Shown here: in pieces, positions 1-47,289 of the stretch | How positions within the stretch are numbered: the first letter of the stretch is position 1 | How the letters are laid out: each line of letters begins with the position of its first letter | Assembly (NCBI RefSeq): GCF_021298855.1 | Contig: NZ_JAJTHI010000038.1 | Location: 1-47,289 of the forward strand | DNA: 47,289 nucleotides | Direction: 5' to 3' | Source of the DNA: Gemmatimonas sp. | GTDB lineage: Bacteria; Gemmatimonadota; Gemmatimonadetes; Gemmatimonadales; Gemmatimonadaceae | Translations under genes and position numbers: made by a program | Notes under the pieces: generated by a model | Told to the model about the DNA's origin: nothing | Database searches by the model: none | The model's input: only the letters and a program-made list of their open reading frames with translations

Positions 1-23
1 AGTACGGCAGGGATGTGGTCGAA

Positions 24-55
24 CAAAACGGGCGCCACTGCTTCGCAGGGCGCCC
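24..55 (-). terminator. Intrinsic terminator, minus strand
   Basis: A 7-bp stem (30-36 with 49-55) continues, after a bulged A, into a 4-bp stem closed by a TTC loop. Read on the minus strand the hairpin is followed by GTTTTGTT, which makes a good Rho-independent terminator. It probably ends the minus-strand transcript of the gene whose stop is at 212. Confidence 0.6.
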
Positions 56-81
56 GATTTCCTTTGCGGTTGGGACATCGG

Positions 82-116
82 CGGCGGCGCGCAGCGCACG
101 CCGCCGTGTTGTTTTT
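82..116 (+). terminator. Intrinsic terminator, plus strand
   Basis: An 8-bp GC stem (82-89 with 99-106) with a 9-nt loop is followed by TGTTGTTTTT on the plus strand. It would end a plus-strand transcript entering from left of the window, so the first 211 bases look like a convergent intergenic region. I see no gene in them. Confidence 0.55.
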
Positions 117-211
117 CCGCATTCCAGCGTACTGCGTGCTGCAGTTCCTGCCGTCTGCCGTCTGTTGTTTTGGTCGTTGCCGCACGCGCTTGCCGCCGCC
201 CCCCGCCCCCC

Positions 212-2002
212 TCACCGCCGCGGACGCACGTTGATCCTTTGCGTGGTGGAGTCGGTGATGCCGGCGCCGCTCACCATGAGCGTGAGCTGATACTCGCCCG
301 CCGGTACGTTGGGGAAGTTCAGCGTGAGGCTGCGCCCGGCTCCACCATCGGGACGCCCGTTGTCATTGTAGCGAATGGACACCGGCGTGAGCGCCTTGGA
401 CAGCCCGATGGACGACCCCAACCGCTGCATGAAGCTCGCCCCCAGTCGCGTGGCGCGCAGTGACACCTGCAGCGGCGCGGCGGGGCTCGCCTGCCGATAC
501 ATCTCCCAGTAAATGCCGATCTGCGTACCGCCTTCGATTTCGAGCGAGCCGTACGCCTGCCCGGCATTACGCTCGAGGCTGGGCGTGGGCGACGGATCAC
601 CGCGCTGCAGCAGCAGATAGTCGGAGAGGCGCACCTCGCCGGTGAGCGGCTGTACCGTGGTGCGCACGCGCGCCACCCGCTTCCCCACCGGCGCCAGCAC
701 CTCGAGGCTCGCCAGCGACGGACGCATGAGCGGTACCAGCAGCGCCCCGTTGGCGCCGGCACTGTCCTTCGTCACCGTGCGCGCGGGGGTGTCGTCGAGG
801 CGGTCCACCGTAAGCCCCGCCATGTACGGTGCGCGTCCCATTTCGAGCTCGCGCATGAGCCGATAGCCGCCCGCCAGCAACGTGGTGTCACCCCGGCGGA
901 AGCGCGCGAACTGATGCGGCAGCGCCCCGTAGCCGGCGGCGTAGCGCGTGCTGTAGCGCATGCGCGCCTTCTTGCGCCGCGGATCCCAGTCGGCCGACGT
1001 GGACGTGATCGGATTCTCGATCGCCTCCACGGTGGGCATGAAGTCGTAGCTGGGCGTGGGCTCGTGCCCGATGACCTGCGGCGGGCGCGGGTCGGCCACC
1101 CCACCGTTCTGCACCGACCACGCGGTGGGCCAACCGTAGCGTACCTGCGACTCGAGCAGGTCATCGCCCCACTGCAGGTCGTACGGAATGCGCCCCAGCG
1201 CGTGCACGCGCGACATGGTGCGCCGCGCGTAGAACTCGTTGCGCAGGTCGTTGCCCGGCAGCATCCAGAGCGGCTGCGCGAGACGGAAGATACGCTCGTT
1301 GCGCGCACGGCGGCCGTCGCACCCCAGCCCCTTGTAGCTCGCATGCTGGAACGGGTCGAGCCACATGGTGATGTCGGTCCACTCACACCGCTGGTCGGCG
1401 GGCATGGCCGCGAGCGCCCGCTCGAACGCCTGTCCGCTGGCGACATGCTGGTTGGCATTGTGCAGCGCGAGTCCCCGCAGCGCCTGACACCACCATTCGG
1501 TGCCGCCGCACGCGCGCGCCGCCACGATGGCGGTGTCCACGAAGCCGCCCTCGATGGCATAGCGTACGCGCATGCCGCTCACCCAATCATCTTTGGGGTC
1601 GGCCGCCTGCGCCCGCCCCAGCAGCTCCATCAGCTGCTCGCGCTCCAGCTTCGCATCGGCCCGCTCGGCCGGCGGCGGCACGTCGCCGTTGTTGTTCCAG
1701 TAGCAGATGCGCCCCAGCGGCACTTCGCAGGTGGCATCGGCACCGCCGTTGTAGAAGCGCAGCCCCAACCGATGGTTGCGCTCGAAGGCATCCTGCAGCC
1801 CGCGTGCCTGCGAGCCCAGCGCGCCGACACTGCTGGGCGAGCCGCGCAGCGGATCGCGCGATGGCGCTGGACGGGTGCTGTCGGCGGCAGCGGGTGGCGT
1901 ATTGTTGGCCTGGGCGGCGGCCGAGCGCGACGCGCCGGCGCCCGCCATGATGGCGAGCACCGGCAGAATCCGGTGAAGCAGACGGAGACGGGTGCGGCGC
2001 AC
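212..2002 (-). CDS. Secreted GWxTD-like domain protein
   Basis: About 596 residues from a GTG start that leaves a normal signal peptide (RTRLRLLHRILPVLAIM, cleaved after SAAAQ). The frame is open upstream to 2095, with another GTG at 2047. After the signal comes an Ala/Pro-rich segment, a helical region with TPR-like Ala/Leu spacing, then NEFYARRTMSRVHALG and RYGWPTAWSVQNG. That arrangement resembles the GWxTD domain of Bacteroidota and Gemmatimonadota, with the TD of the motif changed to TA. The C-terminal third is beta-rich and could be a sandwich domain (NFPNVPAGEYQLTLMV). Probably periplasmic or surface-attached. It lies 135 bp downstream of the outer-membrane barrel gene on the same strand, so the two may be cotranscribed. 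The family call is by motif only and the function is unknown. Confidence 0.6.
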   Translation of the reverse strand: MRRTRLRLLHRILPVLAIMAGAGASRSAAAQANNTPPAAADSTRPAPSRDPLRGSPSSVGALGSQARGLQDAFERNHRLGLRFYNGGADATCEVPLGRICYWNNNGDVPPPAERADAKLEREQLMELLGRAQAADPKDDWVSGMRVRYAIEGGFVDTAIVAARACGGTEWWCQALRGLALHNANQHVASGQAFERALAAMPADQRCEWTDITMWLDPFQHASYKGLGCDGRRARNERIFRLAQPLWMLPGNDLRNEFYARRTMSRVHALGRIPYDLQWGDDLLESQVRYGWPTAWSVQNGGVADPRPPQVIGHEPTPSYDFMPTVEAIENPITSTSADWDPRRKKARMRYSTRYAAGYGALPHQFARFRRGDTTLLAGGYRLMRELEMGRAPYMAGLTVDRLDDTPARTVTKDSAGANGALLVPLMRPSLASLEVLAPVGKRVARVRTTVQPLTGEVRLSDYLLLQRGDPSPTPSLERNAGQAYGSLEIEGGTQIGIYWEMYRQASPAAPLQVSLRATRLGASFMQRLGSSIGLSKALTPVSIRYNDNGRPDGGAGRSLTLNFPNVPAGEYQLTLMVSGAGITDSTTQRINVRPRR

Positions 2003-2137
2003 GCCGCTGGCGCGACGTGATCCTGTGGTGAACGCGAGCTGATCCACGTGACTGTCCGGAGAAAGTGCCTGCCGCTGCAGAACGTACCGCTGCAACCTAC
2101 CGACCCGACGCCGGCACCGGGATCACGCCGCGCACCG

Positions 2138-2764
2138 TCAGAAGCGCAGCTTCACACCCGCCGTCAGCGCCCAGTTGTGCGCCAGGTTGCCCTCGGCGCG
2201 AAACCCGATGGCGTCTTCCGAGTTGAAGCGGCCAATCCAGTCCTTCGCCTGGACGCGGATCAGCAACCCGTCGGACACCCCTACATCCACCCCTACACCG
2301 GCCGTGTAGGCGACGTTCGACGAACGCGCCTCGAGCACCCGGACCTGCAGATCGTTGGTCATGCCGCCAATGCCGCCCTGCACGAACGGCGCAATGCCCT
2401 GTGAACGGCCGGCAAGGCCGCCAAGTTCGAGGCCGACATCGTACAGCCAAATGTTGGCCGACCCCACATTGATGCCGAGGTTGAGCGGCCCCCCAATTCG
2501 CAGATCCCCTGAGGCATAGGCCAGGTTGCCCACCAGCGACACGCCACGGGTGAGCGGAATGCCCCCCTGCACCCCCACCATGGGGGCATTGGTGGCGGCA
2601 ATGTTGGTACCCACCGGCCCGTCATACCAGTTGCCGGTGAGCAGCACGCCGGCGTACGGGGTGAGGTGCGCGCCAACACCGGTTTGCGCCCGCAGCGCCG
2701 AGCCGGCAACGAGGGTCGAGGCGGCAGCGGCGCCGGCCACGAAGCGAACGACCGAGGACATCAT
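2138..2764 (-). CDS. Outer-membrane beta-barrel protein
   Basis: 208 residues with a signal peptide ending in ALRAQ. The mature part is made of alternating strands with glycine turns (LTPYAGVLLTG, VGVQGGIPLT, APFVQGGIGG, YTAGVGVDVGV) and ends in LTAGVKLRF, a terminal aromatic residue as expected for Bam-inserted barrels. Length and pattern fit the small OmpA/OmpW-like eight-strand barrels; no specific substrate is visible. Two adjacent ATG codons occur at the start. GGAG lies 5 nt before the first and 8 nt before the second, so either may be used. Confidence 0.75.
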   Translation of the reverse strand: MMSSVVRFVAGAAAASTLVAGSALRAQTGVGAHLTPYAGVLLTGNWYDGPVGTNIAATNAPMVGVQGGIPLTRGVSLVGNLAYASGDLRIGGPLNLGINVGSANIWLYDVGLELGGLAGRSQGIAPFVQGGIGGMTNDLQVRVLEARSSNVAYTAGVGVDVGVSDGLLIRVQAKDWIGRFNSEDAIGFRAEGNLAHNWALTAGVKLRF

Positions 2765-2873
2765 GGAGACTCCGAATTGAGGGACATGCCCCCACAGCGC
2801 AGAGGAGGGGCCAGCGGCGCTGACGCCCGCAAGTACTTGCAGGAAAGCAACTTGCCAATATGCGCCGGCTCTG

Positions 2874-2914
2874 GCTGTCCACTTACGTGGACAGCGTGAT
2901 GCCCGCTATGCGGG
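2874..2914 (-). terminator. Double hairpin after the terC-like gene
   Basis: Two consecutive perfect hairpins: a 9-bp stem (2874-2882 with 2887-2895, loop TTAC) and a 5-bp stem (2902-2906 with 2910-2914, loop TAT). They lie just beyond the stop of the minus-strand terC-like gene. No T-run follows on either strand, so termination or 3' end protection is an inference. Confidence 0.4.
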
Positions 2915-2920
2915 AAGGGG

Positions 2921-3658
2921 TCAGGCACCCGTCCTGCGTACCGCCCCCTCCTTCTTCCGCACCCGGATGTTCAGCATCTCCACCAGGACCGAGAAGGCCA
3001 TGGCCGCGTAGGTATAGCCCTTGGGGATGTGCTGCCCCATGCCCTCAGCCACCAGGTTGGTGCCGATGAGGACGAGGAACGCCAGCGCCAGCATCTTCAC
3101 CGTGGGGTGGCGATCCACGAAGTCGCTGATCGGGCGCGCCGCCACGAGCATCACCGCCAGCGCCACCACATTGGCGAGGATCATGATGCTCACCTCGTCG
3201 GCCATGCCCACCGCGGTGATCACGGAGTCGAGCGAGAACACGATGTCGAGCACCATGATCTGGGCGATGGTGGTCCAGAGCGAACGGACGGCGCGGGCGG
3301 CCTGCTCCTGCTCTTCGTCGGGTCCTTCCAGCTTGTGATGGATCTCCATGGTGGCCTTGCCGATGAGAAACAGGCCGCCGAGCAGCAGAATGAGATCGCG
3401 CCCCGAGATGTCGTGCCCCAGCACCGCGAAGAGCGGCCGCGTGAGTTGCATGACCCAGGTGATGGAGAGCAGCAGCAGAATGCGGGTGACGAACGCCCCC
3501 GCCAGCCCCAGCGAGCGGGCCTTGGGCTGCTCCTCCGGCGGCAATTTGCCGGAGAGAATGGAGATGAAAATGATGTTGTCGATGCCGAGCACGATCTCGA
3601 GCACCGACAGCGTGAGCAGGGAAATCCACGCCTGCGTATCGGAAATCCAGTCGAACAT
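2921..3658 (-). CDS. TerC/YkoY-family integral membrane protein
   Basis: 245 residues, about seven hydrophobic segments. The family signatures are clear: EIVLGIDNIIFISIL near the N terminus and DIVFSLDSVITAVGMA in the middle, the two acidic repeats that bind a metal ion in the membrane. Members are linked to manganese export and to metal supply for secreted enzymes, and some to tellurite resistance. The length matches the short YgdQ/YkoY-like branch without CBS domains. The ATG start follows a signal-less N terminus (MFDWISDTQ). It is divergent from queC across 87 bp. That gap holds no recognisable yybP-ykoY manganese riboswitch. Confidence 0.88.
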   Translation of the reverse strand: MFDWISDTQAWISLLTLSVLEIVLGIDNIIFISILSGKLPPEEQPKARSLGLAGAFVTRILLLLSITWVMQLTRPLFAVLGHDISGRDLILLLGGLFLIGKATMEIHHKLEGPDEEQEQAARAVRSLWTTIAQIMVLDIVFSLDSVITAVGMADEVSIMILANVVALAVMLVAARPISDFVDRHPTVKMLALAFLVLIGTNLVAEGMGQHIPKGYTYAAMAFSVLVEMLNIRVRKKEGAVRRTGA

Positions 3659-3745
3659 GTGGGAACACTCGCCAAGTGAGGCGGCCGGGGCAATTGGACG
3701 GCGAGCTCACGCCCGCCAGACGGCCTCCGTTAGTTTTCGCGCGAT

Positions 3746-4462
3746 ATGACTGGTGAACCGAACTCGGCCCCGTCGGGGCGCCCTGCCGTCGTGCTGCTCT
3801 CCGGCGGACTCGACTCCACGACGGTACTGGCCGTGGCCAAACGGGAAGGGTACACGCCCCACGCCATGACCTTCCGGTATGGCCAGCGGCATTCGGTGGA
3901 GATTGACGCGGCGCGGCGGGTGGCTCACGCCATGGGGGTGGCGCACCACGTGGTGGTGGACATTGACCTGCGGCAGTGGGGCGGCTCGGCGCTGACCGCC
4001 GACATGGCGGTGCCCAAGGACCGCGATGTGGACCAGTCGGCCAACGAGATTCCGGTTACGTACGTACCGGCGCGCAACACGATTTTCCTGTCGTTCGCGC
4101 TGGCGTGGGCGGAGGTGCTGGGGGCGGATGCCATCTTCATCGGGGTCAACGCGCTCGACTATTCGGGGTATCCCGATTGCCGCCCCGAGTACGTGGCCGC
4201 CTTCGAGCAGATGGCCAACCTGGCCACGGCGGCCGGCGTGCAGGGCACGTCGCGGCTGCGCATCCATGCGCCGCTGCAGCATCTCACCAAGGCCCAGATC
4301 GTGACCCTCGGGCAGGGCCTGGGCGTGGATTACAGTCTGACCACGAGCTGCTACGACCCTGCAGCCGATGGTACCGCCTGCGGGCATTGCGACGCCTGTC
4401 AGCTGCGGCTGCGCGGCTTTGCCGACGCCGGCGCGCGGGACCCCATCGCGTACGCGAGCTGA
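3746..4462 (+). CDS. queC: 7-cyano-7-deazaguanine synthase QueC
   Basis: 238 residues. Converts 7-carboxy-7-deazaguanine to preQ0 with ATP and ammonia, in the cytoplasm, on the way to queuosine in tRNA (or deazaguanine bases in DNA). The PP-loop SGGLDSTT is at residues 19-26. [21 protein letters not shown] and [16 protein letters not shown] are standard family blocks. The C-terminal zinc site is complete with C202, C212, C215 and C218. The length is normal for the family. The ATG start gives a 12-residue leader before the first strand. The queE start lies 2 nt after its stop, so the two genes form an operon. Confidence 0.96.
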
Positions 4463-4464
4463 CG

Positions 4465-5103
4465 GTGGCGTACACGGTCAAGGAGTGCTTCTACACCCTG
4501 CAGGGCGAAGGGGTGAACGCCGGGCGGGCGGCGGTGTTCTGCCGCTTTTCGGGGTGCAACCTGTGGACGGGGCGCGAGGCCGATCGCGAGCAGGCGGTGT
4601 GCACCTTCTGCGATACCGATTTCGTGGGGGTTGGCCCCGATGGGGGCAAGTTCAGCACGGCCAAGGAGTTGGCGGCCTTCGTGAAGAGCCGGTGGCCGGG
4701 CGATGCGCCCGCCGACGTGAGGCCGTTCGTGGTGTGCACCGGGGGCGAGCCGCTGCTGCAGCTGGACGCCGAGGCGGTGGCAGCGCTGCACGCCGTGGGG
4801 TTCGAGGTGGCGGTCGAGACCAACGGCACGCAGCCGGCGCCTGATGGGCTCGACTGGGTATGCGTGAGTCCCAAAGCCAACGCCCCGGTGGTGCTCACCA
4901 CCGGGGACGAGATCAAGCTGGTGTACCCGCAGCCGCTGGCCATGCCCGAGCGGTTCGAGGGGTTGGCGTTTCGCCACTTTCTGCTGCAGCCCATGGACGG
5001 GCCGGACCAGGCGGCCAATACCCGCGCCGCGCTGGCGTACTGCCTGGCGCACCCCCGTTGGAGGCTGTCGGTGCAGACCCACAAGGTGGTGGGGATTCGG
5101 TAG
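4465..5103 (+). CDS. queE: 7-carboxy-7-deazaguanine synthase QueE
   Basis: 212 residues from a GTG start two bases after the queC stop. Radical-SAM enzyme that rearranges carboxy-tetrahydropterin to carboxy-deazaguanine, the step before QueC. The cluster motif is the CX14CX2C variant: C31, C46 and C49 (GCNLWTGRE, then CTFCDTDF), rather than the usual CX3CX2C. Other family blocks are YTLQGEG (residues 10-16), CTGGEPLLQLD, VETNGT, VSPKAN and LQPMDG. No queD or folE homologue lies in this window, so the rest of the pathway must be elsewhere. Downstream is the heptamer repeat region. Confidence 0.95.
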   Translation: MAYTVKECFYTLQGEGVNAGRAAVFCRFSGCNLWTGREADREQAVCTFCDTDFVGVGPDGGKFSTAKELAAFVKSRWPGDAPADVRPFVVCTGGEPLLQLDAEAVAALHAVGFEVAVETNGTQPAPDGLDWVCVSPKANAPVVLTTGDEIKLVYPQPLAMPERFEGLAFRHFLLQPMDGPDQAANTRAALAYCLAHPRWRLSVQTHKVVGIR

Positions 5104-5130
5104 GAGAGGCACGCGGAGGCCCAAGTGGCA

Positions 5131-5221
5131 GGCCACCGGCCACCGGCCACCGGCAACCGGCCACCGGCAACCGGCAACCGGCAACCGGCAACCGGCAACC
5201 GGCAACCGGCAACCCGCAACT
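5131..5221 (+). repeat. Heptamer tandem repeat, left arm (GGCMACC)n
   Basis: Twelve back-to-back copies of a 7-bp unit, GGCCACC or GGCAACC, run without interruption from 5131 to 5214, followed by one degenerate unit. The variants are ordered: mostly CC-type first, then eight AA-type in a row apart from one interruption. This is the left arm of the larger palindrome centred near 5246. Confidence 0.9.
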
Positions 5222-5270
5222 CGAAACTCCCCGATGTACGCGAGATATCGCCGATCTACGGGGAGTTTCG
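5222..5270 (+). repeat. Central 12-bp inverted repeat
   Basis: CGAAACTCCCCG at 5222-5233 is the exact reverse complement of CGGGGAGTTTCG at 5259-5270, with a 25-nt loop. Complementarity extends outward for about 11 more bases with two mismatches into the flanking heptamer tracts. No T-run follows, so it is not an ordinary intrinsic terminator, although it does lie between queE and the next gene. Confidence 0.85.
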
Positions 5271-5341
5271 GGTTACGGGTTACGGGTTACGGGTTTCGGG
5301 TTTCGGGTTTCGGGTTTCGGGTTTCGGGTTTCGGGTTTCGG
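5265..5341 (+). repeat. Heptamer tandem repeat, right arm (GTTWCGG)n
   Basis: Eleven uninterrupted heptamers: one GTTTCGG, three GTTACGG, then seven GTTTCGG. In register this is close to the reverse complement of the left tract (GGTTGCC against GGTTACG or GGTTTCG). The remaining intergenic DNA, 5342-5473, leads into the NlpC/P60 gene and shows no clear promoter consensus. Confidence 0.9.
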
Positions 5342-5473
5342 GAATGCCGCCCTGCACCACACCGTTCCCGCCGCGTGACGTTTCAGGCTGGTGCATTGGC
5401 CGGCTCGTACATACCTTGACCGTCGCTCGTCTATAAGGTCCGAGCCTGCCAGATCACCGTCCGCGCCCTCTTC

Positions 5474-6046
5474 GTGACTCCACGCCTCCGCCTTTTGTTT
5501 CCCGTGCTCGCCGCCGCGCTCGTCGCGACGTCGTCGGCACAGGCGCAGGGTGTGGGTGGGGCTGCCCTTGAATCGAAGAAGCCGTTCGCGGCGTTCAATG
5601 CGTCGGCCGAGCGGTTGCGCGACAGCATCGTGTCCAAGGCCCGCGGTTCGGTGGGGACACGCTACAAGCTGGGGGGCACGAAGCCCGGTATCGGTCTCGA
5701 CTGCAGTGGTCTGGTGCGCTACGCCATGGGCGTGCTCGACGTGGTGCTGCCGCGCACGGCGCAGGGGCAGGCCGGCGCCGGTGCCGAGGTCCCCAGGGAT
5801 GTGGCGGCGCTCAAGCCCGGCGACGTGCTCACGTTCGGGCGCGGTTCACGCATCTCGCACGTGGGCATCTACGTGGGCGACGGCAAGATGATTCACGCCA
5901 GCACGTCCCAGCGCCGCGTCATCGAGACGTCCATCACCAAGCGCAACCCCCTCATTCGCCAGTGGAAGGGCGTGCGCCGGTTCGTCGACACCAACTCGGT
6001 GCGCCTGCGCGACAGCCTGCTGGCCATGGCGGACTCGCTGCGCTGA
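5474..6046 (+). CDS. Secreted NlpC/P60 cysteine peptidase
   Basis: 190 residues from a GTG start with a signal peptide (LRLLFPVLAAALVATS, cleaved after AQAQ). The NlpC/P60 domain covers roughly residues 50-150. The catalytic triad is visible as C77 in GLDCSGLVRYAMG, H129 in RISHVGIYVG and H141 in MIHAS. Enzymes of this type cut D-Glu to diaminopimelate bonds in peptidoglycan stem peptides in the periplasm. No SH3 or LysM targeting domain is attached. A strong intrinsic terminator follows at 6074, so the gene is probably monocistronic. Confidence 0.9.
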   Translation: MTPRLRLLFPVLAAALVATSSAQAQGVGGAALESKKPFAAFNASAERLRDSIVSKARGSVGTRYKLGGTKPGIGLDCSGLVRYAMGVLDVVLPRTAQGQAGAGAEVPRDVAALKPGDVLTFGRGSRISHVGIYVGDGKMIHASTSQRRVIETSITKRNPLIRQWKGVRRFVDTNSVRLRDSLLAMADSLR

Positions 6047-6073
6047 GGTCGGCTTCAGCGTTTTGGGTGGTAC

Positions 6074-6104
6074 GCGGCGCGCCTTCGGCGCGCCGCTTTT
6101 GTTT
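6074..6104 (+). terminator. Strong intrinsic terminator
   Basis: A perfect 10-bp GC stem (6074-6083 with 6087-6096) with loop TTC is followed directly by TTTTGTTT. It ends the NlpC/P60 transcript and also forms the left end of the composite palindrome described next. Confidence 0.85.
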
Positions 6105-6233
6105 GCAGGGGAGGGAGCAGGGAGCAGGGGAAGAGGAGGCGGGCAGCAGGGGCGCCCCCTCTTCCCCGTTCCCCCTGACCGTCTGCCCCCTGCTCCCTCC
6201 CTTGTCAACAAAGGCCGCGCCGCAGGCGCGGCC
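6105..6233 (+). repeat. G-rich/C-rich palindrome with minus-strand terminator
   Basis: GGGAGGGAGCAGGG at 6109-6122 pairs exactly with CCCTGCTCCCTCCC at 6188-6201, and an inner 10-bp arm (6127-6136 with 6158-6167) nests within it. The plus-strand arm fits a G-quadruplex pattern (four G-runs with loops of 1, 4 and 4). At 6213-6233 a 9-bp hairpin follows which, read on the minus strand, is trailed by TTTGTT. The whole stretch from 6074 to 6233 is thus roughly symmetrical. Bases 6234-6339 hold only the leader of the S9 gene. Confidence 0.75.
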
Positions 6234-6339
6234 ACCCCTTCCCACCGCACCGCACGGTTGCGGCAACGGCGCCCGGCGCGCACCGTTGCGGCAGTGCCCG
6301 TGCACACGGGCATCCCGCCTCAACCGGAGATCCCTCCTG

Positions 6340-8397
6340 ATGCAGCAACTGACCCGTCCGTGGCGGCGCGTGTGGCTCGTGGCCGCGCTCGCCCTCCCCG
6401 CTACGCTCGCCCCGTCATCTCACCTGCTGGCGCAGGGCGCGCCGCCCAAGGATCGCCTCACCCTTGCCGACTACTTCAACTGGGAAGATGTCGGCAACCC
6501 CGCGCTCTCCCCTGATGGCCGGCAGGTGCTGTACACGCGTACCTGGATCGACCAGCTGAACGATCGGCGCGAATCGTCGGTGTGGATCATGAACGCCGAC
6601 GGCACGAGGAACCGCTTCCTCGTGAAGGGGTCGGACGCCCGCTGGAGCCCAGACGGCACCCGCATCGCCTATGTGGCCCCGGGTGAACCGGGCGGGGCGC
6701 AGCTGTGGGTGCGCTACATGGACGCCGAAGGGGCAACCACGCAGATCACGCGACTCACCGAAGCGCCGAGCGAAATCGAGTGGAGCCCCGACGGCAAGTC
6801 CATCGCCTTCGGCATGCTCGTGCGTCAGAGCGACGACTGGCGCATTGCCATGCCCGCCGCACCACGCGGTGCGAAGTGGGTGGAACCGCCGCGCGTGGTG
6901 ACCAAGGTGCGCTACCGCGCCGACCGGCAGGGCTTCCTGGAGAACGGACTGCGTCAGCTGTTCACCGTACCCGCCGATGGCGGAACGCCGCGCCAGATCA
7001 CCAGCGGAGAGTGGCCCGCCAACGGCAACAGCTGGACGCCCGACGGCAAGGCGCTGCTGTTCACCTCCAATCGCGTGGCCGACGCCGAGTACACCTGGCG
7101 CCAGAGCGACATCTACAAGGTGGACGTGGCCAGCGGCACCGTGACGCCGCTGACGAAGCGCAATGGCCCCGACGGCAGCCCCGTGCCCAGCCCCGATGGC
7201 CGCTACATCGCGTACACCGGGTACGACAGCACCGACGCCACCTGGAAGGACGCGATCCTGTACGTGATGGATGCCGACGGCAGCAACCCGCGCGCGCTCA
7301 CCGAAAAGCTCGACCGCTCGCCGGCCGGCATGATGTGGGCGCCCGATGCGTCAGGCGTGTACTTCAACGCCGAGAACGAAGGCTCCCGCCACCTGTACTT
7401 TGCGTCACTCAAGGGTGAGGTGCGTCAGGTGACCAAGGGGGCGCAGGTGCTCACCGTGACCGATCTCGGCAAGTCGTTCCTCGCCGTGGGGACCATGAGC
7501 ACCGCATCGCGTCCCACCGATATCGTGGCCTTCGACGTGCGCACCCCCGCGCCGCGGTGGCTCACCGACGTGAACGGCGACGTGCTGGCCGGCAAGCAGC
7601 TCGCGACCACCGAGGAGGTCTGGTACACCTCCGTGGATGGCTACAAGATCCAGGGGTGGATCGTGAAGCCCGCCGACTTCGATCCGAAGAAGAAGTACCC
7701 GCTCATGCTCGAGATTCACGGCGGCCCGCACAGCATGTACAACGTGGGCTTCAGCTTCGCGCGCCAGGATCACGCGGCCAACGGGTATCTCATCCTGTAC
7801 ACCAATCCGCGCGGCAGCACCGGCTACGGCAGCGCCTTCGGCAACGCCATCAAGAACGCGTATCCCGGCAAGGACTACGATGATCTCATGGCGGGCGTGG
7901 ATACCGTCATCAACCGCGGCTACGTGGACCGCAACCGCCTGTACGTCTTCGGCTGCTCGGGCGGCGGCGTGCTCACCAGCTGGATCGTGGGGCACACGAA
8001 CCGCTTCGCTGCGGCGAGTGCCAACTGCCCGGTCACGAACTGGCTGAGCTTCGTGGGCACCACCGACGGCTCCAGCTGGTACTACAACTTCGCCAAGTAT
8101 CCGTGGGATGACCCGAGCGAGCACCTCAAGCGGTCACCGCTCATGTATGTGGGCAACGTGCAGACGCCCACCATGCTCATGACGGGCGTGAACGACCTGC
8201 GTACCCCCATGGGGCAAACCGAGGAGTACTATGAGGCGCTCAAGATCCGCAAAGTGCCCACCGCGATGATCCGCTTCAACAATGAATGGCACGGGACGAG
8301 CTCGACCCCGTCCAACTTCCTGCGCACCCAGCTCTATCTGCGCAGCTGGTTCGAGAAGTACACCCAGCCGCCCGCGGCGAAGGTCACGCAGGAGTGA
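6340..8397 (+). CDS. Secreted S9 prolyl-oligopeptidase-family peptidase
   Basis: 685 residues from an ATG preceded by CCGGAG, with a signal peptide ending near SSHLLAQG. Residues ~45-430 form a PD40/TolB-like propeller (LSPDGRQVLY, WSPDGTRIAY, WSPDGKSIAF, WTPDGKALLF, PSPDGRYIAY). The rest is an alpha/beta-hydrolase domain beginning around the EIHGGPHSMYNVGF oxyanion block. The triad is visible: S540 in FGCSGGG, D619 in VNDLRTP and H651 in NEWHGT. Probably a periplasmic or secreted peptidase of the acylaminoacyl/dipeptidyl type. Substrate specificity cannot be read from sequence. Cys replaces the common Trp/His before the nucleophile. Confidence 0.9.
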   Translation: MQQLTRPWRRVWLVAALALPATLAPSSHLLAQGAPPKDRLTLADYFNWEDVGNPALSPDGRQVLYTRTWIDQLNDRRESSVWIMNADGTRNRFLVKGSDARWSPDGTRIAYVAPGEPGGAQLWVRYMDAEGATTQITRLTEAPSEIEWSPDGKSIAFGMLVRQSDDWRIAMPAAPRGAKWVEPPRVVTKVRYRADRQGFLENGLRQLFTVPADGGTPRQITSGEWPANGNSWTPDGKALLFTSNRVADAEYTWRQSDIYKVDVASGTVTPLTKRNGPDGSPVPSPDGRYIAYTGYDSTDATWKDAILYVMDADGSNPRALTEKLDRSPAGMMWAPDASGVYFNAENEGSRHLYFASLKGEVRQVTKGAQVLTVTDLGKSFLAVGTMSTASRPTDIVAFDVRTPAPRWLTDVNGDVLAGKQLATTEEVWYTSVDGYKIQGWIVKPADFDPKKKYPLMLEIHGGPHSMYNVGFSFARQDHAANGYLILYTNPRGSTGYGSAFGNAIKNAYPGKDYDDLMAGVDTVINRGYVDRNRLYVFGCSGGGVLTSWIVGHTNRFAAASANCPVTNWLSFVGTTDGSSWYYNFAKYPWDDPSEHLKRSPLMYVGNVQTPTMLMTGVNDLRTPMGQTEEYYEALKIRKVPTAMIRFNNEWHGTSSTPSNFLRTQLYLRSWFEKYTQPPAAKVTQE

Positions 8398-8423
8398 CCG
8401 CATGGTGAACGGCTGGAGAAGGT

Positions 8424-9263
8424 GTGAGTGATCTGCTGTTCCGGGGGCGCGGCGCCGATGTGGGCGTGCGCGCCCCCGCGTGGCGAGTGCGGCTCGCCGG
8501 GGCGCTGCTGGGACTGTTCCTCATGGAGCTGCTCTGGTCGCTGGGGGTGCTGTCGCTGCTGGGCGTGGGCGGTCTGATCACCCGCGCCGTCTTCCTGTTT
8601 GGCGGGGCACTGCTCGCCACCTCGGCCTGGGGGGCGTGGCTGTGGATGGCCACGGCGTGCGTGGTACTGGTGCACGGCGTCGTGGCGTACACCCCGCTGG
8701 CCAGCACGCTGTTTCAGCCGTTCGTGCGGCGTGACGCCCCCATGGCCGGCGCCCCGCCCGATGCCGTGGTCGTGTTCTCCGGCACCGTGACGCCGGAAGG
8801 GCGCGTCATGGGGCAGGCCCTGGAACGGCTGCTGTCCGGGGTGAGCGAGGCCAAACGCCGCGCCATTCCCACCATCGCGCTCTCCGTGGTGGGTGACGAG
8901 CGCGACGCCAGCATTCCCAACTCCGAGCGGGACCAGCGGGAACTCGTGGGCGCCTTTGCCCCGGAGCTGCAGCTCAAGTTCGTGGCGAATGTGCACAGCT
9001 CGCGAGACGAGGCGCTGGCCTTCGCGGCACTGGCGCGCACCCACGGCTGGCGTCGCGTGGTGGCCATCACGTCGGCCTCGCACACCCGCCGCGCCTGTGC
9101 CGCCCTCGAGCATGAGGGGCTGGCCGTGGAGTGCCTGCCAGCCATTTCCCGCAGCTTTGCCCCCTCGCGGCTGGAGAGCGCCAGCGACCGCCGCGCCGCC
9201 TTCCGCGAGGTCCTCTACGAAACGGCGGCCTCCCTGCTCTATCGGGCGCGGGGCTGGATGTAG
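8424..9263 (+). CDS. YdcF/SanA-like DUF218 membrane protein
   Basis: 279 residues from a GTG start close to a GGAGAAGG ribosome-binding sequence and 26 nt after the S9 stop, so cotranscription is likely. Three hydrophobic segments lie at residues ~22-90. The DUF218 domain follows: DAVVVFSGTVTPEGR, then NVHSSRDEALAFAALARTHG and AITSASHTRRACAALE. DUF218 proteins (SanA, ElyC, YdcF) are linked to envelope integrity and to handling of lipid-linked peptidoglycan or polysaccharide intermediates. The biochemical role is not settled. The first motif is FSG instead of the more usual LGG. Confidence 0.75.
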   Translation: MSDLLFRGRGADVGVRAPAWRVRLAGALLGLFLMELLWSLGVLSLLGVGGLITRAVFLFGGALLATSAWGAWLWMATACVVLVHGVVAYTPLASTLFQPFVRRDAPMAGAPPDAVVVFSGTVTPEGRVMGQALERLLSGVSEAKRRAIPTIALSVVGDERDASIPNSERDQRELVGAFAPELQLKFVANVHSSRDEALAFAALARTHGWRRVVAITSASHTRRACAALEHEGLAVECLPAISRSFAPSRLESASDRRAAFREVLYETAASLLYRARGWM

Positions 9264-9297
9264 CGGGGGCATGGCCGCGCCGGCCCGGGACAAGCGG

Positions 9298-9313
9298 TGT
9301 GATTTACCTCACA
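9298..9313 (+). promoter_or_regulatory. CRP/FNR-superfamily dyad TGTGA-N6-TCACA
   Basis: TGTGATTTACCTCACA is a perfect match to the E. coli CRP core (TGTGA, six bases, TCACA). It lies 35 bp after the YdcF-like stop and about 70-97 bp before the lipoprotein start, in the only gap where a promoter for that gene could be. The site is seen directly; binding by a CRP-type protein is inference. Confidence 0.5.
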
Positions 9314-9409
9314 GGCCGATGCACGTTTTGTGACAGAAGGTACTTTCAGGTGCTGGCCGCGCCCGGTACGTTCTTCCGAACGATGGCTCTCCTCTCCAAC
9401 CCGTCAATC

Positions 9410-10360
9410 ATGCACCGCTTTCGTGTTCGCCAGCGCGCTTCCGCCGCTGCGGTGTTTCTTTCGGCGCTGACGCTCGGCGCCTGCACCGACACCGCGTCCC
9501 TTGCGCGCGCCGACTCCCTGGCCGCCGCGCTGGCGTCGGCCACCGCCGAGCGTGACTCCCTGCAGGGGCTCGTGGCCGGCTCCGTGGCCGAAAAAGACCG
9601 GGCGCTCGCACAGGTGGTCGAAGCGTCCAAGTTCGCCGACCAGGTGGATGCCGAACTGCGCCTCGTACGCGGCATCAGCTCCAAGGTGGGCGTCAACACG
9701 AGCGACGAATCGGGGAAGACCGAGGCCGCGGCAGCCCAGAAGGACATCCTCGACCGCCTCACGCAGATGCGCCAGCGCCTGAACGCCCGCCAGGCGCAGG
9801 TACGGGCGCTCCTCGACACGCTGCGCACCATGCGTGCCGACTCGACCGCCGCCGCCACGCTGCTGGCTGATCTCAACTCGCGCCTCGAACAGCGGGACAA
9901 GGAAATCGCGGTGTTCCAGGAGGAGATCCGCTCGCTGCGCACGGCGAACGAGCAGCTGACCGCCGAGAAGGCCGTGCTCACCGACACCGTGAAGGCGATG
10001 GATGTGCGTGAGAACCGGGTGTTCTACGTCGTGGGCACACGCCGCCAGCTGCTCGCCGACGGCGTGGTGACCGAAGAGGGTGGCTCGCGCGGACTGCTCA
10101 TCGTGAAGCTCGGGAAGACGCTGGTACCGGCCCGCTCCCTCAACGAAGCGCGGTTTACTCGCGCCGATCGCCGCGAGGTGCTCACCATTCCACTGCCGCG
10201 CAACGACCGCCCCTATCGCATCGTGTCCCGCCATGACGCCGGGCTCATCGAAGCGGCCAAGAAGGAGAAGGACGGTTCGTTCCGCGGAGAGAACATCCGC
10301 ATCACCGATCCGGCCAAGTTCTGGGCGGCGTCGCGGTACCTGATCATCACGGAGAAGTAA
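9410..10360 (+). CDS. Coiled-coil lipoprotein
   Basis: 316 residues from this ATG; an in-frame ATG at 9383 would add nine residues. Lipobox LTLGAC puts the lipidated cysteine at residue 25. Residues ~30-200 are heptad-rich coiled coil (SLAAALASATAERDSLQGLV, QMRQRLNARQAQVRALLDTL, NEQLTAEKAVL). A compact C-terminal domain follows (FYVVGTRRQLLADGVV, then RADRREVLTIPL and ASRYLIITEK). I do not recognise a named family, although this layout is common among uncharacterised Gemmatimonadota and Bacteroidota lipoproteins. The likely location is the inner leaflet of the outer membrane. No Shine-Dalgarno is evident at either ATG. The CRP-type dyad upstream is the visible candidate regulator. Confidence 0.75.
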   Translation: MHRFRVRQRASAAAVFLSALTLGACTDTASLARADSLAAALASATAERDSLQGLVAGSVAEKDRALAQVVEASKFADQVDAELRLVRGISSKVGVNTSDESGKTEAAAAQKDILDRLTQMRQRLNARQAQVRALLDTLRTMRADSTAAATLLADLNSRLEQRDKEIAVFQEEIRSLRTANEQLTAEKAVLTDTVKAMDVRENRVFYVVGTRRQLLADGVVTEEGGSRGLLIVKLGKTLVPARSLNEARFTRADRREVLTIPLPRNDRPYRIVSRHDAGLIEAAKKEKDGSFRGENIRITDPAKFWAASRYLIITEK

Positions 10361-10382
10361 CGGCCGCGCGGTAGCGCGGCCG
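10361..10382 (+). terminator. Hairpin directly after the lipoprotein gene
   Basis: A perfect 9-bp stem (10361-10369 with 10374-10382, loop GGTA) begins at the base after the TAA stop. It is followed by GTTGATGAC rather than a T-run. The hairpin and the 22 bases after it closely match the reverse complement of 6190-6233. Confidence 0.55.
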
Positions 10383-10520
10383 TTGATGACAAGGGAGGGA
10401 GCAGGTGGCAGGGGGTCAGGGGGCGAGGCGGAAGGGGATTTCCCTTCGGCCTCGCCCCCTTCCGCATGCCCCTGTGCCCTTCGCCCTCATCACCGGCCCG
10501 CTGCTCCCTGCCGCGAAAAC
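10383..10520 (+). repeat. Second copy of the G-rich palindromic element
   Basis: GACAAGGGAGGGAGCAGG (or one-base variants) is shared with the 6.2-kb copy. Inside is an 18-bp inverted repeat with one mismatch (10419-10436 with 10442-10459, loop GATTT). The C-rich side ends in CTGCTCCCTGC at about 10502-10512. The right end overlaps the last ~10 codons of the minus-strand permease gene. Confidence 0.75.
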
Positions 10521-12127
10521 CGTCGGCACACCAGCAGCAGCACGGCACTGACCGCGGTCCAGTACGCGCCGCGCTGAAGGAGCGGTGCCCACGCCACCAC
10601 ACCATCGATGAGCAGGGGCGGCGGTTCCGCGAAGCGTACCCACCAGGCGCTCACCCCTTGACCATCCAGCACCACCGCCAGCACCCAGCCGGTAATGAGC
10701 AGCAGGTGCGCCGCCACCTTGTGGTCGAGCAGCAGGTGCACGGCGAGCGACAGCAGCGTGAGCTGCGCAAAGGGCAGCCAGAGCACGAACAGGCTCCACG
10801 CCACCCATTGGGCCAGCCACGCGGCACCGTGCGTGGTGGAGGCATCGCCGCGGAAGGCCGCCACCAGTAGCGCCGACACGGCCAGCGGCAGCACGATGCG
10901 CCCCTGCGCCAGCAACAGCCCCTGCACGCGCCCCAGCAGCAGCGCCGTACGCGATACCGGCAGGGCGGCCACCACCTCGTGCACGCGCACATCGCGATCT
11001 CGCCACACGAGTTCGCCGGCATACACGGTGGCCAGCAGGATGAGGAATAGGCGCGCGTGTTCGCTGACAAGCAGCAGGACGGCCACGAAGGGCGGTTCGC
11101 CCGCGGTCCTCGTGATGGGTCGCGCTGCCGCGTTGGCCGTGGCATTGAGTACCGCCAGCACACGGACAATGCGCCAGCCGCCATCGTGCACCATCCATGA
11201 GGCGGTGAAGCGGCGCAGCGAGGCGACGGCCGACGAGGCCCGTGAGAGGGTGCGTGTGGCATGGGCGTCGCGCATTGGCGACTCCGCACGGACCGGTTCG
11301 GTGAACGCCAGCGCGGCGTAGCGCCGCAGCACCAGCAGCAGCAGCGCAAGCGAGAGGGCGCTCCAGAGCAGGCGATTGGCAGCGATCACGCCGCGCCACG
11401 GCACCACGTCCGCAGTGCGCGCCGCTTCGCTCCACGCGCGTGTGGCCACCAGCACCGGTGCATTGCCGAAGGGGTCCAGCAGGGCGCCCACCGTGGCGAC
11501 CGCCGGCTGCGCCGCCAGCGCCAGCGCCAGTTGCCAGAGTCCCACCAGCGCCAGTGCCGCCGCCAGCACTCCCAGCACGCGCCGCGTGATCAGCGCGGCA
11601 CTTGCCAGCAGGATGGTGACCGTGAACACGGTGGGCACGGTGATGAGCAGGTAGGCACGTGCGCCCCCCTGCGCTGCGGCCCCCACGGCGCCGCCGGCGA
11701 GTGCGGTGCCCACCACCACCCCCAGCGGCATGGCGGCATACACGGCCAGCATCACCACCAGCGCCGCTGCCAGCCGCGCCAGAAACCAGGTGCGCGGATC
11801 GAGCCCACTCGTGGCCACGAGCGCCCGCGTGCGCTGCGCTTCGTCGCGCAGCATGGCGGTGGTGGCGATCATGGTGGTGATCACCTGACCGAACGCGGTG
11901 AGACCGCCGAACGCGAGCAGCAGCGCCCACGGGGCGGTGCGCGGCACGGCGCCGCGGTTGCCGACCAGCTCCACCGCACTGGACGACGCGTACCCCAGCG
12001 CCAGCAGAAAGAAGACGAGCGCATAGAGCGTGGTGAGCGGCTCGCGCTGCTGCGCCCGCACCTCGAACCAGAGCACCGCGCGAACGTGTGTCCATCGCCG
12101 CAGCCCCGACGTACTGGTGCGCTTCAT
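10490..12127 (-). CDS. ABC-2-like multi-pass membrane permease
   Basis: 545 residues from the ATG at 12127, 10 nt after the DUF983 stop. The protein has about a dozen hydrophobic segments in two similar halves. Each half has a periplasm-facing start (VLWFEVRAQQREPLTTLYAL; SEHARLFLILLATVYAGELVW). A charged loop, RDRDVRVHEVVAALPVSRT, resembles the conserved cytosolic coupling segment of ABC-2 permeases. No ATPase gene lies in this operon, so either a distant ATPase serves it or it works without one. The last residues (RRFSRQGAAGR) are encoded by the arm of the G-rich repeat element. Confidence 0.6.
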   Translation of the reverse strand: MKRTSTSGLRRWTHVRAVLWFEVRAQQREPLTTLYALVFFLLALGYASSSAVELVGNRGAVPRTAPWALLLAFGGLTAFGQVITTMIATTAMLRDEAQRTRALVATSGLDPRTWFLARLAAALVVMLAVYAAMPLGVVVGTALAGGAVGAAAQGGARAYLLITVPTVFTVTILLASAALITRRVLGVLAAALALVGLWQLALALAAQPAVATVGALLDPFGNAPVLVATRAWSEAARTADVVPWRGVIAANRLLWSALSLALLLLVLRRYAALAFTEPVRAESPMRDAHATRTLSRASSAVASLRRFTASWMVHDGGWRIVRVLAVLNATANAAARPITRTAGEPPFVAVLLLVSEHARLFLILLATVYAGELVWRDRDVRVHEVVAALPVSRTALLLGRVQGLLLAQGRIVLPLAVSALLVAAFRGDASTTHGAAWLAQWVAWSLFVLWLPFAQLTLLSLAVHLLLDHKVAAHLLLITGWVLAVVLDGQGVSAWWVRFAEPPPLLIDGVVAWAPLLQRGAYWTAVSAVLLLVCRRFSRQGAAGR

Positions 12128-12137
12128 GGGCGCCAGG

Positions 12138-12590
12138 TCAGAGGTGCGGGAGCTCCCGGTCGCCCACGTCGCCGCCACGCTGGTGCCACTCGAGCTCCTC
12201 GCGCGTGAGCGGACGCATGGCCAGGTCCACCGCCAGCCACGTGGTCTTGGCGAACGGATAACAGAGCAGGCACCCCGCCAGCATGAGGGCGCCGGTCACG
12301 TACGTGAGCAGATCCCAGGGGGGATCGGGCCACGTGAACACCACGAAGGCGCACACGCACACGAACAGAATGAGTTCGACCGCGATGAGGTTGAACAGGT
12401 AGGCGCCAACGAAGTAGTCGGCTTCGCCGCGCTCCATGCGCAACCCGCAACCAGGGCAGTTGGTCTTGAGCTGAAAGAAGGACGCGAAGATGCGACCGCC
12501 GCCGCAGTGCGGGCAGCGCAACCGCAGCGCCCGGGTCATGAGCTGCGTGACCGAGGCGCGCGGCAGGTCGAGCGCCAGCGTGGCCGTCAT
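12138..12590 (-). CDS. DUF983 zinc-ribbon membrane protein
   Basis: 150 residues. Two CXXC pairs, C26/C29 (RCPHCGGGRIFASFF) and C45/C48 (TNCPGCG), form the rubredoxin-like zinc site of DUF983. EADYFVGAY and two or three hydrophobic helices follow (LFNLIAVELILFVCVCAFVV; VTGALMLAGCLLCYPF). The family occurs widely in Alphaproteobacteria and others, sometimes beside cytochrome oxidase genes, with no settled function. The ATG overlaps the stop of the upstream hydrolase gene (ATGA), so translation is probably coupled. Confidence 0.85.
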   Translation of the reverse strand: MTATLALDLPRASVTQLMTRALRLRCPHCGGGRIFASFFQLKTNCPGCGLRMERGEADYFVGAYLFNLIAVELILFVCVCAFVVFTWPDPPWDLLTYVTGALMLAGCLLCYPFAKTTWLAVDLAMRPLTREELEWHQRGGDVGDRELPHL

Positions 12591-13705
12591 CGCTGCGGCA
12601 ACGTGGTGAGAAACTCGCGCAGGTACGCTCCCCAGACGCGCGGGAGCGAATGCGTGCCATGACCGCGGGTCTCCGGCCCGATGGGCAGCAGAATGAAGCG
12701 GGTCTTCGGCATGCGCGCCGCCAGCGCCTCGGCGAGCCCCAGCTCCGGGGGATTCACCTGATCATCGGCGGAGTTGATGAAGAGCGCCGGTGCACTGATG
12801 CGGGCCAGATGCGGCGACGGATCGTAGTCGCGCGACGCGTCGAACTGATACAGGAAATCGTTGGCGTCGGTACTGCGCATGCGGGCGTCGAGGTAGGCGC
12901 GAATGACCGAATCGGCCTGGTCGCGCGTGGGCGCCTGCGCCTGCTGCACGAGCGGTGCACTCGACATGATGTACAGCATCATCTGCGCCGCCCGTAGTCC
13001 CGGCGGCTGGCTGGTGTAGTTGCCGCCGTTCCACGCCGGGTCGGCGCGAATCGCGTCCATGGCCATCGTGCGGATCATGCGGTTGCGGCCGGCAATCTGC
13101 GTGGGCACGCAGGCAAACGGCGCCAGCCCGTCCATGAACGTGGGATAGCTGTACCCCCACATCCATCCGTGCATGCACCCCATGGACGTGCCCATGATGA
13201 GGCGCAGGTGGTTCACCCCCAGATGTTCGGTGACCAGCCGATACTGCGCCGCCACCATGTCGGCGTAGCCGTACCGGGGGAACGCCGCCTTGAGCCCGCT
13301 GCTGGGCTTGCTTGACCCGCCGTGACCAATGCCGTCGGGGAGGATGATGTAGTACCGGCTGCTGTCGAGCAGCTGCCCGGGCCCGAACAGCTCCCCCGCG
13401 TAGCTGGCCGACAGGAAGCCGCGCCCGCTGCCACCGGTGCCGTGCAGAATGAGCACGGCGTTGCGCACCACCCCGCGGCTGTCGCGCTGCGGACGTCCCA
13501 GCGTGGTGTAGTGCAGCGTGAGTTCGGGGAGGGTATCACCGGTACGAAACACGAAGTTCCGCACCCGATAGTCGCCCTGGGTGCCGGCCTGGGACCAGCC
13601 GGAAGCGGGTTGCGCAGGAAGCGGCCGCACGGCGAGGGCGGCGCAGACGGCGAGCGTCGTGAGGGCAAGCGCACGGCGCGAAATCGGGGATCGGGTACGT
13701 AGCAT
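12587..13705 (-). CDS. Secreted MetX-like alpha/beta hydrolase
   Basis: 372 residues with a signal peptide (RRALALTTLAVCAALA, cleaved after LPAQ). The fold matches the homoserine O-acetyltransferase (MetX) branch: LHYTTLGRPQ, NAVLILHGTGGSG, LPDGIGHGGSSKPS, and the nucleophile elbow MGTSMGCMHGWMWG with S174. Compare MetX GGSMGGMQ. Acid and base candidates are D314/D315 (NSADDQVNPP) and H349 or H352 (RGHGTHSL). Export to the periplasm argues against methionine synthesis and for a hydrolase or esterase using the same fold. It leads a three-gene overlapping operon with the DUF983 and permease genes. The frame is open to 13801, but the chosen ATG gives the signal peptide. Confidence 0.8.
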   Translation of the reverse strand: MLRTRSPISRRALALTTLAVCAALAVRPLPAQPASGWSQAGTQGDYRVRNFVFRTGDTLPELTLHYTTLGRPQRDSRGVVRNAVLILHGTGGSGRGFLSASYAGELFGPGQLLDSSRYYIILPDGIGHGGSSKPSSGLKAAFPRYGYADMVAAQYRLVTEHLGVNHLRLIMGTSMGCMHGWMWGYSYPTFMDGLAPFACVPTQIAGRNRMIRTMAMDAIRADPAWNGGNYTSQPPGLRAAQMMLYIMSSAPLVQQAQAPTRDQADSVIRAYLDARMRSTDANDFLYQFDASRDYDPSPHLARISAPALFINSADDQVNPPELGLAEALAARMPKTRFILLPIGPETRGHGTHSLPRVWGAYLREFLTTLPQR

Positions 13706-13830
13706 GATCTGGAAGATACCGAAACGCACCGGCAGCGCAGTACCGACGCGCGGCCCGGGCACAAATGGTGACCGTCGGGCCAGGTGCGCGGTGCTTGCCA
13801 TCCGGTTCCTCGCCTGTAGCTTCGCTTGCT

Positions 13831-15306
13831 GTGAGTGCCACCCAGGTCTGCCCCCTGTGCGGGGCCGAATACGACGAGGGCATCGGGTTCTGTTCGCAGG
13901 ACGGTACCCCGCTGGTCCCGCAATCCGAAGCCAACCTCATCGGCAAGATGGTGGGCGGCCGGTACCGCATCATCCAGCAGCTGGGTGAGGGGGGGATGGG
14001 ACAGGTGTATCTGGCCGAGCATGTGCGCATGAAGCGCAAGAGCGCCATCAAGATCATGCGACCGGCACTGGTGCACGAACCGGAGGCGTTGCAGCGCTTC
14101 ACCCGCGAAGCCGAGAATGCCTCGAAGATTTCGCACCCCAATGTCGCGAGCATCTTCGACTTCGGTGAAACCGACGAGGGGCTGGTGTACCTCGCCATGG
14201 AGTACATCGAAGGGGAGGCGCTCTCGACGCTGCTCAAGCGCGAGATTGCCATGCACCCGGTGGTGGGGGCCGACATCGTGGCGCAGGCCGCCGACGCGCT
14301 GCAGGCCGCGCATGATTTGGGGATCCTGCACCGCGATATCAAGCCCGACAACATCATGATCGCCAAGCGCCCCGACGGCACGTTCGTCGTGAAGCTGGTG
14401 GATTTCGGCATTGCGCGCACGATGGAGCGCGGCACGCAGCAGGTCACGCGGACGGGCTTCGCGGTGGGGACCCCCGAGTACATGTCGCCGGAGCAGCTGT
14501 CGGGGGATGTGCTGGACTCGCGCTCCGACCAATACTCGCTGGCGCTGGTGGCGTTCATTGCGCTTACGGGGCACGAGGCCTTCGCCAATGCCTCGTCGAA
14601 GGAGTCGCTCATTGCCCGGCTCACGAGCCGGCCGCGCCGCCTCGAGGAAGTGCGGGACGATCTCGACTGGCCGAACAGCTTGCAGGCGGTGTTCGATAAG
14701 GCGCTGGCTCCCGATCCGGGCGACCGCTATCCCTCTGTGGCGGAGTTCGGGGTGGCGCTGGCGAACGCCGTGGAGGAGATGACGCCCACGCAGACGGCGG
14801 AGATGTACCGGCACGCGCTGGGGCAGCGCATGCTGCATGTGGCGTCGCGCACCCCGGTGGACAACTCGAGTCTGCGCACGCCGGCCAAGGCCGTCTCCAC
14901 GCAGAAGACCAAGGCGCAGAAGGCGGAGGCCAAGCGCCGCAAGGACCCGGTGGCGGTGCGGCGCCGGCAGTCGATCTTCCCCTACATCGTCATGGCCGGC
15001 GCCATGACGTACGGCGTGTGGTTCTACGGTTCGAAGCAGCCGTCGGGGCTGGCGCGCGAATTGGCCGACCAGATCAGCGCCATGGGCGCGTCGGCGAAGG
15101 CGATGGTGGGGAAGGTCACCGGCGGCAAGGCCGACAGCGTCTCGTCGGCGACAACGACGGCTCCGGCCGCGGCCGCGTCGCGCAAGCCAAGGAAGAAGGT
15201 GGCGGCGGACAGTGGCGCGAGCGCCACCCCGGGGGCCGATACACAGGCGGCGCCGAGCGCGGATACGGCGGCGCCGGTGGTGGTGCCGCCGGATACGACG
15301 GGGTAG
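13831..15306 (+). CDS. Zinc-ribbon Ser/Thr protein kinase (PknB-like)
   Basis: 491 residues from a GTG start. The N terminus is a short ribbon, CPLCG (C7, C10) then FCSQDGTPL (C21), with an Asp where a fourth Cys might be. The kinase domain covers residues ~45-330: glycine loop GEGGMGQVYLA, catalytic K74 in SAIKIM, HRDIKPDN with D169, DFG with D191, then GTPEYMSPEQLSG and RSDQYSLALVAF. A single membrane segment sits at ~383-400 (IFPYIVMAGAMTYGVWFY). It is followed by an Ala/Pro/Lys-rich tail of ~90 residues, presumably periplasmic and without PASTA repeats. It is a Hanks-type kinase that may sense something outside through its low-complexity tail. Divergent from the hydrolase operon across 125 bp. 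Confidence 0.92.
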   Translation: MSATQVCPLCGAEYDEGIGFCSQDGTPLVPQSEANLIGKMVGGRYRIIQQLGEGGMGQVYLAEHVRMKRKSAIKIMRPALVHEPEALQRFTREAENASKISHPNVASIFDFGETDEGLVYLAMEYIEGEALSTLLKREIAMHPVVGADIVAQAADALQAAHDLGILHRDIKPDNIMIAKRPDGTFVVKLVDFGIARTMERGTQQVTRTGFAVGTPEYMSPEQLSGDVLDSRSDQYSLALVAFIALTGHEAFANASSKESLIARLTSRPRRLEEVRDDLDWPNSLQAVFDKALAPDPGDRYPSVAEFGVALANAVEEMTPTQTAEMYRHALGQRMLHVASRTPVDNSSLRTPAKAVSTQKTKAQKAEAKRRKDPVAVRRRQSIFPYIVMAGAMTYGVWFYGSKQPSGLARELADQISAMGASAKAMVGKVTGGKADSVSSATTTAPAAAASRKPRKKVAADSGASATPGADTQAAPSADTAAPVVVPPDTTG

Positions 15307-15308
15307 CG

Positions 15309-15324
15309 GCGGCCTGAAGGCCGC
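15309..15324 (+). terminator. Short hairpin after the kinase gene
   Basis: A 7-bp stem (15309-15315 with 15318-15324) starts three bases after the kinase stop. No T-run follows. It probably contributes to 3' end formation together with the longer hairpin at 15331. Confidence 0.35.
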
Positions 15325-15330
15325 TGACGG

Positions 15331-15402
15331 CGTAAAGAGTAAAGCGTTGCCACCCAACCACACCGCGCGGCGCAGTCAGGTGGCAACGCGTTACTCCTTA
15401 CG
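15331..15402 (+). repeat. 24-bp inverted repeat
   Basis: 15331-15354 and 15379-15402 are reverse complements with two mismatches out of 24, separated by a 24-nt loop. It is much longer than a normal terminator stem and has no T-run. It lies in the 322-bp gap between the kinase and DUF1028 genes. Confidence 0.8.
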
Positions 15403-15501
15403 GGTTCCCGCGCGCAGCGCGCCCCTTACTTCCCCGCGGCGGGGGTGCGCGACGGACCGCTGGCCCGTTCACGGGTGACAATCTTGAGTGGAGCGTGGTG
15501 G

Positions 15502-15598
15502 ATGGATGTGACACATACCCACGACCTTCCACAGACGACCCCACACCCTGAATGGGTGTCGCTGTCAGCCGGGCACGCGAGTCTGCCGGCTGGTTGCC
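15502..15598 (+). repeat. Dispersed ~70-bp repeat, copy A (diverged)
   Basis: Shares the ordered blocks CCACGAC, ACGAC, ACCCTGAATGGG and GTCAG, with the same spacing, with the copies at 22981 and 23241. After the core, GCCGGCTGGTTG also matches GGCGGCTGGTG in copy B. The element ends just before the DUF1028 start at 15629 and probably contains or abuts that promoter. Confidence 0.6.
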
Positions 15599-15628
15599 CC
15601 CCACCTCCCCGCACATTGATTCCCCCGC

Positions 15629-16399
15629 ATGCGTTTCTCCCTTCTCGCCCTTCTCGCCGGCCTCGCCATCGCGCCGGCGCTCCCCGCTCAACAGGCGGAC
15701 CGGAACTTCTCCACCCTGCCGCCGGCCCCCTGGCCGCCGGTGGCCACCTTCTCCATCCTCGGCTACGACCCGGCCACCGGTGAAGTGGGCGGTGCGGTGC
15801 AGAGCCGCGTCTTCTCGGTGGGCAATGGCGTGCTCTGGGGCGAGGCCGACGTGGGGGTGGTGGCTACGCAGGCCATCGTGGATGTGAGCTACGGACCGCA
15901 GGCGCTCGCCCTGCTGCGCGGAGGCGCGAAACCGGCCGACGTGGTGAAGCAGGTGTGGGAACGTGATCCCGATCCGCGCCCGGAGAATTGGACCAAGCAG
16001 GGGCGCCAGTTCGCCGTGATCGATGCGCGCGGCACCGTGGCCGCCTACACCGGCCCCAAGGCCAGCGAATGGGCCGGTGACAAGCAGGGCGCCTACTGCA
16101 CCGCGCAGGGCAACATACTGGCCGGCCCCGAGGTGGTGAACGCCATGGTGAAGGCGTTCGAAACCACCGAGGGTCACCTGTCGCTGCGCCTGCTCGCGGC
16201 GCTCGAGGCCGGTCAGGCCGCCGGCGGCGACAAGCGCGGCATGCAGAGCGCCGCCATGCTCATCGTGAAGAAGAATGGTGGCGTATGGCTCAACAACGAT
16301 GTAGTGCTGCGCCTGCAGGTGGACGACAGCGCGGAGCCCATCAAGGAACTGCGGCGCCTGGTGGAGAAGGCCGCGACCATGCGGAGACCGCGGCGATGA
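15629..16399 (+). CDS. Secreted DUF1028 (Ntn-hydrolase-like) protein
   Basis: 256 residues with a signal peptide (RFSLLALLAGLAIAPALPAQ). DUF1028 signatures follow: ATFSILGYDPATGEVGGAV, GVLWGEADVGVVATQA, YGPQALALLRGG, RQFAVIDARG and YCTAQGNILAG. The domain has an Ntn-hydrolase-like fold and is often found in peptidase or peptidoglycan-related settings, but its reaction is not established. The C terminus is Arg-rich. The stop overlaps the next ATG (ATGA), so the two genes are translationally coupled. Confidence 0.85.
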   Translation: MRFSLLALLAGLAIAPALPAQQADRNFSTLPPAPWPPVATFSILGYDPATGEVGGAVQSRVFSVGNGVLWGEADVGVVATQAIVDVSYGPQALALLRGGAKPADVVKQVWERDPDPRPENWTKQGRQFAVIDARGTVAAYTGPKASEWAGDKQGAYCTAQGNILAGPEVVNAMVKAFETTEGHLSLRLLAALEAGQAAGGDKRGMQSAAMLIVKKNGGVWLNNDVVLRLQVDDSAEPIKELRRLVEKAATMRRPRR

Positions 16400-17523
16400 T
16401 GAAGCGGCTCTTCTCCCTGCTCCCTGCGTCCTGCCGACTGCTCCCTGTGCTTGCAGTCTGTAGCGTCACGCACGCCGGCGCCCAATCCACCCAGCCCCTG
16501 CCGGCCACGACCAGGACCGAGCACGTGGTGCTGGTCATCACCGACGGCCTGCGCTGGCAGGAGCTGTTCCGCGGTGCCGACAGCACCCTGCTGCGCACGC
16601 GCCAGTACGTGAACGACACCACGGCGCTCAAGCGTGACTTCTGGCGTGACACGCCGGAGGCCCGTCGCGAGGCGCTGCTGCCGTTCCTCTGGGGCACGGT
16701 CGCCAGGCAGGGGCAGCTCTTCGGTGACAGCGCCTCGGGAAGCGTGGCCCGGATTGGGAACCGCTTCCGCTTTTCGTATCCGGGATACAGTGAGACGTTC
16801 ACCGGGTTCGTCGATCCGCGTATCGACAGCAACGGGTATCCGCCCAACCCCAATACCACCGTCTTCGAGTGGCTAAACCGCGACTCGGCGTTCAACGGGC
16901 GCGTGGTGGCGCACGCCACCTGGAACGCCTTTCGGCGCATCATCAACACCGAGCGCAGCGGCGTGCCGGTGTACGACGGGTGGGATCGCGGCGCGCCGCC
17001 ACGTGGCGACTCGGTCTCCACGCTGCTGCAGGCGCTCTACCGGACCCACACGCAGCTCTGGCCCGACGTGGCGCTCGACGCGCCCATGCATCAGGCCACG
17101 CTCGTGACCATCGCGCGGGGGTTGCCCAAGGTACTCTTCGTGGGCTACGGCGAAACCGACGAGTATGCGCACAGCGGGCGCTACGACATGTACCTGCGCA
17201 GTGCGCAGCAGGTGGACCGCTTTCTCGCCGAGCTGTGGGCCACCGTGCAACGGGACCCGCGCACGCGCGACAAGGTCACGCTGCTCGTGACCACCGATCA
17301 CGGCCGCGGCTGGGGCGCCGAGTGGACCGATCATGGCGAGAAGGTTGACGGCGCGCAGTACATCTGGAGCGCCGTCATGGGTCCCGATACCCCGGCGCTG
17401 GGCGTGCGTCGCGACACGCCCACCCACCAGGCGCAGATGGCCGCCACGATCGCCGCGCTGCTCGGTCGCGACTGGCGGAAAGCCGAGCCTCGAGCGGCGG
17501 CGGCGTTACCGGTCTTCCGATAG
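16396..17523 (+). CDS. Secreted alkaline-phosphatase-superfamily enzyme
   Basis: 375 residues from the ATG that overlaps the DUF1028 stop. The signal peptide is MMKRLFSLLPASCRLLPVLA. Metal-binding blocks of the superfamily are present: VVLVITDGLRWQE (D50), then VGYGETDEYAHSGRYD (D255, H259) and VTTDHGRGWG (D301, H302). This order fits phosphodiesterase, phosphopentomutase or sulfatase-like members. A nucleophile Ser/Thr is not certain, though T64 in ADSTLLR is a candidate. Coupling with DUF1028 suggests a shared extracytoplasmic degradative job. The signal peptide is encoded by DNA resembling the G-rich intergenic repeat in its C-rich orientation (TCTCCCTGCTCCCTGC). Confidence 0.8.
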   Translation: MMKRLFSLLPASCRLLPVLAVCSVTHAGAQSTQPLPATTRTEHVVLVITDGLRWQELFRGADSTLLRTRQYVNDTTALKRDFWRDTPEARREALLPFLWGTVARQGQLFGDSASGSVARIGNRFRFSYPGYSETFTGFVDPRIDSNGYPPNPNTTVFEWLNRDSAFNGRVVAHATWNAFRRIINTERSGVPVYDGWDRGAPPRGDSVSTLLQALYRTHTQLWPDVALDAPMHQATLVTIARGLPKVLFVGYGETDEYAHSGRYDMYLRSAQQVDRFLAELWATVQRDPRTRDKVTLLVTTDHGRGWGAEWTDHGEKVDGAQYIWSAVMGPDTPALGVRRDTPTHQAQMAATIAALLGRDWRKAEPRAAAALPVFR

Positions 17524-17588
17524 GGAAACGGCGCGTCGAAGACACGGCGCCACAGCGTCACGGAGTCAGCGGTCATTGTGCTGTTCAC

Positions 17589-17612
17589 CTCCGTTCCTCC
17601 GTGGCTCCGTGT
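17589..17612 (+). repeat. Octamer repeat CTCCGTKN x3
   Basis: Three adjacent octamers (CTCCGTTC, CTCCGTGG, CTCCGTGT) lie in the 127-bp gap between two convergent genes. A nearby CACGGAG at about 17559 is complementary to part of the tract and could fold back on it. Confidence 0.5.
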
Positions 17613-17650
17613 TTCCGACGAGCAGTTCGCCGACGAGCTGTTCCAGACGG

Positions 17651-20600
17651 TTACGGCAGCTTCACACCCGCCGCCTTGAGCGACCCTTCGAGCGCCGGAA
17701 TCCCGTCACGCTTCGCCCTCGCCACCACCGCCTGCTGTACGGCCAACTCCTGGCGCAGCGTGGTCAGCAGCGTGCGCTGCGTCGCCGACACGGGGAAGCT
17801 GGCCCCGATCACGCCGTTGAGCGTGCCGAGGCGTCCCGAGAAGGACATGTCGGGGGCACCACTGGAGCCGCGATTCTCGTCTTCCATGTCGTCGGCCGGC
17901 GGTGCTGCGGCGCGCGCAGCCAGCTGCGCGGCGCGACCGGCCATCCCTGAGCCGATTTCTCGCGTGAAGGTGGCGAGTGCCTTCTCCACATCGGCCAGCT
18001 GCGTGCGCAGCGCCGGCGTGAGCTTGGCGCTGTCGGCGGTCGCGGCCGTCTTTACGGCGTTGAAGGTGCGCACCACGCTGTCGGCGCTGCTCTGCGCCTC
18101 GGTGACCTGCCGCTGGAACTTCACCACCTCCAGCCGGAAGGCATCGAGTTGCTGCAGCTGCGCCACCGACATGGTCTGCTCGGGGTCGGGGAGCAGCGTG
18201 ATGCGACGCGTCAGCACCGTGGGGGCGCCGCTGGCGGGGGTGAGCACGAGGCGCGCCGTGTAGCTGCCCGGCGGCGCGGCGTACGTGCGTGCGCCACCAC
18301 CAAAGCCACCACCAAAGCCGCCGAAGCCGCCGCCCTGCCCGCGCGCCGGGGCCGACGCGCTGGCAACGCTGCCCGTGAGCGGCGCGCCCACGCGCATGTC
18401 CCACACCGGGCGGTAGAGCCCGGGCTTGCTCTCGGCCGGCAGTTCACGAATCACGCGCCCCGAGGCGTCCACGATCTCGAGCGTCGCCCGCGTGCCCTCG
18501 GCCACGCCATTCACGAGATAGGCGAGGCGCACGCCATGCTCCGGGTTCTGCCCTTCGAAACCGGTGGAGCCCATGCCCGAAATGCGGCTGGCGTTCGGCT
18601 GGAACGCGATCTCGGTCCGGGTGGGGAAGAGATACGCCGACTCCGCGCGCTTCGCCGCGGCGAGATGCTCGAGCGGCGCGAGATCGTCGAGGATGTACAC
18701 TCCGCGCCCGTGCGTGCCCACCACGAGATCGTTCCACCGCTCCTGAATGGCAAGATCCCACACCGGCACACCGGCAGGCATGCCGCTCTGCAATGGTGTC
18801 CACGTGACGCCGCCGTCGACCGTGAAGAAGACGCCGAATTCGGTGCCCACAAACAGCAGGTTGGCGGCGCGGTGATGCTCACGCAGCACCTGCACCGGCC
18901 CCAGGGCCGGGAGGTTGCCGGTAATGCTGGTCCAGGTGCGTCCGTAGTCGGTGCTCCGGTACACGTACGGCTTCATGTCGTTGCTGCGATGACCATCGAA
19001 GGTGGCGTACACCGTGCCCTCGGCATGCCGCGACAGCTGCACTCCGCTCACGTACGTGGTGTCAGGTACCCCGGCAACACTGGTCACGCGCGTCCACGTG
19101 CGCCCGTCGTTCTGCGTCACGGCCACCACGCCGTCGTCGGTGCCCACGGCCAGCACACCGGCGCGCCGCGGCGACTCGCTCATGGCACTGATGTTGCCAA
19201 ACGCCGCCGTGCCCTCGTGCAGCCCCAGCGCATCGCGGGGCGGCACCGTGCCGCGCATGGGGAGCTGGTTGCGATTGATGTTGCGGGTGAGATCGGCGCT
19301 GATGGTGGTCCACGAGTCACCACGATCGGTGCTCTTGAAGACGTGATTGGCGGCGAAGTAGACCGTGCCTCCCGTGTGCCGCGACGGCACAATGGGCGCG
19401 CTCCAGTTGTAGCGGTGCCGCTCGCCCTCGCGCTGCGGCGGCTTGATCCCCTTGGTCTGCCCCGTCCGGGCGTGATAGCGCACGATGCCGCCGTTCTGCG
19501 ATTCCGCATACACGACCGTGGGATCGAACACGTCGGTCACGTTGAAGAAGCCGTCGCCGCCCGCCATGCGCACCCAGTCGGCGTTGGTGGGGCCGAAGCC
19601 GTTGCGGGTGCGATTGGGGCCGCCCCACGTCTGGTTGTCCTGCAGCCCGCCGTACACGTGGTAGAAGGGCCACTGGTCGTCCACGCTGAGCGCGTAGAAC
19701 TGCGCGCCCACGATGTTCTCCACGTTGTACCAGCTCTTGCCGCGATCGTAGGTGATGTCCACGCCGCCGTCGTTCCCCATGACGTGATGATCGGGGTCCT
19801 CAGGGTTGATCCAGAGCGCGTGATGATCGCTGTGCACGCCACCGCCCGCCGCGTACGGACGCCAGGTCTTGCCGCCGTCGTACGATTCGGTGCTGCCCAC
19901 ATTGAGGCGCACCACATGTTCGGCGTCGGTGGGGTCACAACGCACCTGCGAGTAGTACCAGGGGGTGCCGTTGCTGCGGTCGGTCTGACGCCAGGTGGCG
20001 CCGGCGTCGTCGCTGCGATAGAGGCCGTTGGCGGTGCCCTTCGCGTGCACGCTCGCGTACAGCGTGTTCGGCCGCGAACGGCACACCGCGAGGCCAATGC
20101 GCCCCGCGTCCCCCTCGGGGAGCCCCTTGGTGAGGCGCGTCCACGTCTTGCCGGCGTCGGTGGTCTTCCAGATGCCGCTTTCGGGGCCGCTGGGCAGGAA
20201 GCCGTAGGCGCGCCGCTCCCGCTGGTACGACGCCGCATACAGCACGTCGGGATTGGCGGGATCCATGATCACCTCGGTGAACCCCGTGTGTTCGGAGAGC
20301 GCCTTGGTGTTGGTCCACGTTCTGCCGCCGTCGATCGTCTTGAAGAGGCCGCGTTCGCCCCCCGGTCCCCACAGCGGCCCCATGGCCGCCACGTACACCA
20401 CATCGGGGTCGCGCGGATCGATCACGATGCGGCCAATGTGCTGCGAGTTGGGCAGCATGGGCTTCGACCACGATTTGCCGCCATCGGTGCTCTTGAACAC
20501 GCCGATGCCCCATGAGGAGCTGCGCATGTTGTTCGCCTCCCCGCTCCCCACCCACACGACGTCACCGTTGGAGGGGGCCACCGCCACCGCCCCGATGCTC

Positions 20601-20932
20601 CCCACCCCGATGGAGTCGGAGACGGGGGTCCAGGTGAGGCCGGCGTTGGTGCTCTTCCAGAGGCCACCCGTCGCCACCGCCACGTACATCGTGGTGCCCA
20701 GCCGGCCACCGCGCACGGCGCGCGGCGCCTCGACCACGGCGATGTCGGTGATGCGCCCACTCATGGAGGCAGGGCCGATGTTGCGGAAGCGCAGCGCGCG
20801 CACGAGTGGCGCGTCGCCGGTGGTGACGCCGGATGCGGTCTGCGCGACCAGCAAGGAAGGGGCCAGCAACAGACCGGCGGTGGCCAGCGCGAACGCACGG
20901 CCGCGGCCGGCGCGCGAGAGGGAGTGAGGCAT
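17651..20932 (-). CDS. VPS10/BNR beta-propeller protein, secreted
   Basis: 1093 residues from the ATG at 20932, with a signal peptide ending SLLVAQ. A long propeller region (~50-760) carries many Asp-box/BNR motifs: STNAGLTW, STDGGKSW, TIDGGRTW, TTDAGKTW, SDDAGATW, STDRGDSW, STDYGRTW and TVDGGVTW. Each ends a blade like those of sortilin/VPS10 and sialidase-type proteins. HGRGVYILDD marks the end of the propeller. Then come a beta-sandwich stretch (VDASGRVIRELPAESK), a glycine-rich linker (GGGFGGFGGGFGGGART) and a helical C-terminal part with coiled-coil character. Annotated homologues are called glycosyl hydrolases, but no catalytic residues are evident. Paralogue of the gene at 37050. Confidence 0.85.
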   Translation of the reverse strand: MPHSLSRAGRGRAFALATAGLLLAPSLLVAQTASGVTTGDAPLVRALRFRNIGPASMSGRITDIAVVEAPRAVRGGRLGTTMYVAVATGGLWKSTNAGLTWTPVSDSIGVGSIGAVAVAPSNGDVVWVGSGEANNMRSSSWGIGVFKSTDGGKSWSKPMLPNSQHIGRIVIDPRDPDVVYVAAMGPLWGPGGERGLFKTIDGGRTWTNTKALSEHTGFTEVIMDPANPDVLYAASYQRERRAYGFLPSGPESGIWKTTDAGKTWTRLTKGLPEGDAGRIGLAVCRSRPNTLYASVHAKGTANGLYRSDDAGATWRQTDRSNGTPWYYSQVRCDPTDAEHVVRLNVGSTESYDGGKTWRPYAAGGGVHSDHHALWINPEDPDHHVMGNDGGVDITYDRGKSWYNVENIVGAQFYALSVDDQWPFYHVYGGLQDNQTWGGPNRTRNGFGPTNADWVRMAGGDGFFNVTDVFDPTVVYAESQNGGIVRYHARTGQTKGIKPPQREGERHRYNWSAPIVPSRHTGGTVYFAANHVFKSTDRGDSWTTISADLTRNINRNQLPMRGTVPPRDALGLHEGTAAFGNISAMSESPRRAGVLAVGTDDGVVAVTQNDGRTWTRVTSVAGVPDTTYVSGVQLSRHAEGTVYATFDGHRSNDMKPYVYRSTDYGRTWTSITGNLPALGPVQVLREHHRAANLLFVGTEFGVFFTVDGGVTWTPLQSGMPAGVPVWDLAIQERWNDLVVGTHGRGVYILDDLAPLEHLAAAKRAESAYLFPTRTEIAFQPNASRISGMGSTGFEGQNPEHGVRLAYLVNGVAEGTRATLEIVDASGRVIRELPAESKPGLYRPVWDMRVGAPLTGSVASASAPARGQGGGFGGFGGGFGGGARTYAAPPGSYTARLVLTPASGAPTVLTRRITLLPDPEQTMSVAQLQQLDAFRLEVVKFQRQVTEAQSSADSVVRTFNAVKTAATADSAKLTPALRTQLADVEKALATFTREIGSGMAGRAAQLAARAAAPPADDMEDENRGSSGAPDMSFSGRLGTLNGVIGASFPVSATQRTLLTTLRQELAVQQAVVARAKRDGIPALEGSLKAAGVKLP

Positions 20933-21025
20933 GGCGGGAGGGCACAGGAGATGCCCGATCCACCGCGGACCGGGCCACCCCAAGTTTACGCGGCGGACCG
21001 GACCGCCGCTGTCGTGCCCGTGCGC

Positions 21026-21064
21026 GCCGCGTTGGCAAGACGCGTTGGCGAGACGCGTCAGCGA
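21026..21064 (+). repeat. 13-bp tandem repeat (GACGCGTTGGCRA)
   Basis: Three adjacent units: one incomplete (CCGCGTTGGCAA), then GACGCGTTGGCGA and GACGCGTCAGCGA. The tract runs into the 3' end of the minus-strand gene at 21058, so its last codons and stop lie within the repeat. The same 10-mer core ACGCGTTGGC forms an array at 47145. Confidence 0.6.
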
Positions 21065-21654
21065 TGCCCGTGGTCGGCCATCGCCTCGCCGCGCGCCAGC
21101 ATGAGGTGATGCATCGTGTGATGATCGCCGCTCGCCAGCAGCCCAATGAAACCCAGGCCGCGGATGCGCAGCGCACCCGACGTGGCGTCACCGCTGCGCG
21201 CCGTGACCACCAGCCGCACGCCATCGGGAAGCTCGGTGCGCGCCATGCGTGGGCCACCCATCATCTCCACCATGGCCGCATGCGACGCCGTCATCCGCTT
21301 GATGGCGGCAATCGTTTCGCCCGTGCCGCGCACGGTGAACACCGCCCCCCCGGCCACCGGGGCCGACGTCACGCGGCTCTGCAGCGTGACAAGGTCCATG
21401 TCACGCAGATGCAGCCGCAGCCGCTCGAGATTCACCTTCGACCAGTCGGTGGTCGGGTCGGCCTCCAGCAGTCGCACGATTTCGGCGATGGCGGCAAAGG
21501 CTGCCTGCCCCCCTTCGGTGGGAAGGGCGCGGTCGGCGGCGCCTTGCGTGTGCGCCAGCGCCTGGGCGGCGAGTGGCGTGGGCGCAGCCAGCAGCGCGGC
21601 AAGCGACAGCACACCCGCCGAGACGGCGGCGACGAAGGCAGAGGTGGGGCGCAT
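21058..21654 (-). CDS. Secreted protein of unknown function
   Basis: 198 residues from an ATG with a signal peptide (FVAAVSAGVLSLAALLA, cleaved after PLAAQA). The mature protein has a helical first part (AIAEIVRLLEADPTTDWSKV), an amphipathic middle (LERLRLHLRDMDLVTLQSRV) and a beta-rich second half (GGAVFTVRGTGETIAAIKRM). Its C-terminal GFIGLLASGDHHTMHHLMLA contains a His cluster, and it ends in MADHGHR; M/H-rich ends can bind metals, which is speculation here. I do not recognise the family. Downstream on the same strand is the BNR gene, 125 bp away. Confidence 0.6.
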   Translation of the reverse strand: MRPTSAFVAAVSAGVLSLAALLAAPTPLAAQALAHTQGAADRALPTEGGQAAFAAIAEIVRLLEADPTTDWSKVNLERLRLHLRDMDLVTLQSRVTSAPVAGGAVFTVRGTGETIAAIKRMTASHAAMVEMMGGPRMARTELPDGVRLVVTARSGDATSGALRIRGLGFIGLLASGDHHTMHHLMLARGEAMADHGHR

Positions 21655-21849
21655 GGCAGTTAGGGAAGCAAGGCAACGGTGAGTCGTGCAGACCCCGGAA
21701 TCTGCCCAGTCACGCCCCCTGCCACGAGTGGGGGAGGCGCAGGCCGCTCACCGCCAGCGAACAGCGGGCCACGGGCGTAACCCGGATAGCCCGTGCACGG
21801 CCCCCACGCGCCGCAGCACGCATCGCCTCACCCCGATCCATTGCTGCCG

Positions 21850-22935
21850 ATGCCCAGTCTCCGCTCCTGGCTCTCCGCCTCGCTGCTCTGCGCCGCCACC
21901 GCCCTGCCGCTGCGCGCGCAGGAGGACGCGCCATCGTCCCGGCGTCAGGTCGTCCCCATGGATTCGGCCCGCGCACAGCTGCTGTATGTGAGCAATCGCC
22001 CCGATGATCACCCCGTGGCCGACTACGAGCGGGCCATGAAGAGCAAGGCGGCCACCGACAGCATCTTCGCGGCCCGCGCGATGGGCGTGCTCAAGTTCTC
22101 CATGGTGACCTACAAGAGTCAGGCGGGGGGCATGACGATCCCCGCCTACCTGTTCGAGCCGCTCACCCCCAAAGGCCCCCGGCAACATGCGGCGCTGGTG
22201 TGGGTGCACGGCGGCGTGCACGGCAACATGGACCAGAACTACTGGCCCTTCATCCGGGAGGCGGTGGAGCGCGGCTACGCCATCATCACCCCCGATTACC
22301 GTGGCAGCACCGGCTTTGGCAAGGAGCACCACAACGCCATCGACTACGGCGGCATGGAAGTGGACGATGTGGAGTCGGCGGCCGATGTGCTCAAGGCGCT
22401 CCCGTATGTGAACCCCGATCGCCTCGGGGTCATGGGGTGGAGCCACGGCGGCTACATCACGTCGCTGCTGCTCACGCGTGAGGCGCAGGGCTCGCCCTTC
22501 AAGGCAGGCGCGGCCATCGTGCCCGTCACCAACCTGCTCTTCCGGCTGTCCTTCAAGGGCCCGTCGTACCAGCGCTCCTTCGCCACCCAGGCGGGTCTCA
22601 AGGGGCTGCCCTTCGAAAACCGGGCCGAGTACATCCGCCGGTCGCCGTACTACTGGGTGGACAGCCTCAAGTTCCCGCTGCTGGTGCATGTGGCCACGAA
22701 CGACGAAGACGTGAACTTCGAGGAGGCGCGCCCGCTCGTGGACGCCCTGCAGGCGCGGCAGCCCACGCTGGCCGAAACGAAGGTGTACGTGAACCCGACC
22801 CCCGGCCCGTCGAGCGTGGGGCACACCTTCAGCCGCCGCGTAAACAGGCAGACGCTGGAGCGGGAGGACTCGCCGGAGCAGATCGACTCGTGGAACCGGG
22901 TCTGGGCGTTCTTCGAGCGGACACTGGGGAAGTAG
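21850..22935 (+). CDS. Secreted S9-type alpha/beta hydrolase, no propeller
   Basis: 361 residues with a signal peptide (LRSWLSASLLCAATALPLRAQ). It lacks the N-terminal propeller of the two larger S9 proteins in the window. The hydrolase domain is complete: VWVHGGVHGN oxyanion block, DYRGSTGFG, nucleophile S198 in MGWSHGGYIT, acid D285 or D287 in ATNDEDVNF and H325 in VGHTFSR. Without the propeller lid the enzyme should accept larger or different substrates, acting as an esterase or peptidase. Divergent from the unknown secreted gene across 195 bp in which I see no clear promoter consensus. Confidence 0.87.
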   Translation: MPSLRSWLSASLLCAATALPLRAQEDAPSSRRQVVPMDSARAQLLYVSNRPDDHPVADYERAMKSKAATDSIFAARAMGVLKFSMVTYKSQAGGMTIPAYLFEPLTPKGPRQHAALVWVHGGVHGNMDQNYWPFIREAVERGYAIITPDYRGSTGFGKEHHNAIDYGGMEVDDVESAADVLKALPYVNPDRLGVMGWSHGGYITSLLLTREAQGSPFKAGAAIVPVTNLLFRLSFKGPSYQRSFATQAGLKGLPFENRAEYIRRSPYYWVDSLKFPLLVHVATNDEDVNFEEARPLVDALQARQPTLAETKVYVNPTPGPSSVGHTFSRRVNRQTLEREDSPEQIDSWNRVWAFFERTLGK

Positions 22936-22980
22936 AGCGCGGAGGCGGTCCGCAGGACTGGTCGCAGGGAGCGGGGGTGA

Positions 22981-23051
22981 GGGGGTACGGCATACACCCA
23001 CGACGCTCAACCCACGACGTCGAACCCTGAACGGGAATCACCGTCAGCGGC
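22981..23051 (+). repeat. Dispersed ~70-bp repeat, copy B
   Basis: Nearly identical to copy C at 23241 across its length, with shared blocks CGCTCAACCCACGAC, CGAACCCTGAACGGGA and CCGTCAGCGGCCCA. Preceded by CGCAGGGAGCGGGGG, which resembles the G-rich element. Part of the 516-bp gene-free stretch 22936-23451. Confidence 0.8.
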
Positions 23052-23086
23052 CCACAGCCAAGCGGCGGCTGGTGCGGGGGGTGGAT

Positions 23087-23210
23087 GCTCTGACCCCAGC
23101 TCTGACCCCAGTGACCCCAGCTCTGACCCCAGCTCTGACCCCAGCTCTGACCCCAGCTCTGACCCCAGCTCTGACCCCAGCTCTGACCCCAGCTCTGACC
23201 CCAGCTCTGC
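23087..23210 (+). repeat. 12-bp tandem repeat AGCTCTGACCCC, ~10 copies
   Basis: About ten copies of a 12-bp unit, essentially identical, with one shortened 9-bp unit (AGTGACCCC) near the left end. Because 12 is divisible by three, the minus strand stays open in frame and would read repeated LGSE or WGQS, but no start, ribosome site or homology supports a gene. Copies B and C of the dispersed repeat flank it as direct repeats. Confidence 0.92.
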
Positions 23211-23240
23211 AGTGTCGGGTGTCGTGGGTGAAGCGTGAGG

Positions 23241-23312
23241 GGTGGTACCGCACACACCCACGGCGCTCAACCCACGACTCCGAACCCTGAACGGGAGTCG
23301 CCGTCAGCGGCC
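23241..23312 (+). repeat. Dispersed ~70-bp repeat, copy C
   Basis: Direct repeat of copy B. GTCGTGGGTGAAGCG at 23221-23235 is complementary, with two mismatches, to CGCTCAACCCACGAC inside this copy, giving a hairpin about 55 bp across. Confidence 0.8.
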
Positions 23313-23397
23313 CAGGGGGCGAGTGGCAGGGGGCGGGTGGCAGGGGGCAGGAAGCCGTCGCCCCTGCCTCCCGCTCCCCGCTCCCTGCATCCTTCCC
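23313..23397 (+). repeat. G-rich/C-rich element, third partial copy
   Basis: Runs of G5 separated by GTGGCA-type spacers on the plus strand are followed by a C-rich half (CCCCTGCCTCCCGCTCCCCG, then CTCCCTGC). It has the same purine-then-pyrimidine design as the elements at 6.1 and 10.4 kb but lacks the flanking terminator hairpins. Confidence 0.5.
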
Positions 23398-23413
23398 GGC
23401 CAGCGTCGGGGAC

Positions 23414-23451
23414 TTGTGTTCTATTGTATACACATTTAGTAATATATATAT
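23414..23451 (+). promoter_or_regulatory. AT-rich promoter/operator of the RND efflux operon
   Basis: About 38 bases are strikingly AT-rich in a GC-rich genome. A plausible sigma-70 promoter is TTGTGT (23414-23419), a 17-bp spacer, then TAGTAA (23437-23442). That would start transcription within a few bases of the ATG at 23452. No Shine-Dalgarno is present, so the message may be leaderless. The motif TACA..CAT..GTAA followed by ATATATA is shared with the DNA upstream of the arsR-type gene at 30243-30272. Confidence 0.6.
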
Positions 23452-24867
23452 ATGCGAACCACACCCTATTCCCTGGTCGCCGCCGCAACGCTCGCCCTCC
23501 CCGGGCTGCTCGCGGCGCAGTCGCCCCTCCGCCTCGCCGACGCGCTGGCGGAAGCCGACCGCCGGGCCTTTGCCAACCGGCAGGCCACGGCCAATGCCGC
23601 CAACAGCCGCGCCCAGGCGGCGCTGCCCCTCAAGGGCATCCTCCCCTCGGCACGTGTAGAAGGCGGATTCGTCCGCACCACCGACCCCATCGGCGCCTTC
23701 GGCACCACGCTGCGCCAGCGTGCCGTGACGCCGGCGGCCTTCGACCCGGCCCGGCTCAATGACCCGGCGCCGGTGAACAACATGACCGGCGGCCTCGTGC
23801 TCGAGGTGCCGGTCTTCAACGCCGACGCCCTCACCGGCTGGCGCGCCGCCCGGTCGGCCGCCGACGCCCACGACGCCATGGCCGACTGGACCGCGGTGAA
23901 CACCCGCGCGATGGTCGTGAAGGCGTACTACGGCGCCGTCCTGGCCGAAGAGAAGGTGGCCATGCTCACCCAGGCCAAACGCGCCGCCGAGTCGGCCGTG
24001 AAGCAGGTGGAAAGCATGGTGCGCCAGGGACTCGTGACCAAGGCCGACCAGCTGCAGGCCAGCGTGCGCGCCGGCGATATCGAATCGCAGCTGCTGGCCG
24101 CCCGCAACGACGCCATCACGGCCCGCCAGCAGCTGGCCATGCTGCTGGGGCGCACCGACACGGCCCTGGTGGCGTTGCCAACATCGCTCCCCGGTGACTC
24201 CGTGGTGCGGGCCTTCGCGCGCAGCACACCCATGGGCAGCGGCGAACGGACAGCCGCGCTCACCCGCGACGACGTACGCGCCGCCCAACTCGGCGCCCGC
24301 GCCGCCGCCGCCGATCGCCAGCGCGCCACGGCCACGCTGCTGCCGCGGGTCAACGGCTTCGCGCGCTACGACTACAACTCGCCCACCACCCTCTATGGCG
24401 GCCGGCCCAACTGGACGGTGGGGGTCATGGGATCGTGGTCGCTCTTCGGTGGGGCCAGTGAACTGGCCGATGTGGCCGGTGCGTCGGCGCGCGCCCGCAG
24501 CGCCCGCGCCGGAGAGGAAGCGGCGCAGGTGAACGCGCGGGTGGAAACCGAAGCGGCCGCGCGTGGCGTGACCCTCGCCCTGCAGCGGCTCGACCTGGCC
24601 ACCATGGCCGCCGCGCAGAGCCGCGAAGCACACCGCTTGGTGGAGAAGCGCTACGGCGGTGGCCTGGCCACCGTGGCTGAACTGCTGGGCGCCGAAACGG
24701 CCGCCACCGGGGCCGCGCTCGCCGAGGCCGCCGCCCGCTACACGTTCATTGACGCGCTGGCCCAACATCGCCGCGCCATTGGCGCCGACCCCGGCGCCCT
24801 CGCGCAGCTCGATGGCCGCCACGCCGCTTCCACGAATGATGTCCGCAACGAGGACCCGACTCCATGA
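23452..24867 (+). CDS. TolC-like outer-membrane efflux protein
   Basis: 471 residues with a signal peptide (MRTTPYSLVAAATLALPGLLA). Two long alpha-hairpin repeats are typical of the outer-membrane efflux family: ADALAEADRRAFANRQATAN; AVLAEEKVAMLTQAKRAAES; LVTKADQLQASV; LALQRLDLATMAAAQSREAH; and ATVAELLGAETAA. A barrel-type stretch lies at ARYDYNSPTTLYGGRPNWTV. It forms the outer-membrane exit duct for the pump encoded downstream. Its stop overlaps the ATG of the membrane-fusion gene (ATGA). First gene of a five-gene operon under the AT-rich promoter at 23414. Confidence 0.9.
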   Translation: MRTTPYSLVAAATLALPGLLAAQSPLRLADALAEADRRAFANRQATANAANSRAQAALPLKGILPSARVEGGFVRTTDPIGAFGTTLRQRAVTPAAFDPARLNDPAPVNNMTGGLVLEVPVFNADALTGWRAARSAADAHDAMADWTAVNTRAMVVKAYYGAVLAEEKVAMLTQAKRAAESAVKQVESMVRQGLVTKADQLQASVRAGDIESQLLAARNDAITARQQLAMLLGRTDTALVALPTSLPGDSVVRAFARSTPMGSGERTAALTRDDVRAAQLGARAAAADRQRATATLLPRVNGFARYDYNSPTTLYGGRPNWTVGVMGSWSLFGGASELADVAGASARARSARAGEEAAQVNARVETEAAARGVTLALQRLDLATMAAAQSREAHRLVEKRYGGGLATVAELLGAETAATGAALAEAAARYTFIDALAQHRRAIGADPGALAQLDGRHAASTNDVRNEDPTP

Positions 24868-25960
24868 CCACGACGATGACCACGATCCTTTCGCGCCGCT
24901 CGTCGGCGCTGCTGCTGACCGGACTCTCCCTGGGCGCGCTGGTGTTGGGGGCGTGTGGCGGATCGGACAAGACCAGTGACAGCGCCAACGGCACGAGCAC
25001 CCCGGCCACCACGCCGCGCCTCGAGGGCACCACGCTCACGCTGGCCGACACCACCATCACCACGACCTTCGAGGCCAGCGGGGTGGCTGAGCCCATGCAA
25101 CAGGCCATGGTGAGCACGAAGCTCATGGGCACGGTGACGGCGGTCCGGGTGCACGAGGGCGATGCGGTGCGCGCCGGTCAGGTGCTGGTGGAGGTCGACG
25201 CCCGTGATCTCACGGCCAAGGCCGCGCAGGTCTCGGCCGGCATCGCCGACGCCGAAGCCATGCAGAAGGAGGCTTCTGCGCATGCGGCACGCTTCACGGC
25301 GCTCTACAACGACAGCGCGGCCACCAGGGCGCAGTACGATGCCGCCATGACCGGGCTGGCCCGCGCCGACGCGGGGCTGCGCGCCGCCAGGGCCGGCGCC
25401 GGGGAACTCGATGCCGTGCGCAGCTACGCCACGGTGCGCGCGCCGTTCAGTGGCATCGTGACCATGCGGCACGCCGATCCGGGCACCTTCGCCGCACCGG
25501 GCATGCCGCTCGTCACCGTGCAGGATGCCTCGAGCCTGCGGCTCAGCGTGTCGGCTCCCACGGAAGCGGTGCGTGGCCTCACGCGCGGAGCCCGGCTCAC
25601 CGCGACCATCGATGGCCAGCCGGTGACGGCCACGGTGGAAGGGGTGGTACCCGCCAACGCGGGCAATCTGTTCACGGTGAACGCCGTGGTGGCCAACCGC
25701 ACCGGCACCCTGCGCGCCGGCAGCGCGGCCACGGTGGCCCTGCCCACCGGCACCACGAGCGGACTGGTGGTACCGGTAGCGGCGCTCGTTCGTGACGGCG
25801 ATCTGGTGGGGGTGATCGTGCGCGCCAACGGCGTGGACGACCGCCGTTGGGTGCGCGTGGGCACCATCACCACCACGCACGCCGAGATCACCGGCGGGCT
25901 CAAGGCGGGTGAAGTCATCGTGATTCCGGCGGCAAACAAGGCGTCGAACAAGGCGGGCGC

Positions 25961-25964
<4 letters not shown>
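24864..25964 (+). CDS. RND efflux membrane-fusion lipoprotein
   Basis: 366 residues. Lipobox ALVLGAC with lipidated C31. The order is lipoyl half (GTVTAVRVHEGDAVRAGQVL), short alpha-hairpin (residues ~115-175), second lipoyl half (YATVRAPFSGIVTMRHADPG), then beta-barrel (LRLSVSAPTEAVRGLTRGA) and membrane-proximal domain (VPVAALVRDGDLVGVIVRA). This is the periplasmic adaptor that links the RND pump with the TolC-like duct. The gene overlaps both neighbours by four bases (ATGA at each end), so the three proteins are probably made in fixed ratio. Confidence 0.92.
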
Positions 25965-29172
<3,208 letters not shown>

Positions 29173-29173
<1 letters not shown>

Positions 29174-29388
29174 TGTGCAACGACAACGTCATTCGCCGCT
29201 TCGCCGGCGTGTTCATCCTGCTCTCGGTGCTGCTGGGCTTCACCGTGTCGCAGAATTGGTTCTTCTTCACGGCGTTCGTGGGCTTCAACCTGCTGCAGTC
29301 CAGCTTCACCAGCTTCTGCCCGCTCGAGAAAATCCTCGCGCGGCTGGGCTTGTTCGGATGCCGCGCACCGGCGCAATCTTCACGGTGA
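29173..29388 (+). CDS. DUF2892 (YgaP-type) small membrane protein
   Basis: 71 residues. The ATG shares one base with the pump stop (TGATG). Two hydrophobic segments (FAGVFILLSVLLGF; WFFFTAFVGFNLLQS) lead to the family motif FCPLEKILARLGLFGC with C49 and C63. DUF2892 is the membrane part of YgaP, in which it is fused to a rhodanese domain that carries cysteine persulfide. Here it stands alone. Its position between the pump and thioredoxin 2, with two conserved cysteines, suggests a thiol or sulfur-related role at the membrane; this is inference. Confidence 0.85.
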
Positions 29389-29416
29389 CCTCAATTCCCG
29401 GACGTTCGGAGTTTCC

Positions 29417-29869
29417 ATGAGCAGCACCGACACGCCCACACGGCACGCCATCGTGCCGTGTGGTTCCTGCGGCAAGTTGAATCGGGTGCAGATGCATAGC
29501 GCCAGCGGTGCGCCGGTGTGCGGGACCTGCCGCCGTGCCCTGGTGGTGGACGCCCCCATTACCCTCACCGACGCCACCTTCGACACGGTGATGGCCAAGA
29601 GCACCGTGCCGGTGCTGGTGGACTTCTACGCCGACTGGTGCGGCCCCTGCAAGGCCATGGCGCCGGTCTTCGCCGACTTTGCGCGTCGGCAGAAGGGCCG
29701 CGTGCTGGTGGCCAAGGTGAACACGGATGAGAACCCGGGCGTCTCCATGCGCTTCGGCATTCGCAGCATCCCCACGCTCACGCTCATGCACGGCGGTCGC
29801 GAAGTCAGTCGCCAGGTTGGTGCCGTGCCCATGGCCGTGCTCGAGCAGATGGTAAGCGGCATCGGGTGA
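29417..29869 (+). CDS. trxC: Thioredoxin 2 (TrxC)
   Basis: 150 residues. An N-terminal zinc ribbon with C15/C18 (PCGSCGKLNRVQ) and C35/C38 (CGTCRRALV) precedes a thioredoxin fold with active site WCGPC (C75, C78), VDFYADWCGPCKAMAP, KVNTDENPGVSMRFGIRSIP and the cis-Pro segment SIPTLTL. This layout defines TrxC, a cytoplasmic disulfide reductase commonly induced by oxidative stress. It follows the DUF2892 gene by 28 nt, so it is likely the last gene of the efflux operon. It converges on the ArsR-type gene with only 15 bp between stops. Confidence 0.95.
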   Translation: MSSTDTPTRHAIVPCGSCGKLNRVQMHSASGAPVCGTCRRALVVDAPITLTDATFDTVMAKSTVPVLVDFYADWCGPCKAMAPVFADFARRQKGRVLVAKVNTDENPGVSMRFGIRSIPTLTLMHGGREVSRQVGAVPMAVLEQMVSGIG

Positions 29870-29884
29870 CCCCCGCCTGCCCCG

Positions 29885-30217
29885 TCAGCGCCCGGCAATG
29901 ACCTTGCGGCGCTCAGTGAGTTCGGTCTCGAGCCGGCCGCAAACGAGTTCGCACAGCTTGAGGACGTCCTTGTCGGCCAGTTCGTAGCGCACGTACACGC
30001 CGTCGCGCTCGCGGGCCACGAGGCCGTTGGCAAACAGCTGCGACAGATGCCGCGACACGTTCGCCTGCCCCATGCCGGTGGCCTCGACCAGCTCGTTCAC
30101 CGTGCGCGGCCCGCCGCGCAGCTCCTGCAACAGGCTCAGGCGGGCGCGGTCGCTGAGCGCCTTGAAGCGCTCGGCCACCATCTCCAGCAACTCCGGCCCC
30201 ATGCGCTTGGCTGCCAT
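29885..30217 (-). CDS. ArsR/SmtB-family transcriptional regulator
   Basis: 110 residues from the ATG at 30217, which has GGAGGG six bases upstream; the frame is open further but without a ribosome site. The winged helix is clear: FKALSDRARLSLLQEL, then TVNELVEATGMGQANVSRHL as recognition helix and RDGVYVRYELAD as wing. The ELCVCDL arsenic motif is absent. The only cysteines are C89 and C93 in the last helix (LCELVC), a place where redox- or persulfide-sensing members and some metal sensors keep ligands. It likely represses the adjacent efflux/TrxC operon and itself through the shared AT-rich motif. Confidence 0.9.
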   Translation of the reverse strand: MAAKRMGPELLEMVAERFKALSDRARLSLLQELRGGPRTVNELVEATGMGQANVSRHLSQLFANGLVARERDGVYVRYELADKDVLKLCELVCGRLETELTERRKVIAGR

Positions 30218-30240
30218 GTCACGCCCTCCGGTGGCGGTGC

Positions 30241-30275
30241 ACTGATACAAACATACGTAACAATGAATATATAGC
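30241..30275 (-). promoter_or_regulatory. AT-rich promoter/operator of the arsR-type gene
   Basis: An AT-rich island upstream of the regulator start. On the plus strand it reads TACAAACATACGTAACAATG followed by AATATATA. The blocks TACA, CAT, GTAA and ATATATA recur in the same order at 23428-23451 before the efflux operon. ArsR-family repressors usually bind AT-rich dyads over their own promoters. Confidence 0.5.
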
Positions 30276-30284
30276 CCAACGAAC

Positions 30285-30316
30285 GGGCGCGCTACCCGCC
30301 TGCCGGCAGCGCGCCC
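30285..30316 (-). terminator. Hairpin between the osmC-like and arsR-type genes
   Basis: A 9-bp perfect stem (30285-30293 with 30308-30316) with a loop containing GCCGGC. It lies 13 bp beyond the stop of the minus-strand osmC-like gene and upstream of the arsR promoter region. It could separate the two transcripts, though no T-run is present. Confidence 0.4.
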
Positions 30317-30329
30317 GCCCTACCGTCAC

Positions 30330-30761
30330 TCAGCCCAGCGTGGCCGTGAGCGTGATCTCGGCGTTCAGCACCTTCGACACGGGGCACCCCACCTTGGCGG
30401 CGTTGGCCAGCTCCTGGAACTGCTCGGCCGAAATGCCCGGCACCTTCGCGTCGAGCGTCAGGTGCACCTTCGTGATCGCAAAGCCGCCATCCTTCTGCTC
30501 CAGCGTCACCGCCGCCGTCGTCGCCAGCGATTCCGGCGTGAAGCCGGCACGGGTGAGCTGGCCCGACAGCGCCATCGAAAAGCACCCCGCGTGCGCCGCC
30601 CCGATCAGCTCCTCGGGGTTGGTGCCGTTACGGCCGCTCTCGTCCTCGAAGCGCAGCTTGAACGAATACGGGGTGGCGCTGAGCACGCCGCTCGGCGTGG
30701 TGATGGTGCCGTTGCCGTCCTTGATGGTGCCGTGCCAGACGGCCGAGCCAGTGCGGATCAT
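30330..30761 (-). CDS. OsmC/Ohr-family peroxidase
   Basis: 143 residues from the ATG at 30761, the length of OsmC. The two peroxidatic cysteines are C60 in GAAHAGCFSMALS and C126 in AKVGCPVSKVL. GRNGTNPEELIGAAHAGC and FEDESG are OsmC-branch signatures. Such proteins reduce organic hydroperoxides with thiol donors such as lipoylated proteins or dihydrolipoamide; some also handle reactive sulfur. The context beside thioredoxin and an ArsR-type regulator supports a peroxide or thiol-stress role. Divergent from the dehydrogenase pair across 157 bp. Confidence 0.93.
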   Translation of the reverse strand: MIRTGSAVWHGTIKDGNGTITTPSGVLSATPYSFKLRFEDESGRNGTNPEELIGAAHAGCFSMALSGQLTRAGFTPESLATTAAVTLEQKDGGFAITKVHLTLDAKVPGISAEQFQELANAAKVGCPVSKVLNAEITLTATLG

Positions 30762-30918
30762 GGAGATGCCCCGTGAAGGTGTCAGTGCGAGTGGTGTGAT
30801 GGGCGCCAACCAGCCCGGCGAACCGTGCCGGCGACGCTGAGGAACGCTCGCCCGTTGACGCGCAAGGATCAAGCGCCACGGCTTGCGACATGGCCCGCCG
30901 CGCCGTCATTTCCGCCGC

Positions 30919-31581
30919 ATGCGATCAGACGACGCCACACCGCCCGCGCCGGCGCGCCGGCACTTTCTCAAGACGGCCGGCGTACTGGCCGTGGGCACCG
31001 CCGCCGTGGGCAGCAGCGCCTGCGATGTGAAGGAACCCGCCACGGTGGACGAGCAGCCCGCCTCGCGCCGAGTGGGCTTCGACCGCGTGCTGCTCGACGC
31101 GCTGGCCAGTACCGTGCTGCCGGCCGCGCTGGGCGAGGCGGGAGTGCGCGCGGCCACCGACCGTTTCGTGGCGTGGGCCGATGGGTACGATCCGGTGGCG
31201 GAAGAGATGCACGGCTACGGCTACGCCGACGTGCGCTACCTGCCCGCAGACCCGGTGCCGGCCTGGCGCGCCCAGCTCGACGCGCTCGACATGCTGGCGC
31301 GCAAGTCGCAACGGGTGCCCTTTGTCCGCGCCACACCAGGCCAGCGCACCGCCGTGGTGGAGGCTGCGCTGCGCGCCGAGGGTGGTGAACGGCTGCCGGC
31401 GCCGCTGGCGGCACGGCATGTGGCGCTCGCCCTGCTGGCGCACTGGAGCGCCTCACCGGAGGCGTGGAACCTTGCGCTGGGGGCCCAGGTCTCGCCGCTG
31501 ACCTGCCGCAAGCTCGACGACGCCGTGCGGGCGCCGCTGCCGTTGGCCCCCACCGCCACGCCGGCGGGGGGCACGACATGA
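30919..31581 (+). CDS. Gluconate 2-dehydrogenase subunit 3-like (gamma subunit)
   Basis: 220 residues. A Tat-type signal, RRHFLKTAG at residues 13-21, is followed by a hydrophobic stretch and SSACDVK (C35, possibly lipidated). The mature part has the family pattern: LLDALASTVLPAALGEAGV, then FVAWADGYDPVAEEMHGYGYADVRYLP and WNLALG. In FAD-dependent glucose and gluconate dehydrogenases this small subunit carries the Tat signal and escorts the flavoprotein across the membrane as a hitch-hiker. The stop overlaps the ATG of the flavoprotein gene (ATGA), in keeping with a tight complex. Confidence 0.8.
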   Translation: MRSDDATPPAPARRHFLKTAGVLAVGTAAVGSSACDVKEPATVDEQPASRRVGFDRVLLDALASTVLPAALGEAGVRAATDRFVAWADGYDPVAEEMHGYGYADVRYLPADPVPAWRAQLDALDMLARKSQRVPFVRATPGQRTAVVEAALRAEGGERLPAPLAARHVALALLAHWSASPEAWNLALGAQVSPLTCRKLDDAVRAPLPLAPTATPAGGTT

Positions 31582-33194
31582 TCGTGCAGGACAGCAGCAC
31601 GGCGGTACACGAGACGGACATCTGCATCATCGGCAGCGGCATCACCGCCGCCATGATGGCGGCGCACCTGGCCGAACGTTCATCGCGCCGCATTCTGGTG
31701 GTGGAGGCCGGCGCGCACACCACCCCGTTCGCGCAGCGCACCGCCGCGCGCGAGCGCTACCTCGCGTACGGCGAAAGCCCGTGGAAGTCGGACCACCTCG
31801 ACGATCAGAACGCCTTCGGCACCACGTGGGGCTACTCGCCCAGCATGCACGTGGGCGGCCTGGCGATGCACTGGGGCGGCGTCTCACCGCGCTATTCGCC
31901 CGAAGACTTTCGTGTGAAGTCGCTGTACGGCCTGGGTGACGACTGGCCCTTCAGCTACGACGACCTCGATCCGTTCTATCAGGAAGCCGAGGAGCGCATG
32001 GGCGTGGCGGGAGAACAGGGGCCGCCCGCACTCGATCCCCGCGGCAAGCCGTACCCGCTGCCGCCGCTGCCGGTGAACCACAACCTCGCGCAGCTGCAGC
32101 AATGGGCGGGCAACGCGGGCATTGCCGCGTGGAGCACGCCCAGCGCCAAGAACAGCACGCCGTTCGCGGGACGCGCGCAGTGCCAGCGGTGCGACAGCTG
32201 CTACCCCGTGTGCCCCACCGGCGCCAAGTATTCTCCCGACTTCACGTGGGAGGCGCTGGTGCGTGAGCGCAAGGTCACGCTGCTCACCGAAACCCTCGTG
32301 CGCCGCCTCGAGGCCGACGCGCGCACCGGCCGCATCACGCACGCCACGGGCAACCGCACCGACCGCAGCGGCGCGCCGGTGGAGATTCGCGCCACCACTT
32401 TCGTGCTGGCCGCGGGCTTCGTGTGGTCGCCGCATCTGCTGCTGCTCTCCCGCAGCAGCGCGTTCCCCGAGGGACTCGCCAACCGCAGCGGCCTCGTGGG
32501 GCGCTATCTGGCGGGACATCGCAACGTGAATGCGTACCTGCGGCTGCCGCTCGAGCTGCTGCCGGGGATCAACGCGCAGCACTCGCTGGTGAGCAAGCAG
32601 TTCATGCGCCCCGGCCGCCAGTCGCGCTACCTGCGGCACGACCTGCGCATCTGGGAGTCGAGCGTGGGGCGCGAACCGCGGCTGCGTGGCGACGACGGTG
32701 CCCTGCTGCTGGGCGATGCCATGCTGCAGGACTGGCAGCGGCGCGCCAAGGGCGCCACGGCGCGCGTGCGTGGCTACTACGACGTGCTCCCCGATCGCGA
32801 CAGTCGCCTCACGCTGCACGACACGCAGCGCAACCGCTTTGGTGACCCCATGCCCACCGTGGCCTTCCGCGATGCCCCCGAAAGCGCGGCGCTTCGCGAG
32901 TGGCAGGAGGAGCAGCTGCGCGAGCTGTTCCGGCGCATGGCCCGCGCGGGGAACGGCGAGATCCTGCGCATGGAGAACAGCGCCAACGACCTGGGGCAGG
33001 AGCATCCCACGGGCGGCTGCCGCATGGGAACCGACCCCGCCAGCAGCGTGGTGAACGCCGAGGGGCGCGCGCACGACCACGAGAACCTGTGGGTGGCGGG
33101 CGCGCCCACGCAGCCCACCGCGGGATGCTGCAACGGCACGCTCACGTTCGCGGCCGTGGGACTGCGAACGGCCGCGGCCATCGCGGCGGGCTGA
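31578..33194 (+). CDS. GMC oxidoreductase with FeS motif (alpha subunit)
   Basis: 538 residues, no signal peptide of its own. The N-terminal FAD fold starts DICIIGSGITAAMMAAHL (GSGITA at 19-24) with LVVEAG. LAMHWGGVSPRYSPEDF is the GMC flavin-site block. The C-terminal block is HPTGGCRMGTDP ... LWVAGAPTQPTAGCCNGTLT. A CX2CX2CX3C motif, C202, C205, C208 and C212 (CQRCDSCYPVCPTGA), corresponds to the cysteine cluster of FAD-dependent glucose dehydrogenase alpha subunits, which bind an FeS centre. It oxidises an alcohol or sugar in the periplasm. No multihaem cytochrome subunit follows, so electrons must leave by another carrier. Confidence 0.88.
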   Translation: MIVQDSSTAVHETDICIIGSGITAAMMAAHLAERSSRRILVVEAGAHTTPFAQRTAARERYLAYGESPWKSDHLDDQNAFGTTWGYSPSMHVGGLAMHWGGVSPRYSPEDFRVKSLYGLGDDWPFSYDDLDPFYQEAEERMGVAGEQGPPALDPRGKPYPLPPLPVNHNLAQLQQWAGNAGIAAWSTPSAKNSTPFAGRAQCQRCDSCYPVCPTGAKYSPDFTWEALVRERKVTLLTETLVRRLEADARTGRITHATGNRTDRSGAPVEIRATTFVLAAGFVWSPHLLLLSRSSAFPEGLANRSGLVGRYLAGHRNVNAYLRLPLELLPGINAQHSLVSKQFMRPGRQSRYLRHDLRIWESSVGREPRLRGDDGALLLGDAMLQDWQRRAKGATARVRGYYDVLPDRDSRLTLHDTQRNRFGDPMPTVAFRDAPESAALREWQEEQLRELFRRMARAGNGEILRMENSANDLGQEHPTGGCRMGTDPASSVVNAEGRAHDHENLWVAGAPTQPTAGCCNGTLTFAAVGLRTAAAIAAG

Positions 33195-33247
33195 ACGGAG
33201 AGCGGTGAGATGCGAGTGATCGAGTTGCGTGTTCAGTGGGGCGAGGG

Positions 33248-33403
33248 AGAGTTGAGCTTGGATAGCGGTGAAGCTGAGTGGCCAAGCAGCGAGAGTTGAG
33301 TCCTCGACTCTCACCGCGAGAACACTCAGCTTCACTGCTATCCGGGCTCATGCTCAGCGTCTCCCGCCTCCCGTCTCCCGTCTCCCGCCTCCCGCTCAAC
33401 TCT
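33248..33403 (+). repeat. Nested inverted repeats with a heptamer tract
   Basis: Three nested arms: AGAGTTGAGC (33248-33257) with GCTCAACTCT (33394-33403); a 21-bp arm with one mismatch (33260-33280 with 33323-33343); and GAGAGTTGAG (33291-33300) with CTCGACTCTC (33303-33312), one mismatch. Between the outer and middle right arms lie five heptamers CTCCCGY (33361-33395). It fills the 234-bp gap between convergent genes. No T-run accompanies it. Confidence 0.85.
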
Positions 33404-33428
33404 GAGACTCGACGCGGTCGTCTCGCGG

Positions 33429-33686
33429 CTATCTTCCCGCTCGAATGCGGGCGAGGACTGCGGGGCCCTGGTCTCTCGTCTCCTCGGGCATCGCGCGGCG
33501 CAGCGCGGTGAGCGTGCGCGCTATGTGTCCGCCGAAGCGCGCGCAGTTGCTGCATGCGGCCAGGTGCCCCTGCAGTTCGGCCACTCGCGGGGCGCCGAGT
33601 GCGCCATCGAGAAAGTCCGACAGGTCGGCCAGCACGTCGCGACAGCGGACACCCGCCACGATCGTATCGAGTCCGTGATCGTTCAT
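33429..33686 (-). CDS. ZAS-type (zf-HC2) anti-sigma factor
   Basis: 85 residues, no membrane segment. The zinc anti-sigma motif is complete: C15 in GVRCRDVL, then H41, C45 and C48 in HLAACSNC (HX3CX2C). This is the arrangement of RsrA and ChrR, where the zinc site holds the sigma factor and, in some members, oxidation of the cysteines releases it. DFLDGALG is also typical. The ATG overlaps the sigma stop (ATGA), as expected for a cognate pair. Cytoplasmic; the redox sensitivity is inferred from motif and neighbours. Confidence 0.9.
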   Translation of the reverse strand: MNDHGLDTIVAGVRCRDVLADLSDFLDGALGAPRVAELQGHLAACSNCARFGGHIARTLTALRRAMPEETRDQGPAVLARIRAGR

Positions 33687-34297
33687 GGTGCGCTACCGGT
33701 GTGAGTGGAGTCGCGAGGCGCTGCGGGGGGTGCCGCGATATGCTCGAGCGAGCGCACGACGGCGGCGAGATGGATGCGGGCGCGATGCAGGCGGCTCTTC
33801 ATGGCCGCCACACTGACCTGGAGAATCGCCGCCGTTTCGTCGCCGGAGAAACCGTCGAGCTCGCGGAGCGTGAGCACCTCACGCTCTTCCTGCGGCAGGC
33901 GCGCGAGGGCCACCTGCAGCAGTTCGTGCAGCGCGCGGTCATCGGCGTCGGCCGTCGCCTCCGGCAGACTCCCCCACCCCGCCTGTTCGGCGAGCTGCTC
34001 GATGCTTTCCAGCTGCGCCGGCTCGTCGACACGACGCCGCTGCTGGTGATGCACGGCGTGGCGGGCAATGGTGTAGAGCCACCCGCGCGCCCCGCCGTCG
34101 TGCCCGGTGCCCCGGAAGTGCCCGGCACTGCGCCACACCGCAATGAAGGTGTCCTGCACGGCGTCGTCCACGTCGGCCGACCCGGTGAAGGTGCGCAGGT
34201 AGCGCGCCACGGGGGCCTGGTGCCTTCGCATGAACGTCTCGAAGGCACCCGTGTCACCCGCCGCGGATGCGGCCAGCAGCACCGCATCGCTGATCAC
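33683..34297 (-). CDS. ECF-family RNA polymerase sigma factor
   Basis: 204 residues from a GTG whose last two bases are part of the upstream stop (GTGA). Region 2 is at ~18-87 (FETFMRRHQAPVARYLRTF, DVDDAVQDTFIAVWRS, RGWLYTIARHAVHHQQRRR). Region 4 is at ~124-180 (LPQEEREVLTLRELDGFSGD, ETAAILQVSVAAMKSRLHRA). Length and layout are those of group IV (ECF) factors. It is encoded between a DUF2892 protein and its presumed anti-sigma, all overlapping by four bases, so the three should be coexpressed and perhaps autoregulated from the divergent region 34504-34675. Confidence 0.92.
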   Translation of the reverse strand: MISDAVLLAASAAGDTGAFETFMRRHQAPVARYLRTFTGSADVDDAVQDTFIAVWRSAGHFRGTGHDGGARGWLYTIARHAVHHQQRRRVDEPAQLESIEQLAEQAGWGSLPEATADADDRALHELLQVALARLPQEEREVLTLRELDGFSGDETAAILQVSVAAMKSRLHRARIHLAAVVRSLEHIAAPPAAPRDSTHTGSAP

Positions 34298-34503
34298 GAG
34301 GGCTGGCGCACCTTGCAGGTGGAGAAGCCCAGGATCGTGTAGAGCGGGCAGCTGCTCAACGTGGCGGTGAGCAGCGGGATGATGCCAAGGAATCCCCACG
34401 CCGCCTTCGGGCCGGTGAACGCCATGGACAGCAGGGCAATGCCGAGGGCGAAGCGCAGCGCCCGATCGATCGTACCGACGTTCTTCTTGAGCAGGGCCGA
34501 CAT
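34294..34503 (-). CDS. Second DUF2892 small membrane protein
   Basis: 69 residues from an ATG with GGAG eight bases upstream. NVGTIDRALRFALGIALLSM and the two membrane segments end in the DUF2892 motif SCPLYTILGFSTCK, with C52 and C63. The spacing matches the classical CPLY...LG..TC form more closely than the copy at 29173. First gene of the operon with an ECF sigma factor and a ZAS anti-sigma; its stop overlaps the sigma start. A membrane thiol protein in front of a redox-type sigma pair suggests it either feeds the sensor or is a regulated product. Confidence 0.87.
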   Translation of the reverse strand: MSALLKKNVGTIDRALRFALGIALLSMAFTGPKAAWGFLGIIPLLTATLSSCPLYTILGFSTCKVRQPS

Positions 34504-34675
34504 GGACGTATCTCCGGTGAGGGTGGGGAGTGTACCGGTCCCGAACGGGATCGCGGGTCCTCACTGTGGAGAGCCGGAAGATGGGCCAAAGGATTCCGCG
34601 CCGCACGCCGGACTTTCCCGACCCGCCCCCGGGGGCGAATTTCCGGAGTTGGTTTCCCCTACCCCAGACCATCCA

Positions 34676-36865
34676 ATGCGTCGCTCCGTTCTCCTGACCG
34701 CCGTTGCGGCGGCCACCCCCTGGGCCCTGCTCGCGCCCGCGGCGGCCCAGGCCCAACCCCGCGCGCTCACCGCGGCCGACTACGCCCGGGCCGAGAAGTT
34801 CCTCGGCTTCAACACGCAGCCGCTCGTTTCCAACACCGGCGTGCAGCCCGCCTGGCTCCCTGACGGGCGCTTCACCTACCGCGTGCGCCAGAGCGATGGG
34901 ACCCAGCCGCTCCTGCTCGTGAACGCCAAGGGGGTGAAGACCAACTGCGCCACCGCCGGGGCCGCCTGCCCGCCGGAGACGCCGCGCGCCACTCCGCGCA
35001 ACCGCGGCAACGCCCCCGAAGTGCTCTCCCCCGATGGCAGCAAGGCGGCGTTCATTCGCGACTGGAACTTGTGGGTGCGGGATGTGGCCACCAATCAGGA
35101 AACAGCGCTGACCACCGACGGCGCACCCGACTACGGCTACGCCACCGACAACGCCGGCTGGGTGCACAGCAACCGCGCCATTCTGCTCTGGTCCCCCGAC
35201 TCGAAGAAGATTGCCACCTTCCAGCAGGACCAGCGCAAGACGGGGGAGATGTACCTGGTGCGCTACAAGGTGGGGCACCCCGAGCTGCTGCAGTGGAAGT
35301 ACCCGCTGCCGGGTGACAGCACCATCACCATGATCGAGCGCGTGGTCGTCGATCTCTCGGGCACCGCGCCCAAGGTCGTGCGCTTCAGGATGCCTCCCGA
35401 CCAGCATCGCAGCTCGGTGTGCGACCACATCGCCTGCGGCGGCAAGCTGGCCGATACGGAGTGGTTCCCCGACGGCAGCACGGTGGCGTTCCTCAGCAAT
35501 TCGCGTGACCACAAGATTGCCACGCTGCGCGTGGCCGACGCCACCACGGGCGAGGTGCGTGACGTGCTGCGCGAGGAAGTGGCCACGCAGTTCGAAAGCG
35601 GCGATGGCGACCAGAACTGGCGCGTGCTCCCCGCCAGCAACGAGGTGATCTGGTTCTCCGAGCGTGACGACTGGGGGCAGCTGTACCTCTACGACCTCAC
35701 CACGGGCACGCTCAAGAACAAGATCACCACCGGCGACGGCACGGTGCTCGACATTCAGCGCATCGACCCCAAGTCGCGCACCATCTGGTTCGTCGCGGCG
35801 GGCAAGGAGGCGGGGCGCGACCCGTACTTCCGCCATCTCTACCGCATCGGCATGGACGGCAAGGGGCTGACGCTGCTCACGCCGGAGGACGGCGACCACA
35901 ACGTGTCGCTCTCGCCCACCGGGACGCACTTCGTGGACAGCTGGTCGCGCCCCGACCTGCCGCCCACCGCGGTGCTGCGCGACGCGCGCACGGGCAAGCT
36001 CATTGCCACGCTCGAGAAGGGGGACATCAGCAAGCTCGTGGCCATGGGGTGGAAGCCGCCCACGCGCATCACCACCAAGGATCGCGACGGCAAGTGGGAC
36101 CTGCATGGCCTCATGTGGACGCCCACCACGCTCGACAGCACGAAGAAGTACCCGATCATCAACTACATCTATCCGGGGCCCCAGGGCGGCTCGGTGGGCT
36201 CGCGGCAGTTCACGCCCTCCACGCGCGACAATCAGGCGCTGGCGGAACTGGGCTTCATCGTGGTGGCCATCGACGGTACCGGCAACCCGACGCGCTCGAA
36301 GTCGTTCCACGACGCCTACTACGGCCGCATGGGCGACAACACGCTCCCCGATCAGATCGCGGCCATGCGCGAACTGGCGCGCCGTCATGCGTTCATCGAT
36401 CTCGACAAGGTGGGGATCTGGGGGCACAGCGGCGGTGGGTTTGCCACGGCCGGCGCCATGTTCCGCTACCCGGACTTCTTCAAGGTGGGCATTGCGGAGT
36501 CTGGCAATCACGACAACCGCAACTACGAAGACGACTGGGGTGAGCGCTACCACGGCCTGCTGGTGCGCAATGGGGCCAGTGACAACTACGAAGCCGAGGC
36601 CAACCAGACGCTGGCGAAGAATCTCAAGGGCAAGCTGCTGCTGGCGCACGGCACGCTCGACGACAATGTGCCGCCCGACAACACGTATCTGGTGGTGGAC
36701 GCGCTCATCAAGGCGGGCAAGGACTTCGACCTGCTCATGATTCCCAACGCGGCGCACGGCTTTGGTGCGGCCACGAACTACATGATGCGCCGCCGCTGGG
36801 ACTACTTCGTGCAGCATCTCCTGGGCGCGACGCCGCCCAGGGAGTACGTGATCGGGCCGAAGTAA
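34676..36865 (+). CDS. DPP-IV-like S9 peptidase, secreted
   Basis: 729 residues with a signal peptide (MRRSVLLTAVAAATPWALLA, cleaved after AQAQ). Residues ~50-480 make up the DPP-IV N-terminal propeller (SPDGSKAAFIRDWNLWVRD, LLWSPDSKKIATFQQDQR). The catalytic domain follows with NYIYPGPQGG, S585 in WGHSGGGFAT, D662/D663 in HGTLDDNVPP and H694 in NAAHGFG. The match to DPP-IV extends to the HGTxDDNV acid block. Probably releases dipeptides from peptide N termini in the periplasm or medium. Possible assignments are DPP-IV or a broader tripeptidyl enzyme. Divergent from the sigma-factor operon. Confidence 0.92.
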   Translation: MRRSVLLTAVAAATPWALLAPAAAQAQPRALTAADYARAEKFLGFNTQPLVSNTGVQPAWLPDGRFTYRVRQSDGTQPLLLVNAKGVKTNCATAGAACPPETPRATPRNRGNAPEVLSPDGSKAAFIRDWNLWVRDVATNQETALTTDGAPDYGYATDNAGWVHSNRAILLWSPDSKKIATFQQDQRKTGEMYLVRYKVGHPELLQWKYPLPGDSTITMIERVVVDLSGTAPKVVRFRMPPDQHRSSVCDHIACGGKLADTEWFPDGSTVAFLSNSRDHKIATLRVADATTGEVRDVLREEVATQFESGDGDQNWRVLPASNEVIWFSERDDWGQLYLYDLTTGTLKNKITTGDGTVLDIQRIDPKSRTIWFVAAGKEAGRDPYFRHLYRIGMDGKGLTLLTPEDGDHNVSLSPTGTHFVDSWSRPDLPPTAVLRDARTGKLIATLEKGDISKLVAMGWKPPTRITTKDRDGKWDLHGLMWTPTTLDSTKKYPIINYIYPGPQGGSVGSRQFTPSTRDNQALAELGFIVVAIDGTGNPTRSKSFHDAYYGRMGDNTLPDQIAAMRELARRHAFIDLDKVGIWGHSGGGFATAGAMFRYPDFFKVGIAESGNHDNRNYEDDWGERYHGLLVRNGASDNYEAEANQTLAKNLKGKLLLAHGTLDDNVPPDNTYLVVDALIKAGKDFDLLMIPNAAHGFGAATNYMMRRRWDYFVQHLLGATPPREYVIGPK

Positions 36866-36898
36866 CGGGGCCGGGGTCGGGCTCCCGGTCGTGGGTTC

Positions 36899-36934
36899 GG
36901 CGCCGGTCCCGCCCGCAACCGGGGGACCGGCGCC
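36899..36934 (+). terminator. 12-bp hairpin after the DPP-IV-like gene
   Basis: GGCGCCGGTCCC (36899-36910) pairs exactly with GGGACCGGCGCC (36923-36934), loop 12 nt. It lies 33 bp after the stop. No T-run follows, so it may be Rho-dependent or serve as a 3' end stabiliser. Confidence 0.45.
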
Positions 36935-37049
36935 ACGGTGGTTGGCAGAGCGCGGGCGTTCGCCGCCGCCTAGCTTGGCGGGGCAGGAATCCCCCGGTCA
37001 TGCCCATGTGGTGCCGCGGGTCGCCATCCAGACAATCGCCGAGGTCTGC

Positions 37050-40000
37050 ATGCAGGTCGCTGGTCTGCTGTCATTTGCGGTCATCATGGGGGCGGCCCCC
37101 CTTCTGGCCCAGCCGCGCTCCGACCCGGCGGTGCCGCTCCACTTTCGCATGATCGGCCCGCACCGGGGCGGTCGTGCCACGGCGGTGACCGGGATTGCCG
37201 AGCGCCCACACGAGTTCTACATGGGCACCACTGGCGGCGGGGTCTGGAAGACCGACGATGCCGGCACGCACTGGACCAACATCACCGACGGCTTCCTCGA
37301 TGTGGGGAATATCGGGGCCATCGATGTGGCGGACAGCGACCCCGACGTGATCTGGGTGGGAACCGGGTCCGCGTCCATTCGCGGCAACTCGTCGGTGGGC
37401 CGTGGGGTATGGCGCTCGACCGATGGCGGGCGCACGTGGCAGTTTCGCGGGCTGCGCGAATCGGGCGCCATCGGGGAGCTCATCGTGCATCCGGACAATC
37501 CGGATGTCGTGTGGGTGGCCGCCGTGGGCCATCCATTCGGCAAGAACCCGGACCGCGGCGTGTTTCGCACCACCGACGGCGGCGCCACCTGGCAGCGCGT
37601 GCTGACGCTCGACGATTCCACCGGGGTCGTGTCGCTGGCGCTCAACCCCGCCAATGCGCGCGAGCTGTACGCAGGCGCCTGGCGCGCCGAGCGCAAGCCG
37701 TGGACGATGATCTCGGGCGGGCCGGCTGGTGGCGTGTACAAGAGTACCGACGGCGGTACCAGCTGGACGAAGCTCGGTGGTGGCCTTCCTGCCGGGCTCG
37801 TGGGCAAGGTGGGGCTCGCCATCTCGGCGGCCAACCCGGATCGCGTGTTCGCCCTTGTCGAGCACGCCACGCAGGGGGGGCTCTACCGCAGCGACGATCG
37901 CGGCGCGTCGTGGCGTCTGGTCTCCGACGACGCGCGCGTGCGCGCCCGGCCGTTCTACTACACGCACGTGGTGGCCGACCCCACCAATGCCAACACCGTC
38001 TGGGTGCTCAGCACGCCCCTGCTGCGTAGCACCGACGGCGGGCGAACGTTCGAGCAGGTGCCCGTGCCGCACGGCGACACGCACGACCTGTGGATCAATC
38101 CGCGCACCCCGCGCATCTTCGCGCTGTCGGACGACGGCGGCACGGTGGTGACGCTCAACGGCGGGCGCACCTTCAGCACGATGTACAACCAGCCCACCGC
38201 CGAGCTGTACGACGTGGTGGTGGACCACCAGCATCCGTATCGCGTATACGGATCGCAGCAGGACAACTCGGCCATCAGCGTGCTGTCGCGGCGGCTGGGC
38301 AATTCGCTGCGCCCGCAGCAGGAGTGGGGCTATGCGGCGGGGTGCGAAACCGGGCCGGTAGCGCTGCACCCCGACCACCCCACCCTGATCTTCGGTGGCT
38401 GTTACGGTGGCAACCTCAATCGCTACGACGTGGCGCGCGACTCCCGGGTGAGTGTGGGCCTCGGGCTCGAGAGTCAGCAGGCGGCACCGGTCGCGCTGCG
38501 CGATCGCTGGCAGTGGGTATCACCCATCGTGGTGAGCCCGCACGATCCGCGCACCGTGTACCACGCGAGTCAGTATCTCTACGTGAGCCGCGACGCCGGC
38601 GATACATGGACCCGCATCTCCCCCGACCTCTCGCGCAACGACACCACCCTGCAACGTTGGTCCGGCGGCCCCATCACGCCGGACAATACCGGCGTGGAGA
38701 TGTTCGGCACGATCTTCAGCGTCGTGCCGTCCCCGCATGAGGCCAGCACCATCTGGGTGGGCACGGACGACGGTCGTGTGCACCTCACCCGGGACCACGG
38801 GGGCAACTGGCGTGACATCACGCCACCCGGCATGCCGCCGTACGCGACCGTCAATCGCGTGGAGGTGTCGCCACACGATCCCGGTCGCGCCTTCGTGGCC
38901 GTGCATCGCTACCGCGTGGACGACTTCACCCCGTACGTGTGGCGCACCGACGATTTCGGCCGGACGTGGACACGCCTCGGCACCGGGCCGGGCGGGCTCC
39001 CGTCTGATCACTTCGTGCGGGTCGTGCGCGAAGACCCCGAACGCCGGGGGCTGCTGTACGCCGGCACGGAATTCGGCCTGTTCGTGTCGTTCGACAACGG
39101 GGGGCGCTGGCGCCCGCTGCAAGGCAATCTGCCGCGCACGCCCGTCACCGACCTCCGGGTGCATCGGGGCGATCTCGTCGTGTCCACGCAGGGGCGGTCG
39201 TTCTGGGTCCTTGATGATCTCACGCCCGTGCGTGAACTCGCCACCGACACCACGGTGGGCGTGGCCCGGCTGTTCACCCCGCGGCCGGCGGAACGTGGCA
39301 CGATTGGCGTGCCGCTGCAGGAGGTGGACCTCGTGCTTCCCGATGACCGCCCGTTCGGGGCCATGCTGCACTACACGCTCTCGCAGGCGCAGCCGGGATT
39401 GGCGCTCGAGGTCCGCGACAGCACGGGGCAGGTGCTACGGACGTGGCGTGGCGACAGCACGCTGGCCACCGCCGGGGCCCATCGGGTGGTGTGGGATCTG
39501 CGTGGCCCGGGCCCCCGATCGGCGCGGGATCCGCAGGGGCAACGGGGGCGTGGGGTGAAGATGCCGCCGGGGCGTTACACCGTGCGGCTGGTCGCCGGCG
39601 GCGTCACTCAGGAGCGCCCGCTGCAGATCGTGCCCAACCCCACGGCGGGGCACACGCAGACCGATTACGCCGCGCAGTATGCGCTGGCCGTGCGCGTGCG
39701 TGACAGTCTGTCGGTGCTCACGCGCACGCTGGACGCGCTGCGCGACGTGCGTGCCGGCGCCGCGCCGCTTCGGGCGCACGCTGCGGCGGCCGTGGCGGCG
39801 GCGGCCGACAGCGTCGTGCGCGCGGCCGACGCGATCGATGCGGAAACGGGGCCGGCACGTCCCACCGGACCGGCGGGCCCGGCCGGGCTCGCGATGCAGT
39901 ACCAGACGCTGTACGGTGCGCTGGTCGGCGACGGTGGCTACGGCAGCGGGTCGGCCGAAGGGCGGCCCACCGCCGCCCGCGTGGCTCGCGAGACGGAACT

Positions 40001-40121
40001 GGCCGCGCAGTGGACGGCGGTGCGGGCCCGCGCAGAGCGGGTGCTTGGCCCGCTGCTCGATCGACTCAATACCGCCGCCGCGCAGGCCGGTATCCCGGCG
40101 GTCTCCAGGCCACGGCCATGA
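37050..40121 (+). CDS. VPS10/BNR beta-propeller protein, secreted (second copy)
   Basis: 1023 residues from an ATG with GAGG five bases upstream, chosen because the signal peptide (VAGLLSFAVIMGAAPLLAQ) begins there. The propeller has many Asp-box repeats: TDDAGTHW, STDGGRTW, TTDGGATW, STDGGTSW, SDDRGASW, SRDAGDTW, TRDHGGNW and TDDFGRTW. FRMIGPHRGGRATAVTGIAE parallels FRNIGPASMSGRITDIAVVE of the 17.6-kb protein, so the two are paralogues. QGRSFWVLDD ends the propeller. A beta-sandwich (LEVRDSTGQVLRTWRGD) and a helical C-terminal region follow. Role unknown, possibly binding of peptides or glycans. The stop overlaps a downstream ATG (ATGA). Confidence 0.86.
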   Translation: MQVAGLLSFAVIMGAAPLLAQPRSDPAVPLHFRMIGPHRGGRATAVTGIAERPHEFYMGTTGGGVWKTDDAGTHWTNITDGFLDVGNIGAIDVADSDPDVIWVGTGSASIRGNSSVGRGVWRSTDGGRTWQFRGLRESGAIGELIVHPDNPDVVWVAAVGHPFGKNPDRGVFRTTDGGATWQRVLTLDDSTGVVSLALNPANARELYAGAWRAERKPWTMISGGPAGGVYKSTDGGTSWTKLGGGLPAGLVGKVGLAISAANPDRVFALVEHATQGGLYRSDDRGASWRLVSDDARVRARPFYYTHVVADPTNANTVWVLSTPLLRSTDGGRTFEQVPVPHGDTHDLWINPRTPRIFALSDDGGTVVTLNGGRTFSTMYNQPTAELYDVVVDHQHPYRVYGSQQDNSAISVLSRRLGNSLRPQQEWGYAAGCETGPVALHPDHPTLIFGGCYGGNLNRYDVARDSRVSVGLGLESQQAAPVALRDRWQWVSPIVVSPHDPRTVYHASQYLYVSRDAGDTWTRISPDLSRNDTTLQRWSGGPITPDNTGVEMFGTIFSVVPSPHEASTIWVGTDDGRVHLTRDHGGNWRDITPPGMPPYATVNRVEVSPHDPGRAFVAVHRYRVDDFTPYVWRTDDFGRTWTRLGTGPGGLPSDHFVRVVREDPERRGLLYAGTEFGLFVSFDNGGRWRPLQGNLPRTPVTDLRVHRGDLVVSTQGRSFWVLDDLTPVRELATDTTVGVARLFTPRPAERGTIGVPLQEVDLVLPDDRPFGAMLHYTLSQAQPGLALEVRDSTGQVLRTWRGDSTLATAGAHRVVWDLRGPGPRSARDPQGQRGRGVKMPPGRYTVRLVAGGVTQERPLQIVPNPTAGHTQTDYAAQYALAVRVRDSLSVLTRTLDALRDVRAGAAPLRAHAAAAVAAAADSVVRAADAIDAETGPARPTGPAGPAGLAMQYQTLYGALVGDGGYGSGSAEGRPTAARVARETELAAQWTAVRARAERVLGPLLDRLNTAAAQAGIPAVSRPRP

Positions 40122-40159
40122 CGCGTCGGGTACGGACATTCATCCATGGGAGCCCCCGC

Positions 40160-40654
40160 ATGCCCCGAGTGACGGGTTGGACCACGTTTCGCATTTCGCG
40201 CGTCATTGGTGCCACGATCGCCGCGGCCCTGTGCGCGTCGGCGGCCTCGGCACAGTCGCCGAACACCGCCGCCCGCGACTCGGCCGACGCGCTCGCGACC
40301 TTTCGCGAGAACCTCGACGCCATCCACAAGCGCGACAAGGCGCGCTATCTCGCCACCTATGTGCACACCGAGCGGCTGGTGCGGCACTCGCCGAACGCAC
40401 TCGAGACCGGCTATGCCGGGTGGCCGGCCATCACCGACAACGCCTGGCCCGACACGCTCATCGTGCGGGAGATGCGCGTGGTGCCGCTCGCCCCCGGTGT
40501 CGTGTACGGGTATTACCGCTACGTGGGGGTGCCCACGCCCGGCGACACGCTCACCGGCGTGTCGACGCGCGTGTTCGTGCGCACCCCGGAAGGGATGCGC
40601 ATCACGGTGACCGCCTCCTGGAACGATGCGGTGCAGGCGCGCCGGCGGGAGTGA
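40160..40654 (+). CDS. Secreted SnoaL/DUF4440-like protein
   Basis: 164 residues from the ATG at 40160, which has GGGAG seven bases upstream. An in-frame ATG at 40118 overlaps the BNR stop and would add 14 residues. The signal peptide ends near CASAASAQ. The mature part resembles the NTF2/SnoaL fold: SADALATFRENLDAIHKRDKAR, YLATYVHTERLVRH, VVYGYYRYVGVPTPGDT, then STRVFVRTPEGMRITVTASW. Members include ketosteroid isomerases and many small proteins without a known reaction. Coexpression with the BNR protein is likely. Confidence 0.7.
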   Translation: MPRVTGWTTFRISRVIGATIAAALCASAASAQSPNTAARDSADALATFRENLDAIHKRDKARYLATYVHTERLVRHSPNALETGYAGWPAITDNAWPDTLIVREMRVVPLAPGVVYGYYRYVGVPTPGDTLTGVSTRVFVRTPEGMRITVTASWNDAVQARRRE

Positions 40655-40705
40655 CGCGGCCGGCACGCCGGAGGTCGCCACGCTGCCACGCGACGGCGCG
40701 GACCG

Positions 40706-41977
40706 TCAGCGCCCGCCGCGCACGCAGCGCACGGCATTGGCAATGCGAACCTCGTCCCCCTGCGGGCCGAAGCCGTTCGGGTACTGCGCCGGATCGCCGC
40801 GCTTGAAGTCGGCGCGCTGCGCACCCGCCCCGTGCACGTCGAGCAGTTGCCGCCGCCCGGAGCCCGGTGGCATCTCCATATACCCCAGCGCCCGCCCGAA
40901 CGCGACGTACACCGCCTTGCCGTACTTCGCGTCGGCCGGTCCGTCCGCAATCGTGGTGGAGGTCCAGAAGTAGGATTCCACCCTGCTCACCTGCAGTGGC
41001 GGCGCGATCGCCGCGCTGCCGGTCGCGGCCGGCGCGCGGGTGTAGTCAACGATCGTGTGCAATTCCTTGGCATTGGGCAGCCGCCAATCCGTGGCCCCGC
41101 CCAGTGTGAGCGCCACGCAGGCGGCGAGCGCCTCGCGCCAGGGACGGACCACACCGTCGTCGATCTGCTGCCACACGAGACCCGTGGCGGCGTCCATCAC
41201 CGTGCCGTTGCCCTGATCCGTGAAGCGGTTCGCGCCGTACGCCGGTCCACGCACGTACCGCACCCGCATCCGCTGCGGCACCGCACCGGCGGAGCCGGGT
41301 TCATCGCGCGGGTACCCCTTGATGCGCCCATCGGCGAAGTTCACCCCGAACACCGTGGCGTCGTTGTTCATCGTCGTGGCCACATAGGCGGTGGACGACC
41401 ACAGTTGCACGTCGAAGAACCGCTCACCCGGGGCGTAGGCGAATGCGAACCGGGACGTGTCCAGAAACGGGATGGAGGTCGTGGCGACCGTCGAGAAGTA
41501 GCCGCGTCCGAAATCGATGAGCGTGTAGAGCTCCTTGATGGTCGGCACGCGCCAATCGGCGTGGCCACCGGTGCGCAGCGCGGCGGCGCTGGTCTGCGCC
41601 TCGCTCCACGACATGGGACCCGCGACCGCGCTCGTCCAGGTGAGGCCCGTGTTCAGATCGGTCACGGTGCCGTCGCCGTTGAGGCGGAAGCTCGGCGTCG
41701 GGCCCGGTGTGCTGCCGTCCTGCCCGGAGAATGCCTGCCCACGCGCGGGGCAGGTGATCGGTGCGGAGTCGTCGAAGCACAGCGTCTGGCCGGTGCCGGG
41801 CACCTTGGCCGCGCCGGGCACCGGAGTCGGTGTGGGCGACGGCACCACGCTTTCGGTCGACCCGCCACCACAGGCTGCCACACTCACCACGAGCAGGGCG
41901 CACCGGGCAAAGCGCCAGCCGGCGCCACTGGCGCCGCCGTGCGGGATTTCGAGCGACGTGAAGGCCGGCATCGGCAT
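40706..41977 (-). CDS. DUF1566 (Lcl C-terminal) lipoprotein
   Basis: 423 residues from an ATG with GGAG seven bases upstream. Lipobox VSVAAC places the lipidated cysteine at residue 36, after an unusually long N-region. A Pro/Thr linker (VPSPTPTPVPG) precedes two DUF1566 units: DLNTGLTWTSAVAGPMSW ... WRVPTIKELYTLIDF and DAATGLVWQQIDDG ... WRLPNAKELHTIVDYTRA. The end is Arg/Gly rich (IANAVRCVRGGR). DUF1566 is related to the Legionella collagen-like adhesin C-terminal domain and to sulfatase-modifying folds. A surface binding role is plausible but unproved. Confidence 0.82.
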   Translation of the reverse strand: MPMPAFTSLEIPHGGASGAGWRFARCALLVVSVAACGGGSTESVVPSPTPTPVPGAAKVPGTGQTLCFDDSAPITCPARGQAFSGQDGSTPGPTPSFRLNGDGTVTDLNTGLTWTSAVAGPMSWSEAQTSAAALRTGGHADWRVPTIKELYTLIDFGRGYFSTVATTSIPFLDTSRFAFAYAPGERFFDVQLWSSTAYVATTMNNDATVFGVNFADGRIKGYPRDEPGSAGAVPQRMRVRYVRGPAYGANRFTDQGNGTVMDAATGLVWQQIDDGVVRPWREALAACVALTLGGATDWRLPNAKELHTIVDYTRAPAATGSAAIAPPLQVSRVESYFWTSTTIADGPADAKYGKAVYVAFGRALGYMEMPPGSGRRQLLDVHGAGAQRADFKRGDPAQYPNGFGPQGDEVRIANAVRCVRGGR

Positions 41978-42150
41978 GGAGGGACTCCGGGTTGCGTGAT
42001 CGAATCGCCGGGAACGCCCCCCTACGATGCGACCGCCCGTTCTTCCCCGCGTAAGGGAATGCCCGACCCGGGCACGGTGGTGGCACGAACCGCGTAGCAC
42101 GGACCACGCCCGGCTGTCGTTTCGCCGCCGTTGCCGGCACCCGGTCCGGC

Positions 42151-42191
42151 ACAAGAAAGGGGCGCAGGCGGAAACCGGTCCGCCTGCGCCC
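42151..42191 (-). terminator. Intrinsic terminator of the amidohydrolase gene
   Basis: A perfect 13-bp stem (42160-42172 with 42179-42191, loop AACCGG). Read on the minus strand it is followed by CTTTCTTGT, 32 bp after the amidohydrolase stop. The 245-bp gap 41978-42222 otherwise contains only the leader of the DUF1566 gene. Confidence 0.8.
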
Positions 42192-42222
42192 GTCGTATTC
42201 CTCCCAATGACCTGTCCGCGGG

Positions 42223-45200
42223 TCAGCGCATGCCCGCGCCCGCCACCGGCACCGTGTAGCTCCACGGCTGTTTCACCAGCGGCTTCCGGCGCGGGTGCAC
42301 TTCGTCCAGCGTATTCGCGTCGAAGAGCCGGCCGTTCACCATCACCATGCGCAGGGTGTTGGTGTTGCGGATGTTCACCAGCGGGTCCGCATCCAGCACC
42401 AGCAGATCGGCAAACTTGCCGGGTTCGAGCGACCCGATCTCGCCGCCCAGGCCAATCGCCTCGGCACCCACGATGGTGGCCGCGCGCAGGGCGTCGTGGG
42501 TGCTCATGCCGCCGGACTGCACCAGCCACAGCTCCCAGTGCATGCCCAACCCCTGCAGCTGACCGTGGCTGCCAACACCCACACGGCCACCACGCTCGAC
42601 GGTCTTCGCGAGATCCTCGGCGTGCTGCCACATGGCGTACTCCTCCTTCACCGCGAAGCCCGCCGGTCCGGGGGCGTTGCCCGCCCCACGACGCCGCACC
42701 TTGCTGTCGAAGTCCACCGGATGGGTGAAGCGACGCAGCTTCGTGTCGTTCAGCAGATCCTCGGTCTGATAGAACCATCCCTCACCGAACGGCCCACCGT
42801 ACTCCACCACCAGCGTGGGCGAGTTCGTCACCTGGGTGGCCTTGTACCACTCGAACACGTCGTCGAACTTGGGCGTGATGGGCAACGTGTGCTCGATACC
42901 CGGGTAGCCGTCGATGCCATGGGTGATGTTGAGCTTCTGATCGAGCCCGCCTTCGGTGGTGGGCATGATCCCCAGCTCCCGCGCCGCCATGATGATCCAC
43001 TGCCGCTGCTGGCGGTTGCCGCTCATGTACATCTTGAGCGTCTTGGTGTCGTAGTACCTGGCGTAGCGCGTGAGGATGTCCTTCGCGTGCGCGAGGTCCC
43101 GCACCGGCTCGGCGCTGAAGACGCCAGGGCCCGTGGTGTAGATGCGCGGCCCGATCATCTCCCCGTTCTCCACCCGATCGCTGTACGACAGGAAGTCGGT
43201 CGTGGCGGTCTGCGGATCACGCGTGGTGGTGGTGCCGTACGCGAGCGTGGCCAGGTACTGCCACGTCTGCGTGTTGTGGATGTTGGGCGTGAGCCACTGC
43301 GGGTGGTAGTGCGTGTCCACCATGCCGGGCATGATCACCTTGCCGGTGGCGTCGATGATCGTGGCCCCCTCGGGAATGGTCACGCTGCCGCGCGCCCCCA
43401 CCGCCACGATGCGCTGGTCCTTCACCACGAGGTCGGCGTTTTCGATGATCTCCTTCCCCTTCATCGTGATGGCCTTCGCCCAGCGAAACACCACCGTGCC
43501 CTTGGGCAGGTCACGCAGGCCGGCCACCTCGACGCGCAGCTCGCTCGCCTTGTAGCCGGGCGGCGTCTTCTTGGTGGTGTCGGCCTTGGCGATCGAATCG
43601 GCACGCGCGATGCTGTCCTTCACCGACTTTGTGGTGTCGGCCCGCAGCCGCGCCTTTCGCTTGTCCTCGGCTTTCAGCGAATCCTCCACCACCTTCGCGC
43701 GGTCGAGATCGTAGGTGAAGAGCGCGTTGCCCAGCCCCCAGTGCACCTTGCGCCCATCGGCCGCCCAGGTGGCGAACTCGCCGCCAATGGTGTTGAGCTT
43801 CTTCACCGGTACCGGCGCCGCCTCCGGCGACGCCACGCTCACCGTGGGGGGCGTGGCCCCCACGAGCGGCACGGTCACGGTGTAGAGATCCATCCCCACC
43901 GTGGCCAGCGCCTGGTCACCAGTGGGCGACATCACGATGAGCGAGGCCGGCGGCGCCGACGGCGTGGGCTCCATGTCGTGGCCGTCGTCGAGGTGCATGC
44001 CCTGACTGACCGGACGGGCCGATCGGCCGCCGAAGGTGAGCTTCGCCTCCTTGGCCACCAACGCGCCGTCCAGGTTCCCCGCGTTCGGCGGCATGGGCCC
44101 GGTCACGCGCAGGTGCGTCTTGATGTCGGTGCCGTCCCAGCGGAACGACTGCAGCCCGCCGCTGACGCTGTAGGCGAAGATGCGCGTGCTGTCGCGGGTG
44201 AAGTGCGGCGTGCTCATCCCGCCCGCCGGCATGATGAGATTCACCGCGCCCCCGGTGGCCGGCAGCCACACCAGCTCGGCGGCCGCGGGGCCGAAGAAGG
44301 CGCCGCCGGCTTCCTGCATTTCTCGTGCGGCCGCGCGCGAGGCCACGAGGCGCGCGCCGGTGGGCGCCCATGCCAGGTCGGTGTACAGCCCGGCCACGGT
44401 GCTGAGCGCGCGCGTCCGCCACACGCCCTTGGCGTCACGATCGGCGCGCATGATCTGGCCACCGCGCGCGTCTTCCCAGGTCACGTACGCCAGCGACTTG
44501 CCGTCGGGCGACCACACGGGGTTGAACTCGCCATGCGCCGCGCTCGACACGCGCGCGGGTTTCATGTCGGCGAACGCCATCACGTACAGGCGGTCGAGCG
44601 CCGTGAACGCCAGCGACTTGCCGTCGGGCGACGGCTGCAGATCGCGAATCTGCCGCGCCGTGAAAGTGGGCGTGGTGTCCACCTTGTACGCGAACTTCAC
44701 CTCGGGGGCCAGCTCCAGCTTCACTTCGGCGGTGAAGGGAATCTTCACCGGCGCCGTCTTGTCGATGGGCACCCGCCAGAACTCGCCGCCGTAACTCACC
44801 ACGATGGCCTTCGAATCGGGCGTGAAGGCATAGCCCGGATAGGCATCCATGGGCGCGCGCGACTCCATGTCGTCACGCTGCACGGGGAACGCCAGCCACT
44901 CTTCCTGCTGCGTCTCGAGGTTGCGGCGCATGAGTCCCGTCTTCGTTTCGAAACGCGTGGCATACACCAGCCACTTGCCGTCGGGGGAGAGCGCCGGGCG
45001 CGCCCCCGATCCGTAGCGCGTGCTCATCTGCGATACGCGTCCCGTCTCACGGTCCCACACGGCCAGCTGATACTGGGGACCAATGCTGTTGTACTGCCAG
45101 TCGCCCGTGCGGGTGGCAAACCACATGAACCGCGGGTTGTTGCCGAACGCGGCGCCCAGCTGCTTCTGATTTGGCGGCGCGGCGGGCTGCGTGCTGAGCG

Positions 45201-45744
45201 GCACCCCGTTGCCACCGTCCACATGGTACATCCACAGCTTCGCCGTGCCGCCCAGGCCACCGCTGCGTGAGGCCACGATGTACTTGCCGTCGGGAGCGTA
45301 CTCGGGCGAGACGTACAGGTTGTTGTTCCCCTTCGTCACCTGCGTGCTGTCGCGCGTGTCGAGCGCCAGCGTCCACACGTTGTCGCCGCCGGACCGGTCG
45401 GAGACGAACACCACCGACTTGCCGTCAGGGGAGAAGCGCGGCTGGGCATCGTAGGCCATGCCGCTGGTGAGCCGCGTGGCGGTACCGCCGGCCACGGGCA
45501 TGGTGTACAGGTCACCCAACAGGTCGAAGACGAGCGTCTGCCCATCGGGCGAGACATCCACGCTCATCCACGTGCCCTTGCTCGTGGTGAAGGTGTGGGT
45601 GCGGGCGGCCTTGAGCGGGAGGCCGGCCGAGGAGGGCGCGGGTTGGGCCGACAGCGGTTGGCCCGCCAGCGCAGTGACCGCCAGTACGGTGACGGCCAGG
45701 GTTCCCGCCGCCAGTGCGCACGGCCGGGAGCAGAAGGGGAGCAT
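42223..45744 (-). CDS. Secreted PD40-propeller amidohydrolase
   Basis: 1173 residues from the ATG at 45744, preceded by AAGGA. Signal peptide (LAAGTLAVTVLAVTALAGQP). Residues ~50-660 form a TolB/PD40 propeller (SPDGQTLVFDLLGDLYTMPV, SPDGKSVVF, APDGKYIVA, TPDSKAIVV, SPDGKSLAY). A Lys/Asp-rich helical linker lies at about 680-730. The amidohydrolase domain carries metal-binding H812 and H814 in VDTHYHPQW, with GVGSHGQLQGLGMHWELW and the C-terminal GSLEPGKFADLLVLDADP block. The substrate is probably a peptide or cyclic amide handled outside the cytoplasm. A strong intrinsic terminator follows. Confidence 0.9.
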   Translation of the reverse strand: MLPFCSRPCALAAGTLAVTVLAVTALAGQPLSAQPAPSSAGLPLKAARTHTFTTSKGTWMSVDVSPDGQTLVFDLLGDLYTMPVAGGTATRLTSGMAYDAQPRFSPDGKSVVFVSDRSGGDNVWTLALDTRDSTQVTKGNNNLYVSPEYAPDGKYIVASRSGGLGGTAKLWMYHVDGGNGVPLSTQPAAPPNQKQLGAAFGNNPRFMWFATRTGDWQYNSIGPQYQLAVWDRETGRVSQMSTRYGSGARPALSPDGKWLVYATRFETKTGLMRRNLETQQEEWLAFPVQRDDMESRAPMDAYPGYAFTPDSKAIVVSYGGEFWRVPIDKTAPVKIPFTAEVKLELAPEVKFAYKVDTTPTFTARQIRDLQPSPDGKSLAFTALDRLYVMAFADMKPARVSSAAHGEFNPVWSPDGKSLAYVTWEDARGGQIMRADRDAKGVWRTRALSTVAGLYTDLAWAPTGARLVASRAAAREMQEAGGAFFGPAAAELVWLPATGGAVNLIMPAGGMSTPHFTRDSTRIFAYSVSGGLQSFRWDGTDIKTHLRVTGPMPPNAGNLDGALVAKEAKLTFGGRSARPVSQGMHLDDGHDMEPTPSAPPASLIVMSPTGDQALATVGMDLYTVTVPLVGATPPTVSVASPEAAPVPVKKLNTIGGEFATWAADGRKVHWGLGNALFTYDLDRAKVVEDSLKAEDKRKARLRADTTKSVKDSIARADSIAKADTTKKTPPGYKASELRVEVAGLRDLPKGTVVFRWAKAITMKGKEIIENADLVVKDQRIVAVGARGSVTIPEGATIIDATGKVIMPGMVDTHYHPQWLTPNIHNTQTWQYLATLAYGTTTTRDPQTATTDFLSYSDRVENGEMIGPRIYTTGPGVFSAEPVRDLAHAKDILTRYARYYDTKTLKMYMSGNRQQRQWIIMAARELGIMPTTEGGLDQKLNITHGIDGYPGIEHTLPITPKFDDVFEWYKATQVTNSPTLVVEYGGPFGEGWFYQTEDLLNDTKLRRFTHPVDFDSKVRRRGAGNAPGPAGFAVKEEYAMWQHAEDLAKTVERGGRVGVGSHGQLQGLGMHWELWLVQSGGMSTHDALRAATIVGAEAIGLGGEIGSLEPGKFADLLVLDADPLVNIRNTNTLRMVMVNGRLFDANTLDEVHPRRKPLVKQPWSYTVPVAGAGMR

Positions 45745-45814
45745 GAGCAGTCCTTGGGGTAAGAGGCTGCGCATACTCTACAGTGCGGAGGAGCCGCTCA
45801 CTAGGTTTCCAGCA

Positions 45815-46183
45815 ATGGACCGCCTTTTCCTCCTCATCGGCGCGCTCTCCGCCGGCATTTCCGTGGCCGCCGGCGCCTTCGGGGCCCACGCCCTGCGCGC
45901 GCGCGTCGAACCGCGCCTGCTCGAGGTGTTCGAAACGGGCGCCCGGTATCAGATGTATCACGCCCTGGCGCTCATCGCGGTGGCCTGGGTCGTTTCCCGC
46001 GCGCCGTCCACGGTGGGCACCGCGGCCGGCTGGCTCTTCCTGGCGGGCACCCTGCTCTTTTCGGGCTCGCTCTACGCGATGACCTTCACCGGTATCCGCG
46101 CGCTCGGTGCCATCACGCCGTTGGGCGGGGTCTGCTTCATCGCGGGGTGGGTCTGCCTGGCTCTGGCGTCGCGACAGCCCTGA
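45815..46183 (+). CDS. DUF423 small membrane protein
   Basis: 122 residues, four hydrophobic segments. Family motifs are GALSAGISVAAGAFGAHALR near the start, TGARYQMYHALALI, FLAGTLLFSGSLYAMTFTGI and AITPLGGVCFIAGWV. DUF423 (YgdD) proteins are widespread and uncharacterised. The ATG start lacks an obvious ribosome site. The last codons (ASRQP and stop) lie inside the first copy of a 46-bp tandem duplication. Divergent from the amidohydrolase gene across 70 bp. Confidence 0.9.
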   Translation: MDRLFLLIGALSAGISVAAGAFGAHALRARVEPRLLEVFETGARYQMYHALALIAVAWVVSRAPSTVGTAAGWLFLAGTLLFSGSLYAMTFTGIRALGAITPLGGVCFIAGWVCLALASRQP

Positions 46184-46266
46184 GCACACGCCGTGGCGCT
46201 GACCTCCGTCAGCGTCGCGACAGCCCTGCGCACACGCCGCGGCGCTGACCTCCGTCAGCGTCGCGG
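46166..46266 (+). repeat. 46-bp tandem duplication over a gene end
   Basis: 46166-46211 and 46212-46257 are adjacent copies differing at only two positions, followed by nine bases of a third. The first copy holds the last five codons and TGA stop of the DUF423 gene; in the second the matching TGA reads TGC. Each copy contains GCTGACCTCCGTCAGC, itself a hairpin. Confidence 0.9.
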
Positions 46267-46316
46267 ATCCCACGCCATGGGTCGCGGAGCGGGGCGCGCG
46301 GGGTGATCCTTCCTGC

Positions 46317-47105
46317 ATGCTCCTCTCGCAGCCTACTCCGTCCCAACTGGCCGCCATCGCCGCGGTATCCGCCATCAGCGGCGCGGTGAACTCCATTGCC
46401 GGCGGCGGCACTCTGCTCACCTTCCCGGCGCTGCTGGGGCTGGGGGTCACGCCGGTCGCTGCCAACGCCACCAGTACCGTGGCGCTCTGGCCCGGGTCCT
46501 TTGCCAGCATGATGGGGTATCGCCGCGAACTGCAGGGCGCCGAGCGGTGGGCCGTGAAGCTCGCGATCCCCAGCCTGCTGGGCGGTCTCACGGGGGCCGC
46601 CCTGCTCATGGCCACCTCCGACGAGCAGTTCCGCGCCATCGTGCCGTGGCTGGTGTTCGGCGCCACCCTGCTCTTCGCCTTCCAAGGCAAGGTCATGCAA
46701 TGGCTGCGGCATTACATCACCGAAGTGCCGCACGGGCCCACGCCCATCGAGCCCACGCGCGCCATGATGCTGGGGCAGTACGTGGTGGCCATCTACGGTG
46801 GCTACTTCGGCGCCGGCGCCGGCATCGTGATGCTGGCGGCATTTGGCCTCATGGGGATGACCAACATCCACCGCATGAACGGCCTCAAGAACTTCAACGG
46901 CATCTGCTTCAACGGCATTGCCGCCATCACCTTCGCGGTGAAGGGGCTGGTGAACTGGCCCATTGCGCTGGTCATGGCGCTCGGCTCGAGTGCCGGCGGC
47001 TACGCCATGTCGGGGCTCGCGCAGAAGGTGCCGCAGGCGTGGGTGCGAGGCGCGGTCTCACTCATCGGTATCGGCAGCGCGGTCTGGCTCTTCGTGTCGC
47101 GCTAG
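46317..47105 (+). CDS. TauE/SafE-family sulfite exporter-like permease
   Basis: 262 residues with about eight membrane segments in two repeats. Family signatures: ISGAVNSIAGGGTLLTFPAL and GVTPVAANATSTVALWPGS in the first half; YVVAIYGGYFGAGAGIVMLA and MNGLKNFNGICFNGIAAITF in the second. Members move sulfite, sulfonates or related organic anions across the inner membrane. The particular substrate is not visible, although a sulfur link would fit the thiol-related genes elsewhere in the window. No clear ribosome-binding site precedes the ATG. Confidence 0.9.
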   Translation: MLLSQPTPSQLAAIAAVSAISGAVNSIAGGGTLLTFPALLGLGVTPVAANATSTVALWPGSFASMMGYRRELQGAERWAVKLAIPSLLGGLTGAALLMATSDEQFRAIVPWLVFGATLLFAFQGKVMQWLRHYITEVPHGPTPIEPTRAMMLGQYVVAIYGGYFGAGAGIVMLAAFGLMGMTNIHRMNGLKNFNGICFNGIAAITFAVKGLVNWPIALVMALGSSAGGYAMSGLAQKVPQAWVRGAVSLIGIGSAVWLFVSR

Positions 47106-47144
47106 CCGGCTGGGGACTACGCGGGGCAACGGCGCGCGATCGCC

Positions 47145-47228
47145 GACGCGTTGGCAGGGACGCGTTGGCACCTACGTGTTGGCAGAAACGCGTTGGCGCC
47201 CACGATGAGGAGCGCGTGCGCCAACGCG
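47145..47228 (+). repeat. 14-bp tandem repeat with inverted end
   Basis: Four exact-length 14-bp units (GACGCGTTGGCAGG, GACGCGTTGGCACC, TACGTGTTGGCAGA, AACGCGTTGGCGCC) occupy 47145-47200. CGCGTTGGCGC at 47189-47199 then pairs exactly with GCGCCAACGCG at 47218-47228. Beyond it, AACGCGATGC appears twice. No gene is visible from 47106 to the window end. Confidence 0.85.
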
Positions 47229-47289
47229 ATGCAGGAACGCGATGCCACAACGTGGGTCGGGGTCGGGGGGCGGCGTTGCCGGCGGCGGA

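Follow-up and report, generated by a model that had tools for sequence, protein, structure and literature searches.

A predicted ECF sigma/zinc anti-sigma switch with DUF2892 as its likely conserved product in Gemmatimonadota and Myxococcota

Like the locus considered here, SigR-RsrA of Streptomyces and RpoE-ChrR combine an ECF sigma factor with an adjacent soluble zinc anti-sigma factor. RsrA has the same Cx25Hx3Cx2C geometry as the anti-sigma factor of this locus, and self-regulation is typical of ECF/ZAS redox pairs. RsiW and RslA are anti-sigma factors of the membrane-anchored kind. The third gene of the locus encodes a DUF2892 protein; DUF2892 is widespread, and we know of no settled function for its stand-alone form. 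In E. coli, sulfide derepresses ygaVP, in which YgaV is an ArsR repressor and YgaP a rhodanese-DUF2892 protein (PMC9774250), and thiocyanate export has been proposed for the YgaP transmembrane domain (PMC4730233). Stand-alone DUF2892 proteins are described from Azospira suillum, where H2S oxidation is accompanied by a roughly 10-fold rise of Dsui_0042 (PMC5358917), and from Bradyrhizobium, where bsr5776 lies next to trxC and the trxC operon belongs to the NnrR regulon (PMC6710368).

The window, by which the whole analysed stretch of 47,289 nucleotides of Gemmatimonas sp. DNA is meant, carries three genes on the minus strand in the order DUF2892, ECF sigma and zf-HC2 anti-sigma, with a predicted promoter ahead of them:

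34569..34596, minus strand: predicted ECF-type promoter GAATCCT-N14-GGCTCTC, 14/14 against the motif from 28 aligned sites in relatives
34596-34590 and 34575-34569, minus strand: predicted -35 box and -10 box of this promoter, 65 nt ahead of the DUF2892 start codon
34294..34503, minus strand: DUF2892 / YgaP-like_TM small membrane protein, 69 aa; PF11127 74.6 bits (cut-off 25.3), E 6.7e-21
33683..34297, minus strand: ECF sigma, 204 aa, GTG start at 34297; PF04542 and PF08281 above cut-off
33429..33686, minus strand: soluble zinc-binding zf-HC2 anti-sigma, 85 aa; PF13490 38.8 (cut-off 22.2)

The DUF2892 stop and the sigma start overlap in GTGA (34297-34294) and the sigma and anti-sigma genes in ATGA (33686-33683). 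A sequence-only reading of this DNA had seen the three genes as tied together by these overlaps, and both the exact coordinates and the family assignments, all above cut-off, agree with it. The DUF2892 protein of the module has a conserved CP...C with residues C52 and C63, and its AF2 model consists of two helices (11-29 and 37-50) at a low pLDDT of only 59; no solved structure matched this protein in a profile search. The genome has just two PF11127 matches, both of which are within the window. The second DUF2892 (29173-29388; PF11127 41.5 bits) is divergent, with 32% identity, and 5 kb from the module, as had been pointed out. A scan allowing 0-2 mismatches found no GAATCCT-N14-GGCTCTC motif at this gene, which is therefore not tied to this sigma. 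It overlaps an RND transporter gene by TGATG and is followed by a TrxC-like thioredoxin gene, and the same region (29173-33194) also holds genes for an ArsR-family regulator, OsmC, a gluconate-dehydrogenase-subunit-3-type protein and a GMC oxidoreductase. In five related genomes, too, the RND, ArsR and OsmC genes remain close to the module. The GMC oxidoreductase gene, which adjoins the module, was considered as a part of it and rejected because it recurs in some relatives only.

The sigma factor has the make-up of an ECF, with regions 2 and 4 only in about 200 aa (PF04542 1.3e-13, PF08281 5e-17, TIGR02937 above cut-off). An order-level search of 151 genomes gave a sigma match below 1e-25 in eight, and PF11127 adjoins it in all eight (six upstream, two downstream). 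Phylum-wide, 395 Gemmatimonadota genomes were divided sharply by a profile built from these sigmas, with 20 at E below 1e-60 and the remainder above 1e-35; by its profile scores, the sigma is a distinct ECF subfamily, set apart sharply from other ECFs. The anti-sigma gene adjoins the sigma gene in 20/20 of these carriers, and DUF2892 lies within 1.5 kb of it in 19/20; DUF2892 also adjoins the sigma of genome G085, which is cut by a contig end. Beside the next-best ECFs of the Gemmatimonadota comparison set, DUF2892 was found at none of nine loci. In a sigma tree the Gemmatimonadota set and locus L059 form one clade (support 95/88), and the loci in which the sigma gene comes first cluster with genome G338 (89/90).

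A scan of named genomes returned 14 loci, each of which has all three genes, and as one of them belongs to a Myxococcales MAG, the search was extended to 377 Myxococcota genomes, 42 of which have the sigma at E below 1e-42. DUF2892, sigma and anti-sigma follow each other in this order at all of the first 30 Myxococcota loci read; overall DUF2892 is present in 35 of 38, the three loci without it all being among eight further, weaker matches. No other gene recurs beside the Myxococcota module, except in one group of four near relatives. Directly downstream of one of the weaker sigma relatives (L276, genome G451) lies a thioredoxin gene (6000-6398, minus strand) with no DUF2892 nearby. The search for DUF2892 beside ECF/zf-HC2 pairs that the sequence-only reading had suggested has thus been run, and as the linkage is kept in two phyla, the neighbourhood is not one found in this genome only. 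Judged from these genomes, the three-gene association is far more general than one genome.

The upstream regions of the operon share the motif GAATCCT-N14-GGCTCTC, which is matched at 11 or more of its 14 positions in 19 of 24 operon loci, with a spacing of 14 throughout; about 3% of shuffled upstream sequences reach this level. At least 13/14 is attained in 15 of the 24 and in 0 of about 4600 shuffles. The consensus from 28 sites is tGAATCCTtt-N12-tGGCTCTCt, and in the window the perfect copy at 34569-34596 (minus) is the sole match with 0-2 mismatches. Because the motif was derived from and recognised on these operon loci themselves, the fair tests are the independent comparisons with nine other ECFs, with 27 DUF2892 genes in genomes that have no such sigma, and with the second phylum: 11/14 is reached upstream of 0/9 and 0/27, respectively, and at 20/30 loci in Myxococcota. 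A looser pattern, GAATCCT-N14-GDCTC, was followed genome-wide and gave 41 matches in 21 carriers as compared with about 0.8 match per genome in real non-carrier genomes, which were used as background instead of a reversed-pattern control that set the background too low. Most hits outside the module are explained by this background rate; the excess in carriers is accounted for by the module and DUF2892 sites, with the remaining matches mostly inside genes. This implies a very small predicted regulon in which, apart from the switch, DUF2892 is the predicted constant member. Another regulator could conceivably use the motif, but the exact form of the two boxes and the joint occurrence of motif and sigma speak against this. 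At the Myxococcales locus L209 (genome G395), a related ECF within the same genome is flanked on both sides by GAACCCT-N13-GGCTCTC (at 1418, minus, and 2303, plus), with near-identical boxes at a spacing of 13 and one copy facing a multicopper-oxidase-like gene; this is perhaps a sister system.

The reading that we consider probable is a self-regulated sigma/anti-sigma switch with DUF2892 as its dedicated, conserved product. Conservation of the genes, the promoter motif, the placement of the motif and the zinc motif form its basis in the genomes compared, and from these we infer that the sigma itself would read the motif, what signal would act on it and what role DUF2892 would have in the membrane. 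The soluble zinc-binding anti-sigma would hold the ECF sigma until a signal releases it; the most plausible signal is a thiol-reactive agent, for instance sulfane sulfur or an oxidant, that would attack the Zn-(Cys)3His site. The freed sigma would then read GAATCCT-N14-GGCTCTC before its own operon and before any DUF2892 gene outside the operon, with the outcome that more DUF2892 would be placed in the membrane and more sigma and anti-sigma made. In a few genomes, sulfur-handling genes appear to have been added to the switch.

The complete zinc motif of C15, H41, C45 and C48 that had been noticed in the anti-sigma factor is present, and its C-x25-H-x3-C-x2-C spacing is invariant in all 23 anti-sigma homologues, each with exactly three cysteines. 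All 23 also conform to the ZAS (class I ASD) motif of Hx3Cx2C with an upstream Cys, and none contains a transmembrane stretch; an N-terminal VAGxxCR is nearly invariant across Gemmatimonadota. As the three cysteines are all zinc ligands, thiol chemistry at the anti-sigma is plausible. The zinc motif alone does not establish the label "redox-type" that the anti-sigma had been given, and against the RsrA equivalog model TIGR03988 the protein scores 33.2 bits, below the cut-off of 62.5. Its AF2 model is helical (pLDDT 87), with RsiW and RslA as the top relevant PDB matches of a fold search, albeit weak ones (Foldseek E 3.6-6), and RsiW is also the closest solved structure by profile, with DdvA, RsrA and RslA near as well.

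A possible, if rather doubtful, alternative is that the zinc is structural and the signal neither a thiol oxidant nor sulfane sulfur, so that the switch would answer some other stress and DUF2892 would have an unrelated role in the envelope. Zinc-binding anti-sigmas are common and their zinc motif may serve structure alone, RsiW being an example (PMC7406223) and also the closest solved structure by profile, and most of the loci have no adjoining sulfur or redox genes. Against this stands the enrichment of zinc motifs in soluble anti-sigmas (about 72%), which is consistent with intracellular redox sensing (PMC7406223), together with the invariance of the three cysteines, the lack of any further one and the sulfur genes attached to the switch in two genomes, G102 and G477.

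In G102, a 13/14 motif lies 36 nt ahead of a TauE/SafE-family exporter gene, after which the operon encodes a metallo-beta-lactamase/rhodanese protein of the persulfide-dioxygenase type, for which no NCBIfam cut-off was passed; the operon also holds a type III sulfide:quinone reductase (SQR), as a C-terminal fragment only. In the Myxococcota genome G477 the motif is followed by DUF2892, a tandem rhodanese, sigma and anti-sigma in one run; a persulfide-dioxygenase-type gene lies about 4.5 kb upstream of this module, which also follows SulP and SoxA/TsdA-type genes. Counted within about 7 kb of the module, sulfur genes occur in 3/36 Myxococcota and 0/17 Gemmatimonadota neighbourhoods. The relevance of polysulfide or sulfide, suggested earlier from the sequence, is backed at a minority of loci (G102 and G477), but sulfur genes are rare overall. 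A conserved control of the persulfide-dioxygenase-type gene by the motif was also considered and rejected, as close relatives of this gene in other carriers are without the motif. The gene neighbourhoods, together with the published sulfide responses of ygaVP and Dsui_0042, make a sulfur signal for the switch plausible; in the genome of the window, this operon is the only one marked by the motif, and the sulfur step is therefore extrapolated there. It is a tentative proposal, and one that we regard as somewhat unlikely, that a new ECF group of Gemmatimonadota and Myxococcota senses reactive sulfur species directly at a zinc-thiol anti-sigma and has as its main task to raise DUF2892, a small membrane protein that would transport or process sulfane sulfur. 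If true, this sulfur-sensing group would parallel the sulfide-responsive ArsR repressors as an ECF-type system; the literature searched contained no relevant report of an anti-sigma responding to persulfide. At another locus (L018, genome G116), DUF2892 lies beside a rhodanese-like frame and a divergent ArsR-like gene, an arrangement that is ygaVP-like by eye.

Rearranged and unlinked copies of DUF2892 bear on its position within the switch. At four loci of the sigma-first clade the motif occurs again in the stretch that separates the anti-sigma gene from DUF2892; in G244, which is also sigma-first, the copy before DUF2892 is weak (10/14). In G338 the motif is present both at the gene upstream of the sigma, whose product is DUF2892-like but longer (21.9 bits against PF11127, under the cut-off), and at a separate DUF2892 gene that stands alone elsewhere in that genome. 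G102 has an additional DUF2892-like protein with a perfect motif (33.1 bits, over cut-off). Since displaced and unlinked DUF2892 genes have their own motif and those of non-carriers do not, DUF2892 most likely serves as the main output of the autoregulated sigma/anti-sigma switch and not as a part that feeds the sensor. Such a feeding role had been suggested on account of the DUF2892-first order; the variable gene order and the promoter at the displaced copies and at the unlinked one in G338 speak against it.

That DUF2892 acts as a membrane co-sensor or modulator signalling to the cytosolic anti-sigma, with its constant company with the sigma reflecting sensing, is quite improbable. As the anti-sigma is soluble in 23/23 homologues, an input from the membrane would have to reach it through a partner, DUF2892 is the sole constant companion, and translational coupling of DUF2892 and sigma would fix their stoichiometry; yet in one clade DUF2892 exits the operon and a promoter copy goes along, the unlinked gene of G338 is likewise marked, and in G122, of the same genus, DUF2892 is retained at the syntenic position although the sigma pair is absent. 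This G122 gene (L047, 11742-11918) occupies the slot between GMC oxidoreductase and S9 peptidase with the motif absent upstream, which may represent either a loss of the module or the condition before its gain. A chance adjacency of the three genes, or one due solely to shared ancestry of the local region, would draw on the ordinary compactness of bacterial genomes and nothing else, and is refuted with near certainty by linkage in two phyla, divergent sequences, rearranged orders and a shared promoter.

Set against SigR-RsrA, the autoregulated switch with DUF2892 as its product differs in that the anti-sigma is below the RsrA cut-off and has no Cys beyond the zinc ligands, that the promoter is a different one and that a tiny regulon with DUF2892 at its centre is predicted. 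The anti-sigmas of SigW-RsiW and SigL-RslA are the best, though weak, profile and fold neighbours of the present anti-sigma in the PDB; the anti-sigma here is without a transmembrane helix. In E. coli ygaVP a DUF2892 domain is likewise the controlled product of a thiol-based sensor, but ygaVP uses a repressor in place of a sigma/anti-sigma pair and its DUF2892 is fused to a rhodanese domain. Dsui_0042 and bsr5776 are stand-alone DUF2892 proteins as here, with no ECF sigma described. A link of DUF2892 to an ECF sigma was not found in the literature searched, though an ECF group number, so far unremarked, may exist for this sigma; as far as this literature goes, the ECF and zinc anti-sigma machinery is known and its DUF2892-dedicated form with the promoter is new. 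As the module recurs with one matching promoter in two phyla, DUF2892 looks like its main product, the function of which becomes testable. The sigma/promoter pair is defined and conserved between the two phyla, and a dedicated switch with a defined promoter would offer a direct handle on the function of DUF2892 and on the inducing signal.
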